Assembly (NCBI GenBank): GCA_016938195.1
Contig: JAFGVC010000100.1
Location: 1 to 64,000 of the forward strand
DNA: 64,000 nucleotides
Direction of reading: 5' to 3'
DNA from: Tissierellales bacterium
GTDB lineage: Bacteria > Bacillota > Clostridia > Tissierellales > Dethiosulfatibacteraceae
Under the pieces are notes generated by a model, which saw only the letters and a list, made by a program, of their open reading frames with translations, ran no database searches and was not told the origin of the DNA. A program made the translations under genes and the position numbers. Positions 1 to 64,000 of the stretch are shown one piece after another; the stretch's first letter is position 1, and each line of letters begins with the position of its first letter.

Positions 1-1
1 A

Positions 2-586
2 GGGAATCTATCACTGACCGGAAAAATAATCGCTTCACTTTTTCAAGCGACAACACCTAGAACGGCAGGATTTAATACCATTGATACCGCGGCACTTACG
101 ATGCCAACTACTTTCTTGATTATTATTCTGATGTTTATAGGGGGTTCCCCGGGCTCAACTGCCGGAGGGATTAAAACGACTACGATTGGAATCATTTTTG
201 TTTCGATTTTTAGATTGGTACTCGGTTATGAAGACGCAGAGGTTTTTAAAAAAAGAATACCCGTGCGCCTTATACTTAGAGCTGTGGCCGTTATTGGTAT
301 TGCTATGGTTTTTGTAATGCTGGCGATTCTTATCCTTGTGATTACCGAAAGAAATTCGGGGTTTTCTTTTTTGGATATATTATTTGAAGTGGTATCTGCC
401 TTTGGCACAGTTGGGCTCTCTAGAGGATTAACTCCATTTTTATCTCAGATTGGACGCGTCGTGATTACAATCATTATGTTTGTTGGAAGATTGGGACCTT
501 TAACGCTCGCTTTCGGTATCGCACAGAAGCAACATGAAAATAAAGGATATTATAGATATCCTGAAGGTAAAATATTAGTAGGATAG
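2..586 (+). CDS. ktrB: Potassium uptake channel subunit KtrB/TrkH family, C-terminal part
   Basis: This is the 3' end of a gene that begins left of the window; the frame is open from base 2 and gives about 194 residues. It encodes the membrane channel of a Ktr/Trk potassium uptake system. The ATTPRTAGFNT stretch and the GGSPGSTAGGIKTTT stretch are the selectivity-filter and pore-loop signatures of the family, and several hydrophobic membrane segments follow. The regulatory subunit gene ktrA starts 11 bases downstream, so the two form an operon. KtrB is preferred to the longer TrkH because of the small KtrA-type partner, but the missing N-terminus prevents a length check. Confidence 0.93.
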   Translation, partial: GNLSLTGKIIASLFQATTPRTAGFNTIDTAALTMPTTFLIIILMFIGGSPGSTAGGIKTTTIGIIFVSIFRLVLGYEDAEVFKKRIPVRLILRAVAVIGIAMVFVMLAILILVITERNSGFSFLDILFEVVSAFGTVGLSRGLTPFLSQIGRVVITIIMFVGRLGPLTLAFGIAQKQHENKGYYRYPEGKILVG

Positions 587-597
587 GAGAACAGACT

Positions 598-1245
598 ATG
601 AAACAATTTGTAGTAATCGGGTGTGGTAGATTTGGATCGAGTGTTGCTAAAACATTATGCAAATTAGGTTATGATGTATTGGCTATTGACAAGGATCCGG
701 ACAAGGTACAGGAAATAGCTGAGTTTGTTACCCATGCCGTGCAAGCAGATGCAATTGATGAAAATGCACTAAGAACAATAGGTATAAGAAACTTCGACGT
801 GGCTGTTGTAACAATAGGGTCGGACATTCAGTCATCTATTATGGGGACCCTTTTAGCCAAAGAGATGGGAATAAAAAAAGTAGTTGCAAAGGCTCAGAAT
901 GAACTTCATGCGAAGGTTCTTTATAAAATCGGTGCTCACAAAGTCATATTTCCGGAAAGAGACATGGGAATTAGAGTTGCTCATAATCTTGTTTCTTCAA
1001 ACATTCTAGACGTGATAGAGTTTGCCCCTGACTATAGCATTATTGAGGTAGTCGCTAAGGATGATTGGACTGATAAAACGCTTAGAGAACTAAAATTGCC
1101 AAGTATATATGGTGTGAATGTTATGGCCATTAAAACGGGAGATGATTTGAATATATCACCTTATGCGGAGGATGTAATTAAAAAAGGAGATACATTGATA
1201 GTCATTGGCGATAATGCTAGTTTAAAAAAATTGGAGCAGGAATAA
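598..1245 (+). CDS. ktrA: KtrA/TrkA-type potassium uptake regulatory protein
   Basis: This is a 215-residue cytoplasmic gating subunit of the Ktr potassium channel. The N-terminal RCK_N Rossmann domain is shown by GCGRFGSSVAKTL near residues 8-20, followed by the acidic VLAIDKD nucleotide-binding strand end. The C-terminal part from about residue 135 looks like an RCK_C domain, which in the family can bind c-di-AMP; that binding is not shown here. One RCK unit of about 215 residues matches KtrA, not the doubled TrkA. The start has an AGGAG site just upstream. The stop codon shares a base with the next gene start (TAATG), implying translational coupling. Confidence 0.95.
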   Translation: MKQFVVIGCGRFGSSVAKTLCKLGYDVLAIDKDPDKVQEIAEFVTHAVQADAIDENALRTIGIRNFDVAVVTIGSDIQSSIMGTLLAKEMGIKKVVAKAQNELHAKVLYKIGAHKVIFPERDMGIRVAHNLVSSNILDVIEFAPDYSIIEVVAKDDWTDKTLRELKLPSIYGVNVMAIKTGDDLNISPYAEDVIKKGDTLIVIGDNASLKKLEQE

Positions 1246-2006
1246 TGATTGTCAGTAAAGATAATAGCAAAATCAAGTTGATTAGAGCTTTATCCTCAAA
1301 AAAAGAAAGAGATAGAACCGGATTGTATTTTATTGAAGGGAAGATACTAGTCGATGAATATTTGAAGCATGCTATGAAAATTGAGTTTCTTATCTATTCT
1401 GAGGAATATGAAGAAGAAATTAACTTAAGTTATGGGACTGAATCTTTTAAAGTTAAGAGAGAGATTTTTAATTCAGTTTCAAATACTAACCATTCTCAAG
1501 GAATAATGGCGGTTGTCGCTAAAAGAGAAACCGACTTGACACAAATATCAAATAAGCACCTCATCTTATTTGTAGATGGAATACAAGATCCAGGCAACAT
1601 GGGAACAATTATTCGTTCAGCTGACGCTTTTGGCGTTAAGGGCATTATTTATAACAAGGGTTGTGTTGATATTTATAATCCTAAAACAGTTAGAGCTGCT
1701 ATGGGCTCAATGACAAGAACGGATTTTCTTTCTACAGAAGATGACAGCGAAGCACTCCTATTCCTAAAAAGCGAAGGATATCAAATTTTTTCCGCAGTGG
1801 TTAATTGTTCTACTTATATTGAGGACTTGAACCGCTGTGAAAAATCCGTTTTGGTTATAGGAAATGAGAGCAGAGGGATAAACGAAAAGATTTTATCTTT
1901 AAGTGATGAACTTTTTACGATTAAAATGGCTAAGGGGAGCGAATCATTAAATGCAGGTGTGGCTGCAGGCATCTGTCTTTATTATTTTGGACGCAACTTT
2001 ATTTAA
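1245..2006 (+). CDS. TrmH/SpoU-family RNA 2'-O-methyltransferase (RlmB-like)
   Basis: This 253-residue protein is a SPOUT-class RNA 2'-O-ribose methyltransferase, probably acting on 23S rRNA. The N-terminal region resembles the SpoU substrate-binding domain. The three SpoU motifs are visible: DPGNMGTIIRSADAFG near residues 115-130, IGNESRGI near 205, and SLNAGVAAGICLYYF near the C-terminus, which forms the knotted SAM site. The start overlaps the ktrA stop by one base, so it is coupled to the potassium-uptake genes; this neighbourhood is common in Clostridia. The exact target nucleotide cannot be read from the sequence. Confidence 0.92.
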   Translation: MIVSKDNSKIKLIRALSSKKERDRTGLYFIEGKILVDEYLKHAMKIEFLIYSEEYEEEINLSYGTESFKVKREIFNSVSNTNHSQGIMAVVAKRETDLTQISNKHLILFVDGIQDPGNMGTIIRSADAFGVKGIIYNKGCVDIYNPKTVRAAMGSMTRTDFLSTEDDSEALLFLKSEGYQIFSAVVNCSTYIEDLNRCEKSVLVIGNESRGINEKILSLSDELFTIKMAKGSESLNAGVAAGICLYYFGRNFI

Positions 2007-2017
2007 CAATAAAAGGA

Positions 2018-2046
2018 TTGAAAAGATAATCATCTTTTGATATAAT
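2018..2046 (+). promoter_or_regulatory. Sigma-A promoter of the pheST leader
   Basis: A -35 TTGAAA (2018-2023) and a -10 TATAAT (2041-2046) are separated by exactly 17 bases, followed by the T-box leader. The spacer holds an inverted repeat AAAAGAT/ATCTTTT (2021-2027 and 2032-2038) around an AATC centre. The repeat could be a weak terminator for the ktrAB operon or a protein site. Confidence 0.8.
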
Positions 2047-2059
2047 CTAAAAAATAAAG

Positions 2060-2270
2060 ACTGTGAAAGAGCAAAGTAATCTAGGACCAATGAGTTTAAA
2101 GAGAGAAATGACTTGGCTGAAATCATTTCAACTTATCCGCGATGAAAATTCACTCTAGAGTTTATGAGCTGAATCTGAGTAGGTTCATACGGAAGGGCCG
2201 TTATCCCGTCAAAGAAAAAATAAGAGTGGTACCGCGGCACTTCGCCTCTTGAGAGGGAGTGCTTTTTTAT
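2060..2270 (+). promoter_or_regulatory. T-box riboswitch, tRNA-Phe responsive, with terminator
   Basis: The leader of pheST carries the T-box core TGGTACCGCGG (2227-2237), preceded by a GAGTAG-containing stem region and the GTTATC segment that pairs in the antiterminator. The terminator overlaps the T-box: GCACT (2237-2241) pairs with AGTGC (2258-2262) around an inner CCTC/GAGG helix, and a T tract begins at 2263. A candidate specifier is TTC at 2149-2151, followed by A as expected, which would read tRNA-Phe; the downstream genes agree. Uncharged tRNA-Phe should favour antitermination. The specifier choice is my inference and was not folded computationally. Confidence 0.93.
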
Positions 2271-2285
2271 TGGAAAGGAGTTTAT

Positions 2286-3308
2286 ATGAAAGATCAACTG
2301 ATGAACATTGAAACAGAAGCATTAATTAGGATTGAGAACGCAAAAAATTCGAAAGACCTAGAAGAAATTAGGATTCAGATTTTTGGAAAAAAGGGAGAGC
2401 TTACCTTATTGCTGAGGAACATGGGAAATGTTTCTCAAGAAGACAGACCTTTGATTGGTAAAATTGCGAATGAAGTACGAGAAAAAATTCAAGATTCTCT
2501 TGAGGCAAAAAAAGAAATCATTCATAGGGAGCAACTTGAGCAAAGCCTAAAAAATGAGTCCATTGACGTAACGATACCCGGACAGTTCATTGAACTAGGG
2601 CATAGACATCCTTTAATGCAAGTTAAAGAAGAATTGGAGAACTTATTTTTGAGCATGGGTTATGATGTGGTGGAAGGGCCTGAAATTGACACAGTAGAAA
2701 ATAATTTTGACGCATTAAATGCACCTGAAGATCATCCTTCCAGAGATATGTCGGATACCTTTTATATCTCAGAAAACATTCTTCTCAGAACGCAGACTTC
2801 ACCTGTTCAAATCAGAATAATGAAATCACAGAAACCACCTATACGAATTGTTTCTGCAGGAAGGACCTTTAGATTTGACGATGTTGATGACACTCATTCT
2901 CCTATGTTCCATCAAATGGAATGCTTAGTTGTCGATAAAGGCGTTACGCTAGCTAATTTGAAGGATTCTATTGATAAATTCGTTAAAACATTATTCGGAG
3001 AAGATATGAAAACGCGGTTTAGACCACACAATTTTCCTTTTACTGAGCCGAGTGCTGAAGTTGACGTCTCATGCCTTAAATGCATGGGGAAAGGTTGTTC
3101 AGCTTGTAGCTATACTGGTTGGAGTATGGAATTATTAGGTTGTGGCATGGTTCATCCTAATGTCTTAAGAAATTGTGGCATTGATCCGGAAATTTACAGC
3201 GGATATGCTTTTGGCATGGGAGTAGATCGTGTTACTATGGTTAAATATGGCATTAGTGATATTCGTTTATTATTTGATAATGATGTCAGATTTTTGAAAC
3301 AATTCTAG
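2286..3308 (+). CDS. pheS: Phenylalanyl-tRNA synthetase alpha subunit
   Basis: PheS is the catalytic alpha subunit of the alpha2-beta2 enzyme that charges tRNA-Phe. The product is 340 residues, normal for bacteria. It has the N-terminal tRNA-binding coiled-coil region (about 1-90) and the class II motifs: FRFDDVDDTHSPMFHQME (motif 2 region) and GMGVDRVTMVKYGI near the C-terminus (motif 3), with a CLKCMGKGCSAC cysteine cluster between. The ATG at 2286 is chosen over an upstream in-frame codon at 2259, which lies in the terminator; AAAGGAG sits 5 bases upstream of it. The T-box leader controls it and pheT follows after 14 bases. Confidence 0.97.
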   Translation: MKDQLMNIETEALIRIENAKNSKDLEEIRIQIFGKKGELTLLLRNMGNVSQEDRPLIGKIANEVREKIQDSLEAKKEIIHREQLEQSLKNESIDVTIPGQFIELGHRHPLMQVKEELENLFLSMGYDVVEGPEIDTVENNFDALNAPEDHPSRDMSDTFYISENILLRTQTSPVQIRIMKSQKPPIRIVSAGRTFRFDDVDDTHSPMFHQMECLVVDKGVTLANLKDSIDKFVKTLFGEDMKTRFRPHNFPFTEPSAEVDVSCLKCMGKGCSACSYTGWSMELLGCGMVHPNVLRNCGIDPEIYSGYAFGMGVDRVTMVKYGISDIRLLFDNDVRFLKQF

Positions 3309-3322
3309 AAGGAGGCGTCCAA

Positions 3323-5716
3323 ATGTTAGTACCTATTAATTGGTTAAAGGAATATGTTGATATTGAAGATATAGAGGACAGAGTATTGTCAGATAGACTT
3401 ACAATGACAGGATCGCATGTTGATTCTATTGTTTCATTAGAAAAAAAAATTAGTAAGGTTGTCACGGGAAAAATCATTGAAATGTCTAAGCATCCCCATG
3501 CTGAAAAATTATCGGTTGCAAAAGTTGACATAGGAAGTGAGATTTTACAAATTGTTACTGGGGCTAAAAATATTGAAGTAGGAGATTATATTCCAGTGGC
3601 TCTTCATGGCGCTGTTTTACCCGATAAAGGGATTATTGAATCCTCAGAATTGAGAGGTATTGAATCGCAAGGCATGATGTGCTCTTACGAAGAACTTGGG
3701 GTTGAGGACAAGTTGATTCCCAAAGAATCCAAGGGAGGCATTTTAGTTTTCCCAAATGAAGTTGAGTTAGGGCGAGACATAAAAGAAGTTCTTGGATTAA
3801 ATGGACAGGTTCTTGATATTGAAATTACTTTTAATCGGCCGGATTGTCTAAGTATTATTGGTATAGCTAGAGAAACTGCAGCTACTTTCAATCGCAAGCT
3901 TCATATTCCGGAAGTAATTATTCAGAATCCTTCAGAGGACATTCATGATTATATAAACGAAATAAGAATTGATTCACCTGATTTGTGTACACGATATTAC
4001 GCTAAGGTCATTAAAAATGTTAAGATAGGTCCATCACCCTTATGGATGCAAAGAAAAATAATGGACGCTGGAATGCGACCTGTTAATAATATTGTTGACG
4101 CAACTAATTACGTCATGATAGAAACCGGTCAACCTTTACATGCATTTGATCTTGAAAAAATGAAGAATCGGAAAGTAATCATAAGAAGAGCCGATGAGGA
4201 TGAAAATCTGATGACGCTAGACAAAGAAATAAGAAAGCTTTCTGGCGACATGTGTGTGATTGCTGACGAGTCAGATGCCCAGTGCATTGGAGGAGTCATG
4301 GGGGGATATGACTCGGAAATAACAGACAATACAAAGCTGATTATTATGGAGTGTGCAAATTTTAATCCAAAATCAATCAGGATGACATCTAAAAAATTAG
4401 GGCTGAGGTCTGAAGCTTCTTCAAGGAATGAAAAAGCCTTGTCTCCTCAAAATGTATCCTATGCAAATGAACGGGTTTGTCAATTAATCGAACAGATAGA
4501 GGCAGGAACTATTGTTGGAGGTCACATTGATGTAGGAGTTACAAAATTTGAAGAAAAAAAAGCTACATTGAGACCGTATAGATGCACGGAATTATTAGGA
4601 ACGCATATTGATACTGAAAAAATGCTTGACATATTGAACCTATTAGATATCAAAAGTCATTTTGATGGAAGTAAAATTGTATCAGAGATACCTCATTTCA
4701 GACCGGACATTGAACAAGAAGAAGATTTGATTGAGGAAGTGGGTAGAATCTATGGTTTTGAAAATATTGAGCCAAAGCCATTGAAAGGCGTTTTGCTTAA
4801 AGGGAACAAGTCAAATTTAAGATGTTTTGAGGATGGTATTAAAAACTATTTATCACAATCTGAATTTTGCGAAATCATGACATACTCTTTCATCAGCCCT
4901 AAAAAATATGACTTGATGAATTTTGCTGAAGATAGCCATCTAAGAGAATCTGTTCAAATCATTAATCCGCTGGGTGAGGATTTTAGCTCTATGAGAACGA
5001 CTTTGCTACCTAATATGCTTGAAGTAATAAGCAAAAACATTAATTATGGATCAAAATCAGCCAAATTATATGAAATTGGAAATATATTCAGGTCCAATGA
5101 ATTTCCTGTTACGACACTTCCGAACGAGATAAGTACCTTTTGTGCCGGCATTTATGGAAAGGGAGATTTCTATACATTAAAGGGAGTACTAGAAAATATT
5201 TTTAACAAATATCAAATCAAGGCGGATTTTAAAGTATTAGAAAACAATCCGGCTTTTCATCCCAAAAGAACGGCTGCTATTTATGTAGGAAGTGTCCTTG
5301 TTGGTATTATCGGCGAAGTACATCCGTTAACTTGCGAGCTTTTTAATATTAAAGAAAAAGTATATATAACAGAGATTAACCTAGAAAAACTAATTAGTTT
5401 TAAATCAGTTGAAAGAAAATATGCTGCTATTCCCAAATATCCTTCGATTACAAGAGATGCTGCTTTAGTTGTAAAGGATGATATTTTAGTGGCCGAAATA
5501 TTAGAAGAAATCAGAATAACTTCTCATCAGCTTCTTGAGTCAGTGAATTTCTTTGATGTTTATAAAGGCGCTGGAATAGAAGAAGGACATAAGAGTATTG
5601 CCTTCTCATTCGTGTTTAGATCGAAAGAACGCACTTTAAATGATGAAGAAATAGGCCATTTGTTTAACAAAATCATTGACCATCTATCAGAAAAATTTGA
5701 TGCGGTTTTAAGATAA
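3323..5716 (+). CDS. pheT: Phenylalanyl-tRNA synthetase beta subunit
   Basis: PheT (797 residues, usual length about 800) is the structural and editing subunit of Phe-tRNA synthetase. Domains in order: an N-terminal EMAP-like tRNA-binding fold (about 40-150, HPHAEKLSVAKVDIG), the B3/B4 editing module (about 210-380, with CTRYYAKVIKNV and GGVMGG), the B5 domain (about 405-475), a catalytic-like core, and a C-terminal ferredoxin-fold anticodon-binding domain (about 705-797, PKYPSITRDAALVV). It starts with ATG after AGGAGG, 14 bases behind pheS, and shares the T-box control. No terminator follows; the lgt promoter lies about 15 bases after its stop. Confidence 0.97.
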   Translation: MLVPINWLKEYVDIEDIEDRVLSDRLTMTGSHVDSIVSLEKKISKVVTGKIIEMSKHPHAEKLSVAKVDIGSEILQIVTGAKNIEVGDYIPVALHGAVLPDKGIIESSELRGIESQGMMCSYEELGVEDKLIPKESKGGILVFPNEVELGRDIKEVLGLNGQVLDIEITFNRPDCLSIIGIARETAATFNRKLHIPEVIIQNPSEDIHDYINEIRIDSPDLCTRYYAKVIKNVKIGPSPLWMQRKIMDAGMRPVNNIVDATNYVMIETGQPLHAFDLEKMKNRKVIIRRADEDENLMTLDKEIRKLSGDMCVIADESDAQCIGGVMGGYDSEITDNTKLIIMECANFNPKSIRMTSKKLGLRSEASSRNEKALSPQNVSYANERVCQLIEQIEAGTIVGGHIDVGVTKFEEKKATLRPYRCTELLGTHIDTEKMLDILNLLDIKSHFDGSKIVSEIPHFRPDIEQEEDLIEEVGRIYGFENIEPKPLKGVLLKGNKSNLRCFEDGIKNYLSQSEFCEIMTYSFISPKKYDLMNFAEDSHLRESVQIINPLGEDFSSMRTTLLPNMLEVISKNINYGSKSAKLYEIGNIFRSNEFPVTTLPNEISTFCAGIYGKGDFYTLKGVLENIFNKYQIKADFKVLENNPAFHPKRTAAIYVGSVLVGIIGEVHPLTCELFNIKEKVYITEINLEKLISFKSVERKYAAIPKYPSITRDAALVVKDDILVAEILEEIRITSHQLLESVNFFDVYKGAGIEEGHKSIAFSFVFRSKERTLNDEEIGHLFNKIIDHLSEKFDAVLR

Positions 5717-5730
5717 ACAAAAGTGGTTGT

Positions 5731-5759
5731 TTGACAGAACTTTAAATAGTTCATATAAT
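5731..5759 (+). promoter_or_regulatory. Consensus sigma-A promoter of lgt
   Basis: TTGACA (5731-5736) and TATAAT (5754-5759) are a perfect consensus pair with a 17-base spacer. The expected transcript start near 5766 falls directly before the GGAGGTGG ribosome site (5768-5775), so the lgt 5' leader would be only about a dozen bases. Confidence 0.85.
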
Positions 5760-5777
5760 AGATTCGCGGAGGTGGAT

Positions 5778-6527
5778 ATGATTGATCCAGTTGCTTTTCA
5801 AATATTTGGTATTGAAATTATGTGGTATGGGATATTAATTGCTTCAGGCGTACTTATTGGGACTTTACTTGCTTTAAGACAAAGTAGGAGAATAGGATTT
5901 CGAGAAGAAGATTTGATTGATCTCTTAATTTTCGCTATCCCTGCAGCTATTTTAGGAGCACGGTTATATTATGTAGCCTTTAACTGGGATTATTATAAAG
6001 GAGATCTGTATCAGATACTAAATCTAAGAGGTGGTGGATTGGCAATCCATGGGGGTATTATTGCGGCTGTTTTTACCGCTGCAATATTCTGTAAAATTAG
6101 GAAAATAAATTTTTGGCAGATTGCTGATATCACAACTCCAAGCATTATTTTAGGACAAGCTATAGGAAGATGGGGAAACTTCATAAATCATGAAGCTTAT
6201 GGAAGAGAAACAACCTTGCCATGGGGCATAGAAATCAACAATCAAATTGTTCATCCGACTTTTTTATATGAGTCTTTACTTAACTTCATGATATTTATTT
6301 TTTTGATTTGGTATAGAAATAACAGAAGAAAATTTGATGGAGAGTTGTTTGCTTTTTACATGGTGCTCTATTCAATAGGCCGATTTTTTATCGAAGGATT
6401 GCGAATTGACAGCTTGTACCTAGGAGAGTTTAGAGTTGCTCAGTTGGTCAGTATAATTACGATAGTTTTGGGAATAGGGTTGTATATCTTTTTGTATCAG
6501 AGAGATAAAAAAACAGCCGGTAAATAA
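5778..6527 (+). CDS. lgt: Prolipoprotein diacylglyceryl transferase
   Basis: Lgt moves diacylglycerol from phosphatidylglycerol to the lipobox cysteine of prelipoproteins in the cytoplasmic membrane. The 249-residue product has about seven hydrophobic segments and the family signature GRWGNFINHEAYG, preceded by GGLAIHGG and GARLYYVAFNW. The ATG at 5778 is chosen because GGAGGTGG precedes it and because the longer frame, opening with TTG at 5727, would begin upstream of the predicted transcript start. The next lipoprotein step, lspA, lies at 32075. A terminator follows, so this gene is its own unit. Confidence 0.96.
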   Translation: MIDPVAFQIFGIEIMWYGILIASGVLIGTLLALRQSRRIGFREEDLIDLLIFAIPAAILGARLYYVAFNWDYYKGDLYQILNLRGGGLAIHGGIIAAVFTAAIFCKIRKINFWQIADITTPSIILGQAIGRWGNFINHEAYGRETTLPWGIEINNQIVHPTFLYESLLNFMIFIFLIWYRNNRRKFDGELFAFYMVLYSIGRFFIEGLRIDSLYLGEFRVAQLVSIITIVLGIGLYIFLYQRDKKTAGK

Positions 6528-6557
6528 TATTTAATTAAAGAATAAAAAAAATAGTAG

Positions 6558-6600
6558 AAAAACAAAACATTCAATAATGGTTTTGTTTTTCTTTTTTTTA
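6558..6600 (+). terminator. Intrinsic terminator after lgt
   Basis: AAAACAAAAC plus ATT (from 6559) pairs with AATGG plus TTTTGTTTT (6576-6589), with one bulged base, followed by CTTTTTTTTA. The stem is AT-rich but long. It separates lgt from the mraZ operon. Confidence 0.75.
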
Positions 6601-6678
6601 TGCAACGCAAGCTTAAATGGGGTAAATATTTTCATGTTTAATATTTTTTCAAGAAAAAGCGCCGATTTTTATAAAAAA

Positions 6679-6731
6679 GTGGTGCAATTAACCCACGTTG
6701 TGGTATAATATACCCATAAGGTGGTGGAAAA
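6679..6731 (+). promoter_or_regulatory. mraZ promoter with 21-bp phased GTGG/CCCA repeats (putative MraZ operator)
   Basis: An extended -10 element TGGTATAAT covers 6701-6709; no good -35 is visible. GTGG occurs at 6679, 6700 and 6721, exactly 21 bases apart, and an opposite-facing ACCCA follows each of the first two (6691-6695 and 6712-6716). MraZ is known to bind short G-rich direct repeats (GTGGG in E. coli, AAAGTG in Mycoplasma) before its own gene, so autoregulation is plausible. The third repeat merges with the AAGGTGG ribosome site. Use of these repeats by MraZ is inference. Confidence 0.6.
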
Positions 6732-7169
6732 ATGTTTACTGGAGAATATTTTCACTCATTTGACAACAAAGGTAGAGTTATTATTCCATCCAAATTCAGA
6801 GATGAGCTTGGGGACGTGTTATATATAGGCAAAGGCTTTGACCAATGCTTATTTGTCTATCCTTATGAAACATGGATTGAATTTTCATCCAAATTAAAAA
6901 AACTATCCTTGCTAAGCTCAGAGCATAGATTCTTTTCCAGAAGATTTCTATCAGGATTCTCTGAATGCAACATTGATAAACAAGGAAGACTTTTACTCCC
7001 TCCAAATTTACGGGATTATAGTGATTTGAAAGATGAAGCTGTTATTATTGGGGTTCTTGATCGAATAGAGATTTGGAGCAAAGAGAACTGGGATTCATAT
7101 TCAAATTCTGATGAAATGAATTTTGAAAAGGTTGCTGAAAAAATGTCAGAACTAGGTCTAGAACTTTAG
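6732..7169 (+). CDS. mraZ: Transcriptional regulator MraZ
   Basis: MraZ (145 residues, normal size) is the DNA-binding repressor that opens the dcw cluster in many bacteria. Two AbrB/SpoVT-like swapped-hairpin halves are visible: N-terminal [19 protein letters not shown] (about 9-27) and C-terminal [18 protein letters not shown] (about 79-96), each with the conserved K/Q-GR loop. It is followed after 8 bases by rsmH, its standard partner, which antagonises MraZ in E. coli. The phased GTGG repeats over the promoter are its likely target. Confidence 0.96.
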
Positions 7170-7177
7170 GAGGATAC

Positions 7178-8107
7178 ATGGATTTTTTTCATAAGCCGGT
7201 ACTATTAGAAAAATCGTTAGAGGGATTAAATATCAAAAAAAATGGTATTTATGTTGATTGTACGCTTGGCGGAGGTGGTCATACCACGGAGATTGCCAAG
7301 AGATGTACGTTGGGAAAATTGATCGCAATAGACCAAGATATGGATGCTATTGAAAATTTCAAGAGCAAGTATTCCGAACTTGATAATGTAATAACGATTA
7401 ATGGAAATTTTAAAGATGTAAAGGAAATATTGTTAAATATCAATATAGAGCATATTGATGGTGCTTTGATGGATTTAGGGGTTTCATCTTTTCAACTGGA
7501 TAATCCTGAAAGAGGATTTAGTTACATGCAAGATGCAATTCTAGATATGCGGATGGATGCAAATCAAAAGACCACGGCTAGACATATAATCAATGGTTAT
7601 ACCGAAGAAGAGCTGAGAAGAATTTTTTATGAATATGGAGAAGAAAAATGGGCTGCAAGAATTGCAAAATTTATTATTGAAGAAAGAAACAATAATTTTA
7701 TCGAAACGACTGGACAACTCGTTGACGTCATAAAAAAAGCCATACCTAAAAGTGCTCGTAGAGATGGGCCTCATCCTGCAAAAAGAACTTTTCAAGCGAT
7801 AAGAATAGAAGTGAACAAAGAGCTGGAAATTTTAGAAAATACAATAACTGATCTTTCAGAAATGTTGAATTCAAAAGGAAGGTTATGTATTATCACTTTT
7901 CATTCGCTGGAAGATAGAATTGTTAAAAATACATACAAATTTCTTGAAAAAGATTGTTTGTGTCCGCCAGGACAACCGATTTGCACTTGTGAAAAAACGA
8001 AAACAATTAAAATCATTTCTAAAAAACCAATTTTGCCCGACGAGGATGAATTAGAAATGAATCCTAGAGCGAGAAGTGCTAAATTAAGAATAGCCGAAAA
8101 AATATGA
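7178..8107 (+). CDS. rsmH: 16S rRNA (cytosine(1402)-N(4))-methyltransferase
   Basis: RsmH (MraW), 309 residues, N4-methylates C1402 in the decoding centre of 16S rRNA using SAM. The Rossmann SAM site is shown by [15 protein letters not shown] (about 24-38), the family motif [14 protein letters not shown] (about 95-108) follows, and the conserved [16 protein letters not shown] and [12 protein letters not shown] blocks are present. It has an AGGAGG site and sits between mraZ and ftsL, the classical start of the dcw cluster. Confidence 0.97.
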
Positions 8108-8116
8108 GGTGATTTT

Positions 8117-8611
8117 ATGTCCACAATCAGTGAAAAAAGGCCTATTGATTATAGGGATATGGAACGATATTATAGGATGAAGGAAGAAACGATGCTTAAT
8201 TCTAAAAAGAAAAAGTGTCAGGCTCCTACATCTTCTATCCAAATCAAATATTTTTTATACGTCGCGATTATTTTTATTTTATCATTAGGAATGATTTTTA
8301 ATTATGCTACTATTACACAGAGAAAAATGGAAATTAATGATTTAAAGAAAGATATCACCTTGATAGAAAAGCAAAAAGAAGATATAATAATTGCATTAGA
8401 AACAATAAAAAATTCTAATATAATTGAAGAAAATGCGATGAATTTTTTAGGAATGGACTATGCATTGAGTACACAGAATCATTTTCTATCGATTAGTTAT
8501 CAAACAAATACCGAAGATGAATTCGCTTACACAAAAAAACAGGATAAGAATGAATTGTTGAATGGTATAATAGAAAGAACTTTTTTGATTTTTGCTAAAG
8601 AGGGTATTTAG
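8117..8611 (+). CDS. ftsL: FtsL-like cell division protein
   Basis: This 164-residue single-pass membrane protein lies between rsmH and the division PBP, the fixed place of ftsL. It has a positively charged cytoplasmic region (about 1-45), one membrane segment (about 46-66, YFLYVAIIFILSLGMIF) and a short extracellular coiled-coil (about 70-105), as in FtsL/DivIC septal scaffold proteins. Sequence identity in this family is always low, so the call rests on position and topology. The acidic tail beyond residue 120 is longer than in many FtsL proteins. Its stop codon directly precedes the next ATG. Confidence 0.85.
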   Translation: MSTISEKRPIDYRDMERYYRMKEETMLNSKKKKCQAPTSSIQIKYFLYVAIIFILSLGMIFNYATITQRKMEINDLKKDITLIEKQKEDIIIALETIKNSNIIEENAMNFLGMDYALSTQNHFLSISYQTNTEDEFAYTKKQDKNELLNGIIERTFLIFAKEGI

Positions 8612-10720
8612 ATGGTAAAACCAAATATACATGTTAAAAAGAGGATCATTTTCTTAATGTTTCTCTTTTTTGTGCTTACTATTATTCTGGTTGTAAGGTT
8701 AGGAAGGATACAGCTTATCTATGGAGATGAGTATAAAAAACAAGCATTTATGCAATGGTCAAGAGATATTAGTATCAATGCTAGCAGAGGGACTATCTAT
8801 GATAGAAAAGGGAAAAAGCTTGCTGTAAGTATTAAGATGGACACGGTGGTCTGTTTTCCGGATGATGTCAGAAAGCTTATCAAAAGCAATGAGTCTGAGA
8901 GTGAAGAAATTGTTCAAGAAGGCTGGTTGTTTAACGTTTTAAATAAATTCAGGGTGGAGCAACCCTCGATAATTCAAAGTGATGAATTAGAAGATGAGGA
9001 GAGCTTGACACCTGAAGATATTGCGGATATTTTATCAGAAATATTGAATATGGATCGTGATGAGGTATATGATTTAATTACCAGCGATTCAAAATATGTA
9101 ACAATTAAGAGGTGGATTACGATTGAGCAGGCTACTCAGATAGAATCTCAAGAGTTAAATGGGATAAACTTAATAGAGGATACTAAAAGGATTTATCCCT
9201 ACGAAAATTTCGCCTCACAAGTGCTAGGCTTTACCGGCACGGATCAAGAAGGAGCCTATGGAGTAGAAAGCACCTATAATGAATATTTAAAGGGTGAACC
9301 GGGCCGATGGATTGTAAATACGGATGCGAATGGCATAGAGCTTCCTTATGAAGGATTCGAAGAATATTTTGAGCCGGTTGATGGACTTAATGTTGTGCTG
9401 ACATTAGATGAAGTCATTCAACATTATGCTGAATCAGCTGTAGAAAAAGCGTATTATGACAATAATGCAAAAAGCGCAACGATGATTATCATGGACCCTG
9501 AAAATGGAGATATTTTAGCTATGGCAAGCAAACCGTCTTACAACCCAAATGACCCTAGGCTTCCGTTTGATGAGCGTATGGCTACTGAATGGAATTCTCT
9601 AACAGAAGAAAATCTAAAAGATAGCTGGTATGATTTATGGAGAAATCCTGCCGTTAATGATTTATATGAGCCTGGGTCTACTTTCAAATTGTTAACTGCG
9701 GCTATTGCTCTTGAAGAGAACAAAGCAAGCTTAAATTCAAAATATTATTGCGATGGTTATGTGACAGGGATAGAAAGTGAAACTCAAATAAAATGTTGGC
9801 GATACTATAACCCTCATGGAGAGCAAACTTTGGCAGAGGCTCTGCAAAATTCTTGTAATGACGCCTTAGCAGATATTGGATTAGCTATCGGAAAAGATAA
9901 ATTCAATTATTACATTAATGCACTAGGCTTTGGCCAGAAAACTAATATTGAACTGAATGGTGAAGCCTACGGGATCGTCAATCCTCCGGAATCGATGAAG
10001 GATGTTAATACCGTGACGCAGTCTTTTGGACAGGGAATTTCTGTGACGCCTATTCAGTTGATTACAAGCGTCGCTTCTTTAGCGAATGGAGGTTATATCG
10101 TCAAGCCTAGAATAATCAAAGAAATGATTGACGAAGACGGCAATATCATGAAGGAAAATGAAACAGAAGTCGTACGAAAAGTTTTTTCTGAAGAGACATG
10201 TCAAGATATGTTGTATATTATGGAATCAGTTGTGAGTGAAGGGTCAGGTATTGGAGCTTATGTGCCGGGTTATAGCGTTGGTGGAAAAACAGGAACTGCT
10301 CAAAAAGTAATAAATGGCAGATATTCGGAAGATATGTTTATTACGTCATTTGTTGCGGTAGCACCTACTTATAATCCTGAAATTGCAGTACTGCTTATTA
10401 TTGATGAGCCAAAAGAATCGTATTATGGTTCAACGATTGCGGCACCTGTAGTTGGCGATGTCATTGAATACACTTTAAAATACATGGATGTTCAGCCAAG
10501 ATATTCAGAGGAAGAAATCGTAAAAATAGAAAATTCTTACGTCACCGTTCCTAGCATTGTTGGTTTAACATTGAAAGAAGCAAGCCATATCATTGAGACA
10601 TTAGGTTTAAATCATAATGTTACGTTGGATGTTGATGGAGAGATAATCGTAAAAAATCAATATCCAAAGGCCGGAACGGAAGTCATTAAAGGATCTGTGA
10701 TTACCATTATGCTCAACTAA
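8612..10720 (+). CDS. Class B penicillin-binding protein (division transpeptidase, PASTA tail)
   Basis: This 702-residue D,D-transpeptidase cross-links septal peptidoglycan. It has one membrane anchor (about 13-31), a dimerisation/pedestal domain with an acidic insertion near residues 90-135, and a transpeptidase domain with the active motifs STFK (Ser356), SCN near residue 420, and KTG (Lys559). One PASTA domain (about 643-702) ends the protein, as in the SpoVD/PBP2B group. It is the only such gene in the cluster, next to ftsL, so I take it as the vegetative FtsI/PBP2B; SpoVD-like architecture alone does not imply sporulation. Confidence 0.94.
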   Translation: MVKPNIHVKKRIIFLMFLFFVLTIILVVRLGRIQLIYGDEYKKQAFMQWSRDISINASRGTIYDRKGKKLAVSIKMDTVVCFPDDVRKLIKSNESESEEIVQEGWLFNVLNKFRVEQPSIIQSDELEDEESLTPEDIADILSEILNMDRDEVYDLITSDSKYVTIKRWITIEQATQIESQELNGINLIEDTKRIYPYENFASQVLGFTGTDQEGAYGVESTYNEYLKGEPGRWIVNTDANGIELPYEGFEEYFEPVDGLNVVLTLDEVIQHYAESAVEKAYYDNNAKSATMIIMDPENGDILAMASKPSYNPNDPRLPFDERMATEWNSLTEENLKDSWYDLWRNPAVNDLYEPGSTFKLLTAAIALEENKASLNSKYYCDGYVTGIESETQIKCWRYYNPHGEQTLAEALQNSCNDALADIGLAIGKDKFNYYINALGFGQKTNIELNGEAYGIVNPPESMKDVNTVTQSFGQGISVTPIQLITSVASLANGGYIVKPRIIKEMIDEDGNIMKENETEVVRKVFSEETCQDMLYIMESVVSEGSGIGAYVPGYSVGGKTGTAQKVINGRYSEDMFITSFVAVAPTYNPEIAVLLIIDEPKESYYGSTIAAPVVGDVIEYTLKYMDVQPRYSEEEIVKIENSYVTVPSIVGLTLKEASHIIETLGLNHNVTLDVDGEIIVKNQYPKAGTEVIKGSVITIMLN

Positions 10721-10789
10721 CTAAATTGAAGTTGCTTAAATGACATATTCGTATTATTATATTGTAAGATAAATTTGAGAGGGGTTAAG

Positions 10790-12268
10790 ATGTTAATAAA
10801 AAAAATTCTCGAGAAAATAAATTACATAGATTTCATAGGGGACGCTGAGCTAGAGGTGGATGATATTACATATACATCCTTAAAGGTGAAGAAAGGTACT
10901 ATTTTTGCCGCGATCAGAGGTTTTAAACAAGATGGGCATCAATATATCGACTCGGCAAGGAAAAATGGATGTGAAGTTATCTTATGTGAGGAGATTCTTC
11001 ATCCCATAGAAGGATTGTCATATATCGTAGTTAATGATACAAGGGTTTCAATGACGGATATTTCTTACCTAATCAAAAAACCGGACACGGGCATTAAATT
11101 ACTAGGGGTAACAGGAACTAACGGCAAAACAAGCATAACTTATTTATTAAAAAGCATATATGATTATGGTCATTTAAATTCAGGAATAATAGGCACTATT
11201 GGCGCAGTAATAGGTAACACGCGTACACCTCTCAATAATACAACGCCGGAATCAACTGACTTGCATGATATTATTAATGAAATGAAAACAAAGGATATCG
11301 GCACCTGTTTTATGGAAGTGTCATCTCATTCGACGGAGTTACACCGTGTTAGAAATCTGCATTACGAATCAGGTATTTTCACAAATCTTACGGAAGATCA
11401 TTTAATATTTCATAAAACGATGGAAAATTATTATCTTGCTAAAAAGAAGTTTTTTTATCAGTGTAGCCAATGTATTATTAATATTGATGATGAATATGGT
11501 TATCGCATGTATAACGAATTAAAGCTTGAGGGCAAGGATGTCACTAGTTACTCCTCAAAGCATGAGAGTGATTATTATATTGATAAAATGGAAATAAGCA
11601 TAGAAGGTTCTAAATTTAGGTTGACCACAAAAGAACAACAATATTACATTTTTATAAAAACACCGGGGATATTTAATATTTATAATTATGTGTCAGCTAT
11701 GATTGCGGCATCTTTTCAAAACATTCCTATCGAGGAATGTATCGCTGCACTCGAATCAATAGATGGAGTAGAAGGAAGATTTGAATTTGTTCCTACTTCT
11801 TTGGATTGCACTGTAATTCTTGATTTTGCTCATACACCTGATGGGTTGGAAAAAGTGATGGAAACAATCAATCAATTCGCAACCGGAAGGAAAGTTGTAT
11901 TATTTGGTGCAGGAGGCGAAAGGGATAAAGCGCGCAGAACTTTAATGGGTGAGGTTGCAGGCAGGTATTGTGACTTTGTTATGTTGACCGCTGATAATCC
12001 ACTGGGAGAAGATCCTGTAGATATTTGTCTCGAAATAGCTAAAGGTGTTGAAAAATATCATCACCACCATATGACCATAATTGATCGAGAGAAGGCTATT
12101 CAATATCTCATTGAAAATTATGAAAGCAACGATGTGATTTTACTTGCAGGAAAATCTACGGAACCTTATCAAGCAGTTGGCAATCGAAAGATCCCCTATA
12201 ATGAGAAAGCTATAGCTATACGAGCTATTCGTGAAAAAGAAATTACAACAGGAAAAGCGGAGAAATGA
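10790..12268 (+). CDS. murE: UDP-N-acetylmuramyl-tripeptide synthetase MurE
   Basis: MurE (492 residues) adds the third, diamino, amino acid to UDP-MurNAc-L-Ala-D-Glu. The Mur ligase ATP site GVTGTNGKTS is near residue 106, and the central and C-terminal ligase domains follow (FAHTPDGLEKVM, GAGGERDKARR). The substrate loop reads DNPLGEDP (Asp402-Pro409), not the DNPR typical of meso-diaminopimelate enzymes, so the added residue is uncertain. ATG at 10790 is preferred over the in-frame TTG at 10775 because GAGGGG lies 6 bases before it. The stop overlaps the mraY start. Confidence 0.95.
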   Translation: MLIKKILEKINYIDFIGDAELEVDDITYTSLKVKKGTIFAAIRGFKQDGHQYIDSARKNGCEVILCEEILHPIEGLSYIVVNDTRVSMTDISYLIKKPDTGIKLLGVTGTNGKTSITYLLKSIYDYGHLNSGIIGTIGAVIGNTRTPLNNTTPESTDLHDIINEMKTKDIGTCFMEVSSHSTELHRVRNLHYESGIFTNLTEDHLIFHKTMENYYLAKKKFFYQCSQCIINIDDEYGYRMYNELKLEGKDVTSYSSKHESDYYIDKMEISIEGSKFRLTTKEQQYYIFIKTPGIFNIYNYVSAMIAASFQNIPIEECIAALESIDGVEGRFEFVPTSLDCTVILDFAHTPDGLEKVMETINQFATGRKVVLFGAGGERDKARRTLMGEVAGRYCDFVMLTADNPLGEDPVDICLEIAKGVEKYHHHHMTIIDREKAIQYLIENYESNDVILLAGKSTEPYQAVGNRKIPYNEKAIAIRAIREKEITTGKAEK

Positions 12269-13239
12269 TGATAAAAATTACAGGATTATTTTTATATTCT
12301 TTTGTTTTAGTGGCGGTTACAATACCACTCATAATCCCACGATTAGTTGAAATGAAATTTGGGCAAAGTATTCGAGAAGAAGGACCTAAAACACATATGT
12401 TAAAAGCTGGTACACCTACCATGGGGGGAATAGGTATTATTTTAGCATTGCTGACAGGATACTTGATTTTCATTGAAAAAACACCATTAACATTTGCACT
12501 GATAGTGACAACTCTAGGTTTTGGACTTGTGGGTTTTCTGGATGACTTTATAAAAGTGAGTCGAAAGCATAATCTTGGATTAAAAGCATACCAAAAGCTA
12601 ATGGGTCAGTTTATTTTTGCGTTGATACTGGTGCTTTTCCAATATTTTTACGGTGAAACAGGCGCAAGCTTGTATGTTCCTATTATCAGACAATTTATAA
12701 ATCTTGGGCCTGCATATATTCCTATTACATTAATCATTGTATTAGGAATTGTTAACAGTGTAAATTTGACAGATGGTCTGGATGGATTAGTATCAGGTAC
12801 TACCTCTATTTTTATGATATTTTACGGGACAGCTCTTTTTTTCTTAAGGGAGCAAATGTTTTATGGCATTGAATTCTATTATGTTTCATCTATGGTTATG
12901 GGTGCATGTTTGGGTTTTTTAATTTACAATCGATATCCGGCTAAAATATTCATGGGTGATATTGGCTCTTTGACATTGGGAGGCCTTATTGCGGCCTATG
13001 TTGTTTTGTCTGGCACATATCTGCTTTTTCCGATTATTGGGCTAATCTATTTTATTGAGACACTTTCTGTTGTGATTCAAGTTATTTCATTTAAGCTGAC
13101 AGGCAAGAGAGTGTTTTTAATGAGCCCCCTCCATCATCACTTTGAGAAGCTGGGATGGACAGAGATTAAAGTAGTTAAAAGGTTTTGGTTTACGGCAAGT
13201 ATGGCTGGTTTATTAGGTGTAATCTTGGTATTGATATAA
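12265..13239 (+). CDS. mraY: Phospho-N-acetylmuramoyl-pentapeptide transferase
   Basis: MraY transfers phospho-MurNAc-pentapeptide to undecaprenyl phosphate, forming lipid I on the inner face of the membrane. The 324-residue product has about ten membrane segments and the family motifs: GTPTMGGIG near residue 50, FLDDFIKV near 92, NLTDGLDGL near 167, GDIGSLTLGG near 232 and SPLHHHFEKLGW near 288. The ATGATGA overlap couples it to murE. Confidence 0.97.
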   Translation: MMIKITGLFLYSFVLVAVTIPLIIPRLVEMKFGQSIREEGPKTHMLKAGTPTMGGIGIILALLTGYLIFIEKTPLTFALIVTTLGFGLVGFLDDFIKVSRKHNLGLKAYQKLMGQFIFALILVLFQYFYGETGASLYVPIIRQFINLGPAYIPITLIIVLGIVNSVNLTDGLDGLVSGTTSIFMIFYGTALFFLREQMFYGIEFYYVSSMVMGACLGFLIYNRYPAKIFMGDIGSLTLGGLIAAYVVLSGTYLLFPIIGLIYFIETLSVVIQVISFKLTGKRVFLMSPLHHHFEKLGWTEIKVVKRFWFTASMAGLLGVILVLI

Positions 13240-13251
13240 TTAGGAGAAAGT

Positions 13252-14613
13252 ATGATTGAGAATAAATTGTTAATATATGGCCTAGGGATTTCTGGTATTT
13301 CTGCGGCAATGACGCTGCAAGCGATGAATTTTGATTTCGACATATTTGATCAAAAAAGCTTATTAGAATTAGTTGAGCTTGCAAACGCAAATCAATTATC
13401 GGGACTCAAGATTATTACTCATAAGGAACAGCTCAATATGGCGCAATATCAAGTAATGATTAAAAGTCCAGGTATACCCATGACTGATGAGGTGGTACTG
13501 TTAGCTATCAAAAACAATGTTAAAATTTCAAATGATGTCGAGTTTGCTTATCATCTTGGGAAAAAAATGTTTACAATTGGGGTTACAGGAACGAATGGTA
13601 AAACAACTACAACCATTTTAATTGGAGAGATATTAAGGAATGCATTCGGAAAAGCAATAGTGACGGGTAATGTGGGTTCAGGTATTATGTGGGATTATTA
13701 CAATGCCGAGGACGGCGACTATGCTGCAATAGAACTGAGTTCCTTTCAACTTGAATCCATTTCTGATTTTAGAACGAATATTTCAGTGATTACGAACGTT
13801 ACCCCGGATCATCTCAACTGGCATGGAAGCTTCGAAAATTATATTCAGGCCAAAATGAATATTTTAAAAAACCAGACTGAAAGCGATTATTGTGTACTAA
13901 ATTATGAGAATGAGATAATACGGGAGCATACCTCGGAATTAAAATGTAAAAAAACTTATTTTTCTTCAAGAACTCAAGGATTAACAGGCATATATGTTGA
14001 AAAAGGCATTATCTATATTCATATCTCTAAAAAAGAAAAATTATGCCATGTCGACGATATTTTTATGCCGGGAGAACACAACTTAGAAAACGTTTTGGCT
14101 GCCTCACTGGCAACGTATCTTTCAGGAGTTGATACAGAAACTATTAGAAATACGATACTATCCTTCAAAGGGGTAGAACACAGACTTGAATATGTTGATA
14201 GTATAAGGGGTATAGACTTTTATAACGATTCTAAGGGAACTAATACGGATGCTTCGATTAAAGCTATTCTAAGCTTTAATCGGCCTATTCATATTATATT
14301 AGGTGGATATGATAAAGGTGAGGATTACAATGCATTAGTATCTCTTTTTGATGATAGGGTAGAGAGTGTGTGCCTAATGGGAGAAACCGCAGAGCAAATT
14401 GCCAAAACGCTTCAGGCTCAAAATTTCAAGAATTATTGTAAGGTTGAATCCATGGAGGAGGCGGTTAATAAATGCTTCCGAAAAGCTGGGAACGGTCATG
14501 TTATTCTTCTCTCGCCCGCTTGCGCTAGTTGGGGGATGTATAAGGACTATACTGAAAGAGGTAAGGATTTCAAAAATAATGTAGCTAAGCTGGTGAAGCA
14601 AGATGGGTCATAA
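13252..14613 (+). CDS. murD: UDP-N-acetylmuramoyl-L-alanine:D-glutamate ligase
   Basis: MurD (453 residues) adds D-glutamate to UDP-MurNAc-L-Ala in the cytoplasm. It has an N-terminal Rossmann-like UDP-binding domain (GLGISGISAAMTL, about 8-20), the ATP-binding loop GVTGTNGKTTTT near residue 110, the conserved NVTPDHLNWH (about 183-192), and a C-terminal ligase domain with NDSKGTN and SPACASWGMY. AGGAG precedes the start. Its last 11 bases overlap ftsW. Confidence 0.97.
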   Translation: MIENKLLIYGLGISGISAAMTLQAMNFDFDIFDQKSLLELVELANANQLSGLKIITHKEQLNMAQYQVMIKSPGIPMTDEVVLLAIKNNVKISNDVEFAYHLGKKMFTIGVTGTNGKTTTTILIGEILRNAFGKAIVTGNVGSGIMWDYYNAEDGDYAAIELSSFQLESISDFRTNISVITNVTPDHLNWHGSFENYIQAKMNILKNQTESDYCVLNYENEIIREHTSELKCKKTYFSSRTQGLTGIYVEKGIIYIHISKKEKLCHVDDIFMPGEHNLENVLAASLATYLSGVDTETIRNTILSFKGVEHRLEYVDSIRGIDFYNDSKGTNTDASIKAILSFNRPIHIILGGYDKGEDYNALVSLFDDRVESVCLMGETAEQIAKTLQAQNFKNYCKVESMEEAVNKCFRKAGNGHVILLSPACASWGMYKDYTERGKDFKNNVAKLVKQDGS

Positions 14614-15697
14614 AAAATCAATTGATTGGGTATTATTTATCTCAACGCTAATCTTGGTTTTAATAGGATTTATTTTCGTATATAGTGCTAGTTACCCTGA
14701 AGGATATTATCGATTTGACGGAAATGGTTTTTTTTTCTTGAGAAAACAAGTCATCGCAGGGTTGGCAGGATTTGTTGCAATGATATTTTTGTCATTCTTT
14801 CATTATCACATTTATAGGAAGCTGAATAAGTTGATTCTTATACTTGCTGTTATTTCGGCATTATCGCTCTTTACAGCTTATGGCACGGAAGCTTATGGAG
14901 CTCAAAGGTGGATATCGATAGGAGGGTTAAATGTTCAACCTTCGGATTTGATAAAAATAGCTGCCATTATGTATATGTCCTACTATTTGGAAAAGAAAAC
15001 AAACAATATCAAGAAATTTAAGTCGGGATACTTGCCGGTTCTCTTATTTATTGGTTTTTTTTCAGGTATTATTGCGATTCAGAATGATTTAAGCACGAGC
15101 TTTGTATTAGCGTTGACTTTAGGTGTTATGTATTTTGCTGCAGGAGCCAATTTGTTTCATGTAGCCATGACGTTAGCTGCAGGGGGTGGCGCTATAGCTT
15201 ATCTCATTATCAATGAGCCTTTTAGAGTGTTGAGGATTGTTAGTTTTCTAGATCCTTTTAAATACAAGCAATCTTTCGGATGGCAAGTTGTTCAATCTAT
15301 TTATGCTCTTGGTACGGGTGGATTGTTTGGAATGGGACTTGGTAAAAGCCGACAAAAATTTTTTTATATTCCACTTGCTTATAATGACTTTATATTTTCT
15401 ATCATTGGCGAAGAGATAGGATTTATAGGATGTTTTATCGTTATTCTATTTTTTATTATCATTATTTGGAGAGGCTTAAGAATATCTATTAATGCAAAAG
15501 ACACTTTTGGATCATTGCTTGCTTTAGGGATTACTGCATTGATTGGTATTCAAGCATTGGTTCATATTGCGGTTGTGACATCCTCAATGCCACCAACAGG
15601 CATAGCATTACCGTTTATAAGTGCTGGCGGAACATCTCTATTGGTTTTTATGTCTGCTGTGGGTGTTTTACTAAATATTTCAAAAAATTCATTATAA
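14603..15697 (+). CDS. ftsW: FtsW/SpoVE-type lipid II polymerase
   Basis: This 364-residue SEDS-family protein polymerises lipid II glycan strands with its class B PBP partner (here the gene at 8612). About ten membrane segments are seen, with family motifs RWISIGGLNVQPSDLIKIA (about 110-128), QNDLSTSFVLAL near 157-168, and the C-terminal SSMPPTGIALPFISAGGTSL block. It is the only SEDS gene here and lies between murD and murG, so the division role (FtsW) is favoured over the sporulation paralogue SpoVE, which sequence alone does not separate. Confidence 0.94.
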   Translation: MGHKKSIDWVLFISTLILVLIGFIFVYSASYPEGYYRFDGNGFFFLRKQVIAGLAGFVAMIFLSFFHYHIYRKLNKLILILAVISALSLFTAYGTEAYGAQRWISIGGLNVQPSDLIKIAAIMYMSYYLEKKTNNIKKFKSGYLPVLLFIGFFSGIIAIQNDLSTSFVLALTLGVMYFAAGANLFHVAMTLAAGGGAIAYLIINEPFRVLRIVSFLDPFKYKQSFGWQVVQSIYALGTGGLFGMGLGKSRQKFFYIPLAYNDFIFSIIGEEIGFIGCFIVILFFIIIIWRGLRISINAKDTFGSLLALGITALIGIQALVHIAVVTSSMPPTGIALPFISAGGTSLLVFMSAVGVLLNISKNSL

Positions 15698-15707
15698 TGA
15701 GGTAATT

Positions 15708-16832
15708 ATGAAATACGTAATTTCTGGCGGCGGTACGGGAGGCCATATTTCACCGGCGCTTGCAATCATAGAATGGCTAAGGCAAAATGATACCTTGAGT
15801 GAATTGATATATGTTGGCTCAAAGAATAGCTTAGAGAGTAAAATAGTTCCAAAGGAAAATATTAAATTTTTGACAGTGAGTACAGGATATATTAATCGAA
15901 AAATTTTATCTTTTTCAAATATCAAGACTTTATTTTCCAATATTAAAGGATTAATCGAAGCTATTATCATCATGAAAAAAGAAAAGCCTGATATTGCAAT
16001 AGGTACCGGCGGTTTTGTATCCGGACCGGTGTTGCTTGCGGCTAAAATATGCGGAGTCAAGACAGCTATTCATGAGCAGAATGCTTTTCCGGGCATCACT
16101 AATAAATTGCTCTCAAATTATGTTGATTTAGTCATGATTAGTTTTCAAGAAGCCTCAAAATACTTTCCGAAAGCAAAGAAAATAATCTTGACGGGTAATC
16201 CCGTCAGACAAGACTTGTTTATTAAAAAAAGAGACGAATCAAGAAAAGAATTGAGAATTTCAAATGATGTTTTTTTCGTTTATTCATTTGGCGGAAGTGG
16301 AGGACAAGGCAGCTTAAATGATGCTATCATCGAATTAATAAAACAGATTATTGATGATAAAAAAATCATGTTGCTACACGTAACGGGCAAAAGACATTAT
16401 GAAAAATTTCTTAATCATATTAAATCAGCTTTTATTACTAAACTCCCCGACCATATATCTATAGTGGATTATATGGAAAACGCCCCAATGATTTTGAATG
16501 CTTGTGATTTGGTTATAGGGAGTGGTGGAGCGATTACAATTGCTGAAATTACGGCATTGGGTCTACCTTCAATTTTAGTTCCAAAGGCTTACACAGCTGA
16601 GAATCATCAGGAAAAAAATGCTAGAAATATTGAGAGTCATGGCGCGGCTTTTGTATATTTGGAAAGCGAGATTAACGGTGAAAAATTATATGAGTGCATT
16701 AAAAGCTTGATAGATAATCCTGGTTTATATCATCAAATGAGTCAAAGAAGTAGCTCTTTAGCACATCAAGACGCAAGCGAAAAAATAGGATTAATGATTA
16801 GTTGTTTATTAAAAGAGAATAGAAATGAGTAA
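15708..16832 (+). CDS. murG: Undecaprenyldiphospho-muramoylpentapeptide beta-N-acetylglucosaminyltransferase
   Basis: MurG (374 residues) adds GlcNAc to lipid I to make lipid II at the inner membrane face. The GT28 fold is shown by GGGTGGHISPALAI (about 7-20), IGTGGFVSGPVL near 98-109, HEQNAFPG near 121-128, and the donor site SGGAITIAEITALGLPSILVPK (about 271-291), with NHQEKNA after it. In many relatives murC, murB or ddl lie nearby; here ftsQ follows at once with an 8-base overlap. Confidence 0.96.
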   Translation: MKYVISGGGTGGHISPALAIIEWLRQNDTLSELIYVGSKNSLESKIVPKENIKFLTVSTGYINRKILSFSNIKTLFSNIKGLIEAIIIMKKEKPDIAIGTGGFVSGPVLLAAKICGVKTAIHEQNAFPGITNKLLSNYVDLVMISFQEASKYFPKAKKIILTGNPVRQDLFIKKRDESRKELRISNDVFFVYSFGGSGGQGSLNDAIIELIKQIIDDKKIMLLHVTGKRHYEKFLNHIKSAFITKLPDHISIVDYMENAPMILNACDLVIGSGGAITIAEITALGLPSILVPKAYTAENHQEKNARNIESHGAAFVYLESEINGEKLYECIKSLIDNPGLYHQMSQRSSSLAHQDASEKIGLMISCLLKENRNE

Positions 16833-17589
16833 GAAAAAAAAGAATTTCAAATTGATTATGTTTAAATTATTTATATCTTTTTGCATAATAGTATTTATTT
16901 TATATTTCGTATTTTTCTCCGGCTTTTTTAATGTCGTTACAGTTAATATATCAGGTGCTTCTTACACAGACGAAGAATATTTAGCTCAACGATTAGAGAT
17001 GTTTGTTGGGGAGAACATTTTTTTGACAAACAAGAATCATTTGACAGATATATTGATGGAAGAACCTTATGTTAAGGATATTACTATTAGAAAAAAACTG
17101 CCATCTGAATTATCTGTTGACATCGTCGAAAGAAATGAAGCGATATTGGTGATTGCAGGCGAGAATAGATTGATTTTAGACTATGAAGCTATTATATTAA
17201 GAAGAGATGAGCAATTAGATACAGAATTATTTACGATACAATCGAGTCATGATGTAAAAGCACAACCGGGAAAAGAGCTAGAATTTATCGATTATCAGGT
17301 TGATTTCAATCTTATTGCTGACCTAGTGTTTTATATCAAGTCAAAGGATTACCAATTTATTGAGAAAATAACTATTGATCAATCTGAAGTTTGCGCACGT
17401 ACTGAATATGGTACCATTATTAAATTAGACCCAAATAAAGATATGAAATATCAAATTGTATTTACCAAAGAGATTATTAATGATAGAATGAACAAAAATC
17501 AAAGTTTAAATGGACAGATTGATTTTACAAAAAGTGAAAATCCGGTATTTATTGATTATAGCAATATGGAGGTAACCGTTGAGGAATAA
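16825..17589 (+). CDS. ftsQ: FtsQ/DivIB-type cell division protein
   Basis: This 254-residue bitopic protein has a lysine-rich cytoplasmic tail of about 10 residues, one membrane segment (about 12-34), a POTRA domain starting near residue 38 (VVTVNISGASYTDEEYL), and a beta domain with the typical VEITIRKKLPSELSVDI-like stretch (here ITIRKKLPSELSVDIVERN). It belongs to the FtsQ/DivIB-FtsL-DivIC complex that regulates septal synthesis. Overlaps at both ends (murG and the TTG-started DUF881 gene) show tight coupling. Confidence 0.92.
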   Translation: MSKKKKNFKLIMFKLFISFCIIVFILYFVFFSGFFNVVTVNISGASYTDEEYLAQRLEMFVGENIFLTNKNHLTDILMEEPYVKDITIRKKLPSELSVDIVERNEAILVIAGENRLILDYEAIILRRDEQLDTELFTIQSSHDVKAQPGKELEFIDYQVDFNLIADLVFYIKSKDYQFIEKITIDQSEVCARTEYGTIIKLDPNKDMKYQIVFTKEIINDRMNKNQSLNGQIDFTKSENPVFIDYSNMEVTVEE

Positions 17590-18286
17590 AATTTTTATAG
17601 TCATTTTAAGTATAACGCTGGGAATCATCTTAGCTTTTCAATATCAAGTTGTTAAAGATACTGCCGGAGGGATTGTTTTTTCGCAAAAAGTAAATGAGTT
17701 AAACAGTGAACTTAAGAAGACCAATGAAGAAAAAAAGCAGCTATTAATTGATTTATCTGAGCTGGAAAAAAAAATTAATGATTATGAGAATAATGCTGCA
17801 GAAGAAAGTGTTTATGTTAAGAACTTGAGTGAAGAGCTCAATAAATTTAAGAGCATGGCAGGCTATACAGACTTAAAAGGACCTGGCGTGGTTATTAGCA
17901 TTGACAATCCAATACAAGATGGACAGTATACAGATTATAAAAATAATTTGATATATAATTATGAGTATTTATTATTAATACTCAGCAATCTAAATGCTGC
18001 AGGTGCTGAGGCAATATCAATCAATGGACAAAGGTACACAAATTATACTGAGATTGTTCCGGTAGGCACTCACTTAAATGTAAACGGGGCTGCGGTCATT
18101 CCACCCATTGAAATTAAAGCTATTGGGAATAAACAAACATTAGAATCCGTCCTTAGCTTTAAAGGCGGCGTTGTATGGGAAATGAGGAATTTAAATTATC
18201 AGATAGATGTGAAAATACTTGAAGAGGTAGATATTCAAAGACAAATAAAGATTTTTGAATTTAAATATGCACAACCTTTTGATTAA
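17579..18286 (+). CDS. DUF881 family membrane protein (first of a tandem pair)
   Basis: This 235-residue protein of the DUF881 (YlxW/YlxX) family has an N-terminal membrane anchor (about 3-22), a coiled-coil (about 36-70) and a C-terminal DUF881 domain with GYTDLKGPGVVISIDN (about 93-108), NLNAAGAEAISINGQR near 138-153 and the IKAIGN block. The family occurs near ftsZ or sbp in Gram-positives, but its function is not established; an envelope or division role is inferred from place. The start is TTG with GGAGG upstream, inside the ftsQ 3' end. The next gene is a paralogue. Confidence 0.9.
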   Translation: MRNKIFIVILSITLGIILAFQYQVVKDTAGGIVFSQKVNELNSELKKTNEEKKQLLIDLSELEKKINDYENNAAEESVYVKNLSEELNKFKSMAGYTDLKGPGVVISIDNPIQDGQYTDYKNNLIYNYEYLLLILSNLNAAGAEAISINGQRYTNYTEIVPVGTHLNVNGAAVIPPIEIKAIGNKQTLESVLSFKGGVVWEMRNLNYQIDVKILEEVDIQRQIKIFEFKYAQPFD

Positions 18287-18298
18287 AGGGGAAATGGT

Positions 18299-18970
18299 AT
18301 GAATAGAAATAAAATTGCTGTTATGATTCTTTCGATTCTGATTGGATTTTTAATATCCGTTCAGGTCATCAATAATGCAAAGTACTATAATTTTATCAAC
18401 ATCAATACCGTCATCTCTTTGTCGCATGAGTTGGATACTTTGAATAAAGAGGTTGATGATATTTTAGAATTGATAGAAAAACGGAAAAACGAACTTAATG
18501 GGTATGAATATTCACAAAAGGAAGGCTCGGATATAGCCTTAATTCTAGAAGAAGAATTGAGTAAAATGAAAGCTATTGCCGGCTATACCAATCTTCGCGG
18601 TGAAGGAATCATGATTAAATTAAGTGATAATATGAGTAATACAATTGGAGATGTCAATTATGATATTATTCATGATGTTGACGTTGCTATTATTATCAAT
18701 GACCTTAACAATGCAGGTGCTGAGGCGATATCAATAAATGGTAAAAGGGTATTGGCAAATACTGAAATTGTATGTGTTGGACCACTTATAAGAATTAATG
18801 GAGAAGGTGTTGCTGCGCCTTTTATCATAAAAGCTATCGGAAATAAAGACGTATTGGCGGCTGCAATTAATGCTCCAAACACATACTCTTATAATTTAAA
18901 AGAGGTTTATGGCATTGGAATTGAGACTTTGAAGAGTAATTTTATCATGATTGCTAAGCAATCTGAATAA
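18299..18970 (+). CDS. DUF881 family membrane protein (second of a tandem pair)
   Basis: This 223-residue protein has the same layout as the preceding gene: membrane anchor (about 6-24), coiled-coil (about 40-75) and DUF881 domain with GYTNLRGEGIMIKLSD, NLNNAGAEAISINGKR-like (NDLNNAGAEAISINGKR) and KAIGNKDVLAAAI. The two proteins clearly descend from one ancestor but differ along most of their length, so the duplication is old. It starts with ATG after AGGGGAAATGGT. It is the counterpart of the ylxW/ylxX pair before sbp in Bacillus. Confidence 0.9.
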   Translation: MNRNKIAVMILSILIGFLISVQVINNAKYYNFININTVISLSHELDTLNKEVDDILELIEKRKNELNGYEYSQKEGSDIALILEEELSKMKAIAGYTNLRGEGIMIKLSDNMSNTIGDVNYDIIHDVDVAIIINDLNNAGAEAISINGKRVLANTEIVCVGPLIRINGEGVAAPFIIKAIGNKDVLAAAINAPNTYSYNLKEVYGIGIETLKSNFIMIAKQSE

Positions 18971-19000
18971 TACAGTGTCGTCAAAAAGGAGGAATGAGCT

Positions 19001-19339
19001 ATGATTTTTGCATTAATAGGCGTTATCGTTGGAATGATAATAGGTTTTTCAATCACGTATCCATACAATGCAGCATTTACAATTTACATTACATTGATGA
19101 TATTGATTTTGATTCAAAGCTTGCTTCGAATTATTAAGAATGAAGGGATTGGATTGAACATATATAAAGAGTGTATTCTCATTGTTTCGGAGATGGCTTT
19201 TGCTTTTCTTTTGGCTTTTATTGGTGAAAAGTTAGGGATTTCACTATATCTAGCTATTGTGCTATCTTTTGGACTTAGAATTTTTAGTGATTTCAATCTA
19301 ATCGTTAAAAAACTAATTAAATACGATAAATTAAATTGA
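19001..19339 (+). CDS. sbp: Small basic protein (Sbp, DUF1290)
   Basis: This 112-residue hydrophobic protein of the DUF1290 family has about three to four membrane segments (about 1-16, 22-40, 56-76, 80-96) and conserved IGVIVGMIIGF and LGISLYLAIVLSFGLRIF blocks. It is found between ylxW/ylxX-type genes and the ftsAZ region in Gram-positives. Its function is unknown; SbpA of B. subtilis is not essential. GGAGG precedes the ATG. Confidence 0.9.
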   Translation: MIFALIGVIVGMIIGFSITYPYNAAFTIYITLMILILIQSLLRIIKNEGIGLNIYKECILIVSEMAFAFLLAFIGEKLGISLYLAIVLSFGLRIFSDFNLIVKKLIKYDKLN

Positions 19340-19363
19340 AAACAAGGAATATTATGCTATACT
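19336..19363 (+). promoter_or_regulatory. Promoter of ftsZ
   Basis: TTGAAA (19336-19341), a 16-base spacer, and TATACT (19358-19363) preceded by TGC, an extended -10. It lies just after the sbp stop codon and before the GGGAGG site of ftsZ. This gives ftsZ its own transcript besides read-through from the wall genes. Confidence 0.7.
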
Positions 19364-19388
19364 AAAAGTAGTTTAAGGGAGGTATATT

Positions 19389-20498
19389 ATGTTCGAATTT
19401 GACGTTGACCCGGTCAGCTTAGCTAAGATAAAAGTAATTGGCGTTGGTGGCGGAGGTAATAATGCAATTAATAGAATGATTGATGCGGATGTGAAAGGAA
19501 TATCATTCATAGCCGTCAATACAGATAAACAAGCCTTAATAAGCTCCAAGTCTGATAACAAGATTCAGATAGGAGAAAAGCTTACTAATGGATTAGGAGC
19601 CGGCTCAAACCCTGAAATTGGGTTGAAGGCTGCAGAAGAGAGCAAAGCTGAAATACAAGAAATACTTGAAGAAGCCGACATGGTTTTCATTACCGCTGGC
19701 ATGGGAGGTGGTACCGGAACCGGAGCGGCTCCATATATTGCTGAGCTATCTAAACAAAAAAACGTATTGACCGTTGCCGTTGTAACTAAGCCATTTCTAT
19801 TTGAAGGCAAAAGAAGAATGGAAAATGCGATCAAAGGGATTGAGGCATTAAGTAAATCTGTTGATACGATTATTATTATTCCTAATGACAAGCTTCTCGA
19901 AATTACGGATAAAAAAGCGACTTTATTGGAAGCCTTTGATATTGCTGATGACGTTTTAAAACAAGGTATTCAAGGTATATCTGATTTGATTGCGATACCG
20001 GCTGTCATTAATCTCGATTTTGCAGATGTAAAAACAATCATGTCAGGACAAGGATTGGCGCATATGGGCATAGGGTATGCAACAGGAGAGGGAAGAGCAG
20101 TCAATGCTGCTAAACAAGCAATCAAAAGCCCTTTATTAGAAACATCAATCAACGGTGCAAGAGGGGTTCTTATTAATATAACAGGTGGACTTGATGTTGC
20201 ACTCCATGAGATTAATGATGCAGCAAGACTTATTACTGAGTCAGCGGATCCTGAAGCTAACATTATTTTTGGAGCCAATATTGAGGAAAGTCTGGGAGAT
20301 TCTATTAAGGTTACCGTTATAGCAACCGGCTTTTCAGATAAAGCATCAAAACATTTTAGAATAAAAGAAGATAAAAAAAATACTACTGTCGATTCACCTG
20401 TTAAGCCCAGCTTTACAGATTCAAAGGACGATTTCTGGGACTTAAATATTCCGAGTTTTATAAAATCTGATGAAAAGATAAGATTTGAGAAAGAGTAA
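19389..20498 (+). CDS. ftsZ: Cell division protein FtsZ
   Basis: FtsZ (369 residues) is the tubulin-like GTPase that builds the Z ring. The glycine-rich [13 protein letters not shown] is at residues 18-30, the tubulin signature GGGTGTG at 106-112, and the catalytic T7 loop NLDFADV at 208-214. A short linker leads to the C-terminal peptide LNIPSFI (352-358), which binds membrane anchors such as FtsA or SepF. No ftsA precedes it; sepF lies 10 kb downstream. It has its own promoter and terminator. Confidence 0.98.
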
Positions 20499-20507
20499 TG
20501 CGCGCGT

Positions 20508-20534
20508 AAGAACTGATTCAATCAGTTCTTTTTA
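20508..20534 (+). terminator. Intrinsic terminator after ftsZ
   Basis: AAGAACTGAT (20508-20517) and ATCAGTTCTT (20521-20530) form a perfect 10-bp stem around a TCA loop, followed by TTTAG. It closes the mraZ-ftsZ cluster. Confidence 0.88.
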
Positions 20535-20545
20535 GTATATTTTAG

Positions 20546-20551
20546 TATAAT
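20546..20551 (+). promoter_or_regulatory. -10 element before nrdR
   Basis: TATAAT lies 18 bases before the nrdR TTG start. A -35 at the right distance would fall inside the ftsZ terminator and is poor. A transcript start near 20558 would exclude the upstream in-frame ATG at 20554, supporting the TTG start of nrdR. Confidence 0.5.
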
Positions 20552-20568
20552 TGATGGGAGTGATTCTA

Positions 20569-21024
20569 TTGAAATGTCCGTTTTGTGAATTTGATGAAAC
20601 AAAAGTTATTGATACACGTCCAACGGATGAAGGCCGTACGATTAGGAGAAGACGTGAATGTATCAATTGCGGGAAAAGGTTCACTACATATGAGAAAATT
20701 GAAAATATTCAAATGGTTGTCGTCAAAAAAGATAAGACCAGAGAGCTGTTTGATCGGGGAAAAATATTGAATGGCATCATTAGAGCCTGTGAGAAAAGAC
20801 CAATTGCTTTGAAGGACATTGAGAGCATAACTGATAATATTGAAAAAAAGCTTCAAAATGCTATGGATAATGAAATAACAACCGATCAAATTGGAGAGCT
20901 TGTCATGGATGAACTTAAAAACCTTGACGATGTGGCTTATGTCAGATTTGCATCGGTTTACAGGCAATTTAAAGATATCAATACTTTTATGGATGAACTA
21001 AAAAAAATCATTAATAACTGTTAA
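20569..21024 (+). CDS. nrdR: Transcriptional repressor NrdR
   Basis: NrdR (151 residues) represses ribonucleotide reductase genes in response to ATP/dATP. The N-terminal zinc ribbon is complete (CPFC and CINC, residues 3-6 and 31-34) with [17 protein letters not shown] between, and the ATP-cone domain (about 48-138) follows. The TTG at 20569 is chosen because the family starts MKCPFC and GGGAGTG lies upstream; earlier in-frame codons add an unusual extension. NrdR sits near ftsZ in several Clostridia. No NrdR box was recognised here. Confidence 0.95.
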
Positions 21025-21048
21025 CAATAAAATAACAAAACCTTAAAA
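21021..21048 (+). promoter_or_regulatory. Possible PhoP boxes (11-bp phased TTAACA-like repeats)
   Basis: TTAACA (21021), ATAACA (21032) and TTAAAA (21043) are spaced exactly 11 bases apart. This matches the layout of Bacillus PhoP boxes (TTAACA-like, N5 spacer). They overlap the nrdR stop codon and end about 34 bases before the -35 of the response-regulator gene. Autoregulation is inferred. Confidence 0.4.
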
Positions 21049-21082
21049 GCCTTATATTTCAATGATGTTATTAATGTTACGT

Positions 21083-21111
21083 TTGACATATTGTAAATAT
21101 TGTGTTATATC
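21083..21111 (+). promoter_or_regulatory. Promoter of the phoP-phoR-type operon
   Basis: A perfect -35 TTGACA (21083-21088), a 17-base spacer and TATATC (21106-21111) preceded by TGT, an extended -10. The mRNA would start near 21118, so the first in-frame start usable for the regulator is the ATG at 21144. Confidence 0.7.
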
Positions 21112-21143
21112 ATAAGGATAAAGGTTATATACCGGAGGCTTTG

Positions 21144-21830
21144 ATGGCGAACAAGATATTAGTAGTTGACGACGAAAAACATATTTTAGAATTAATTAAA
21201 TTCAATCTTGAATTAAATCAGTTTGAAGTAATTCTTGCTGAAAATGGAGCGGAAGCGATTGAAGTAATGAAAAAAAACAGTATTGACTTGGTCATACTGG
21301 ATTTGATGTTGCCGATTATTGATGGTATTGAAGTGCTGAAAATTATTAGAAGATCTGAAAAAACATGCACGATTCCCGTTATCATGCTGACAGCTAAAAC
21401 AGCAGAAACAGATAAAGTTTTCGGACTTGAAATTGGAGCGGATGATTATGTTACTAAGCCTTTTAGCGTCAAAGAATTAACGGCAAGAGTCAAGGCTCTT
21501 CTAAGGAGAAGTGACTACAAAGGTATTTCTGAGGAGACAATTGTCATTAAAAACATGGTCATCAATAGGACTCAACACAATGTGGCGATTAATGGTCAAG
21601 AAATATTACTTACATTGAAAGAGTATGAAGTATTGAAATTACTTTCAGAAAATAAAGGGAAGGTCTACAACAGAGATCAACTCCTTAATTTGGTGTGGGG
21701 ATATGATTATTTTGGAGAGACTAGAACTGTGGATGTTCATATTAGACATATCAGAAAGAAAATTGAGGAATTGGATCCCGAAAATGAGTATATCGAGACT
21801 GTAAGAGGGGTAGGATATAAAATAAAATAA
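21144..21830 (+). CDS. phoP: PhoP/PhoB-type response regulator (OmpR family)
   Basis: This 228-residue response regulator has a receiver domain (about 1-115) with the acidic pair in VVDDE, phospho-acceptor Asp53 (LVILDLMLP) and Lys in TKPF, and a C-terminal OmpR winged helix (about 130-228; TLKEYEVLKLL, RTVDVHIRHIRKKIE, TVRGVGYK). The ATG at 21144 follows CCGGAGG; an upstream in-frame start overlaps the -10. It is paired with a PAS-containing kinase, the usual phosphate-sensing arrangement, but no pst genes are near, so PhoP is the best family match, not a proven role. Confidence 0.88.
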   Translation: MANKILVVDDEKHILELIKFNLELNQFEVILAENGAEAIEVMKKNSIDLVILDLMLPIIDGIEVLKIIRRSEKTCTIPVIMLTAKTAETDKVFGLEIGADDYVTKPFSVKELTARVKALLRRSDYKGISEETIVIKNMVINRTQHNVAINGQEILLTLKEYEVLKLLSENKGKVYNRDQLLNLVWGYDYFGETRTVDVHIRHIRKKIEELDPENEYIETVRGVGYKIK

Positions 21831-23572
21831 TGAAAACTATAATATTTCGTTGGTTCATAATATTGATAATAATCATAACCTTATTAAGTTCGGTTATGAT
21901 TATTAATGCTTTAATTCAGAATAATACAGAAGAAAAGTCAAGAATTTTATTAGAAAACTCAAGGTTATTTGAAGGAATTCTGGATACAAATGATGGAACA
22001 GATTATGAAAGTATTTTTGATCCATTATTGAATGGAGGTCACTTCATAGAGTTAAGATTAACTTTGCTTAACGAAAACGGACAAGTTTTATATGACTCCG
22101 ACAGAAATTATATGGAAATGGAGCTACACAAAGACAGAGAAGAGATTATAGCGGCTTTAGAAGGCAAGGTTGCTTCTGCTTCTCGTTTTAGCATGACGCT
22201 CAGACAACATATGATTTACGTAGCTATCCCTTATAATAGTATGATACATGATATAGCCGTCATTAGGACGGCCTATCCGATGAGCAGTATATATTATTTC
22301 ACTGATTATATGATAAGATACGCTTTTGTTTTTATCTTATTAGGGAGCATTTTAGCATTAATAGCAACATTTAAGATTAATAATGCTTTGCAAGAACCCT
22401 TATCAAAGGTTTCTTATTCCATGAAACGAATTCTAAAAGGCTTTTATGGAGATAAAATATATTATGAAAAAAATGATTCAATAGGAGATTTGGTTTTAAA
22501 TTTTAATGAGCTTAGCGATTATATGAATGCTAAAATGACTCATTTAATTAATATAGGAAATAATTTAGAGTCAATTTTATCTAGCTTGTTGACTAGTGTG
22601 ATTGTGCTAGATAAAAGCAAAAGAATTGTATACTGTAACAAAAATGCCGAATCTTTTTTAGATACACCCTATGAACAAGCTTTAAACAGACCTTTTGTGG
22701 AGCTCATTAGAAATTATGAATTAAATCGCTTCATTGAGAAGTTTTTTGCCACCGCAAAGGAAAATTTTATTGAAATCGCGTTTGAAGATACTTTATTTAG
22801 ATTTACTCTAAATTTTATCGAGGGGACTTTCAATGAATATAAAGAGGGTGTTGTCCTTGTAATCAATGATGTGACGGAGATCAGAAAGCTTGAAAAAATG
22901 CGAAGAGATTTCGTTGCAAATGTAACACACGAGTTAAAAACACCTTTGACTTCTATCAAAGGTTTTATAGAGGTTTTAAAAGAAAAAGAGGACCTTGATG
23001 TGCCAACAAGATTAAAGTTTTTAGATATTGTAGACATTGAAACGGACCGGCTTACCGTTCTTATCAATGATTTGCTTTTTCTTTCCGAAATAGAAAACAA
23101 CAGGGGTCAACCAAGCCTATTTGATATGCAAGATACATTGTCAGAGGTTATGACCATCATGGAACCCATTGCTTCAAATAAAAAAATTAAGATGAGAGCT
23201 CATTGTGACGAGAAAATTATTGTAAATGGAGATAGGAATAGATTCAAACAAATGCTGATTAATTTGATTGATAATAGCATAAAATTTTGCAATATCAACG
23301 GCTTGGTAGAAATTAATGCGTGCGTTGAAAACCATAAGATTTGTATCAGTGTCATAGATAACGGAATTGGCATCGAACAAAAGCATCTTGACAGGTTGTT
23401 TGAGAGATTTTACCGTACGGACAAATCAAGAAGTAGAAATGAAGGCGGCACCGGACTTGGGCTTGCGATTGTCAAACATATTGTTAATAATTTCGAAGGT
23501 ACGATTGAGGTTGAGAGCGAAATTAATAAGGGCACCAAATTTACTATCAGATTACCACTTAAGCCGGAATAA
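21830..23572 (+). CDS. phoR: PhoR-type sensor histidine kinase
   Basis: This 580-residue membrane kinase is the partner of the regulator before it; the genes overlap by one base (TAATG). Order of parts: membrane segment (about 6-28), extracellular domain (about 29-160), second membrane segment (about 162-184), HAMP-like region, PAS domain (about 247-345), HisKA with VTHELKTPLTSIKGF (His367), and HATPase with NLIDNSIKF and GTGLGLAIVKHI. The extracellular sensor and PAS domain match PhoR-type kinases. The stop codon lies within a terminator hairpin. Confidence 0.88.
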   Translation: MKTIIFRWFIILIIIITLLSSVMIINALIQNNTEEKSRILLENSRLFEGILDTNDGTDYESIFDPLLNGGHFIELRLTLLNENGQVLYDSDRNYMEMELHKDREEIIAALEGKVASASRFSMTLRQHMIYVAIPYNSMIHDIAVIRTAYPMSSIYYFTDYMIRYAFVFILLGSILALIATFKINNALQEPLSKVSYSMKRILKGFYGDKIYYEKNDSIGDLVLNFNELSDYMNAKMTHLINIGNNLESILSSLLTSVIVLDKSKRIVYCNKNAESFLDTPYEQALNRPFVELIRNYELNRFIEKFFATAKENFIEIAFEDTLFRFTLNFIEGTFNEYKEGVVLVINDVTEIRKLEKMRRDFVANVTHELKTPLTSIKGFIEVLKEKEDLDVPTRLKFLDIVDIETDRLTVLINDLLFLSEIENNRGQPSLFDMQDTLSEVMTIMEPIASNKKIKMRAHCDEKIIVNGDRNRFKQMLINLIDNSIKFCNINGLVEINACVENHKICISVIDNGIGIEQKHLDRLFERFYRTDKSRSRNEGGTGLGLAIVKHIVNNFEGTIEVESEINKGTKFTIRLPLKPE

Positions 23573-23580
23573 CGGCTTAT
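23561..23580 (+). terminator. Terminator overlapping the phoR stop codon
   Basis: AAGCCG (23561-23566) and CGGCTT (23573-23578) form a 6-bp stem; the 6-base loop contains the end of the gene including TAA (23570-23572). ATTTTATTT follows. It is short but GC-rich for this genome. Confidence 0.6.
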
Positions 23581-23584
23581 TTTA

Positions 23585-23612
23585 TTTACACTATTGCGAA
23601 ATATGGTATAAT
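23585..23612 (+). promoter_or_regulatory. Promoter of the DUF512-der-plsY-gpsA operon
   Basis: TTTACA (23585-23590), a 16-base spacer, and TATAAT (23607-23612) with TGG in front (extended -10). It sits directly after the phoR terminator and 33 bases before the next ATG. Confidence 0.75.
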
Positions 23613-23644
23613 TAATTAAATATAGCGAATGAGTAGGAGAATAA

Positions 23645-24991
23645 ATGCAAAAAAACATAGTTGTCGATGTAGCAAAAGGCAGTATTGCTGAAGAACTAGG
23701 CATTAAAAGAGGGGATTATCTTATTAGTGTGAATGGCTCGGAGGTAAGTGACTGTATTGAATATAGATATTTAGAAACAAGTGAATATATTGAAATTGAA
23801 ATCGAGGATGAATCAGGGGATATATGCATCTATGAAGTTGAAAAAGAAATGGATGAATCTTTAGGGATTTTATTTGAAAACCCATTAATGGATCAAATTA
23901 AAACATGTAGCAACAAATGCATATTTTGCTTTATTGATCAGTTGCCAAAGGGAATGCGTTCATCCTTATACATAAAGGATGATGACTCGAGATTATCGTT
24001 TCTGATGGGCAATTTTTTAACTCTAACAAACATGAAAGATGAAGAGTTAAATAAAATCATTACTTATGGAATAAGCCCAATCAAAATTTCCATACACACA
24101 ACGAATCCGGAATTAAGAGTGACGATGCTAAACAACAAAAAAGCTGCAAATATTCTCAAGATATTAGATCGTTTTGTAAATACCAATATTAGAATTGATT
24201 GCCAAATTGTACTGGTGCCGGACTATAATGATTATGAAGAATTAGAAAAGACCATTACTGATCTTCAACGCTATTATCCTGTCGTTAGAAGTGTTGCAGT
24301 TGTTCCGGTAGGTATTACTAAATACAGAAAAGGGTTAGTTTCAATTAAGCCTGTTACACAAGAGCAATGCAGAGATCATATCAATATTATCAATAATTTT
24401 CAGAAAGATTTTCTAATCAACATAAACACAAGATTTGTTTTTTTAAGTGATGAGTTTTATATTAACGGAAAAGTTGCCTTGCCACCATACGAATTTTATG
24501 AGGATTTGACCCTCCTGGAAAATGGAGTGGGTATGGTTAGATCATTTGAAAAAGAAATTTTGGATGAGCTTGATAAAATAAATGAATTGAAAATTGACAA
24601 AAATTATAGTATTATTACAGGGACCTTGGCTTATGATTTTATGAAAGAGATTGCGGAGAAAATCAAAAAAAAGATTAGAGGCATTAAAATTGAAGTGTTT
24701 GAGGTTCAGAATCACTTTTTTGGTCAATTTGTCAGCGTTTCGGGATTAATTACGGGGCAAGATATTGCTGCTCAGCTGGGTGGCAAATTAACAGGAACAG
24801 TGTTGATTCCTAATAATATGCTTAAGAGCGAAGAAAATATATTTTTAGATGATTATAAATTGGAAGATTTAGAAAAAGAATTACAAATTATCATAAAGGT
24901 TATCGAAACGAATGGAGAGGCCTTAATAAGAGAAATATTGGAGAGTGCAAACGATGGGAAGACCGATAGTAGCCATAGTAGGAAGACCTAA
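23645..24991 (+). CDS. DUF512 protein: PDZ-like domain plus radical-SAM-like FeS protein
   Basis: This 448-residue protein of unknown function starts with a PDZ-like domain (about 1-75; [20 protein letters not shown]). [15 protein letters not shown] cluster (about 90-103, Cys-x3-Cys-x2-Cys) is typical of radical SAM iron-sulfur enzymes, and the C-terminal DUF512 region carries the GTLAYDFM and VQNHFFG blocks. No substrate is known. It starts the operon with der, plsY and gpsA, an order conserved in Clostridia, which hints at a translation or envelope link. Its last 38 bases overlap der. Confidence 0.88.
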
Positions 24992-26270
24992 TGTTGGGAA
25001 ATCAACATTATTTAACAGAATAGCAGGAAAAAGAATATCTATTACAGAAGATACGCCGGGTGTGACGAGAGACAGAATTTATGCAGAATGTGAGTGGTTG
25101 GATAAGTACTTTACATTAATTGATACCGGAGGAATCGAACCGAGATCGGATAATTTTATTTTGCAGCAGATGAAGCGTCAAGCAGAGATAGCTATTGAAA
25201 CGGCTAATGTTATTTTGTTTTTGGTAGACGGGAAAAACGGCATTACCGGAAATGATAAAGACGTGGCCGATTTACTCAGACGTTCTAATAAAGATATTAT
25301 TTTGGTTTGCAATAAAATGGATAAATTTGTAGACGAGGATAATATTTATGATTTTTATGAATTGGGGATAGGGGCACCTTATTCAATATCGTCGACTGAA
25401 GCGCTGGGCTTAGGAGATTTGTTGGATGAAATCATATCTAAATTCCCGGAAGATTGCCATACTGAATATGATCCGGATGTAATAAAAGTTGCTGTTATTG
25501 GGAAACCAAATGTAGGAAAATCTTCGCTCATTAACAAAATTCTTGGGCAGGAAAGGGTCATAGTCAGCGATATTCCCGGTACAACACGCGATGCGGTGGA
25601 TACCTTCTTCGAAAGTTTAGATAATAAATTTGTTTTTATTGATACTGCAGGCATTAGAAAAAAGAAAAAAATATTTGAAAACATTGAAAGGTATAGTGTG
25701 GTTAGATCATTTACAGCTGTGGAGAGGGCAGATATTTGTCTTTTAGTATTGGATGTAAAGGAAGGCGTGACAGAACAAGATACAAAAATTATCGGCTATG
25801 CACATGAAAATGGCAAGGGAATTATTGTGTTGGTGAATAAATGGGATTTAATTGAGAAGGATAATAAAACATACCAAAAATATTTGGATGAAGTCAGAAA
25901 CAAACTTCCATTTATGACTTACGCGCCAATTATACCAATATCGGCACTCTCCGGACAAAGAGTTCCCAAAATTCTTGAAGAAATTATTGAAATCAATAAC
26001 TTTAGGCATTTAAGAATTACTACGGGTGTCTTGAATGATGTTATTAGCGAAGCTATTTTGATGAATCAACCAAGAAGTGTAAAGGGTAAAAGATTGAAAA
26101 TTTATTATGCTTCACAGGTTAGTGTTTCACCTCCAAAATTCCTTCTTTTTGTTAATGATAAAGAATTGATACATTTTTCATACGTTAGATACATTGAAAA
26201 TACCATAAGAGAACATTTCTTGTTTAAAGGAACACCAATCATTATAGAATTGCGTAATAAGTCAAAGTAA
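24954..26270 (+). CDS. der: Ribosome-associated GTPase Der (EngA)
   Basis: Der (438 residues) is an essential GTPase for 50S ribosome assembly with two tandem G domains. G1 motifs are GRPNVGKST (about 8-16) and GKPNVGKSS (about 182-190); DTPGVTRD and DIPGTTRD are the switch regions; NKMD and NKWD supply base specificity. A KH-like C-terminal domain (about 350-438) follows. ATG at 24954 is chosen over the GTG at 24945 because the family begins just before [13 protein letters not shown]-like sequence and GGAGAG is correctly placed. Confidence 0.97.
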
Positions 26271-26290
26271 ATTAATATACAGAGGTAATC

Positions 26291-26884
26291 ATGATGGAAA
26301 TCATATTTGCGTCAATTATAGGATATTTAATAGGTAACATTTCAAATGCTTATTTAATGGGCAAGATACTTCTTAGAAAAGATGTACGTGAATACGGGAG
26401 TGGTAATGCGGGAGCTACGAATGCGTTAAGGGCATTTGGTGTGAAGATAGGTATTGCAGTATTTATACTTGATATTTTAAAAGGCATACTAGCTGTATAT
26501 ATAGGAAGACGTCTTAATCCCGAGGTGGGTCAATATTTTGCAGGTATATTTGCTATCGCAGGACATAATTGGCCTATAATGCTTAAATTTAAAGGAGGGA
26601 AAGGAATAGCAACTTCAATTGGAGTAATGCTGATGATTAACCCTTTCGTCTCAGGTATTTGTTTTATCATTGGAATATCACTGGCATTTTTTACAAAAAT
26701 TGTGTCAATTGGTTCAATCGCAGGTGTTGTTTTAGCCCCTGTAGTGGTGATTTTTTTTAAGCCTCTTAATATTAATCTATTGATTTTCACCTTAGTATTA
26801 TCAGGTATGGCGATTTATAGGCATAAAGATAACATTAAGAGATTAATTGAGGGCCAAGAAAATAAATTAGGAAAAAAGGATTGA
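26291..26884 (+). CDS. plsY: Glycerol-3-phosphate acyltransferase PlsY
   Basis: PlsY (197 residues) transfers the acyl group from acyl-phosphate to glycerol-3-phosphate, the first step of phospholipid synthesis; the acyl-phosphate comes from PlsX, encoded at 60417. It is a membrane protein with about five segments and the conserved motifs GSGNAGATNALRAFG (about 36-50) and GHNWPIMLKFKGGKGIATS (about 95-113). It lies 20 bases after der and 4 bases before gpsA, which makes its co-substrate. Two adjacent ATGs (26291, 26294) are possible starts. Confidence 0.96.
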   Translation: MMEIIFASIIGYLIGNISNAYLMGKILLRKDVREYGSGNAGATNALRAFGVKIGIAVFILDILKGILAVYIGRRLNPEVGQYFAGIFAIAGHNWPIMLKFKGGKGIATSIGVMLMINPFVSGICFIIGISLAFFTKIVSIGSIAGVVLAPVVVIFFKPLNINLLIFTLVLSGMAIYRHKDNIKRLIEGQENKLGKKD

Positions 26885-26888
26885 TAAC

Positions 26889-27890
26889 ATGAGTCGTGAA
26901 ATTATTGTTTTAGGCGGAGGAAGCTGGGGGACTGCGGCTTCAAAAGTGTTGGTAGAAAATGGCCATAGTGTCACACTTTGGTTTAGAGATGATTCTAAGG
27001 CGAAAAACGTGCAAAAAACAAGATTAAATCAACATTACCTTCCTGATGTTGTGCTACCTGAAAAGATGGTTATTTCGAGCTGTATCGATAGTAATTTACC
27101 TTCTGCAGATATGGTTGTTTTAGCTGTGCCCACTCAAAAAATTAGAGAATTGCTTAATAAATTTAAAAACTTTATTCAACCACATACAATACTTGTAAAT
27201 TTATCAAAAGGACTTGAAAAAGATTCTTTGCTTAGAATATCTCAAGTTTGCGATGAAATCCTGCCGAACAATAAATACGTTGTACTATCAGGTCCGTCCC
27301 ATGCTGAAGAGGTTGCTCTTAAAATGCCAACAACTGTTGTGGCGGCTTCACTTGACGAGGAAGCATCAAAAACGACACAGGATATTTTTATGAATGATTA
27401 CTTTAGAGTGTATACCAATTCAGATGTGACCGGAGTGGAAATTGGAGGGGCACTTAAAAATGTAATTGCGCTAGCGGCAGGTATATCAGATGGATTGGGA
27501 TTTGGAGATAATACGAAAGCAGCCTTGATAAATAGAGGCATTTTTGAAATATCCAGACTAGCTGAAAAAATGGGTGCGGATAAATTAACTTTTATGGGAC
27601 TTTCAGGCATAGGGGATCTGATTGTAACATGCACTAGCATGCATAGTAGAAATAGACGGGCAGGAATACTAATAGGCAAAGGATATACTAGAGAAGAAGC
27701 CGCTGAAGCCGTTGGAATGGTTGTAGAAGGCATTTTAACTACACATGCGGCATATCATTTAGCTAAAAAAATGGCTGTTGAAATGCCCATTGTCAATGAA
27801 TTATATGCTATTCTATTTCTTGGGGAAAAAGCGGCAGATACGGTTGAAAAATTGATGAAAAGAGATAAAAAAGACGAGCTTAATGATTAA
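26889..27890 (+). CDS. gpsA: Glycerol-3-phosphate dehydrogenase [NAD(P)+]
   Basis: GpsA (333 residues) reduces dihydroxyacetone phosphate to sn-glycerol-3-phosphate, the backbone for PlsY. The NAD(P)-binding GGGSWGTAASKVL (about 7-19) opens the Rossmann domain; LSGPSHAEEVA near 134-144 and GGALKNVIALAAGISDG (about 184-200) carry the substrate site and catalytic lysine. Spore formers often have spoIVA after this gene; here a HlyD-like gene follows after 40 bases. Confidence 0.97.
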   Translation: MSREIIVLGGGSWGTAASKVLVENGHSVTLWFRDDSKAKNVQKTRLNQHYLPDVVLPEKMVISSCIDSNLPSADMVVLAVPTQKIRELLNKFKNFIQPHTILVNLSKGLEKDSLLRISQVCDEILPNNKYVVLSGPSHAEEVALKMPTTVVAASLDEEASKTTQDIFMNDYFRVYTNSDVTGVEIGGALKNVIALAAGISDGLGFGDNTKAALINRGIFEISRLAEKMGADKLTFMGLSGIGDLIVTCTSMHSRNRRAGILIGKGYTREEAAEAVGMVVEGILTTHAAYHLAKKMAVEMPIVNELYAILFLGEKAADTVEKLMKRDKKDELND

Positions 27891-27930
27891 CTAACGACGG
27901 TCTAAAGAATGTTCACAATGGGGTGAAAAT

Positions 27931-29175
27931 TTGAGCTTGAAGAAAAAGAAGACAAATCATTACAATTTGATACTTTTATTGGTGTTTATTTCGTTTGTTA
28001 TTTATTTGATAGATAATTGGAAAACGAATCAAAATACTTATATTGTCTATCAAGACACAATCGAAAACAAATTAGAAGTAGAAGTAGCACTAGTAAAAAA
28101 AGAAAAAATAATTTTTTCTAATGCTGATGGTAGTGCGGTTTTCTTTAAAAACCATGGAGAGAAGGTAAAATCGGGCCTTTTGATTGCTCAACAATATAAT
28201 GACGACCATTCAAAGAGCCTATCTGATGAAATCAAGATGATTGATGAAATGATAGAGATTAAGCAGGGGATAAAAAATGCTAATCATTCTGTCGGAAGTG
28301 CTCATTACGATGCTATTGAGTTAGAAATCCAGCAATCCTTATTAAATAGTGATTACTCCAACGTGCTTCTATTGATTGAAAGTGTGAATTCGAGTGAATT
28401 CAATGATAAATATTATGCTTATGAAATGTATACGGTTGAAGAATTGATTAATCTTAAAAATTCTCTTAATAAAAACATTTTATCTGATAAGGTATCATAT
28501 TATAGCCCGTCAGGAGGACTTGTATCTTATCAATTTGATGGACTTGAAAACATCTACTCATTTGATCGAATTGACCAAATAAATTTAAATGACGCAAGAA
28601 AATTTGATTTAAAAACAGAAAATACTGTAGACGCAAAATTGAAATCGGAGAACCCTTTATATAAAATTGTTGATAATTTTGAATGGTATCTTGTTGGAGA
28701 TATTCCAAGTGAGCATTATGATATTTTGTCTACAAAAAAATACATCAAAATAAGATTGAACAAAATTGATAAAACAATTTATGTTGAGCCTTATAGGCTA
28801 CAAAGGTATGGAGAAAGGCTGTTAGTTGTTTTTAAAGCTGATCGATTTTTATATCAATATCTTGATGATCGATATATACATATTGATATTATTCTTGAAG
28901 AGTTTAGTGGTTTGAAAATACAACGAGATTCTATTATGAAATTAGATGGTGTTACAGGGGTTTATGTCGCAGATGCAAATAAGATTGTTAAATTTCGGCC
29001 CATTCATATTGTGGGAGAAAACGAAGCCTGTGTTGTAGTAGAGGAAGGCAATAAATTAAACGCAGGTAGCAGAGGAACTATTATCATAGGAGAAAAAAAC
29101 TATTCTACAATAATGACTTATGATAGTGTCGTATTGGATCCGGAAAACGTCTATGAGGGACAAATTTTGAGGTGA
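27931..29175 (+). CDS. HlyD-like membrane-anchored adaptor protein, function unknown
   Basis: This 414-residue protein has a lysine-rich start, one membrane segment (about 13-30) and a large extracellular part. An N-terminal half-barrel (EVALVKKEKIIFSNADGSAVFFKNHGEKVKSG-like region, about 48-80), a helical middle (about 90-165) and a C-terminal beta region (GVYVADANKIVKFRPIHIV, about 345-363) resemble the barrel-sandwich of HlyD/RND adaptors. No transporter gene is adjacent. It starts with TTG after GGGGTGA and is followed 7 bases later by yggS and then sepF, a place where HlyD-like genes recur in Clostridia. An envelope or division role is only inferred. Confidence 0.75.
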   Translation: MSLKKKKTNHYNLILLLVFISFVIYLIDNWKTNQNTYIVYQDTIENKLEVEVALVKKEKIIFSNADGSAVFFKNHGEKVKSGLLIAQQYNDDHSKSLSDEIKMIDEMIEIKQGIKNANHSVGSAHYDAIELEIQQSLLNSDYSNVLLLIESVNSSEFNDKYYAYEMYTVEELINLKNSLNKNILSDKVSYYSPSGGLVSYQFDGLENIYSFDRIDQINLNDARKFDLKTENTVDAKLKSENPLYKIVDNFEWYLVGDIPSEHYDILSTKKYIKIRLNKIDKTIYVEPYRLQRYGERLLVVFKADRFLYQYLDDRYIHIDIILEEFSGLKIQRDSIMKLDGVTGVYVADANKIVKFRPIHIVGENEACVVVEEGNKLNAGSRGTIIIGEKNYSTIMTYDSVVLDPENVYEGQILR

Positions 29176-29182
29176 TAAGCAT

Positions 29183-29869
29183 ATGTTAAGTGAAAATATA
29201 GAAAAATTATTAAAAAGTATTGAAGAAACTTGCTACGCATGTGATAGGAAGCCAAATTCAGTTATGCTAGTAGCCGTCACTAAAACAGTTGACCCGGATA
29301 GAATTAGCGAGGCTGTTTCCTATGGTTTAACAGAGCTGGGTGAAAACAAAGTACAAGAATTGACATCCAAGTATCCACTGTTGCCAAATTTTATCAAATG
29401 GCATATGATTGGTCATTTACAAAGGAATAAAGTTAAATATATTATTGATAAGGTTAAATTAATACAGTCTGTAGACAGCTTAAAGCTTGCTGAAGAAATT
29501 GATCGGCAAAGTAAAAAAAATTCACTAAAGATGGATATATTAATAGAAGTCAACATTGGAGAAGAAGAATCTAAATTTGGTATAAAGCCTGAAGAGGCGT
29601 TGGAGTTTGCCTTATCGCTACAAGCGTTTCAAAATATTAGGTTGAGAGGTTTGATGACGGTAGCTCCATTTTTTGAAGACTCTGAACGGGTAAGACCCTA
29701 TATGAAAAAAATGCAGACACTCTTTAAAGATTTACAGGGCATGGCGTTACCACAACAATCTATTGACATATTGTCGATGGGGATGTCTAATGATTATAGA
29801 ATTGCAATTGAAGAGGGCTCGACTATGATTAGAGTGGGGTCCATCATATTTGGCGAAAGGCACTATTAG
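29183..29869 (+). CDS. yggS: PLP homeostasis protein (YggS/YlmE/PROSC family)
   Basis: This 228-residue pyridoxal-phosphate-binding protein of the YggS family keeps PLP and amino-acid pools balanced; it has no proven enzymatic reaction. The PLP lysine lies in LVAVTKTVDPDRI (about 30-42); other family blocks are LGENKVQEL, WHMIGHLQRNKVKYI and the SMGMSNDYRIAIEEGSTMIRVGSIIFG C-terminal phosphate-binding region. It is the ylmE equivalent of the ylm cluster, 9 bases before sepF. Confidence 0.95.
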   Translation: MLSENIEKLLKSIEETCYACDRKPNSVMLVAVTKTVDPDRISEAVSYGLTELGENKVQELTSKYPLLPNFIKWHMIGHLQRNKVKYIIDKVKLIQSVDSLKLAEEIDRQSKKNSLKMDILIEVNIGEEESKFGIKPEEALEFALSLQAFQNIRLRGLMTVAPFFEDSERVRPYMKKMQTLFKDLQGMALPQQSIDILSMGMSNDYRIAIEEGSTMIRVGSIIFGERHY

Positions 29870-29878
29870 GAGGATTAT

Positions 29879-30319
29879 ATGTTTAAAAAGTTAAAAGATA
29901 TTATTGGATTAACTGATTTAGAAGAAGAGTATGAGGACGAGCCTGAAACGGAAGAAAAAAAGGACGATAGCAAGCGCTCAGAAAATGCAGGTTATTCAAA
30001 AAACAAAGCTTCAAAAAATAGGGAGAACGAGAAGGTCATTGACAATGCAGATTTGTTTATTTTAAGTCCAAGAAGATATGAAGATTGTGCAGGTGTAATT
30101 GATGAATTGAAGAGAAAAAAGACAATCGTACTTAATTTGGAAGAACTTGAACTAGATTTAAAGAAGCAAATTTTTGAATTTGTAAAGGGTGGTGTTTATG
30201 CCCTTGAGGCAAACATACAAAAGGTATCGGCAGATATTTTTGTAATAGCACCATATAATGTTGAAATTAGTGGAAAATTAAAGTATAATTCAGATAAAAA
30301 AAGATTCACATGGGAGTAG
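29879..30319 (+). CDS. sepF: Cell division protein SepF
   Basis: SepF (146 residues) links FtsZ filaments to the membrane and shapes the septum in Gram-positives. The N-terminal MFKKLKDIIGL could be the membrane-binding amphipathic helix; an acidic, lysine-rich variable linker (about 15-60) follows, then the SepF core domain (about 61-140) with ILSPRRYEDCAGVIDEL and the GGVYALEANIQKVSADIFVI stretch. In the absence of ftsA near ftsZ, SepF may be the chief Z-ring tether here; that is inference. Confidence 0.94.
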   Translation: MFKKLKDIIGLTDLEEEYEDEPETEEKKDDSKRSENAGYSKNKASKNRENEKVIDNADLFILSPRRYEDCAGVIDELKRKKTIVLNLEELELDLKKQIFEFVKGGVYALEANIQKVSADIFVIAPYNVEISGKLKYNSDKKRFTWE

Positions 30320-30322
30320 AAT

Positions 30323-30586
30323 ATGAGTATATTTCTTAATGCATTAGACAAGCTTATTAGTATTATTGAACTTTTGATATTCGTTCGAATTATTTTATCG
30401 TATATACCGGATTTAAGAGCTTCAAAAGTTGCAGAAATCGTATTTCAATTGACAGAACCTATATTATATCCTGTTAGGGAATTATTTGCTAAGCTTGGAT
30501 TAAATAAAGGAATGATTGACTTTTCTCCAATCGGAGCATTCTTAATATTAAATATCATCAGAAGCCTTTTGTTTAGAATTTTTTAA
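30323..30586 (+). CDS. YggT/YlmG family membrane protein
   Basis: This 87-residue membrane protein of the YggT family (YlmG) has two hydrophobic segments (about 10-28 and 66-86). The family motif around LDKLISIIELLIFVRIILSY and the LTEPILYPVRELF stretch between the segments is present. Family members are linked to division or chloroplast nucleoid organisation in some organisms, but the molecular role is not settled. It lies 3 bases after sepF. Confidence 0.92.
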   Translation: MSIFLNALDKLISIIELLIFVRIILSYIPDLRASKVAEIVFQLTEPILYPVRELFAKLGLNKGMIDFSPIGAFLILNIIRSLLFRIF

Positions 30587-31369
30587 ATGAAAGATTTAAT
30601 TCATTATATGGATCATCTTGATTCAGAAAGCCGGATTATTGCTAAAAGAATGATAGATTTGATAGAAAATGCAATAGGAGACAATCAGGTCAAAGCTTCT
30701 GATTTTTTAAGTCAGCAGGAACTGTTAATAGCACAATCTATTTTAAATTATTTCAAGTATACCAGTTATTATATAACTGGTATTTCTAAAAATGCACTTC
30801 GTCAAGCTATTATTATTTTTCCATTTGAAATGGATGCAAGCCCTATTATCCCGGATTTTTTTTCAGTCATTCACTTTGATATGACGGGAGAATCGCTTAA
30901 TCACCGTGATGTTTTAGGAAGCATTATGTCTCTAGGGATTAATAGAAGTAAAATCGGAGACATTTTTGTGTATGAAAATGAGGTTTTTGTTATTTTAAAA
31001 AGAGAAATCTTGTTATATATCACGAACAATTTAGAGAAAATAGGAAATAGAAGTGTTGAAGTTAGGGAAATAGATGTTATGCAATCGCAGACATTGGACT
31101 ATCAATATAAAAAAATCAAGGTGATTGTATCATCTCTTAGGGTAGATAGTATTACAGCTGCTCTAGCGCATATATCACGGGGAAAATCAATTCATATGAT
31201 AGAATCCGGAGATTTGAAGTTAAATGGAAAACAAAGCTACGAAAAAAACACCTTGCTTAAAGAAGGGGATATTTTTTCCATAAGAAAAATTGGCAAATTT
31301 AAATTAGTAGAAGTATCCGGAGTTACTAAAAAGAATAATTCTATTGTTGAGATATTGCAATTCATATAA
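30587..31369 (+). CDS. YlmH-type S4-domain RNA-binding protein
   Basis: This 260-residue YlmH protein has a conserved N-terminal region and a C-terminal S4 RNA-binding domain (about 185-240; ISRGKSIHMIESGDLKLNGK). YlmH of B. subtilis is reported to act on stalled 50S subunits in a rescue pathway alongside RqcH, whose gene lies at 33980-35716. The start follows the yggT stop immediately (TAAATG) without an obvious ribosome site, so translation may depend on reinitiation. In many Firmicutes divIVA follows; here mtnN does. Confidence 0.93.
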   Translation: MKDLIHYMDHLDSESRIIAKRMIDLIENAIGDNQVKASDFLSQQELLIAQSILNYFKYTSYYITGISKNALRQAIIIFPFEMDASPIIPDFFSVIHFDMTGESLNHRDVLGSIMSLGINRSKIGDIFVYENEVFVILKREILLYITNNLEKIGNRSVEVREIDVMQSQTLDYQYKKIKVIVSSLRVDSITAALAHISRGKSIHMIESGDLKLNGKQSYEKNTLLKEGDIFSIRKIGKFKLVEVSGVTKKNNSIVEILQFI

Positions 31370-31379
31370 CGGAGGGCAC

Positions 31380-32066
31380 ATGATAATTGGTATAATTGGA
31401 GCAATGGATGAAGAGATTGAATTTCTGGTTAAAGAAGTTTCGGTTATCGAAATTCATCATCATATTGCATTTGATATATTTGAGGGGGTATATCTAAATA
31501 AAAAGATCTATTTTATGAAATCGGGTATAGGGAAAGTTAATGCGGCTATCGCAACGCAGGTTCTTATTGAACAATATCACTCGGATGTTATTGTTAATAC
31601 AGGCATTGCAGGATCCTTAGACAAAGAAGTGCTTTTAGGTGACGTTGTTATATCTACTGAGACTCAACAATATGACTTTGATGTGACGGCATTCGGATAT
31701 GAGGAAGGCGTCATTCCGAGGATGGAGTCATCGGTGTTTCCTTCAAGCTATCAAATGATAGAGGTACTAAAAAAAATAAGACTAAATGAGCACACCATCC
31801 ATTTTGGGAAAATTTTATCCGGAGATCGATTTGTTGATTCAGAATCATTAAAAAAGAAGCTTCAAATTCAATTTAATGGGCTGTGTGTAGACATGGAAAG
31901 TGCTTCCGTCGGACAGGTTTGTTATCTTTTTCAGAAGCCTTATGTAGCTATTCGATGTATTTCAGATAATGCCGATGAATCCTCAAATTTGAAGTACAAA
32001 GATTTTAATCATTATGCGGCCAAGCTTAGTGCTGAATTGACACTCGAGCTTGTTAACAAAATTTAG
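31380..32066 (+). CDS. mtnN: 5'-methylthioadenosine/S-adenosylhomocysteine nucleosidase
   Basis: MtnN (228 residues) hydrolyses methylthioadenosine and S-adenosylhomocysteine to adenine and the ribosyl product, recycling SAM by-products. Family features: IGIIGAMDEEIEFL (about 2-15), NTGIAGSLD near 80-88, the SGDRFV stretch, VDMESASVGQVCYLF (about 170-184) with catalytic Glu, and CISDNADE with catalytic Asp. The ATG at 31380 follows GGAGGG; an upstream in-frame TTG would extend into ylmH. It occupies the spot where divIVA is commonly found. Confidence 0.95.
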   Translation: MIIGIIGAMDEEIEFLVKEVSVIEIHHHIAFDIFEGVYLNKKIYFMKSGIGKVNAAIATQVLIEQYHSDVIVNTGIAGSLDKEVLLGDVVISTETQQYDFDVTAFGYEEGVIPRMESSVFPSSYQMIEVLKKIRLNEHTIHFGKILSGDRFVDSESLKKKLQIQFNGLCVDMESASVGQVCYLFQKPYVAIRCISDNADESSNLKYKDFNHYAAKLSAELTLELVNKI

Positions 32067-32074
32067 GAGACGAT

Positions 32075-32530
32075 ATGCATACAATCATTATACTTATATT
32101 GTTTTTTTGTGACCAGGGTACGAAATATTTAGCTCAGAGCCAGCTTAAGGGAGCGGAAAGCATTGAAATAATAGAACGTTTTCTGTATTTAAGCTACGTG
32201 GAGAATAAAGGGGCCGCCTTTGGTATTTTACAAGGGCAGAAGATTTTTTTTGTCATTGTTACATTTATTATATTAGCGGCACTTTGGTATTATAAAAATA
32301 AGAATAATAAATTAAGAAAGGTGACATTGTTTTCTTTTGATATTATTATTGCAGGAGCTATTGGCAATCTTGCGGATAGATTGATATTAAGTTATGTAAT
32401 AGATTTTATAGATTTCAAATTCTGGGGATTATATGATTTTCCTGTTTTTAATTTTGCAGATATTATGGTAGTTACGGGAACAATATTGCTATCTTTATTG
32501 GTTTTCACAGATCAATATGAAGTGAGTTGA
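32075..32530 (+). CDS. lspA: Lipoprotein signal peptidase (signal peptidase II)
   Basis: LspA (151 residues) cleaves signal peptides from lipid-modified prolipoproteins, the step after Lgt (5778). It has four membrane segments. Conserved blocks are FFCDQGTKYLAQ near the N-terminus, the VENKGAAFGI motif (about 43-52), GNLADRL (about 95-101) and the catalytic pair region VIDFIDF ... FPVFNFADI (about 107-130). The N-terminal helix is short but intact. AGGAG lies before the ATG and rluD follows after 4 bases. Confidence 0.96.
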   Translation: MHTIIILILFFCDQGTKYLAQSQLKGAESIEIIERFLYLSYVENKGAAFGILQGQKIFFVIVTFIILAALWYYKNKNNKLRKVTLFSFDIIIAGAIGNLADRLILSYVIDFIDFKFWGLYDFPVFNFADIMVVTGTILLSLLVFTDQYEVS

Positions 32531-32534
32531 AAAA

Positions 32535-33968
<1,434 letters not shown>

Positions 33969-33970
<2 letters not shown>

Positions 33971-34000
33971 TAGTTGTTTTTATACTATTGGATTTTTTGG
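33969..34000 (+). terminator. Weak terminator between pyrR and rqcH
   Basis: AATAGT (33969-33974) can pair with ACTATT (33984-33989), followed by GGATTTTTTGG. The stem is short and the region overlaps the 3' end of the convergent rqcH gene. Confidence 0.35.
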
Positions 34001-35716
34001 GGCAATCATCAGCGAATAATTTTCAGTAAATGTGACTAAACCGGGTTTAGAGCCGGATGGTTTTTTAACGTGTGATTTTAGAGTATATATAACTTCGACC
34101 TTGTCACTATTTCTAGATTTGCTGAAATAAGCCGCATAAGAAGCCGCTTCTACAATAGTTGAATCGGGAACAGTGCGACCAAGTGAACGTACGATAACAT
34201 GTGAGCCTGCTGTGTCCTTTGCATGAAACCAAAGATCATCTTTCGTCGCGATTTTAAAAGTGATGTAATCATTTTGAAGGTTATTTTTACCAATTATAAT
34301 TTCATAACCATCCTTAGAAATGACTAAGAGGGGCTTACTAGAAGCCGACTTAGCTTTTGACTTAGGCGATTTTTTGATATATCCATTTTTGTACAATTCT
34401 TCTTTTATTTCCGTAATGACTTCTTTTTCTCCGGTGTTTTCCAAGGCAAAAAGCACATTATCTAAATAAACGATGTTTTCATTTGTGAGGTCAATCTGTG
34501 TTTTGAGATTGACTTCAGCAATTTTCAGTTTGTTGTATTTTTTAAAAGCCTTTTGTGCATTTTGAGCAGGAGTGAGTCTTTTATCTAATTTTATAAGCAC
34601 TTTACCACCTGTGCTATAATCGTCGGCTTCAACTGAAGTATCTCCCGGTTTGATTTTATAGAGGTTTGCCAATATTAATGCTCCTTCAGTTTTATACTTT
34701 TCCCTGTTTTCGGATTTTTCAAGTTCAATTTTCAGTATACCCAGTTTTTTTCTGTTTTTTTCCAGCAGCATTGACACAGTCTTTCTTAATTCGGACGATT
34801 TATTGAGATTGCTTTGATAATTAGATTTTTCACGATAGAACATATTTAATATTTCATTAATAGATTGGAAGGAAACAATTTCCATCATAGATAAATGTTC
34901 AATCCTAAAACAATGAAAATCTTTTACCTCGTTTGTTGCTGCGTTGATATAGATTGTCGGATCATAATGATGGTCTTTAGATTTTTCCATTATTTTTTCA
35001 AAAGCGATAGAGAGATTGTCATATTGTTTATGGGTTAGTTCTCCTACATAGGAAGAATCATTTATACCGCCTAAAAAGCAAATTTCTCGGCTTAATAGAG
35101 GGCTCATGCCATCGAATAGTGTGACAAAAGCCTTGTCTATTTTAATGCCTTGATTCAACTTTTGGAATAAAACACTCATTTCTTTAGAATTAAATTTTAA
35201 TGGATTAATTTTCTTATCAAAATTCGGCGTTGTGTACTTTACTCCCGGATATACTTGTCGTTTGGAGCTTATATTGTGACCTATTCTTTTGATACATTCC
35301 AAGACTATTCCGTCGGCATTAGTAATAATTATATTACTATGCTTACCCATGATTTCAATAAATATTCTTTTAGTATCTACAGTGCGCAGTTCATTTTTGG
35401 CTTCGATTTCAAGCATGATAATTCTGTCTAAATTAATTTGAGTGATTTTTTTAATTATTCCCCCTGTCAGATGTTTTCTCATAAACATGCAAAACGCGGG
35501 GGCAGATTCTGGATTTTTAAATTTGTCCTTAGCCATTAAGACTCTAGGATAAGAACTATTGGCCGATAATAGAAGCTGTTTGTTTTGTCCGTTTCCCCTT
35601 AAATTGAATATCATTTCTTCTGATTCAGGTTGATAAATTTTGTCGATTTTACAGCCAACAATCTCGGTTTTAAATTCATTTACAATACTTCTTATTACAA
35701 ATCCATCAAGGGCCAT
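33980..35716 (-). CDS. rqcH: Rqc2 homologue RqcH (NFACT family)
   Basis: RqcH (578 residues) binds 50S subunits with trapped nascent chains and recruits tRNA-Ala to add alanine tails for degradation. The NFACT-N domain covers about 1-270 with MALDGFVIRSIVNEF and the NLRGNG segment, a long coiled-coil region spans about 290-430, and the NFACT-R domain (DLWFHAKDTAGSHVIVRS, about 494-511) ends the protein. Older names are fibronectin-binding protein or FbpA-like. It is one of three minus-strand genes, convergent with pyrR; AAGGAG precedes the ATG. Confidence 0.95.
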   Translation of the reverse strand: MALDGFVIRSIVNEFKTEIVGCKIDKIYQPESEEMIFNLRGNGQNKQLLLSANSSYPRVLMAKDKFKNPESAPAFCMFMRKHLTGGIIKKITQINLDRIIMLEIEAKNELRTVDTKRIFIEIMGKHSNIIITNADGIVLECIKRIGHNISSKRQVYPGVKYTTPNFDKKINPLKFNSKEMSVLFQKLNQGIKIDKAFVTLFDGMSPLLSREICFLGGINDSSYVGELTHKQYDNLSIAFEKIMEKSKDHHYDPTIYINAATNEVKDFHCFRIEHLSMMEIVSFQSINEILNMFYREKSNYQSNLNKSSELRKTVSMLLEKNRKKLGILKIELEKSENREKYKTEGALILANLYKIKPGDTSVEADDYSTGGKVLIKLDKRLTPAQNAQKAFKKYNKLKIAEVNLKTQIDLTNENIVYLDNVLFALENTGEKEVITEIKEELYKNGYIKKSPKSKAKSASSKPLLVISKDGYEIIIGKNNLQNDYITFKIATKDDLWFHAKDTAGSHVIVRSLGRTVPDSTIVEAASYAAYFSKSRNSDKVEVIYTLKSHVKKPSGSKPGLVTFTENYSLMIAPKNPIV

Positions 35717-35729
35717 GGCATACTCCTTA

Positions 35730-35735
35730 TTATAT
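35730..35735 (-). promoter_or_regulatory. -10 element of rqcH
   Basis: On the minus strand TATAAT lies 14 bases before the rqcH ATG, just ahead of AAGGAG. A -35 at the correct distance falls in the TTGATTGAATAA repeats and is poor, so only the -10 is called. Confidence 0.4.
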
Positions 35736-35746
35736 CAGTGAATTTT

Positions 35747-35775
35747 TGATTGAATAATTGATTGAATAATTGATA
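35747..35775. repeat. 12-bp tandem repeat TTGATTGAATAA
   Basis: Two identical copies (35747-35758 and 35759-35770) are followed by the first 5 bases of a third. They fill the region between the divergent rqcH and yicC genes. Confidence 0.85.
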
Positions 35776-35798
35776 ATTATTGGTGATGATGATAAAAT
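35771..35798 (+). promoter_or_regulatory. Possible promoter of yicC
   Basis: TTGATA (35771-35776) and TAAAAT (35793-35798) are 16 bases apart, ahead of the GGGAGG site of yicC. An alternative -10 TATAAA is at 35802. The choice is uncertain. Confidence 0.4.
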
Positions 35799-35826
35799 AC
35801 TATAAACGTATTATTGGGAGGGAAAA

Positions 35827-36714
35827 ATGAACTTAATTAGTAGCATGACCGGTTTTGGTAAGGGAGAAAGTTCAAATGACAAAATCAAATTCACCGTTGA
35901 AATAAAAACAATCAATAACAGATACAATGATATTAACATAAAATCACCAAAATTCATAAGAAATTTTGAGGAAAGAGTTCGAAAATCAGTTAAAAATAAA
36001 ATCACAAGAGGTCGGATAGATATCGGACTATCTTATGAAATGCTTGAAGGCAATGAAATAGTTGTTAAGCCAAATAAGTCAGCCGCTATTTCATATCAAA
36101 ATGCTATTCAAGAATTATCTCAATTATTAAATATAAATCAGGAGGCTTCTTTACAAAATTATCTAGGATTACCGGATATTTTTGAAGTTTCTAGGTTGGA
36201 TGAGGCTGATGATTCTATATGGGATTGTCTAGAAGTTGCTGTAGAAAATGCTATTCAAGAATTAAAAGACATGAGAGAAATAGAAGGAGAAGAGCTTAGA
36301 CAAGATATTTTGAATAATATTGACAAAATAAATGATTTCATTGACCATATAGAAAAACAATCTAGCACCGTAGTAAAAGAATATCAAGAAAAATTAGAAA
36401 AAAGAATAGCTGATTTGATGACGAATAATTATTCCTTAGATGAGAATAAGCTTTACAATGAAGTTGTGTTTTTTGCTGATAGGTCAGACATAAATGAAGA
36501 AATAGTAAGATTGCGTAGTCATTTGAAGCAGTTTGAATTTTCAGTTAAAGAGGGAGGCGTAGTTGGAAGAAAACTAGATTTTATCTTACAAGAAATTAAC
36601 AGGGAGGCTAATACGATTGCTTCTAAATCTAGCAAGATTGAAATAACTCAGTCTGCTGTTGAGATAAAAAACCACTTGGAAAAAATGCGTGAACAGGTTC
36701 AAAACATTGAATAG
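35827..36714 (+). CDS. yicC: YicC-family endoribonuclease-like protein
   Basis: This 295-residue YicC/YloC protein has the N-terminal SSMTGFGKGES motif (about 5-15) and RYNDINIKSPKFIRNFE, and the C-terminal DUF1732 region with EEIVRLRSHLKQF and GRKLDFILQEINREANTI. E. coli YicC is reported as a ribonuclease acting on small RNA; the Firmicute role is less clear. It heads the widely conserved yicC-remA-gmk-rpoZ group; 9 bases separate it from remA. Confidence 0.95.
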   Translation: MNLISSMTGFGKGESSNDKIKFTVEIKTINNRYNDINIKSPKFIRNFEERVRKSVKNKITRGRIDIGLSYEMLEGNEIVVKPNKSAAISYQNAIQELSQLLNINQEASLQNYLGLPDIFEVSRLDEADDSIWDCLEVAVENAIQELKDMREIEGEELRQDILNNIDKINDFIDHIEKQSSTVVKEYQEKLEKRIADLMTNNYSLDENKLYNEVVFFADRSDINEEIVRLRSHLKQFEFSVKEGGVVGRKLDFILQEINREANTIASKSSKIEITQSAVEIKNHLEKMREQVQNIE

Positions 36715-36723
36715 GAGACTTAA

Positions 36724-36981
36724 ATGAAAATGATAAATATTGGCTTTGGCAATAACGTATCCGAGGATAGGGTGATTGCAATTGTTAGTCCGGAATCAGC
36801 ACCCATTAAAAGAATTATTAATGACGCGAGAGAAGGAAATAAATTGATTGACGCTACTTATGGCAGGAAAACCAGAGCGGTGATTATTATGGATTCTAAT
36901 CACGTTGTTTTATCGGCTATACACCCGGAAACGGTAGCTCAGAGATTTGTGGGCATTGATAATATTGAAAGAGGAGTATAA
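36724..36981 (+). CDS. remA: Extracellular matrix regulator RemA (DUF370)
   Basis: This 85-residue DUF370 protein matches RemA, a DNA-binding activator of biofilm matrix and osmoprotectant genes in B. subtilis. The conserved start [18 protein letters not shown] and the basic loop [15 protein letters not shown] (about 44-58), which contains the DNA-binding arginines, are present. No matrix operon is nearby, so its regulon here is unknown. It is encoded between yicC and gmk as in most Clostridia. Confidence 0.93.
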
Positions 36982-36983
36982 GG

Positions 36984-37589
36984 ATGGATCAAGGACTGCT
37001 AATTGTTATTTCAGGCCCTTCGGGAGCAGGTAAAGGAACAATTTGTAAATCGCTTCTAGAAAAATTGCCGGACATGAAGGTTTCTGTTTCTGTCACAACA
37101 AGAAAACCTAGAAATCAAGAGCTTGAAGGCATAAATTATTTTTTTACCACGAAAGCGGCTTTTGAAGAAAAAATCAACCACGATGAATTCCTTGAATACG
37201 CACAAGTATATGGCAATTATTATGGAACTCCAAAATGGAAGGTTCTTGAATTGATTAATAATGGAAAAGATGTTATACTTGAGATTGATATTCAAGGTGC
37301 ATTAAAGGTCAAAGAAAAATATCCTGAGGGTGTTTTTATTTTCATACTGCCTCCCTCGTTGGAAGAACTCAAAAAAAGAATTACAGACAGAGGCACAGAG
37401 AGCAAAGAAGATATAATCAGAAGATTGGATTGCACCTACGAGGAGTTAAGCTTTGCCTTTAAGTATGATTATCTGGTTATGAATGATTATGTCGAAAATG
37501 CAGTTAGTAAAATCAGTGCCATTATAACAGCCGAAAAAAGCAAAGCAATTAGACAGATTGCGCTTATCAACAAAATTAGGGAGGACTAA
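36984..37589 (+). CDS. gmk: Guanylate kinase
   Basis: Gmk (201 residues) phosphorylates GMP to GDP and is required for GTP and dGTP supply and ppGpp recycling. The P-loop ISGPSGAGKGTI (about 8-19) is intact; the GMP-binding TTRKPRNQELEGINYFF stretch (about 38-54) and LEIDIQGALKVKEKYP (about 93-108) follow. The start has GAGGAG upstream and lies 2 bases behind remA. Confidence 0.97.
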   Translation: MDQGLLIVISGPSGAGKGTICKSLLEKLPDMKVSVSVTTRKPRNQELEGINYFFTTKAAFEEKINHDEFLEYAQVYGNYYGTPKWKVLELINNGKDVILEIDIQGALKVKEKYPEGVFIFILPPSLEELKKRITDRGTESKEDIIRRLDCTYEELSFAFKYDYLVMNDYVENAVSKISAIITAEKSKAIRQIALINKIRED

Positions 37590-37592
37590 TAA

Positions 37593-37787
37593 ATGGTAAA
37601 ACCATCAATAGATGAATTATTAGAAAAAGTAGATAGTCGATATATGCTTGTGTCGATTGTATCTAAGAGAGCTAGGCAGATTGTCGAGGGTTCACAGCCC
37701 ATGGTTAAAACGACTGAATTAAAGCCAATCAATATTGCCACCGAGGAATTCTTCGAAGATAAAATTCCGTTTACGGAACCCACTTAA
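37593..37787 (+). CDS. rpoZ: DNA-directed RNA polymerase omega subunit
   Basis: RpoZ (64 residues) is the small omega subunit that assists folding and assembly of RNA polymerase. It has the SIVSKRARQI motif (about 22-31) that binds beta-prime, preceded by DELLEKVDSRYMLV. The length is typical for Firmicutes. It starts 3 bases after gmk with GGGAGG, and its stop codon is inside the terminator stem. Confidence 0.94.
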   Translation: MVKPSIDELLEKVDSRYMLVSIVSKRARQIVEGSQPMVKTTELKPINIATEEFFEDKIPFTEPT

Positions 37788-37815
37788 AGCTTGGTTTTCA
37801 AGCTTTAAATTTTTT
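37784..37815 (+). terminator. Terminator overlapping the rpoZ stop codon
   Basis: TTAAAGCTTG (37784-37793) and CAAGCTTTAA (37799-37808) form a perfect 10-bp stem with loop GTTTT, followed by ATTTTTTGG. The rpoZ TAA (37785-37787) is in the left arm. priA starts 13 bases later, so some read-through is likely. Confidence 0.8.
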
Positions 37816-37827
37816 GGATGTGAAAAA

Positions 37828-40209
37828 ATGAAAGATTACTGCCATGTTGTTATCAGTAATAAATCTAGAAATACAGATAAGATTTATACATATCGAATCC
37901 CTAAAAGTTATAGGGAGCAATCTTTAGAAGGAAGGCGTTGCGTCATAAATTTCAATAATAATCTTGATATTGGAATGATTGTTGCGATTGTTGATACTGT
38001 TGATTATGATGAATCAAAACTGAAAGGTCTGATTGCGGTTATCGATGAAAAACCCATTATTTCTAAAACAAACATAGAAGTGGCTCTTTGGATTAGAAAT
38101 CATTATCTATCACGATATAATGAGGCCTTTTCTTTGTTTATGCATCCATTTTCAGACATTGAAATTATGATAAAAAGCGTGCAAAATGAAATAGAAGGTG
38201 CTTTAGAAATTGGATGGTTGAACACATGGAAAAAGTATCATATATTGGCAAAGTCTTTTAAAGATAGAGGTTTTTCAAATTCTGTAGAAGCTCTGATTGA
38301 GACCGGGCAAATAACAATAAGGGCTAAAGATTTAGCTTTTGAGCCCAAAATAACGAATTGGCTAAAAATTAAGAATGTAAAATATGAAGACCAATTAAGA
38401 GCAAATTCTCATAAGCAACTTAGGATTTTAAAATATATAGATCATCACATTTCCGTCAGAATGGAAGATTTAGTTGCAACCACATTATGCTCAAAAAAAG
38501 AAGTGAATACTCTAATAGAAAAGGGTTATATTGATTTAGAAAAAATTGATACGATTAGCCCAAAGCCTTTGAGGGCAGATATTATTTCTACCGTTATTCT
38601 TACAGATGAACAAAGAATAATTACCGAGAAATTATTAAATTCATCACAAGGACAATATTTAATTCATGGTGTGACGGGTAGTGGCAAAACAGAAGTTTAT
38701 ATGCGAGTGATTGAAAAACAATTAGCGCTAAAGAAAAGTGTTATTTTTTTAGTGCCTGAAATTTCATTGACACCACAAACGATAGAAAGATTTAAACAAA
38801 GATTTGGCGACAGAATCGCTGTGATTCATAGTCGTTTAACAATAAAAGAAAGAAACAAGGAATGGCTTAACATATATCATGGTCACTCTGATATCGTGAT
38901 TGGAGCCCGTTCCGCTCTTTTTACCCCAGTTAGAAATTTGGGTGCAATTATCATTGATGAATCACATGAGGATTCCTATATTTCCTCTACTTCTCCAAAA
39001 TATGATACCATTGAAGTTAGTGAAAAAATTTCATCATTGCTCGGCGCAAAGCTAATTTTAGGGACAGCTACACCGCCATCCTCATATTACCTTAAAGCTA
39101 TGAATAATGTATATACTTTATTGAATTTAACAAAAAGAGTTAATGATATCCAAATGCCGGACATTGAAATTGTTGACATGAGAAATGAATTGACCGAAGG
39201 AAACAATCATATTTTCAGCAGAATTTTGCAGCAAGCCTTAATCAGTACTTATGAAAAAAATGAGCAGGCCATCTTATTCTTAAATAGAAGAGGGTATTCA
39301 AGTTTTGTATCTTGCAGACAATGTGGATTTGTTGTAAAATGTGATAATTGTGATATATCAATGACCTATCATCAAAAAAGCGGATATATGGTATGTCACT
39401 ATTGTGGTGCTACTAAAAAAATTCAGTCAGAGTGCCCGGAATGTGGCAGTAAATATTTTAAGAGCTTTGGGGTGGGTACTGAAAAAATTGAAGAAGAAAC
39501 GATAAAGCTGTTACCAAATGCTAGAATTGAAAGAATGGATTTTGATACAACCAAGGGAAAAGAAGGGTTTAATAAGATTTATGAGAATTTTAAGAGCAGA
39601 AAAACAGACGTATTGGTCGGAACTCAAATGCTTGCGAAAGGCTTGCATTTTCCGGGAGTAACTCTTGTTGGAATTGTATCAGCAGATTTAACAATAAATT
39701 TGCCATTTTATACATCTAATGAAAAATCATATCAGCTGATTACTCAAGTTAGTGGGAGAGCAGGCAGAGGAGATATTAAAGGAAGGGTTATTGTACAGAC
39801 CTATGAACCTAATAATTATAGTATCGTTTGTGCCAAGAATAATGATTATCTATCCTTTGTCAAGAGAGAGCTGATATTGAGAAAAGAGTTTAAGTATCCT
39901 CCTTTTGTTGATATTGTAGCTATTACAGCTTCTTCTAAGAATGAGGATGTATTAAGAATTTTGGTACAAGAAAAATATCATTTACTAAAAAATGCAATGA
40001 AGACCTATATAGATTCAAAAAAAATGATTCTATACCCACCAATGAACCATAATATTTATAAAATTAATAATAAATATCGAATATCCATTATTATGAAACA
40101 TAAGAAAAGTGTTTCTCTAGAAATTAAGACAATATTAAGAGAGTTGTTTTTTACTAGTAGTTACAAGGAAGTCGATATTTCGATAGATATTAATCCCATT
40201 TCAATTTAG
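37828..40209 (+). CDS. priA: Primosomal replication restart helicase PriA
   Basis: PriA (793 residues) reloads the replisome at stalled forks. It has an N-terminal DNA-binding region (about 1-105), a winged-helix segment, and a superfamily 2 helicase core with [12 protein letters not shown] (Walker A, about 280) and the Walker [11 protein letters not shown]. The zinc-binding cysteine clusters ([24 protein letters not shown]) lie near residues 495-550. ATG at 37828 is chosen since the longer frame from 37735 would overlap rpoZ and the terminator. The Walker B box reads DESH instead of the common DEEH. Confidence 0.96.
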
Positions 40210-40219
40210 GAGGTTTGAC

Positions 40220-40675
40220 ATGGCAATAAGAAATTTAAGAATTGAAGGCGATGCAATTTTAAGAAAGAAAAGTAAAGAGATTAATAATATTGATGAACGT
40301 TTATTAATTCTCTTGGATGATATGCTTGAAACAATGTATGCCAATGATGGTATAGGACTTGCAGCTGTTCAAGTGGGTGTTCTGAAAAGAGCAGTAGTGA
40401 TTGATTTAGGTGAAGGACCTATGAAGCTATTGAACCCGGTGATTGTCATGCAGGAAGGGGAACAGATTTTTACAGAAGGTTGTTTAAGCGTCCCCGGAAA
40501 AAATGGTGAAGTGCTGAGACCTTTAAAAGTAAAGGTTTCATATAAAGATATCGATGGAAACGAACAAATTTTAGAAGCTGAAAACCTAATGGCGGTTTGT
40601 TTATGCCATGAAATTGACCATTTGAATGGTGTGCTCTTCATAGACAATATTATAGAGGATGATATAAGTGAGTAG
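40220..40675 (+). CDS. def: Peptide deformylase
   Basis: Def (151 residues) removes the formyl group from new polypeptides. All three metal-site motifs are present: [10 protein letters not shown] (about 45-54), EGCLSVPG (about 90-97, metal-binding Cys) and CHEIDHLNG (about 129-137, HExxH). AGGAGG precedes the ATG. It ends inside the fmt start, matching the enzymes' opposite roles in formyl-Met metabolism. Confidence 0.97.
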
Positions 40676-41606
40676 GATAGTGTTTATGGGCACTCCTGAT
40701 TTCGCTGTTCCTGCCCTTCTTTCGCTACATGAAAAAGGACATGAAATTGTATTGGTAGTGACGCAAAGAGATAAAAACAAAGGTAGAGGCAAACTAATTT
40801 CAGAGCCTTCTGTCAAGATAGCTGCAAAAAAATTAAAACTGGAAATATTCCAGCCGGATTGTATTAATGATTCTGAAAGCCTAGAGGTAATCCAACTATT
40901 AGAGCCGGATTATATCGTAGTAGTTGCGTATGGGCAAATCTTAAAACAGGAATTGATACGAATCCCTAAAAAATATTGTCTTAATATACACGCTTCTTTA
41001 CTTCCAAAATATAGGGGAGCTGCACCAATTAATTGGAGCATTATAAATGGCGAAAAGGAAACCGGTATTTCAATCATGAAGATAGAAAGAGGCTTAGATT
41101 CAGGTCCGATTCTTTTTCAAGACAGGATGAATATAAACGAAAGCATGACGGCAGGCGAGTTGCATGATAAGTTGATGTCATTAGGAGCACAGTCTATTGT
41201 TAAAGCGATTGAACTTATAAATGATAATAAAGAGAAATTTGAAGATCAAAATCATGATTTAGCAAGCTATGCACCGATGTTAAACAAAAAAATGAGTCAA
41301 ATCAATTGGGAAAAGGGAGCAAAAGAGATTCATAATAGAATCAGGGGACTTGATCCATGGCCGGGGTCATTGATTCTTTATAAAAACATATTGGTAAAGA
41401 TATTTAAAACATCTTATGAGCATGCATCCCATGATTTTTATCCGGGAACAATCGTAAAAGCTGATGAACATGGCATTCTAATATCTTGTATAGACGGGTT
41501 TATTAGAATATTGGAAATTCAACTTCCGGGTAAAAAAAGAATGACTGTCAAAAATTTCTTACTAGGAAACGAAATAGAAATAGGATATAGAATAGGAGAT
41601 GATTAA
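40668..41606 (+). CDS. fmt: Methionyl-tRNA formyltransferase
   Basis: Fmt (312 residues) formylates Met-tRNA-fMet using 10-formyl-tetrahydrofolate. The N-terminal formyltransferase domain carries [13 protein letters not shown] (about 5-17) and the active-site block [19 protein letters not shown] (about 105-123); the C-terminal tRNA-binding domain starts near residue 205. It starts with GTG at 40668 within the def 3' end, with GAGGATG upstream. Confidence 0.97.
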
Positions 41607-41607
41607 C

Positions 41608-42291
41608 ATGTATTTTGATTCAACATTTATTATTTTGATACCAGCGATTTTGATATCATTATTTGCTCAAAGCAAGGTTAAAAGCACGTTTGTGAAGTAT
41701 TCAAATGTCAAATCTAATAGCAGCTATTCAGGTTTTGAGGTAGCTAGATCTATTCTAGATAGAAATGGACTGGGACATGTTAGAATAGAGGCTGTCGCAG
41801 GAAATTTAACAGATCACTATGATCCTAGAAATGAAGTTTTAAGGCTTTCAGATGCAGTTTATGGGAGAAATACTATTGCAGCTTACGGCGTGGCAGCGCA
41901 TGAAGTCGGACATGCTATTCAGCATGCGAAGCATTATATGCCACTCGAAATAAGAAATTCACTTGTTCCTGTCGTTAATTTTAGTTCAAGAGTGGTATGG
42001 CTGTTGATTATTGGCGGCATGCTCTTGTCAATGACAGGACTTATTCAGATAGGTATTGTTCTATTTTCAGCGGTTGTATTATTTCAGATTGTAACACTGC
42101 CCGTAGAATTTGATGCTAGTCGAAGGGCTATTGTACAGCTGGATGACTTAGGAATTCTATATGACGATGAAATAAAAGGAGCAAGGAAAGTATTGGACGC
42201 AGCTGCATTGACTTATGTTGCGGCCGCATTAACAGCGGTCAGTCAGTTAATCCGACTGTTGTTAATATCAAATAGAGGAAGAAGAAATTAG
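41608..42291 (+). CDS. Membrane zinc metallopeptidase (YugP family)
   Basis: This 227-residue membrane protein of the neutral zinc metallopeptidase 2 family (PF04298, YugP-like) has a zinc site HEVGH near residue 97 (AAHEVGHAIQHAKHY) and hydrophobic segments near 4-20, 132-165 and the C-terminus. Substrates are unknown; a role in membrane protein turnover is only a guess. ATG at 41608 is chosen over 41599 because AGGAG is 9 bases before it. It lies between fmt and rsmB, a place conserved in Clostridia. Confidence 0.92.
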   Translation: MYFDSTFIILIPAILISLFAQSKVKSTFVKYSNVKSNSSYSGFEVARSILDRNGLGHVRIEAVAGNLTDHYDPRNEVLRLSDAVYGRNTIAAYGVAAHEVGHAIQHAKHYMPLEIRNSLVPVVNFSSRVVWLLIIGGMLLSMTGLIQIGIVLFSAVVLFQIVTLPVEFDASRRAIVQLDDLGILYDDEIKGARKVLDAAALTYVAAALTAVSQLIRLLLISNRGRRN

Positions 42292-42320
42292 AGGTTGAAT
42301 AGTCAACCTATTATTTCTTG
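42292..42320 (+). terminator. Hairpin after the zinc peptidase gene
   Basis: AGGTTGA (42292-42298) and TCAACCT (42303-42309) form a 7-bp stem with loop ATAG, followed by ATTATTTCTT. It starts right after the stop codon. rsmB begins 20 bases later with no good promoter seen, so it may be leaky. Confidence 0.6.
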
Positions 42321-42328
42321 ATAAATTG

Positions 42329-43648
42329 ATGAAATATAGAGAGTATGTTATTAAATCGCTGGAAAAAATCATTGTTGAAAAAAAATATTCAAACATTGAG
42401 ACACAATATATTGCAAAATTAATTGACGAAAAAATGGACCGAGATTTATACCAGTTTAATTTATATGGCGTGATTGAAAATCTCATTTTTATAGACTGGG
42501 TCCTCATGAAAATATCATCGGTCAAAATAAACAAAATCAACCATCAGGTTTTGAACATATTAAGATTAGCGATTTTTCAGATATTCTTTGCTAATAAACC
42601 GAAACCGTCTCAAATAGTATATGAAAGTGTCGAAATGACAAAGAAATATCTAGTTAAGAGTCAAGGCTTTGTCAATGGCATATTAAGAAATGTTATTCGT
42701 CAGAAGTCAAATCTAATTGAAGAAATAGAAGCTATGGATGGAATTAAATATCTTTCATTGAAATATTCCTATCCGGAAGATTTCTTGAATATTTTGATAA
42801 AAGAATTTGATTATGAGGAGACAGCTCGATTTTGCGAATGTTCCAATCACAAACCCGATTTAATCTTTAGGGTCAATAGCAGCATCATATCAAGAGATGA
42901 ACTTATTAATAACCCATTGTCAAAGGATTTGAAATTTGAAAAAACAAAATTGTCCAGCTTTGGCGTAATCTTAAAGAATCCTAGTCATATTGAGAAAATG
43001 ACAGCATATACGCAAGGATTAATTACGCCACAAGATGAAAGCTCTATGCTTGTTGCTGAAATTCTTAATCCGGCTCATGAATCTCAAGTCTTGGATGTTT
43101 GTTGTGCTCCTGGGGGCAAATGTCTTCATGCAGCAGAGCTCATGGGACAAACAGGACGGGTAATAGGACATGATATATTTGAACACAAGCTAAAGCTTGT
43201 GGAAAATAATATTATTCGTCTTGGACTCAAAAACATTGAAGTAAGTCTTCAGGATGCGACAATATTAAATAAAAATTATTTAGGGCAATTTGATTATTGT
43301 ATTGTTGATGTTCCTTGTAGTAATAGTGGAATCATTCGTAGAAAGCCGGAGTTAAAATACGCTATAAATGATGAGGCCATCAAAAAATTAATTCCATTAC
43401 AAAGGACTATTTTAGCAAATGCTTCACAGTATTTAGCTAAAAATGGTATAATGAGTTACTCAACTTGTTCAATATTTGATGATGAAAATATTAACATAGT
43501 CAAGGATTTTTTAAACAAAAACAGTAATTTTAGTTTGCAGGGCATTAGAACTAATCATTTGACTGCCGAAGAAGGATACATTAAGCTTTTTCCTCATATC
43601 AATGGTACCGACGGCTTTTTTATTGCGATTATAAAAAGAAATTATTAA
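42329..43648 (+). CDS. rsmB: 16S rRNA (cytosine(967)-C(5))-methyltransferase
   Basis: RsmB (439 residues) 5-methylates C967 of 16S rRNA. An N-terminal NusB-like RNA-binding domain (about 1-130) precedes the methyltransferase domain, with SAM motif LDVCCAPGGKCLHAAELM (about 252-269), and the two cysteines in DVPCSNSG (about 329-336) and STCSIF. No clear ribosome site precedes the TTG (42326) or ATG (42329), so the start is uncertain by one codon and initiation may depend on upstream translation. Confidence 0.95.
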   Translation: MKYREYVIKSLEKIIVEKKYSNIETQYIAKLIDEKMDRDLYQFNLYGVIENLIFIDWVLMKISSVKINKINHQVLNILRLAIFQIFFANKPKPSQIVYESVEMTKKYLVKSQGFVNGILRNVIRQKSNLIEEIEAMDGIKYLSLKYSYPEDFLNILIKEFDYEETARFCECSNHKPDLIFRVNSSIISRDELINNPLSKDLKFEKTKLSSFGVILKNPSHIEKMTAYTQGLITPQDESSMLVAEILNPAHESQVLDVCCAPGGKCLHAAELMGQTGRVIGHDIFEHKLKLVENNIIRLGLKNIEVSLQDATILNKNYLGQFDYCIVDVPCSNSGIIRRKPELKYAINDEAIKKLIPLQRTILANASQYLAKNGIMSYSTCSIFDDENINIVKDFLNKNSNFSLQGIRTNHLTAEEGYIKLFPHINGTDGFFIAIIKRNY

Positions 43649-43691
43649 TTCGAACTGATTTTTGATACAGGTAAAGTAGGGGATGTGGAAA

Positions 43692-44720
43692 ATGTACTTA
43701 AATAATTTGGATATGAAAGAGCTGCAAGAAATAATTACACAAAATGGATTTCCGAAATTCCGATCGGAACAAATTTTTCGATGGATTCATAAAAATCTAG
43801 AAGATAATTTTACTCAAATGCATAATTTGCCCAAGGATTTGCTTGATTATTTAAAAAATAAACATACGATTGATAAAATGACTATCTACAAGAGATTTAA
43901 TTCGACAGAAGATGAGACCAAAAAATATCTCTTTAGACTAAACGACGGCAATATTATTGAGAGTGTCTATTTAAAATATCATTTTGGCGAGAGTGCCTGT
44001 ATTTCTTCACAAGTAGGATGTGCTATGGGTTGTTCATTTTGTGCATCTACTAAAAATGGAAAATTAAGAGACTTAAGAGCGTCTGAAATGCTTGGACAAG
44101 TCTATGAGATACAAAAGGATCTTGGAATCTCGATTAACAGTATTGTGGTTATGGGTTCAGGAGAGCCTTTTGATAATTACGAAAATCTGAAAAAGTTTAT
44201 TGAAATCATCACTAGTCCCGAAGGAAAAAACCTTAGTATCCGAAAAATTACGGTATCGACTTGTGGACTTATACCATCTATTTATAGAGCGGCTGATGAA
44301 AATATTGGATTTCATCTTGCCATTTCTCTTCATGCGGCTAATCAGACAAAGAGGGAGAAGCTCATTCCGGTTGCAAAGAAATATCCGATTACAGATTTAG
44401 TAAAATCATGCCGATATTATACGGAAAAAACAGGCCGACGTGTCACATACGAATATGTCATGATTCATCACGTCAATGATAGCTTGCAAGACGCAGAGGA
44501 ATTAGTTTCGCTACTGAGAAATTCGATTTGTTTAGTAAATCTCATACCATTAAATCATGTTACTGAATTTGAAGGGACGCAATCAACATCTCAATCCATC
44601 GCTATGTTTTATAATTATTTAAAGAAGAACAAAATCAATGTGACCATTAGAAGAGAATTAGGTAAAGATATTAATGCCGCTTGCGGACAACTTAGAAATC
44701 AATCTATGGAAAACCAATAA
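43692..44720 (+). CDS. rlmN: Dual-specificity RNA methyltransferase RlmN
   Basis: RlmN (342 residues) is a radical SAM enzyme that C2-methylates A2503 of 23S rRNA and A37 of some tRNAs. The cluster motif CAMGCSFCAST (about 112-122) binds the 4Fe-4S centre, and GSGEPFDNYENL follows; the C-terminal ACGQL holds the catalytic cysteine. ATG at 43692 is preferred over 43683 because the G-rich site at 43679-43682 suits it. It is followed by the phosphatase gene after 10 bases. Confidence 0.96.
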   Translation: MYLNNLDMKELQEIITQNGFPKFRSEQIFRWIHKNLEDNFTQMHNLPKDLLDYLKNKHTIDKMTIYKRFNSTEDETKKYLFRLNDGNIIESVYLKYHFGESACISSQVGCAMGCSFCASTKNGKLRDLRASEMLGQVYEIQKDLGISINSIVVMGSGEPFDNYENLKKFIEIITSPEGKNLSIRKITVSTCGLIPSIYRAADENIGFHLAISLHAANQTKREKLIPVAKKYPITDLVKSCRYYTEKTGRRVTYEYVMIHHVNDSLQDAEELVSLLRNSICLVNLIPLNHVTEFEGTQSTSQSIAMFYNYLKKNKINVTIRRELGKDINAACGQLRNQSMENQ

Positions 44721-44730
44721 AGAGGGTTGT

Positions 44731-45456
44731 ATGAAAATATATTATCAAACAGATATCGGGAATGTAAGAAATAAAAATGAAGATAGCCTATATTATGACG
44801 AAAAAGACGATTACATCATTGCTATAGTTGCTGATGGCATGGGAGGACATAAATCGGGTGAATTAGCGAGCAAAATTGCGGTGGAACAAGCTGGAGAATA
44901 CTTTTTATGTCACATTTCTGACTTGTTGTCTTCACCTCGGTTATTTATGAAAAACATTTATGCGAATAGTTGTAAGAGGGTGTTTAGCGAGTCCAAAAAA
45001 TCCATTGAAAATGATGGTATGGGAACAACGATGACAGTGGCTATAATAGATAAAGTTAATCAGAAGCTTTATGTAGGAAATATTGGAGATAGCCGAGCGT
45101 ATATAATTAGGAATAGTGAAATTTTACAGGTAACAGAAGATCATTCTCTTGTGTATGAGATGTTTAAGAAAGGGCAAATAACGAAAGAGGAAATCAAAAT
45201 TCATCCGCAAAAGAATGTCTTGACTAAAGCTTTAGGAACCTGCGAGCATGCAGAACCTGATTTTTTCGAAAGGGATCTGTTAAATATAAAAAGTATTATT
45301 CTGTGTACAGACGGGTTAACAAATTACATCTCAAAGGATGAGATTTATCAACATATCATAAGTAAAAATGAAAATCCCGCTGAAGAATTAATTATTGAGG
45401 CAAAAAAACGTGGTGGCACGGATAATATATCAATTATTATTGTGAATGAGAAATAG
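44731..45456 (+). CDS. prpC: PP2C-type Ser/Thr protein phosphatase (Stp/PrpC)
   Basis: This 241-residue metal-dependent phosphatase removes phosphates placed by PrkC. PP2C motifs are in order: NKNEDSLYY near 14-22, VADGMGGHKSGELAS (about 34-48), GTTMTVAII, VGNIGDSRAYIIR (about 115-127), EDHSLVYE, TDGLTNY and GGTDNISIIIV (C-terminal Asp). ATG at 44731 follows AGAGGG; the longer frame into rlmN is rejected. It lies 9 bases before the kinase, the universal Gram-positive pair. Confidence 0.95.
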   Translation: MKIYYQTDIGNVRNKNEDSLYYDEKDDYIIAIVADGMGGHKSGELASKIAVEQAGEYFLCHISDLLSSPRLFMKNIYANSCKRVFSESKKSIENDGMGTTMTVAIIDKVNQKLYVGNIGDSRAYIIRNSEILQVTEDHSLVYEMFKKGQITKEEIKIHPQKNVLTKALGTCEHAEPDFFERDLLNIKSIILCTDGLTNYISKDEIYQHIISKNENPAEELIIEAKKRGGTDNISIIIVNEK

Positions 45457-45465
45457 AGGTGACTA

Positions 45466-47469
45466 ATGAAAAGTATACTTAATGGCAGATATGAAATAAT
45501 AGAAGAAATTGGCAACGGAGGAATGGCTCAGGTTTATAAAGCTAGATGCAATGTCCTGAATAGGATGGTTGCAGTCAAAGTACTAAAAGAAGAATTCACC
45601 AATGACCAAGATTTTATTGATAAGTTTAAACAGGAATCTATGTCAGTTGCAAAGCTGAATCATAAGAATATAGTAAATGTATATGACACGGGTGTAGATG
45701 GTAATATCTATTACATTGTAATGGAATTAATATCCGGCATTACTTTAAATGAACTGATTGCGTCTGAGAAAAGAATCGGGGTAGCCGAATCTGTCAATAT
45801 TGCAATCCAGATTTGTGAAGCGCTGGAACATGCTCATTCTAACGGTGTGATTCATAGAGATATTAAGCCTCATAATATATTAAGAGATAAGCGACATCAT
45901 GTGAAGGTAGCTGATTTTGGAATTGCTAGGGCGGTTTCAAATAAAACGATGACGAATAATGACAGCACATTCGGTTCTGTGAATTATTTTTCTCCTGAAC
46001 AAGCAAGAGGCGGGTATGTTGATGAAAAATCAGATATATACTCTTTTGGCATTGTATTGTATGAAATGTTGACAGGAGAAGTTCCTTTTAAAGGGGATTC
46101 GCCTATTTCAATTGCATTAAAGCATGTCAATGAAAGTGTAAAGGCTCCCTCGTTGATTAATCAAGAAATTCCGTCAAAATTAGATGATATTGTATTAAAA
46201 TGTACTAATAAAAAACAATCATTAAGATATGCGGATGTTACCGAAATTATTACGGACCTTAAAAGCATCAATCTGTCATCAATAAAGGAAACAAGCAAGG
46301 CCATTATTCTTAATCCTGAAAAGGAAGAAGCACTCAGAAGGTTTTTAGACAATGAAAATGATTTAAAAGACAATATCTCTCATTCAGATGAAGGACTACT
46401 CTATAAAAAAAGAAAAAAAATTAATAAAAGTCAGCGCAAACTTAATGCTGTTGAAGATAAATCTGAAGTCAAGGAAATCAAGGAAGAGAAAAACAACTTT
46501 AAGTATGCAGCATTAGCAGTTATATTAGCCTTAATTATTACACTTGTTTTATCCTCGTTCGCGGTCTCATATATTAAGGATTATTTTTCTGTAAAAGAAG
46601 TGGAAGTGCCAAATTTAATTGGCGTCAATGTGGACGATGCGAAGGAAATAATTGAAACTCTTGGCTTAAAATTCGAAGTGAAGGATAGAATCTATAATTC
46701 TGAATTTCCAAAAGATCAAATTATAAATCAAAACATTAAGCCTGGGGAGAACTTAAAGGAAGGATTTCCAATAGAGGTTATTGTCAGCGAAGGGGAAAGG
46801 CTCATCGAGATTCCTGATTTAACACGAAAATATTCAAATGAAGCTTTTGTCATCTTAAGTGAAAAAGGACTTAAAGAAGGTGAGATCACCTATGAATTTA
46901 GTGACACGATTCCTTGGGGACTAGTTATAAGTCAAGACCCGGCAGCAGGAACGATTGCAAAGGAAGAAGACGTGGTTTCGTATGTTCTTAGCAAGGGGCC
47001 TGAAATTGAGTATGCAATCATGCCGAATCTCCTTGGTAAAACACAAAGTGAAGCTGAAGAACAAATATTATCTAAGGGGTTTAAAATTGGCGAAATTAGC
47101 TTCAGGGAATCTGAGGAGTATGAAAAAGACCTCGTGCTATATCAGAGTCATCCTGCTGAGACTGAAGTAGAGAAAGGTACTGTTGTCAGTCTAATCATTA
47201 GTTTAGGGCAGGCCATAGAAGAAACTACTACCGAGGAACCAACGGGTGGCAGTGCGCAATTAAGAATAGAATTACCTACAGATAAAGAATCAATGATCCT
47301 GATTATTGAAAGAATTTGGGAAGAAAACAGGCAAGTTATTTACCAAGGGAAACACTATCCGGAGGATAGTCCGATTATCATACCTGTAGAGGGATTTGGC
47401 GTTCAGAGGTTTGAAATTTTTATAGACAGCGAGTATATAGGTGCAGAGGAGATAGACTTTGGAAATTAA
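45466..47469 (+). CDS. prkC: Membrane Ser/Thr protein kinase PrkC with three PASTA domains
   Basis: PrkC (667 residues) is a peptidoglycan-sensing kinase. The N-terminal kinase domain (about 10-270) has GNGGMAQVYKA, the VAVKVL lysine, HRDIKPHNIL and DFGIARA. One membrane segment is at about 345-368. Outside the membrane are three PASTA repeats (about 379-443, 446-511, 516-580), which bind muropeptides or lipid II, then a Thr/Glu spacer and an extra beta-rich C-terminal module (about 597-667). It is co-transcribed with its phosphatase and rsgA, known as a kinase substrate in Bacillus. Confidence 0.96.
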   Translation: MKSILNGRYEIIEEIGNGGMAQVYKARCNVLNRMVAVKVLKEEFTNDQDFIDKFKQESMSVAKLNHKNIVNVYDTGVDGNIYYIVMELISGITLNELIASEKRIGVAESVNIAIQICEALEHAHSNGVIHRDIKPHNILRDKRHHVKVADFGIARAVSNKTMTNNDSTFGSVNYFSPEQARGGYVDEKSDIYSFGIVLYEMLTGEVPFKGDSPISIALKHVNESVKAPSLINQEIPSKLDDIVLKCTNKKQSLRYADVTEIITDLKSINLSSIKETSKAIILNPEKEEALRRFLDNENDLKDNISHSDEGLLYKKRKKINKSQRKLNAVEDKSEVKEIKEEKNNFKYAALAVILALIITLVLSSFAVSYIKDYFSVKEVEVPNLIGVNVDDAKEIIETLGLKFEVKDRIYNSEFPKDQIINQNIKPGENLKEGFPIEVIVSEGERLIEIPDLTRKYSNEAFVILSEKGLKEGEITYEFSDTIPWGLVISQDPAAGTIAKEEDVVSYVLSKGPEIEYAIMPNLLGKTQSEAEEQILSKGFKIGEISFRESEEYEKDLVLYQSHPAETEVEKGTVVSLIISLGQAIEETTTEEPTGGSAQLRIELPTDKESMILIIERIWEENRQVIYQGKHYPEDSPIIIPVEGFGVQRFEIFIDSEYIGAEEIDFGN

Positions 47470-48343
47470 TGAAAAAAAAGGTGTTATTTTAAAGTCTTTA
47501 GGAGGATTTTATTACGTTGATACAGATAATGGGATTATTGAAACTAGGGCAAGAGGCTTATTTAGAAAAAATAATATTAAGCCCTTAGTGGGTGACAGAT
47601 GTGTCATAAGAATTACCAAGGAAGATGCAGGTCAAGGATATATTGAAGAAATACTTAAAAGGCAGAATAGCTTTGTGAGACCTCCTGTGGCAAATATTGA
47701 CCAGTTAATTCTTATGTTTTCAGCTGCCAATCCCAGTCCAAATTATAGATTAATAGACAAATTCTTAATTCAAAGTGAATATCATGATATTCACACTGTC
47801 CTTTGTATCAATAAAATGGAGTTGGATTCTATTGAGTCCAATAAGCTAAAAAAGATTTATGAAAAAGCCGGATATCAGGTCATTTTGCTTTCAGTTAAGC
47901 AACATCAGAACTTAGAAGCCATCAAGGAGGTACTAAAAGACAAAATATCTGTATTTTCCGGGCCATCAGGTGTAGGAAAATCGACACTCCTGAATGAAAT
48001 AGAGACGGGTCTTAATTTGAAGACAGGCGTGGTTAGCACAAAAACAAGCAGGGGAAAGCATACGACTAGGCATGTTGAATTATTCAAGCTTTCTTCAGGT
48101 GGCTGGGTTGTTGACACGGCAGGATTCACGTCATTAGACCTAAAAAATATCAATAAGGAAAATTTAAAGCAATATTTTAAAGAATTTCGAGAAATTGATC
48201 AATGCAGATTTTTGGACTGTAATCATCATAAAGAACCGGGATGCATGGTAAAAGCAGCCGTAGATTCAGGAGATATTGTAGAAGAAAGATACAGGACTTA
48301 TGTTGAAATGCTTGAAATTTTAATTAACGGAGGAAGTATATGA
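47459..48343 (+). CDS. rsgA: Ribosome small subunit-dependent GTPase RsgA
   Basis: RsgA (294 residues) is a circularly permuted GTPase that helps mature 30S subunits. It has an OB domain (about 1-65), the permuted G domain with INKMELD (G4), SGPSGVGKSTLLNEI (G1, about 163-177) and DTAGFTSL (G3), and a C-terminal zinc site (CRFLDCNHHKEPGC). The TTG at 47459 is used, with GAGGAGA upstream inside prkC; this 11-base overlap suggests coupled expression with the kinase. Confidence 0.96.
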   Translation: MEINEKKGVILKSLGGFYYVDTDNGIIETRARGLFRKNNIKPLVGDRCVIRITKEDAGQGYIEEILKRQNSFVRPPVANIDQLILMFSAANPSPNYRLIDKFLIQSEYHDIHTVLCINKMELDSIESNKLKKIYEKAGYQVILLSVKQHQNLEAIKEVLKDKISVFSGPSGVGKSTLLNEIETGLNLKTGVVSTKTSRGKHTTRHVELFKLSSGGWVVDTAGFTSLDLKNINKENLKQYFKEFREIDQCRFLDCNHHKEPGCMVKAAVDSGDIVEERYRTYVEMLEILINGGSI

Positions 48344-48996
48344 AAATGATTGCACCATCCATTCTTTCGGCTAATTTTTCAAATCTGTCGAAAGATATTG
48401 AAATGTTGGATAGAGCTGGGGCGGATATGCTACACATTGATGTAATGGATGGACTTTTCGTTCCGAATATTACGATAGGACCTTTGGTAATCAAAGCTCT
48501 GCGACCGTTAACAAGCCTTATTTTTGATGTTCATTTAATGATTGAAAAGCCTGAGAGATATATTGACCTATTTGTTGAAGCAGGTGCCGATATATTAACG
48601 GTTCATTATGAGGCCTCACTTCATTTGCATCGTACAATCCATCTTATCAAGAGTAAAGGAATTAAAGTGGGGGTTTCTCTTAATCCTTCAACGCCGGTGT
48701 TCTTACTGAAAGAAATTTTAAAGGATGTTGATTTAGTGCTATTGATGTCTGTCAATCCAGGGTTTGGAGGTCAGTCCTATATAGAAAATACAAATAATAA
48801 AATTATTGAGTTGAATGAGCTGAGAAGAAATCTTGACGCAAATTTTTTGATTGAGGTTGATGGAGGTATCAAAGCTTCAAATATTAAGGACGTGTCAGAA
48901 TTAGGTGTCGATGTTTTTGTTGCAGGGTCGGAGGTTTTCAACAGCAAGAATCCCTCTGAAAAAATCATACAATTGAGGAAGCTTGCTAATGAATGA
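48340..48996 (+). CDS. rpe: Ribulose-phosphate 3-epimerase
   Basis: Rpe (218 residues) interconverts D-ribulose-5-phosphate and D-xylulose-5-phosphate in the pentose phosphate pathway. The TIM-barrel blocks are present: APSILSANFSNL (about 4-15), HIDVMDGLFVPNITIGP (about 33-49, metal-binding His and Asp), DVHLMIEKP, VNPGFGGQ near 143-150 and EVDGGI near 171-176. It starts in the rsgA stop (ATGA) after CGGAGG. Confidence 0.97.
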   Translation: MKMIAPSILSANFSNLSKDIEMLDRAGADMLHIDVMDGLFVPNITIGPLVIKALRPLTSLIFDVHLMIEKPERYIDLFVEAGADILTVHYEASLHLHRTIHLIKSKGIKVGVSLNPSTPVFLLKEILKDVDLVLLMSVNPGFGGQSYIENTNNKIIELNELRRNLDANFLIEVDGGIKASNIKDVSELGVDVFVAGSEVFNSKNPSEKIIQLRKLANE

Positions 48997-49630
48997 AAAA
49001 TGCTTAATCATTACGGGTGGAGAGGTAATTGATAATAAACGGTTACTAAAATTGGTGAGAGAATCGAGTTATATCATTTGCGCAGATAGAGGGGCGGAGA
49101 CAGCGTTCAAATTATCAATAAGACCGGACATTATTTTAGGAGATTTAGACTCTATCAATTCTGAAATATTGAAGAAAATGGATGTTAGAATAATTGATTA
49201 TCCTACGGATAAGGATTTTACTGATACTGAGCTTGCTATTCAGCATGCAGTTGACATGGGATACAATAAAATTGACGTTGTGAACGCTACAGGAAATCGA
49301 ATGGATCATGTTTTCAGCACTTTTTTATTGCTGTATAAGTATGATACAATCGATATTAGAATAGTTGGCAGTCATTTTGAAGCATTTTTACTAAGAGAAG
49401 ATTTGAAAATTTTTCATCAAAAGGGACGAATCCTATCTATTATTCCAGTAGGAGATTCATTGGAGAACATTTATTTAACCGGGTTCAAATTTCCGCTAAT
49501 GGGACAATCTGTATCCGTTGGAGATTCGTTGTGTGTCAGTAATATTATTATTGAAGATGAGGCGGAAATAAAGTTAAGCAAAGGAAAAGCAATCATAATT
49601 ATTACAGATCAGGAGGAGCAATATGATTAA
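48989..49630 (+). CDS. thiN: Thiamine pyrophosphokinase
   Basis: ThiN (213 residues) makes thiamine pyrophosphate from thiamine and ATP. Motifs: [26 protein letters not shown] (in parts, about 32-57) and [18 protein letters not shown] (about 68-85), then [10 protein letters not shown] (about 100-109), which contribute the metal and substrate sites. ATG at 48989 is chosen over the TTG at 48983. It follows rpe with an 8-base overlap, the common rsgA-rpe-thiN order. Confidence 0.94.
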
Positions 49631-51008
49631 TACGGAATCGAGAAATATTTTTGCTAATGCATCAGAGTACTTTGGTAAAGAAGTGACTTTGCAAGGTTGG
49701 ATTAGAACAGTCAGAGCTTCTAATAAATTTGGCTTCATTGAATTTAATGATGGCACTGCATTTAAAAATATCCAAATCATATTTGAAGAAGAGTTAGAAA
49801 ATTTTAATGAGATTAAAAAATTTGGTACAGGATCAGCTATTGAGATTATAGGAACTGTTATTGAAACACCTAATGCAAAGCAAGAGTTTGAGATTAAGGC
49901 GAGTCAAATTAATTTAATTGCAAATTGCGAATCGTCATATCCACTCCAGAAAAAGAGACATTCTCTGGAATACATGAGAACAATCGGTCATTTAAGGCCT
50001 AGAGCGAATATTTATTCCGCGGCTTTTCGCGTCAGATCTTCAGCGGCTTTTGCTATACATCAGTTTTTTCAGGAAAGAGGGTTTCTTTACGTGCACACAC
50101 CTATCATTACGGCAAATGATGCCGAAGGTGCAGGTGAAATGTTTAAAGTTACGACATTAAATTATGAAGATATGAAAGCGTCAAACGGAACAGATTACTC
50201 AGGAGATTTTTTTGGTAAAAGGACAAATTTGACTGTCAGTGGTCAACTTGAGGCTGAATCCTTTGCTCTTTCGCACAAAAATGTTTACACCTTTGGACCT
50301 ACATTTAGGGCTGAAAATTCTAATACTTCTAGACATGCAGCTGAGTTTTGGATGATTGAGCCTGAAATGGCTTTTGTGGATATAAATGGCAACATGGATC
50401 TTGCAGAAGATATGATTAAATATATTATTGCTTATGTTATAAAGCATAACATGCAGGAAATTGATTTTTTTAACACCCACGTGGACCAAGGCTTGATGGA
50501 AAGGCTTCGGAATGTTGTGGAATCAAGCTTTGTTAGAATCACTTACACTGAGGCTGTCAATCAACTCATTAAAAGTGGAGAGAATTTTAACTTTCCCGTA
50601 AAGTGGGGAATAGATTTGCAGACCGAGCATGAAAGATATTTAACAGAAAAGATTTATGGGAAGCCTGTTTTCGTTATAGATTATCCTAAAGAAATCAAAG
50701 CTTTCTACATGAGACAAAATAATGATATGAAAACCGTATCAGCGATGGATTTATTGGCTCCGGGTGTGGGAGAAATTATTGGCGGAAGTCAAAGGGAAGA
50801 AAGATATGATAAACTTATCGCTAGAATGGAAGAAATGAATATTTCGCATGAGGATTTAGGATGGTATTTAGAGCTAAGAAAATATGGATGTGCCTATCAC
50901 TCAGGCTTTGGATTAGGATTTGAAAGACTGGTCATGTATCTGACCGGAATCGGAAATATTAGAGATGTCATTCCTTTTCCAAGAACGCCACAAAATGCCG
51001 AGTTTTAA
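49623..51008 (+). CDS. asnS: Asparaginyl-tRNA synthetase
   Basis: AsnS (461 residues) charges tRNA-Asn. An N-terminal OB anticodon-binding domain (about 1-110; [21 protein letters not shown] in part) precedes the class II core with [24 protein letters not shown] (in part; motif 2) and the C-terminal [15 protein letters not shown] (motif 3). The absence of the AspS insertion and the full AsnS-type motif 2 support asparagine specificity. It overlaps thiN by 8 bases and no T-box precedes it, so it is expressed with the upstream operon. Confidence 0.95.
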
Positions 51009-51022
51009 ACAAAATAATGAAA

Positions 51023-51047
51023 GACCCCTTATTCAAGGGGTCCCTTT
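51023..51047. terminator. Bidirectional terminator between asnS and rpmB
   Basis: GACCCCTT (51023-51030) and AAGGGGTC (51035-51042) form a perfect 8-bp stem with loop ATTC. A short T-rich tail follows on the plus strand and TCTTTCATTATTTT on the minus strand, so it can serve both convergent genes. Confidence 0.85.
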
Positions 51048-51056
51048 AATCATTAA

Positions 51057-51248
51057 TTAAATTGCTCTTTGTACTTTTCCGGATCTAATACATCTTGTGC
51101 ATACATCTTTTCGAACAGCAACGCCGTTCACCAATACTTTTATTCTTCTTAAGTTTGGCTTCCATTTTCTTTTAATTTTTTTATCAGAGTGCGTTATAAT
51201 GTGACCTGAGGTAATACCTTTTCCGCAAATTTCGCAACACTTGGCCAT
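51057..51248 (-). CDS. rpmB: 50S ribosomal protein L28
   Basis: L28 (63 residues) is a large-subunit protein. It keeps the zinc-ribbon form with two CxxC pairs (CEIC near residues 5-8 and CTRC near 53-56), as well as the HSDKKIKRKWKPNLRR basic stretch. The ATG at 51248 is used because the family starts MAKxCEICGK and GGGAGGTG lies upstream on the minus strand; the longer frame adds MGGVI. It is transcribed alone, divergent from asp23. Confidence 0.96.
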   Translation of the reverse strand: MAKCCEICGKGITSGHIITHSDKKIKRKWKPNLRRIKVLVNGVAVRKDVCTRCIRSGKVQRAI

Positions 51249-51272
51249 AATCACACCTCCCATTCTATGAAT

Positions 51273-51300
51273 ATAATAATATTTCGGTACTCTAAATCAA
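51273..51300 (-). promoter_or_regulatory. Promoter of rpmB
   Basis: On the minus strand TTGATT (51300-51295) and TATTAT (51278-51273) are 16 bases apart, upstream of the GGGAGGTG site. Confidence 0.5.
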
Positions 51301-51330
51301 CTGTTATATTTTAACACTAAAAAGTATTTA

Positions 51331-51359
51331 TTGCAATAATTATTTTATGTTAGTATAAT
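51331..51359 (+). promoter_or_regulatory. Promoter of the asp23-fakA operon
   Basis: TTGCAA (51331-51336) and TATAAT (51354-51359) are separated by 17 bases, 34 bases before the asp23 ATG. Confidence 0.8.
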
Positions 51360-51393
51360 TAACCTTGTAGAAAAGATAATTGGAGGAACCCAA

Positions 51394-51747
51394 ATGTCAG
51401 TAAGAATTAATAGCAGTAATGGAAATATTAACATTGACGAGCAAGTTGTTGCCACATTGGCAGGACTAGCTGCAGTTGAATGTTATGGTATTGTTGGTAT
51501 GGCTGCAAAAAGTGCCTCGGAAGGGCTATTTGAACTTGCAAGAAAAGAACACTTGACCAAGGGTGTGAAGGTTACTATAAAAGAAAACAAAGTGGTTGTT
51601 GATTTATTTGTTGTTGTACAATTTGGTGTTCGGATTTCGACAGTAGCAGAAAACATCATTGCCAAAGTCAAGTATAATCTGGAAAATTTTACTGGATTGG
51701 AAGTTGTGAATGTAAATGTTCACGTTCAGGGTGTGAGAGTACTGTAA
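51394..51747 (+). CDS. Asp23/YloU-family envelope protein
   Basis: This 117-residue Asp23 (DUF322, YloU) protein has the family core INIDEQVVATLAGLAAVECYGIVGMAAK (in part, about 9-36) and the VNVNVHVQGVRV C-terminus. Asp23 proteins in staphylococci attach to the membrane through AmaP and relate to wall stress; here no AmaP is nearby. It is followed after 13 bases by fakA, the Bacillus yloU-yloV order. Confidence 0.93.
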   Translation: MSVRINSSNGNINIDEQVVATLAGLAAVECYGIVGMAAKSASEGLFELARKEHLTKGVKVTIKENKVVVDLFVVVQFGVRISTVAENIIAKVKYNLENFTGLEVVNVNVHVQGVRVL

Positions 51748-51760
51748 ATTGGAGGACAAA

Positions 51761-53377
51761 ATGAGAATAGGCAATGTAGATGTTACGTTGATAAAAGAAT
51801 TTGTCATGAGCATGGCAAATTATCTTGAAAAAAATAAAAGTGTTGTAGATGCATTAAATGTATTCCCTGTTCCGGACGGAGATACAGGAACAAATATGCA
51901 TCTGACGATACAGGCAGCGGTTAGAGAGATTACCGATGCAAATTTCACAGATATTTCTGAAGCTTCCAAGGCAGCTGCAAATGGTTCTTTGCTTGGCGCT
52001 CGCGGAAACTCGGGCGTGATTGTATCTCAGCTTTTAAGAGGCTTTTCAGAAGGATTGAAGGGAAATAAGGAATTTACGACCAAAGTATTTGCTGAAGCAT
52101 TGAAATCCTCTTCTGACATGGCTTATAGCGCTGTTATGAAACCTGTGGAAGGAACAATATTGACTGTAGCTAGAGAGTCAGCAGAAAAAGCTTTAGAAAT
52201 CTATGACAAGACTGATGATGTTACAGAGTTTTTAGGTATAGTGATTGAACAAGCTAAAGACGCTTTGAGAAGAACGCCTGAAATGCTGGAAGTGTTAAAG
52301 CAATCAGGTGTTGTTGATGCAGGTGGACAAGGTTATGTTTTTCTGTTGGAAGGGGCCTATCTTTATCTAAAGGGTGAGAAAATAGAGGATATTATTGTAG
52401 AAAAGACAGAAATAAAAGAGACTTCAGACGAGTTGAATTCTTTTATTAGGGAAGAAGACATTAAGTTTGCATATTGTACAGAATTTATTATTAACCGCGC
52501 TGATATTTCCCAAGCGGATCTAATTAAAATGATAGAAAAAAAGGGAGATTCATTGGTCTGCATTAAAAATGAAGACCTAATCAAAGTCCATATTCACACG
52601 AATGAGCCAGGATATATTCTCCATCTAGCAGGTAAATATGGAGAGTTAATCAATATTAAAATTGATAATATGAGAAAACAATTCAGAGACCAGAGAAAAC
52701 TTAAAATTCAAAGAGAACATAAAAAAAATTCGTTTATTTCAATCAGTATGGGAGAAGGCATAAAAAAAGTATTTGAAGATTTAGGCGTAGAAGAAGTAAT
52801 TTCAGGCGGGCAGACGATGAATCCGAGTACGGAGGATATATTAAGAGCGGTTGAATCTGTTTATTCCGATTATATTTTTATTCTTCCAAACAACAGCAAT
52901 ATTATTCTTGCAGCCAATCAAGCTAAAGAAATTTCGGATAAAAGCATTTATGTTATTCCTACCAAAACAATACCTCAAGGCATTAGTGCCTTGTTAGCCT
53001 TTGATGATTCGGTTAATCCTGAAATTAATGTCGAAGCAATGACTCAAGCGATGGAACAAGTTAAAACGGGATTGGTTACTTTTGCGGTAAGAGATACAAC
53101 TGTGAATGAAAAAGAAATCAAAACCGGAGATATTATAGCGATTCATGATGGTAATATTACTGCAAATGGAAATGATATCACTGAACAGACCATAGAATTA
53201 ATTAATACTATGATGGATGAGGATAGCAGTTTAATTACACTTTTTTATGGAAGCGATGTGACCGATAAAGACGCAGAAAATTTACGCAGTAAAGTTGAAG
53301 AGATTGCTCCCGATTGTGATATAGAGGTTATTAACGGCGGTCAGCCTTTGTATTTTTATATTATCTCCGTGGAATAA
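51761..53377 (+). CDS. fakA: Fatty acid kinase catalytic subunit FakA (DAK2/YloV family)
   Basis: This 538-residue DhaK-like protein matches FakA/YloV, which phosphorylates fatty acids held by a FakB (DegV) partner; the acyl-phosphate can feed PlsY/PlsX. The N-terminal DhaL (DAK2) domain has FPVPDGDTGTNM (about 34-45, Mg-ATP) and GARGNSGVIVSQLLRGF (about 81-97), and the middle and C-terminal domains complete the family length. ATG at 51761 follows GGAGGAC; an upstream in-frame TTG covers the ribosome site. No fakB is in the window. Confidence 0.92.
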   Translation: MRIGNVDVTLIKEFVMSMANYLEKNKSVVDALNVFPVPDGDTGTNMHLTIQAAVREITDANFTDISEASKAAANGSLLGARGNSGVIVSQLLRGFSEGLKGNKEFTTKVFAEALKSSSDMAYSAVMKPVEGTILTVARESAEKALEIYDKTDDVTEFLGIVIEQAKDALRRTPEMLEVLKQSGVVDAGGQGYVFLLEGAYLYLKGEKIEDIIVEKTEIKETSDELNSFIREEDIKFAYCTEFIINRADISQADLIKMIEKKGDSLVCIKNEDLIKVHIHTNEPGYILHLAGKYGELINIKIDNMRKQFRDQRKLKIQREHKKNSFISISMGEGIKKVFEDLGVEEVISGGQTMNPSTEDILRAVESVYSDYIFILPNNSNIILAANQAKEISDKSIYVIPTKTIPQGISALLAFDDSVNPEINVEAMTQAMEQVKTGLVTFAVRDTTVNEKEIKTGDIIAIHDGNITANGNDITEQTIELINTMMDEDSSLITLFYGSDVTDKDAENLRSKVEEIAPDCDIEVINGGQPLYFYIISVE

Positions 53378-53453
53378 CAATTGATAACAATTAAAACTAC
53401 AATCTAAGCATTATAATATACAGAAATTGGTAAAAATATCATTTCTAATATAG

Positions 53454-53459
53454 TATAAT
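53454..53459 (+). promoter_or_regulatory. -10 element before recG
   Basis: TATAAT is followed by G, so a spurious ATG (53458) lies in it. No good -35 with 16-18 base spacing is seen. A start near 53466 would leave the ATG at 53482 as the recG start. Confidence 0.45.
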
Positions 53460-53481
53460 GCTGTTGTATTTAGGGGATTAT

Positions 53482-55518
53482 ATGAAGATTAATCTGCTTG
53501 ATATTCCTGGAGTAGGCGAAAAAACTCAAAAAAAATTAAATCAATTAGGCCTTTATAGTATCGAGGACCTTATAAGCTACTTTCCATATCGATTTGAGGA
53601 TAGAAGCAGGATTGTTAAAATTCTTGAATTAATTGAAAATGAAAAGCAATTAATTCGGGTTTCAATTAGACAAGACAAGATTAACAATCAGTCAACCTAT
53701 AAAAAAAATGTTTTACAGACAGAAATCTATGACGACACAGGTATGATGTACGCCATCTGGTTTAATCAGCCGTATATTAGAAATAAGATTAATGAAAGCC
53801 ATGAAGTTTTTCTTTTTGGTAAAATACAAAGATATAATAACAGGCTATACATCATAAATCCGGAAATTTTGAATCCAAATAATCAAGATCTGGATTTTGG
53901 TTATTCACCAATTTATAAGTTGTCTAAGGGTATAAAAAACAATGAAATAAAGAGAGTTATTTTAAGCTTTTTTAAGCATTTTGATCAGGATATAGAAAAT
54001 ATTTTACCCAAATATATCATTACTAAATATAATCTGCTTAATAGAAGAGAGGCTTTTAAGTGGTTACACTTTCCTCCAACCGAGGGACATTATCAGAAAT
54101 CAAAAATATCATTAGCCTTTGAAGAGCTTTTTATTCTTTTCTTCGGATTGTCTGCATTGAAAAGAGAAAGAAAAGAATTGAAGGGTATTCTTTTTAACTT
54201 GGGGAATGCAATTGAAGATTTTTTTTCGCTTGTTCCATTTGAGCTGACAAAAGCGCAAATTAAAGTTATTGAAGAAATTGCCAAGGACATGAACTCTGAA
54301 GCAATCATGAATAGAATGATTCAGGGAGATGTAGGTAGCGGAAAGACAATAGTTGCATTTTTTGCAATTTTTCTTTGTTGGCGCAATGGCCTCCAAGCAG
54401 CCATGCTAGCACCAACTGAAATTCTCGTTAGACAGCATTTCGAAACGTTCAAAGCATTGTTTAGTGATGCGGGCATTCGTTTTGAGCTGTTATTGGGGAG
54501 CCAAACCAGCAAAGAAAAAATAGAAATAAAGAGAAGAATTGAAGAAGGAGAAATAGACTTTATTATAGGAACACATTCATTGATTCAAGAAAATGTTATT
54601 TTTAAACATTTAGGGCTTGTGATTACGGATGAACAACATCGATTTGGCGTTAAGCAAAGAGCTTTACTTGCGGAAAAAGGCAAAAATCCGGATGTGTTGG
54701 TGATGAGTGCCACCCCAATACCTAGAACATTGTCACTGATTGTATATGGAGATCTTGATTTGTCAGTGATTGATGAATTGCCACCGGGAAGACAGTCTAT
54801 CATAACGAGATTGATTCATCGTTCAAAATACCAAAAAATGTTAAATTTCATTGAGAAACACGTTACGGAGGGCAGACAAATATATTTTGTCGCGCCGGCA
54901 ATTTATGATTCTGAACTCGAAATGGAATCTGTTGAGAATGTTTTCTCAAAACTTAATAAGCGATTTCAAAGCTTCAACATAAAAATGATTCATGGAAGGC
55001 AAACCAAGGAAGAGAAAGAATCAATATTTAAGGACTTTCTTAAACAAAAGATACAAATATTAATTGCAACAACAGTCATTGAGGTAGGTGTTAACGTACC
55101 TAACGCTTCTATTATGGTCATTGAAGGTGCAGAAAGATTTGGCTTATCTCAACTTCACCAGCTCAGAGGGCGTGTTGGAAGAGGAATTCATCAATCCTAT
55201 TGTTTTTTAGTCACAACCTCAGATCATCACCAAACAACTAGCAGATTAAAGGTTTTGTGTGAATCTAATGATGGTTTTTTTATTGCAAATGAAGATTTGA
55301 AGCTTAGAGGTCCTGGTGAATTTTTAGGAACAAGACAGCATGGTATGGCTGAAATCAAGACAATTCAACCCTATCGATATGAAAAAATGATTGAGGTTAT
55401 AAAAAAAGAAATTGAATATTTATGGACACATGATACCGTCTTGACAGACGATGAACAGGAAAAACTAGATAATAAAGTAAATGAGTTTTATAAAAAGAAA
55501 AAAATCGTTTTAAATTGA
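53482..55518 (+). CDS. recG: ATP-dependent DNA helicase RecG
   Basis: RecG (678 residues) regresses stalled replication forks and branch-migrates Holliday junctions. An N-terminal wedge/OB domain (about 1-210; IPGVGEKTQKKL, YFPYRFEDRS) precedes the helicase core: MIQGDVGSGKTIVAF (Walker A, about 278-292), TDEQHRFGVKQR (Walker B) and GRVGRG (motif VI), with a C-terminal TRG motif. ATG at 53482 is chosen because the upstream ATG (53458) overlaps the -10. rsmD follows after 34 bases. Confidence 0.97.
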   Translation: MKINLLDIPGVGEKTQKKLNQLGLYSIEDLISYFPYRFEDRSRIVKILELIENEKQLIRVSIRQDKINNQSTYKKNVLQTEIYDDTGMMYAIWFNQPYIRNKINESHEVFLFGKIQRYNNRLYIINPEILNPNNQDLDFGYSPIYKLSKGIKNNEIKRVILSFFKHFDQDIENILPKYIITKYNLLNRREAFKWLHFPPTEGHYQKSKISLAFEELFILFFGLSALKRERKELKGILFNLGNAIEDFFSLVPFELTKAQIKVIEEIAKDMNSEAIMNRMIQGDVGSGKTIVAFFAIFLCWRNGLQAAMLAPTEILVRQHFETFKALFSDAGIRFELLLGSQTSKEKIEIKRRIEEGEIDFIIGTHSLIQENVIFKHLGLVITDEQHRFGVKQRALLAEKGKNPDVLVMSATPIPRTLSLIVYGDLDLSVIDELPPGRQSIITRLIHRSKYQKMLNFIEKHVTEGRQIYFVAPAIYDSELEMESVENVFSKLNKRFQSFNIKMIHGRQTKEEKESIFKDFLKQKIQILIATTVIEVGVNVPNASIMVIEGAERFGLSQLHQLRGRVGRGIHQSYCFLVTTSDHHQTTSRLKVLCESNDGFFIANEDLKLRGPGEFLGTRQHGMAEIKTIQPYRYEKMIEVIKKEIEYLWTHDTVLTDDEQEKLDNKVNEFYKKKKIVLN

Positions 55519-55552
55519 GCATAGATACTATATAATGGGGGGTAGAATAAGG

Positions 55553-56104
55553 ATGCGGGTTATTTCAGGGTCATCAAGAGGCGCAAAACTTTTTTCTCCA
55601 AAAGGTAATCGAGTCAGACCTACTACTGATAAAATAAAGGAATCAATTTTTAATATCATTCAACCTATAAAGCATGCTTCCATTGTTTTAGATTTATTTT
55701 CAGGCACTGGTGGCATAGGAATAGAATTTATTAGCAGAGGTTCTGAAAAATGTTTTTTTGTAGATATCGATAAAGAAAGCATTCAGCTCATAGAAAAAAA
55801 TCTTTTGAAGTGTGGATTGACTAATAAAAGTCAAGTTTTGAAATCGGACTATGAAAAAGCGATTCAAAAGCTATCAGATTTAAATATTAAATGCGACTAT
55901 ATTTTTGCAGACCCACCTTATGAAATGAATATTGGTCATCATATTATCAAGGTTATATCAGATTGCCAAATTTTATCTTCTGAGGGACTCATTATTATCG
56001 AATTACCGAGGGAACAGGAGATAAAATTAGAGGGTATGAATTATCAAATAATTAAGGAAAAGATATATGGTATCACAAAAATTATTTTTATAACAGAGGG
56101 TTAG
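55553..56104 (+). CDS. rsmD: 16S rRNA (guanine(966)-N(2))-methyltransferase
   Basis: RsmD (183 residues) N2-methylates G966 of 16S rRNA. It begins MRVISGSSRGAKL and shows the SAM site LDLFSGTGGIGIEFISRG (about 44-61) and the catalytic ADPPYE (about 121-126). ATG at 55553 is chosen from family alignment and the GGGGGG site (55537-55542). The ATG at 55535 overlaps a TATAAT and is doubtful. coaD follows after 2 bases, the usual pair. Confidence 0.95.
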   Translation: MRVISGSSRGAKLFSPKGNRVRPTTDKIKESIFNIIQPIKHASIVLDLFSGTGGIGIEFISRGSEKCFFVDIDKESIQLIEKNLLKCGLTNKSQVLKSDYEKAIQKLSDLNIKCDYIFADPPYEMNIGHHIIKVISDCQILSSEGLIIIELPREQEIKLEGMNYQIIKEKIYGITKIIFITEG

Positions 56105-56106
56105 TC

Positions 56107-56601
56107 ATGAAGGTTATGTATTCGGGAAGCTTTGATCCGATCACTAAGGGGCATTTGGATATTATTTATCGATGCTCCAAAAAATTTGATGAAGTTCTTG
56201 TGGTTGTTTTTGAAAACAATTCTAAAAAACACATCTTTACAGCTGAGGAAAGAAAAGAACTTGTTGAAAAAGTGACTTACAATTTAGAGAATGTTAAGGT
56301 TGACTTAGCTGAAGGCATGCTAGTAGAATATGCTAGAGCGCATGATATTGATGTTGTCATTAGAGGATTAAGAGCCGTGTCTGATTATGAATATGAGTTA
56401 AAGGTAGCGTCTATGAACAACTTGCTCCACAATAAGCTTGAAACGCTCTTTATGGTTGCATCTCCAAATTATTCATTTATCAGTTCAAGCATTGTCAAGG
56501 AGATAGCTATATTGAAAGGAGATATCAATCAATTGGTGCCTAAAGTTGTTGAAGAGGCTTTAATTAAAAAATTCAGGGAGGTAAAAAGTGGAGATTATTA
56601 A
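56107..56601 (+). CDS. coaD: Phosphopantetheine adenylyltransferase
   Basis: CoaD (164 residues) transfers AMP to 4'-phosphopantetheine, the fourth step of CoA synthesis. The nucleotidyltransferase motif is GSFDPITKGHLDII (about 6-19, with GHxD-type histidine), and the C-terminal SPNYSFISSSIVKEIA block (about 119-134) is typical. CoA also supplies the arm of AcpP (61415). Its stop overlaps the next gene's GTG start. Confidence 0.97.
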   Translation: MKVMYSGSFDPITKGHLDIIYRCSKKFDEVLVVVFENNSKKHIFTAEERKELVEKVTYNLENVKVDLAEGMLVEYARAHDIDVVIRGLRAVSDYEYELKVASMNNLLHNKLETLFMVASPNYSFISSSIVKEIAILKGDINQLVPKVVEEALIKKFREVKSGDY

Positions 56602-57031
56602 TTTGCTGGAAAAACTAGAGGATATTGTGGAAGAAGCGTCAAAGCTTCCTATGTCAAATAAAGTGGTAGTTCATAAGCACGAGGTGCTTGAAATCATTAC
56701 TGAAATGCGTATAAAACTTCCTGATGAAATCAAACAAGCTTCATGGATTAAAGAAGAAAGGCAAAGAATATTGTCTGAAACTCAGTCAGAGGCTTCAAGT
56801 ATTATTAATGATGCTATGCACAGACAGTCTGCATTGATTGATGATCATGAACTTACAAAGCTTGCGGAACAAAATGCTAAAGAGATTGAAGAAAGAGCAA
56901 GACGAACTGCTTTTGAGCTCAAAAAAGAAACGATTGAATACTGCGACCGGCTGTTGGCTAAGACACAAGAGGGGATGGAAAAAATCCTAAAAACCTTAGC
57001 TGAAAACAGAGAAGAGCTTGATAATTTATAA
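56588..57031 (+). CDS. Coiled-coil protein of unknown function after coaD
   Basis: This 147-residue soluble protein is largely helical, with heptad-like repeats around residues 48-140 (ERQRILSETQSEASSIIND and LAEQNAKEIEERARRTAFEL). Sequences like it are often named ATPase or ATP synthase B-like, because they resemble the stalk of F-type subunits; DivIVA-like coiled-coils are also similar. No ATP-binding motif is present. It starts with GTG, GGGAGG lies upstream, and it overlaps coaD by 14 bases. I do not recognise a function. Confidence 0.8.
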   Translation: MEIINLLEKLEDIVEEASKLPMSNKVVVHKHEVLEIITEMRIKLPDEIKQASWIKEERQRILSETQSEASSIINDAMHRQSALIDDHELTKLAEQNAKEIEERARRTAFELKKETIEYCDRLLAKTQEGMEKILKTLAENREELDNL

Positions 57032-57060
57032 AAGAGATGGTTTATGCCATCTCTTTTATA
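57027..57060. terminator. Strong bidirectional terminator
   Basis: TATAAAAGAGATGG (57027-57040) and CCATCTCTTTTATA (57047-57060) form a perfect 14-bp palindrome with a 6-base loop. It has T tracts in both directions and ends both the coiled-coil gene and the convergent tmcAL; the stop codons of both genes lie in it. Confidence 0.9.
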
Positions 57061-58253
57061 ATAAATGGGTTTTTAAAATTTTCTTCGTTGTATCGACCGG
57101 AGTTTAACGCTAAGTGATAAATATTTGTCGAATGGTTAGTCAATTTATTGATTTTAATATCAGTATCACTGGCTTGTTGTTCATCAAAATCGGATTTTTT
57201 TGTTATAAAATGGACATTATTTTTATTGGATTTCAAAAATACTTGTCCGGTTTTATCAAAAGCTAATACTTTAATACAGTGAATATCATCAAGCTGAAGA
57301 CTATTATAAAAATGATTATCAAGGTCTAAAAGAGCGTTCAATAGAATTCTTCTTATTCTGGCGTAGGTATAACGCTTCGATTTGATGGAATGAATTATGT
57401 CATCAATATTTTCACCATGCATAATATTTTTTAGAATTTTATTCTCTATTCCTTCACTTACTTCATGAATGCTTGATAATTTTTGTATATCTGTCGTTAT
57501 TATTTTAAATTTTATTTCTCTAATTAAGTTTTCCAGGGTGTTAAAACGATTATATTCTTCATAAAATTCGCAAATTGAAGAATAAGAATTTTCTGGAACA
57601 TTTTTAGATATATCAGATAAATGTCCATCAAGCATTTTTCCTCTTATTGCCGTCGCACTTGAAAAATCGGTTGCTAGATTTGTAGAGTTGTAGTCACTGC
57701 CTTTTCTAAGGATGTGAAGGGGTTCGATTTTGTATTGGTTTCTAATAATAGTCTTCATATATTCTAAAGCCAGAATATTGTTGGGTGTAAAAATATCTTT
57801 GGCTGCGAAATGGTTAACAGATGAGGATAAAGCACGTGGGTATGACAGACCTGTCTTAAGAGATACTCTAAGCTTTTCTTTATAAGCATCTGTCTCAAAA
57901 GCCATATTTTTTGCCAAAGCTTGAAGCAAATTAATATTATCTGTTTCTGTTCCAAAGCATATGTAGGGAATTTCCAGCTTTGATAAAACAGCAAGCGCAC
58001 CGGAAGCAAAATAATCTGCACTCTGAATGGCATAGGGTATAGGTAATTCAAGTACCAAATTAGCACCATTCATGACAGCAACCTTGGCTCGTTGCCACTT
58101 GTCAATGATAGAAAGATCTCCTCTTTGAACAAAATTACCACTCATAATAACAACAATACAATCCGCCTTATACTTTTGTCGGATATTATCCAGTAGATAC
58201 TTGTGACCATTGTGAAAAGGATTGAATTCAGCTATAACACCAATATTTTTCAT
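57042..58253 (-). CDS. tmcAL: tRNA(Met) cytidine acetate ligase TmcAL (YlbM)
   Basis: TmcAL (403 residues) forms N4-acetylcytidine at C34 of elongator tRNA-Met from acetate and ATP. It has the nucleotidyltransferase-like start VIAEFNPFHNGHKYLL (about 5-20), VIMSGNFVQRGD (about 36-47) and LELPIPYAIQSADYFASGA (about 70-88). Acetate kinase lies divergently at 58370, so both genes use acetate. ATG at 58253 follows a GGGTGAT site. A possible HIGH-like histidine pair is in HNGH. Confidence 0.94.
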   Translation of the reverse strand: MKNIGVIAEFNPFHNGHKYLLDNIRQKYKADCIVVIMSGNFVQRGDLSIIDKWQRAKVAVMNGANLVLELPIPYAIQSADYFASGALAVLSKLEIPYICFGTETDNINLLQALAKNMAFETDAYKEKLRVSLKTGLSYPRALSSSVNHFAAKDIFTPNNILALEYMKTIIRNQYKIEPLHILRKGSDYNSTNLATDFSSATAIRGKMLDGHLSDISKNVPENSYSSICEFYEEYNRFNTLENLIREIKFKIITTDIQKLSSIHEVSEGIENKILKNIMHGENIDDIIHSIKSKRYTYARIRRILLNALLDLDNHFYNSLQLDDIHCIKVLAFDKTGQVFLKSNKNNVHFITKKSDFDEQQASDTDIKINKLTNHSTNIYHLALNSGRYNEENFKNPFIIKEMA

Positions 58254-58270
58254 ATTATCACCCGTGAAAG

Positions 58271-58299
58271 ATTATATAATAAATTTCACATTATAACAA
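58271..58299 (-). promoter_or_regulatory. Promoter of tmcAL
   Basis: On the minus strand TTGTTA (58299-58294) and TATAAT (58276-58271) are exactly 17 bases apart, about 17 bases before the start codon. Confidence 0.7.
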
Positions 58300-58325
58300 A
58301 CTATAATATTGATTTATTAAATGCT

Positions 58326-58355
58326 TTGTATTAATATATATGAGTCAGTTATATT
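58326..58355 (+). promoter_or_regulatory. Possible promoter of ackA
   Basis: TTGTAT (58326-58331) and TTATAT (58349-58354) are 17 bases apart (or TATATT at 58350 with 18). The elements are weak; AAAGGAGG follows, just before the ATG. Confidence 0.45.
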
Positions 58356-58369
58356 AAAGGAGGAAACAA

Positions 58370-59581
58370 ATGAAAGTATTGGTAGTAAATTGTGGTAGCT
58401 CTTCATTAAAGTATCAGTTACTGGACATGAATGATGAATCAGTAATGGCGATAGGTTTGGTTGAAAGAATTGGTATTGAAGGCAGTCGAGTTAAACATGA
58501 AACAATGGGAAAGGGAAAGACTGTCATTGAAAAAGAAATGGCTTCACACAAAGAGGCTATCCAGATGGTATTAGAAACACTTATTGATAGTAACATAGGA
58601 GCCATTTCATCGCTTAAAGAGATTGATGCGGTTGGCCATAGAGTTGTTCACGGTGGCGAAAAATTCGCGGGTTCGGTCATTATCACTGAAGAGGTCATAA
58701 AGGCGATGGAAGATTGCACGGATTTAGCTCCTTTACATAATCCACCAAATATTATAGGTATTAGAGCTTGCCAAGAGTTAATGCCGGATTTGCCTATGGT
58801 AGGTGTATTTGATACGGCATTTCACCAAACGATGCCAAAATATTCTTACATATATCCACTGCCATATGAATTATATGAAGAGTTAGGTATTAGAAGATAT
58901 GGCTTCCACGGGACTTCTCATAAATATGTTTCGCAACGGGCAGCAGAGTTATTGGGAAAAGATATAAAAGACCTCAAAATCATTACTTGTCACTTAGGTA
59001 ATGGTGCTAGCGTAACCGCTATAAAAAATGGTATTTCACTTGATACTAGCATGGGACTTACACCACTCGAAGGTTTAGTGATGGGAACGAGAAGTGGTGA
59101 TATTGATCCGGCTATCATTTCTTTTTTAATGGATAAGAAAAAAATGACAATTGAAGAAGTCAACGATATGTTGAACAAAAAATCAGGTGTTCTTGGAATT
59201 TCAGGTATTAGTAGCGATTTTAGAGATATCGAACAAGAGGCAAAAAAAGGAAATGAAAGAGCACAATTGGCTCTTGATAAATTTCATTTCATTGTTAAAA
59301 AATATATTGGATCTTATGCTGCAGCTATGGGTGGATTGGATGTTCTTGTCTTTACAGCCGGATTGGGTGAAAATTCACCAGAATCAAGACTTAAAATATG
59401 TGAAGACATGGCTTTTCTAGGTATCGATATTGATGAAGCTAAGAATAATATCAGGGGAAAAGAAACGATGATATCAAAAGATAATATGTCTGTTAAAGCT
59501 TTTATTATACCAACAAATGAGGAGTTAGTGATTGCAAGAGACACCAAATCCTTGGTTAAAATGCTTGACAAAAGCTTATAA
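58370..59581 (+). CDS. ackA: Acetate kinase
   Basis: AckA (403 residues) converts acetyl phosphate and ADP to acetate and ATP, the energy-yielding step of acetate fermentation, or the reverse. Signatures include [16 protein letters not shown] (about 2-17), [12 protein letters not shown] (about 87-98), [14 protein letters not shown] (about 208-221) and [14 protein letters not shown] (about 325-338). No pta gene is adjacent. The gene is flanked by its own promoter region and the strong promoter of DUF177-rpmF at its end. Confidence 0.97.
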
Positions 59582-59593
59582 TTTACATATAAT
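59564..59593 (+). promoter_or_regulatory. Promoter of DUF177-rpmF, -35 inside ackA
   Basis: A perfect TTGACA (59564-59569) lies in the last codons of ackA, and a perfect TATAAT (59588-59593) is after an 18-base spacer. It gives the ribosomal operon its own strong promoter. Confidence 0.72.
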
Positions 59594-59620
59594 TTTCTAT
59601 GCAATCTCGAGGTGAGTTTT

Positions 59621-60136
59621 TTGATTTTAGATTTGAAGAAATTTTTAAAAAATGATGCGATACACGAAAATTTCAATATTTCTTTTAACCCAGACCATCT
59701 AAATTTAGATTCTTCCATTCTGCTGTCAAGAGACGTGACAGGAGAGGTTGATGTCTACAAAACAGATGATCGCATTTATGCAGACCTTAAGTTCTCTTAT
59801 TATTATATAGAGTTTTGTGCTAGATGTTTAGAAAAATTTGAAAACGAGGTTCAAACGGAAGCAAGTGTAACGATTGTTCCGGTTGGACAGGTGAATCGCG
59901 ATGAAGATGAGGATGGATTTTGGGTTGAATTAGTAGACAATCAAGTTGATTTTTCAGAGGTTGTTATACAGTCCATTTATTTATCTCATCCAATGAAAGC
60001 TTTGTGTAAAGAGGACTGCAAGGGGATTTGTCCGGTGTGTGGTATTAATAAAAACAAAGAATCATGCAATTGTGTTATCGAAAAGATTGATCCCCGATTA
60101 AGCAATCTTGCGAATTTGTTAGATAAGGAGGTGTAG
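59621..60136 (+). CDS. DUF177 (YceD-like) protein
   Basis: This 171-residue YceD/DUF177 protein is linked to 23S rRNA accumulation in plants and bacteria and nearly always precedes rpmF. The N-terminal part begins ILDLKKFLKND; the C-terminal CKEDCKGICPVCGINKNKESC (in part) holds the family cysteine cluster, a likely zinc site. The TTG at 59621 is chosen because the GAGGTGA site covers the upstream GTG (59612). Confidence 0.9.
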   Translation: MILDLKKFLKNDAIHENFNISFNPDHLNLDSSILLSRDVTGEVDVYKTDDRIYADLKFSYYYIEFCARCLEKFENEVQTEASVTIVPVGQVNRDEDEDGFWVELVDNQVDFSEVVIQSIYLSHPMKALCKEDCKGICPVCGINKNKESCNCVIEKIDPRLSNLANLLDKEV

Positions 60137-60141
60137 CTATA

Positions 60142-60318
60142 ATGGCAGTGCCAAAGGGTAAGATATCGAAAGCTAGAAGAGATAAAAGAAGAACAAGAAA
60201 TGAAAAAGTAAAGGTTCATGGATTTGTTGAATGTCCTCAATGTCATGAGATGAAGCTTCCTCACAGAGTATGCATGGATTGCGGATACTATGATGGAAAA
60301 GAAGTTTTAACTGTATAA
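60142..60318 (+). CDS. rpmF: 50S ribosomal protein L32
   Basis: L32 (58 residues) is a large-subunit protein. It begins MAVPKGKISKARRDKRRTRN, the universal L32 start, and has the zinc-ribbon cysteines CPQC (residues 31-34) and CMDC (44-47). The ATG follows AAGGAGG by 13 bases, 5 bases after the DUF177 stop. It is transcribed with DUF177 from the promoter in ackA and ends at a strong terminator. Confidence 0.97.
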   Translation: MAVPKGKISKARRDKRRTRNEKVKVHGFVECPQCHEMKLPHRVCMDCGYYDGKEVLTV

Positions 60319-60322
60319 AAAT

Positions 60323-60358
60323 AAGATAGTGCCTAAATAGCACTATCTTCATTTTTTG
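60323..60358 (+). terminator. Terminator after rpmF
   Basis: AAGATAGTGC (60323-60332) and GCACTATCTT (60340-60349) form a perfect 10-bp stem with loop CTAAATA, then CATTTTTTG. The plsX -35 begins next to its T tract. Confidence 0.9.
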
Positions 60359-60387
60359 TTGCAAATTAAGATATTGTAAGATATACT
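60359..60387 (+). promoter_or_regulatory. Promoter of plsX-acpP
   Basis: TTGCAA (60359-60364) and TATACT (60382-60387) are 17 bases apart, right after the rpmF terminator. A FapR operator was looked for, as in Bacillus plsX, and not recognised. Confidence 0.78.
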
Positions 60388-60416
60388 AAAAATTGAAAAT
60401 TGTTTCGAGGTGTTTT

Positions 60417-61418
60417 ATGAGAATAATAGTAGATGCAATGGGCGGCGATCATGCACCTAAAGAAATTGTTAAAGGTTCAATATTAGCGGTTAAAGAATAT
60501 GATATTGATATTTTGTTGTGTGGAAAAGAAGTGGAAATCAAAAAACATATCCCTCAAAGCTCACAAATACTTCACAAAATAGACATTTTGAATGCAGAAG
60601 AAGTAATTACCAACGAGGATAAACCTGTCAAAGCTATTCGAAGCAAGAAAGATTCATCTCTTGTAAAAGGCATGAATGCTTTAATTTCAGGAGAAGGAGA
60701 TGCAATTGTTTCCGCAGGAAATACAGGAGCGCTATTGACCGCAGGTTTATTTATTGCTGGACGACTTAATGGGATAGAAAGACCAAGCTTAGCGCCATTA
60801 TTTCCCAATGGTGATCGCTTCAGTCTTTTGATGGACGCAGGGGCAAATGTTGATTGCAAGCCATTGTTTTTATTGCAGTTTGCAATGATGGGCAAAATAT
60901 ACATGGAGAAAATTTTCAACATTCAAAGTCCAAAGATTGGACTGATTAATATCGGTGCTGAGGAAGGTAAAGGAAATAAACAGGCTATAGAGACATATGA
61001 TTTATTAAAAAGCTCTAATCTTAATTTCATTGGCAACATTGAAGCTAGGGATATTTTAAACAATAACGCAGATATACTCGTATGTGATGGTTTTGTAGGT
61101 AACATTGTTTTGAAATTAACGGAAGGTGTTATGACCGAATTAATGAAGCAAATTAAAACCGAATTAAATAAAACAACAAAGTCGAAGTTAGGTGGTTTAC
61201 TCATCAAAGACTCGATGAAATCATTAAAAGGTAGATACGATTATACCGAACACGGTGGAGCACCCTTACTTGGATTGAAATATCCGGTCATTAAAGCGCA
61301 TGGTAGTTCTAATGATATTGCCATTAAAAATGCACTTAAGCAAGCAAAATTATTTCTAGACAACAAAGTAAACGAAACAATTATTGAAGAAATAAATAAA
61401 GGAGGCGATTTAAATTGA
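60417..61418 (+). CDS. plsX: Phosphate acyltransferase PlsX
   Basis: PlsX (333 residues) makes acyl-phosphate from acyl-ACP for PlsY. The N-terminal VDAMGGDHAPKEIVKG (about 5-20), the SAGNTGALLTAGLF stretch (about 98-111) and GFVGNIVLKLTEG are family signatures. ATG at 60417 follows GAGGTG; an upstream in-frame ATG at 60393 adds an untypical leader. Its stop overlaps the TTG of acpP, so donor and substrate carrier are translated together. Confidence 0.97.
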   Translation: MRIIVDAMGGDHAPKEIVKGSILAVKEYDIDILLCGKEVEIKKHIPQSSQILHKIDILNAEEVITNEDKPVKAIRSKKDSSLVKGMNALISGEGDAIVSAGNTGALLTAGLFIAGRLNGIERPSLAPLFPNGDRFSLLMDAGANVDCKPLFLLQFAMMGKIYMEKIFNIQSPKIGLINIGAEEGKGNKQAIETYDLLKSSNLNFIGNIEARDILNNNADILVCDGFVGNIVLKLTEGVMTELMKQIKTELNKTTKSKLGGLLIKDSMKSLKGRYDYTEHGGAPLLGLKYPVIKAHGSSNDIAIKNALKQAKLFLDNKVNETIIEEINKGGDLN

Positions 61419-61657
61419 TATTTGAAACTTTAAAAAATCTAATCATAGAAAGGCTAAATGTAGATGAGGATTTCCCAATCACATTGGACACTTCGTTTGT
61501 GGATGATCTTGAGGCGGATTCTATTGGCTTGGTAGAGCTTATCATGGGAATTGAGGATGAGTATGATATAGAAATTGATGATGAAAACGCGGATAAGATT
61601 AAAACAGTAAGAGACGCCGTCGAGTATCTTGAAAAAACAATCAATAAAAAGTCCTGA
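61415..61657 (+). CDS. acpP: Acyl carrier protein
   Basis: AcpP (80 residues) carries acyl chains on a phosphopantetheine arm. The attachment serine is Ser36 in LEADSIGLVEL (about 32-42); the third position of the motif is Ile where most ACPs have Leu. The protein is acidic throughout, as expected. It starts with TTG after GGAGG and overlaps plsX by 4 bases. No fab genes lie nearby, unlike many Firmicutes. The stop codon is part of the terminator stem. Confidence 0.94.
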   Translation: MIFETLKNLIIERLNVDEDFPITLDTSFVDDLEADSIGLVELIMGIEDEYDIEIDDENADKIKTVRDAVEYLEKTINKKS

Positions 61658-61675
61658 TTTCAGGACTTTTATTCA
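61647..61675 (+). terminator. Terminator overlapping the acpP stop codon
   Basis: AAAAGTCCTGA (61647-61657) pairs with TCAGGACTTTT (61660-61670), an 11-bp inverted repeat with a very short loop, and ATTCAAT follows. The acpP TGA is the end of the left arm. Confidence 0.82.
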
Positions 61676-61728
61676 ATAATTAGTGATTAGTGATTAACTA
61701 CAAAGTTAGTTAGTAATCTCTAATTATT
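61675..61728 (+). promoter_or_regulatory. 25-position hairpin in the rnc 5' leader
   Basis: Bases 61675-61699 pair in perfect register with 61728-61704 around the loop ACAA (61700-61703). I count 23 pairs (two of them G-T) and two mismatches (61684/61719 and 61690/61713), without bulges. The helix of about two turns ends a few bases before GGGAGG of the RNase III gene. It looks like an RNase III substrate, so autoregulation is plausible; no promoter was identified within it. Confidence 0.65.
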
Positions 61729-61740
61729 AGGGAGGAAAAG

Positions 61741-62442
61741 ATGAATCATGAAATATTTAAATTAGAATCATCAATAAATTATTCGTTTATTGATAAAGAA
61801 TTAATCCAAGAAGCATTGACACATAGTTCATATTCCAATGAAAATGGACAGGACATATTTAACAATGAGCGATTAGAATTTCTTGGAGACGCTGTTTTGG
61901 AGATTTTAATCAGTGATTACCTTTTTGCACGATATAAATCCTTATCTGAGGGCAAGCTTACAAGAATAAGATCAATGGTAGTATGCGAGGAAGTATTATA
62001 TGAATTAGCAGCAAAATTAGATTTAGGCGAGTGTCTTCGATTAGGCAAAGGAGAAGAGCTAACAGGCGGCAGAACAAAAAAATCTATATTAGCTGACGGG
62101 TTCGAGGCTTTAATTGCTGCCATATATATTGATGGAGGCATAGAAAAGGTTCGAAAACTTATTTTGCCAAAATTCATATCGTATATTGAACGTGCTTTTG
62201 ATGGAAGTAATAACCTTGATTATAAGACTAGAATTCAAGAAATTATACAGAAGGATATTCCAGGAAAGAAATTGAAGTATTTAGTTTATAATGAAGATGG
62301 GCCTGATCATGACAAAATTTTCTATATTAACCTATATCTTGACCATCAGCTTATCGGACGTGGAGAAGGCAAGAGCAAAAAAGCCGCTGAACAAGAGGCC
62401 GCTAGAAATGCTTTAATCAGTAAGGGATGGTTGAATGATTAA
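61741..62442 (+). CDS. rnc: Ribonuclease III
   Basis: RNase III (233 residues) cuts double-stranded RNA, as in rRNA precursor processing. The catalytic domain has the signature NERLEFLGDAVLEILISDYLF (in part; about 41-61) and the second acidic cluster ADGFEALIAAIYIDGG (about 119-134); the C-terminal dsRNA-binding domain (about 158-230) ends in GRGEGKSKKAAEQEAARNAL. GGGAGG precedes the ATG. A long hairpin in its leader may be its own target. The radical-SAM gene overlaps by 8 bases, then smc, the usual clostridial order. Confidence 0.97.
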   Translation: MNHEIFKLESSINYSFIDKELIQEALTHSSYSNENGQDIFNNERLEFLGDAVLEILISDYLFARYKSLSEGKLTRIRSMVVCEEVLYELAAKLDLGECLRLGKGEELTGGRTKKSILADGFEALIAAIYIDGGIEKVRKLILPKFISYIERAFDGSNNLDYKTRIQEIIQKDIPGKKLKYLVYNEDGPDHDKIFYINLYLDHQLIGRGEGKSKKAAEQEAARNALISKGWLND

Positions 62443-63535
62443 GAAAACCAAAATAATACCCGTCTTTATTCCCCATATTGGATGCCCAAATGAATGTTAT
62501 TTCTGCAATCAAAAAAAAATTACAGGTCACAAAAGCGGTATAGATTTCAACGCTATTGAAAAAGAAATACAGACTTGTTATAGCTCAATGAACTCTAATT
62601 ATGAAATTGAGATTGCTTTTTTTGGAGGAAGCTTTACCGCCATAGATGTTTCAATACAGCTTAAGCTGTTGAAAATAGCTTATGAATATAAAGCGCATAA
62701 CAAAATCAATAGAATTAGAATCTCAACGCGTCCCGACGCCATAGATGATGTTGTTTTACAAAGACTTAAGGAATATAAGGTAGATATTATTGAAATCGGC
62801 GTTCAGTCCATGAATGATGAGGTCCTTACTGCAATCAATAGAGGGCACACCGCTCAGGATGTCATTAACGCGAGTCACTTAATCAAAGCTTATCAGTTTA
62901 TGCTTGGTCATCAAATTATGCCGGGGCTATATGGGAGCTCTCCTTCTAAAGACATTGAAACAGCGAAGGCTTCTATTGCTTTAAAACCAAACATAGTTAG
63001 AATTTATCCGACATTAATCATAAAAGATACCAAACTAGAAGACTTGTTTAACGAGGGGAAATATTATCCTCTAAGTCTGAAAGCAAGTATTGAGCTTATC
63101 TCGATTATTTATGCGCTGTATGAAATTAACGAGGTCAAAGTTATTAGAGTAGGGCTTCAACCTACTGATAACATTCGATTAGAAGGAGATGTGTTAGGGG
63201 GACCTTTTCACCCTTCTTACCGACAACTGATTATGACTCATATTTTTTCTCGTGCTATCGTTAATCTTTTAAAGAAAAAACAATTGAAAAACATTCATAT
63301 TAAAAGTAGCAGAAGTAATATCAATTATATTGTAGGATTAAATGGAACTGGGAAAAAATATATCAAGCAAGAATTAAGTATTGAACGCCTATCATTTTCA
63401 GAGGATGATAATTCTGAAGGCGTTATCGTTATTTGCGATGATAAAAGCTCAATCTTCATCAATAGACATGAAATATTTGAAATCTTTTATAATTTGAGGG
63501 AGAATCTGGATGTATTTAAAAGAAATAGTTATTAA
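62435..63535 (+). CDS. Radical SAM protein (Elp3-like / COG1243-type), function unknown
   Basis: This 366-residue protein has the radical SAM cluster CPNECYFCNQKKITG (about 17-31, Cys-x3-Cys-x2-Cys) near its N-terminus, then AFFGGSFTAI (about 61-70), ISTRPDAI and IEIGVQSMNDEVLTAINRGHT (in part), typical of Elp3/oxygen-independent coproporphyrinogen-oxidase-like enzymes. No acetyltransferase domain follows, unlike Elp3. It is commonly encoded between rnc and smc in Clostridia. Substrate unknown; tRNA modification is only a guess. Confidence 0.88.
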   Translation: MIKKTKIIPVFIPHIGCPNECYFCNQKKITGHKSGIDFNAIEKEIQTCYSSMNSNYEIEIAFFGGSFTAIDVSIQLKLLKIAYEYKAHNKINRIRISTRPDAIDDVVLQRLKEYKVDIIEIGVQSMNDEVLTAINRGHTAQDVINASHLIKAYQFMLGHQIMPGLYGSSPSKDIETAKASIALKPNIVRIYPTLIIKDTKLEDLFNEGKYYPLSLKASIELISIIYALYEINEVKVIRVGLQPTDNIRLEGDVLGGPFHPSYRQLIMTHIFSRAIVNLLKKKQLKNIHIKSSRSNINYIVGLNGTGKKYIKQELSIERLSFSEDDNSEGVIVICDDKSSIFINRHEIFEIFYNLRENLDVFKRNSY

Positions 63536-64000
63536 CGGATTTAAATCTTTTCCTGAAAAAACAACCGTTAAAATTAATGGTGAATTAACAGCTATTGTTG
63601 GACCTAATGGAAGCGGAAAAAGCAATATTTCTGATGCATTTAAATGGGTTATGGGGGAACAAAGTGCTAAAATATTAAGAGGCAGCAAAATGGAAGATGT
63701 TATTTTTGCAGGCACTGAGAAAAGAAATCCTCTAAGCTATGCTCAAGTAGATTTGATATTTGATAATTCAACTAAAAAGCTGCCGATTGAATATAAGGAA
63801 GTGTGCATTACCAGAAAATTGTTTAGAAGCGGTGAGAGCGAGTATTTGTTAAATCAATCAAGTGTAAAGCTCAAAGAGATTAAAGAGCTCTTTATGGACA
63901 CCGGTATAGGGATAGATGGTTATTCAATCATTGGGCAAGGGCGTGTGGAAGATATTATTAGTGCGAAGTCAGAAACAAGGCGTAAAGTGATTGAAGAAGC
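63510..64000 (+). CDS. smc: Chromosome segregation protein SMC, N-terminal part
   Basis: This open frame begins with ATG at 63510 and continues past the window; about 163 residues are visible. SMC condenses and segregates chromosomes. The start MYLKEIVINGFKSFPEKT and the Walker A AIVGPNGSGKSNISDAFKWV (about 28-47) are diagnostic, with GEQSAKILRG and GQGRVEDII further on. GGGAGA precedes the start, which overlaps the radical-SAM gene by 26 bases. The coiled coils and C-terminal head are outside the window. Confidence 0.96.
   Translation, partial: MYLKEIVINGFKSFPEKTTVKINGELTAIVGPNGSGKSNISDAFKWVMGEQSAKILRGSKMEDVIFAGTEKRNPLSYAQVDLIFDNSTKKLPIEYKEVCITRKLFRSGESEYLLNQSSVKLKEIKELFMDTGIGIDGYSIIGQGRVEDIISAKSETRRKVIEE

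Follow-up and report, generated by a model that had tools for sequence, protein, structure and literature searches.

The gene for ribonuclease III (rnc) in the window, the 64-kb stretch of DNA that was analyzed as a whole, is preceded by a long and nearly perfect hairpin. We propose, with a probability of about three in four, that this hairpin, as double-stranded RNA, serves RNase III as a cis-acting target in the enzyme's own mRNA, giving negative feedback on the enzyme. Binding and cleavage by RNase III, an effect on mRNA life and the feedback itself are suggested by the nature of the helix, its place in the leader, its specificity for rnc and its conservation. The features concerned are collected in Table 1.

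Table 1. Features of the acpP-rnc region, in positions of the window.
Feature	Position	Strand	Basis or remark
rnc leader hairpin, proposed RNase III target	61675..61728	+	fold, ungapped scan, covariation in relatives, covariance model R1
5' arm	61675..61699	+	carries the 5' mismatch bases U61684 and G61690
Tetraloop ACAA	61700..61703	+	fold
3' arm	61704..61728	+	carries the 3' mismatch bases U61719 and G61713
Shine-Dalgarno site GGGAGG of rnc	61730..61735	+	unpaired in the predicted fold
rnc, ribonuclease III, 233 aa	61741..62442	+	TIGR02191 equivalog, 252.2 bits (cut-off 166.25)
acpP, acyl carrier protein, upstream gene	61415..61657	+	TIGR00517, 85.2 bits
Separate 10-bp hairpin, probable intrinsic terminator, overlapping the acpP end	61647..61670	+	fold, terminator scan, relatives

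A long helix between acpP and rnc

Upstream of rnc lie plsX and acpP, and downstream a radical SAM gene followed by the start of an smc-like gene (assigned by sequence). Both the fold and the scan recovered the bulge-free stem of 25 positions and 23 pairs, with its ACAA loop and two mismatches, that had been described in an earlier, sequence-only reading of this DNA. The pairs include two G.U, and the mismatches, one U.U (61684/61719) and one G.G (61690/61713), divide the helix in a 9-1-5-1-9 pattern. The spacing given in that reading needs correction, as the stem and the GGGAGG site are separated by a single base, A61729, and not by three. Structure prediction on 61640-61745, proposed there as a check, returned the hairpin with a minimum free energy of -35.4 kcal/mol (z -5.98, matched by 0 of 200 shuffles), an energy that comes in part from the separate acpP terminator hairpin. 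The helix alone scored 18.0 in the ungapped measure, whereas dinucleotide shuffling of the last 75 nt, repeated 2000 times, never gave more than 14.0. The helix was also the top-scoring hairpin of the window. With 23 of 25 positions paired, and with a median of about 25 positions among its relatives, it is a near-perfect double-stranded RNA helix of about two turns.

Strong hairpins can be chance inverted repeats or members of a dispersed repeat family. The best hairpin in five simulated 64-kb windows, found in one of them, reached 16.5, which is close to the observed 18, and the 5' arm of the rnc hairpin contains a short internal repeat, TTAGTGATTAGTGATTA. Because random sequence of this length comes so near to the observed score, the question of chance is decided by position and by relatives rather than by the fold alone. 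In the window's genome, no further copy of the hairpin was found by BLAST with 86 bases, by a 17-base pattern search allowing two mismatches, or by covariance model R1; that model, built from the window-family hairpins, additionally gives a match on the other strand of this one place. A REP- or MITE-like dispersed repeat was rejected on these grounds, and the scattered copies that the sequence-only reading had named as counter-evidence did not appear. Together with the conserved position and the compensatory changes in relatives described below, the single copy already refutes an origin by chance or as a dispersed repeat, to which we give next to no weight.

An intrinsic terminator was likewise rejected as the identity of this hairpin: the stem is AT-rich, it is followed by AGGGAGGAAAAG instead of a U-run, the helix is too long, and the terminator scan did not report it. 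The hairpin that overlaps the acpP end is kept in the six family members whose leader includes that end. It lies 4 nt from the rnc hairpin, which leaves no room for a promoter, so rnc in the window's genome is probably transcribed by read-through from acpP. Read-through had been suggested from the letters of the window. For this genome it is plausible, but in several related families a conserved promoter-like motif stands directly before the hairpin. Two further observations were made in this genome. At 57026-57061 of the window, a perfect 16-bp hairpin between convergent genes is probably a bidirectional terminator, and a weak relative of RNase III that may be Mini-III, with one in-frame TAA in the matched stretch, was found beyond the window (G000:C6:58981-59331).

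Occurrence in the order and its class

We first located rnc in 60 relatives, then in 249 genomes of the order. Leaders were extracted from loci with an RNase III HMM, start codons being picked heuristically by their Shine-Dalgarno match, and a hairpin was scored when an ungapped stem with isolated mismatches and a score of at least 14 ended no more than 32 nt before the start. With family f3 excluded, this measure finds a hairpin at rnc in 44 of 104 genomes from the order; at the same loci, 2 of 403 other genes have one. The corresponding Fisher p-value of 6e-32 is indicative only, as the genomes are related and it overstates the evidence. One of the two control positives is rnc itself with another start; in the other, a 30-bp hairpin precedes a gene for acetate kinase. 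This second hairpin (L179:2496-2580, genome G242) is perfect and lies directly before its gene, and the rnc gene of the same genome also has a leader hairpin.

At least one genome has the rnc hairpin in 13 of the 19 families, and the gap between stem and start codon in the order is 11-28 nt. All sampled members are positive in f2, f5, f8, f9, f10, f12, f17 and f18, while f19 (11/21), f16 (2/4), f4 (6/23) and f6 (3/16) are patchy. No hairpin was detected by the same measure in f7, f11, f13, f14 or f15, nor in f3 (0/20). In the window's own family, f1, the measure finds it in 5 of 8 members, a count that becomes 8 of 8 when two upstream-shifted hairpins (about 70 nt further upstream, in G002 and G005) and one less regular homologous hairpin are included. 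A quickly built RNase III tree, in which branches are long, requires the trait to have changed 16 times or more; several families are positive throughout. Its absence from six of the 19 families and its patchiness in f4, f6, f16 and f19 indicate that such feedback would be dispensable. Some of the shorter f4 and f6 hairpins, which overlap the acpP end, may be terminators in part, or mixed.

Among 67 rnc leaders sampled from the class, 11 scored positively (some of these 11 being terminator-like), and none of 131 controls did. A recognizably homologous hairpin occurs in all five genomes of family f40 of this class, two of them judged by eye. The f40 leader hairpins (L226, L228, L233, L241, L258) share a motif, UGACGA...UGGUCA, with a G.G opposition. 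The same measure gave 0 of 49 in a wider-phylum sample and 0 of 80 in a named-genome set, and the hairpin is therefore not general in the phylum. It is a trait of the order and of some other lineages of its class.

Conserved pairing, strand and predicted start of transcription

At least three sequence types of the rnc hairpin can be distinguished, all of them with compensatory changes, and the loop differs among relatives in both length and sequence. Alignment A4 (f5, f8, f9, f10, f12, f16, f17 and f18) has 93.2% of cells paired, with both sides changed in 15 of 23 pairs (46 cells). The corresponding values are 90.0% and 9 of 25 pairs (16 cells) for A2, the window's family, and 89.3% and 11 of 26 pairs (24 cells) for A3, which represents f19. 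For each of the three, none of 500 shuffles did as well in paired percentage or in covariation score, and sliding the register lowered pairing to 18-58%. In A2, columns 11/46 and 17/40, which hold the mismatches, are unpaired in 5 of 8 window-family members; we conjecture that these conserved mismatches may be functional. The sequence-only reading had singled out relatives lacking the hairpin without compensating changes as the case against it. Comparison showed the opposite, with the hairpin retained at the same place and many compensatory changes.

Covariance models gave one match per genome, at rnc, in members having the hairpin. Model R2 matched once per genome at rnc in its source families and more weakly elsewhere; as it was built from those very hairpins, the location at rnc follows by construction, and the informative part is the lack of further copies. 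Pairing is kept by selection and is specific to rnc. Stray R2 matches (L324, L325 and L326, in G059, G222 and G244), which were disregarded for rnc, fall on a conserved hairpin of about 22 positions before a gene resembling phosphotriesterase-type hydrolases, possibly another long-hairpin leader.

The strand on which selection acts can be read from the bases opposed in the 44 stems, where G.T (72) exceeds A.C (29; p=2e-5). Since G.T pairs in the transcribed RNA and A.C only in that of the opposite strand, it is the sense-strand RNA that is under selection. A DNA operator palindrome is disfavored by the same excess. Stem lengths are 15-36 positions, with a median that fits about two turns of A-form helix. 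These properties bear on whether the hairpin could be a terminator or attenuator, or an operator for a protein unrelated to RNase III. The leader does lie between acpP and rnc with a true terminator-like hairpin just upstream, and short terminator-like hairpins occupy the same place in f13, f14 and part of f4. On the other hand, no more than 4 T are present in the 8 nt after the stems, the stems are AT-rich, the helix is far longer than control terminators, and several stems directly follow a promoter-like motif; a regulator that reads sequence, for its part, would not tolerate the divergence between families. We consider this group of explanations very improbable.

The promoter-like motif, (T)TTGCAT-N18-TAAACT or ATAGTAAACT, is present upstream of the stem in f8, f9, f10, f12, f16 and f18, and is not present in the window's family. 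Measured from TAAACT, the stem start lies 6 nt downstream in f8, in f18 and in two of the three f10 members (the third has an over-extended stem), and 2-7 nt downstream in f9, f12 and f16. Seven genomes have the spaced motif, each with one or two copies, and the copy common to them lies at rnc. If TAAACT is a -10 element, transcription would start at the stem base, and the stem would lie at the predicted 5' end in families with the motif. In several families, including the hairpin-less f7 and f11, TTTGCAT-N18-TAAACTA is conserved before rnc and overlaps an inverted repeat, ATAGTAAACTAT (L139-L144, L170, L185, L194, L025, L027, L013, L024, L026, L028); the motif may be a dedicated regulator site.

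Long 5' stems generally protect mRNA. The hairpin might accordingly stabilize the 5' end against RNase J type attack, or be a site of acpP/rnc processing, with the level of RNase III not controlled in either case. Stabilization would suit f8, f9, f10, f12 and f18, where the stem is predicted at or a few nucleotides from the 5' end, and processing would suit f1, f4 and f6, where it follows or overlaps the acpP end. Neither role explains why, with 403 control leaders for comparison, the hairpin is nearly confined to the gene of a double-strand-specific nuclease. Moreover, RNase III would cut a stem of two turns as well, so that stabilizer and target roles may coexist. We regard stabilization or processing without control of RNase III as unlikely.

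Proposed feedback and known systems

In the proposed autoregulation, RNase III in excess of its other substrates would cut the stem of the rnc leader. The cut would remove the structured 5' part, and the remaining message would begin with a 5'-monophosphate within the 3' arm, immediately upstream of the Shine-Dalgarno site. The cleaved rnc message would then decay faster, or be separated from acpP read-through RNA, and the outcome would be negative feedback on RNase III. Recognition would depend on the shape and length of the helix (about 22-27 positions, near two helical turns) and not on sequence, which would let the sequence drift freely while pairing is kept. We also lean towards a broader form of this proposal: that RNase III feedback operates across the order, and in some other families of the class, through a leader helix of about 25 positions recognized by shape only, independent of rncO and invisible to sequence searches and to Rfam.

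Autoregulation of rnc through double-stranded RNA in its leader had been the central suggestion of the sequence-only reading, and it is the best reading of the helix, the rnc specificity and the covariation. Its precedents stand only in part: E. coli is a true 5'-hairpin case, but Streptomyces, also named, acts through the coding sequence and is not of the leader type (PMC3386247). We found no earlier description of such an rnc leader element in Clostridia in the open-access literature. In the papers found, feedback on RNase III through the 5' leader is known from E. coli, with S. aureus and Streptomyces using coding-sequence versions. If the proposal is true, the 5'-leader form would be used far from E. 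coli, in more than 10 families of one order and possibly by convergence. The dozens of diverged natural substrates would also make the shape rules of a Gram-positive RNase III (length, tolerated mismatches, loop) readable.

The closest comparison is with E. coli, where RNase III cleaves a 5' UTR structure of rnc and destabilizes the message (PMC8708148, PMC5371410, PMC3386247). Both are double-stranded RNA structures in the rnc 5' leader near the translation start, with cutting and message destabilization proposed for the window hairpin. The E. coli element, rncO (RF00552), has a model of 214 positions, whereas the window element is one simple stem, and the gene downstream is era in E. coli but a radical SAM gene and then an smc-like gene here. 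Rfam families gave nothing in the region but sub-threshold chance matches, and rncO was not among the matches up to an E-value of 5. The RF00552 covariance model, applied with its gathering score as threshold, matched E. coli, as control in the same search, and none of 21 genomes (the window's own and 20 relatives). As far as RF00552 can tell, the leader hairpin thus appears not to be homologous to rncO.

S. aureus offers a second Gram-positive RNase III whose synthesis is limited by cutting of its own mRNA, as proposed here; its target helix lies in the coding sequence, with a cut at U+296 in a long irregular helix (PMC3386247), and not in the leader. Streptomyces RNase III is likewise said to autoregulate through the coding sequence (PMC3386247); the absB transcript of Streptomyces coelicolor is cut by its own product, as we propose for rnc here, yet not at a 5' leader hairpin. 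In arrangement, the window resembles rpsO-pnp of E. coli, where an RNase III cut in the leader between the upstream gene and pnp lowers expression (PMC8708148). In both, a leader structure stands between an upstream gene and a regulated nuclease gene, with RNase III cutting proposed here; the regulated gene there encodes PNPase, and the sequences are unrelated as far as known.
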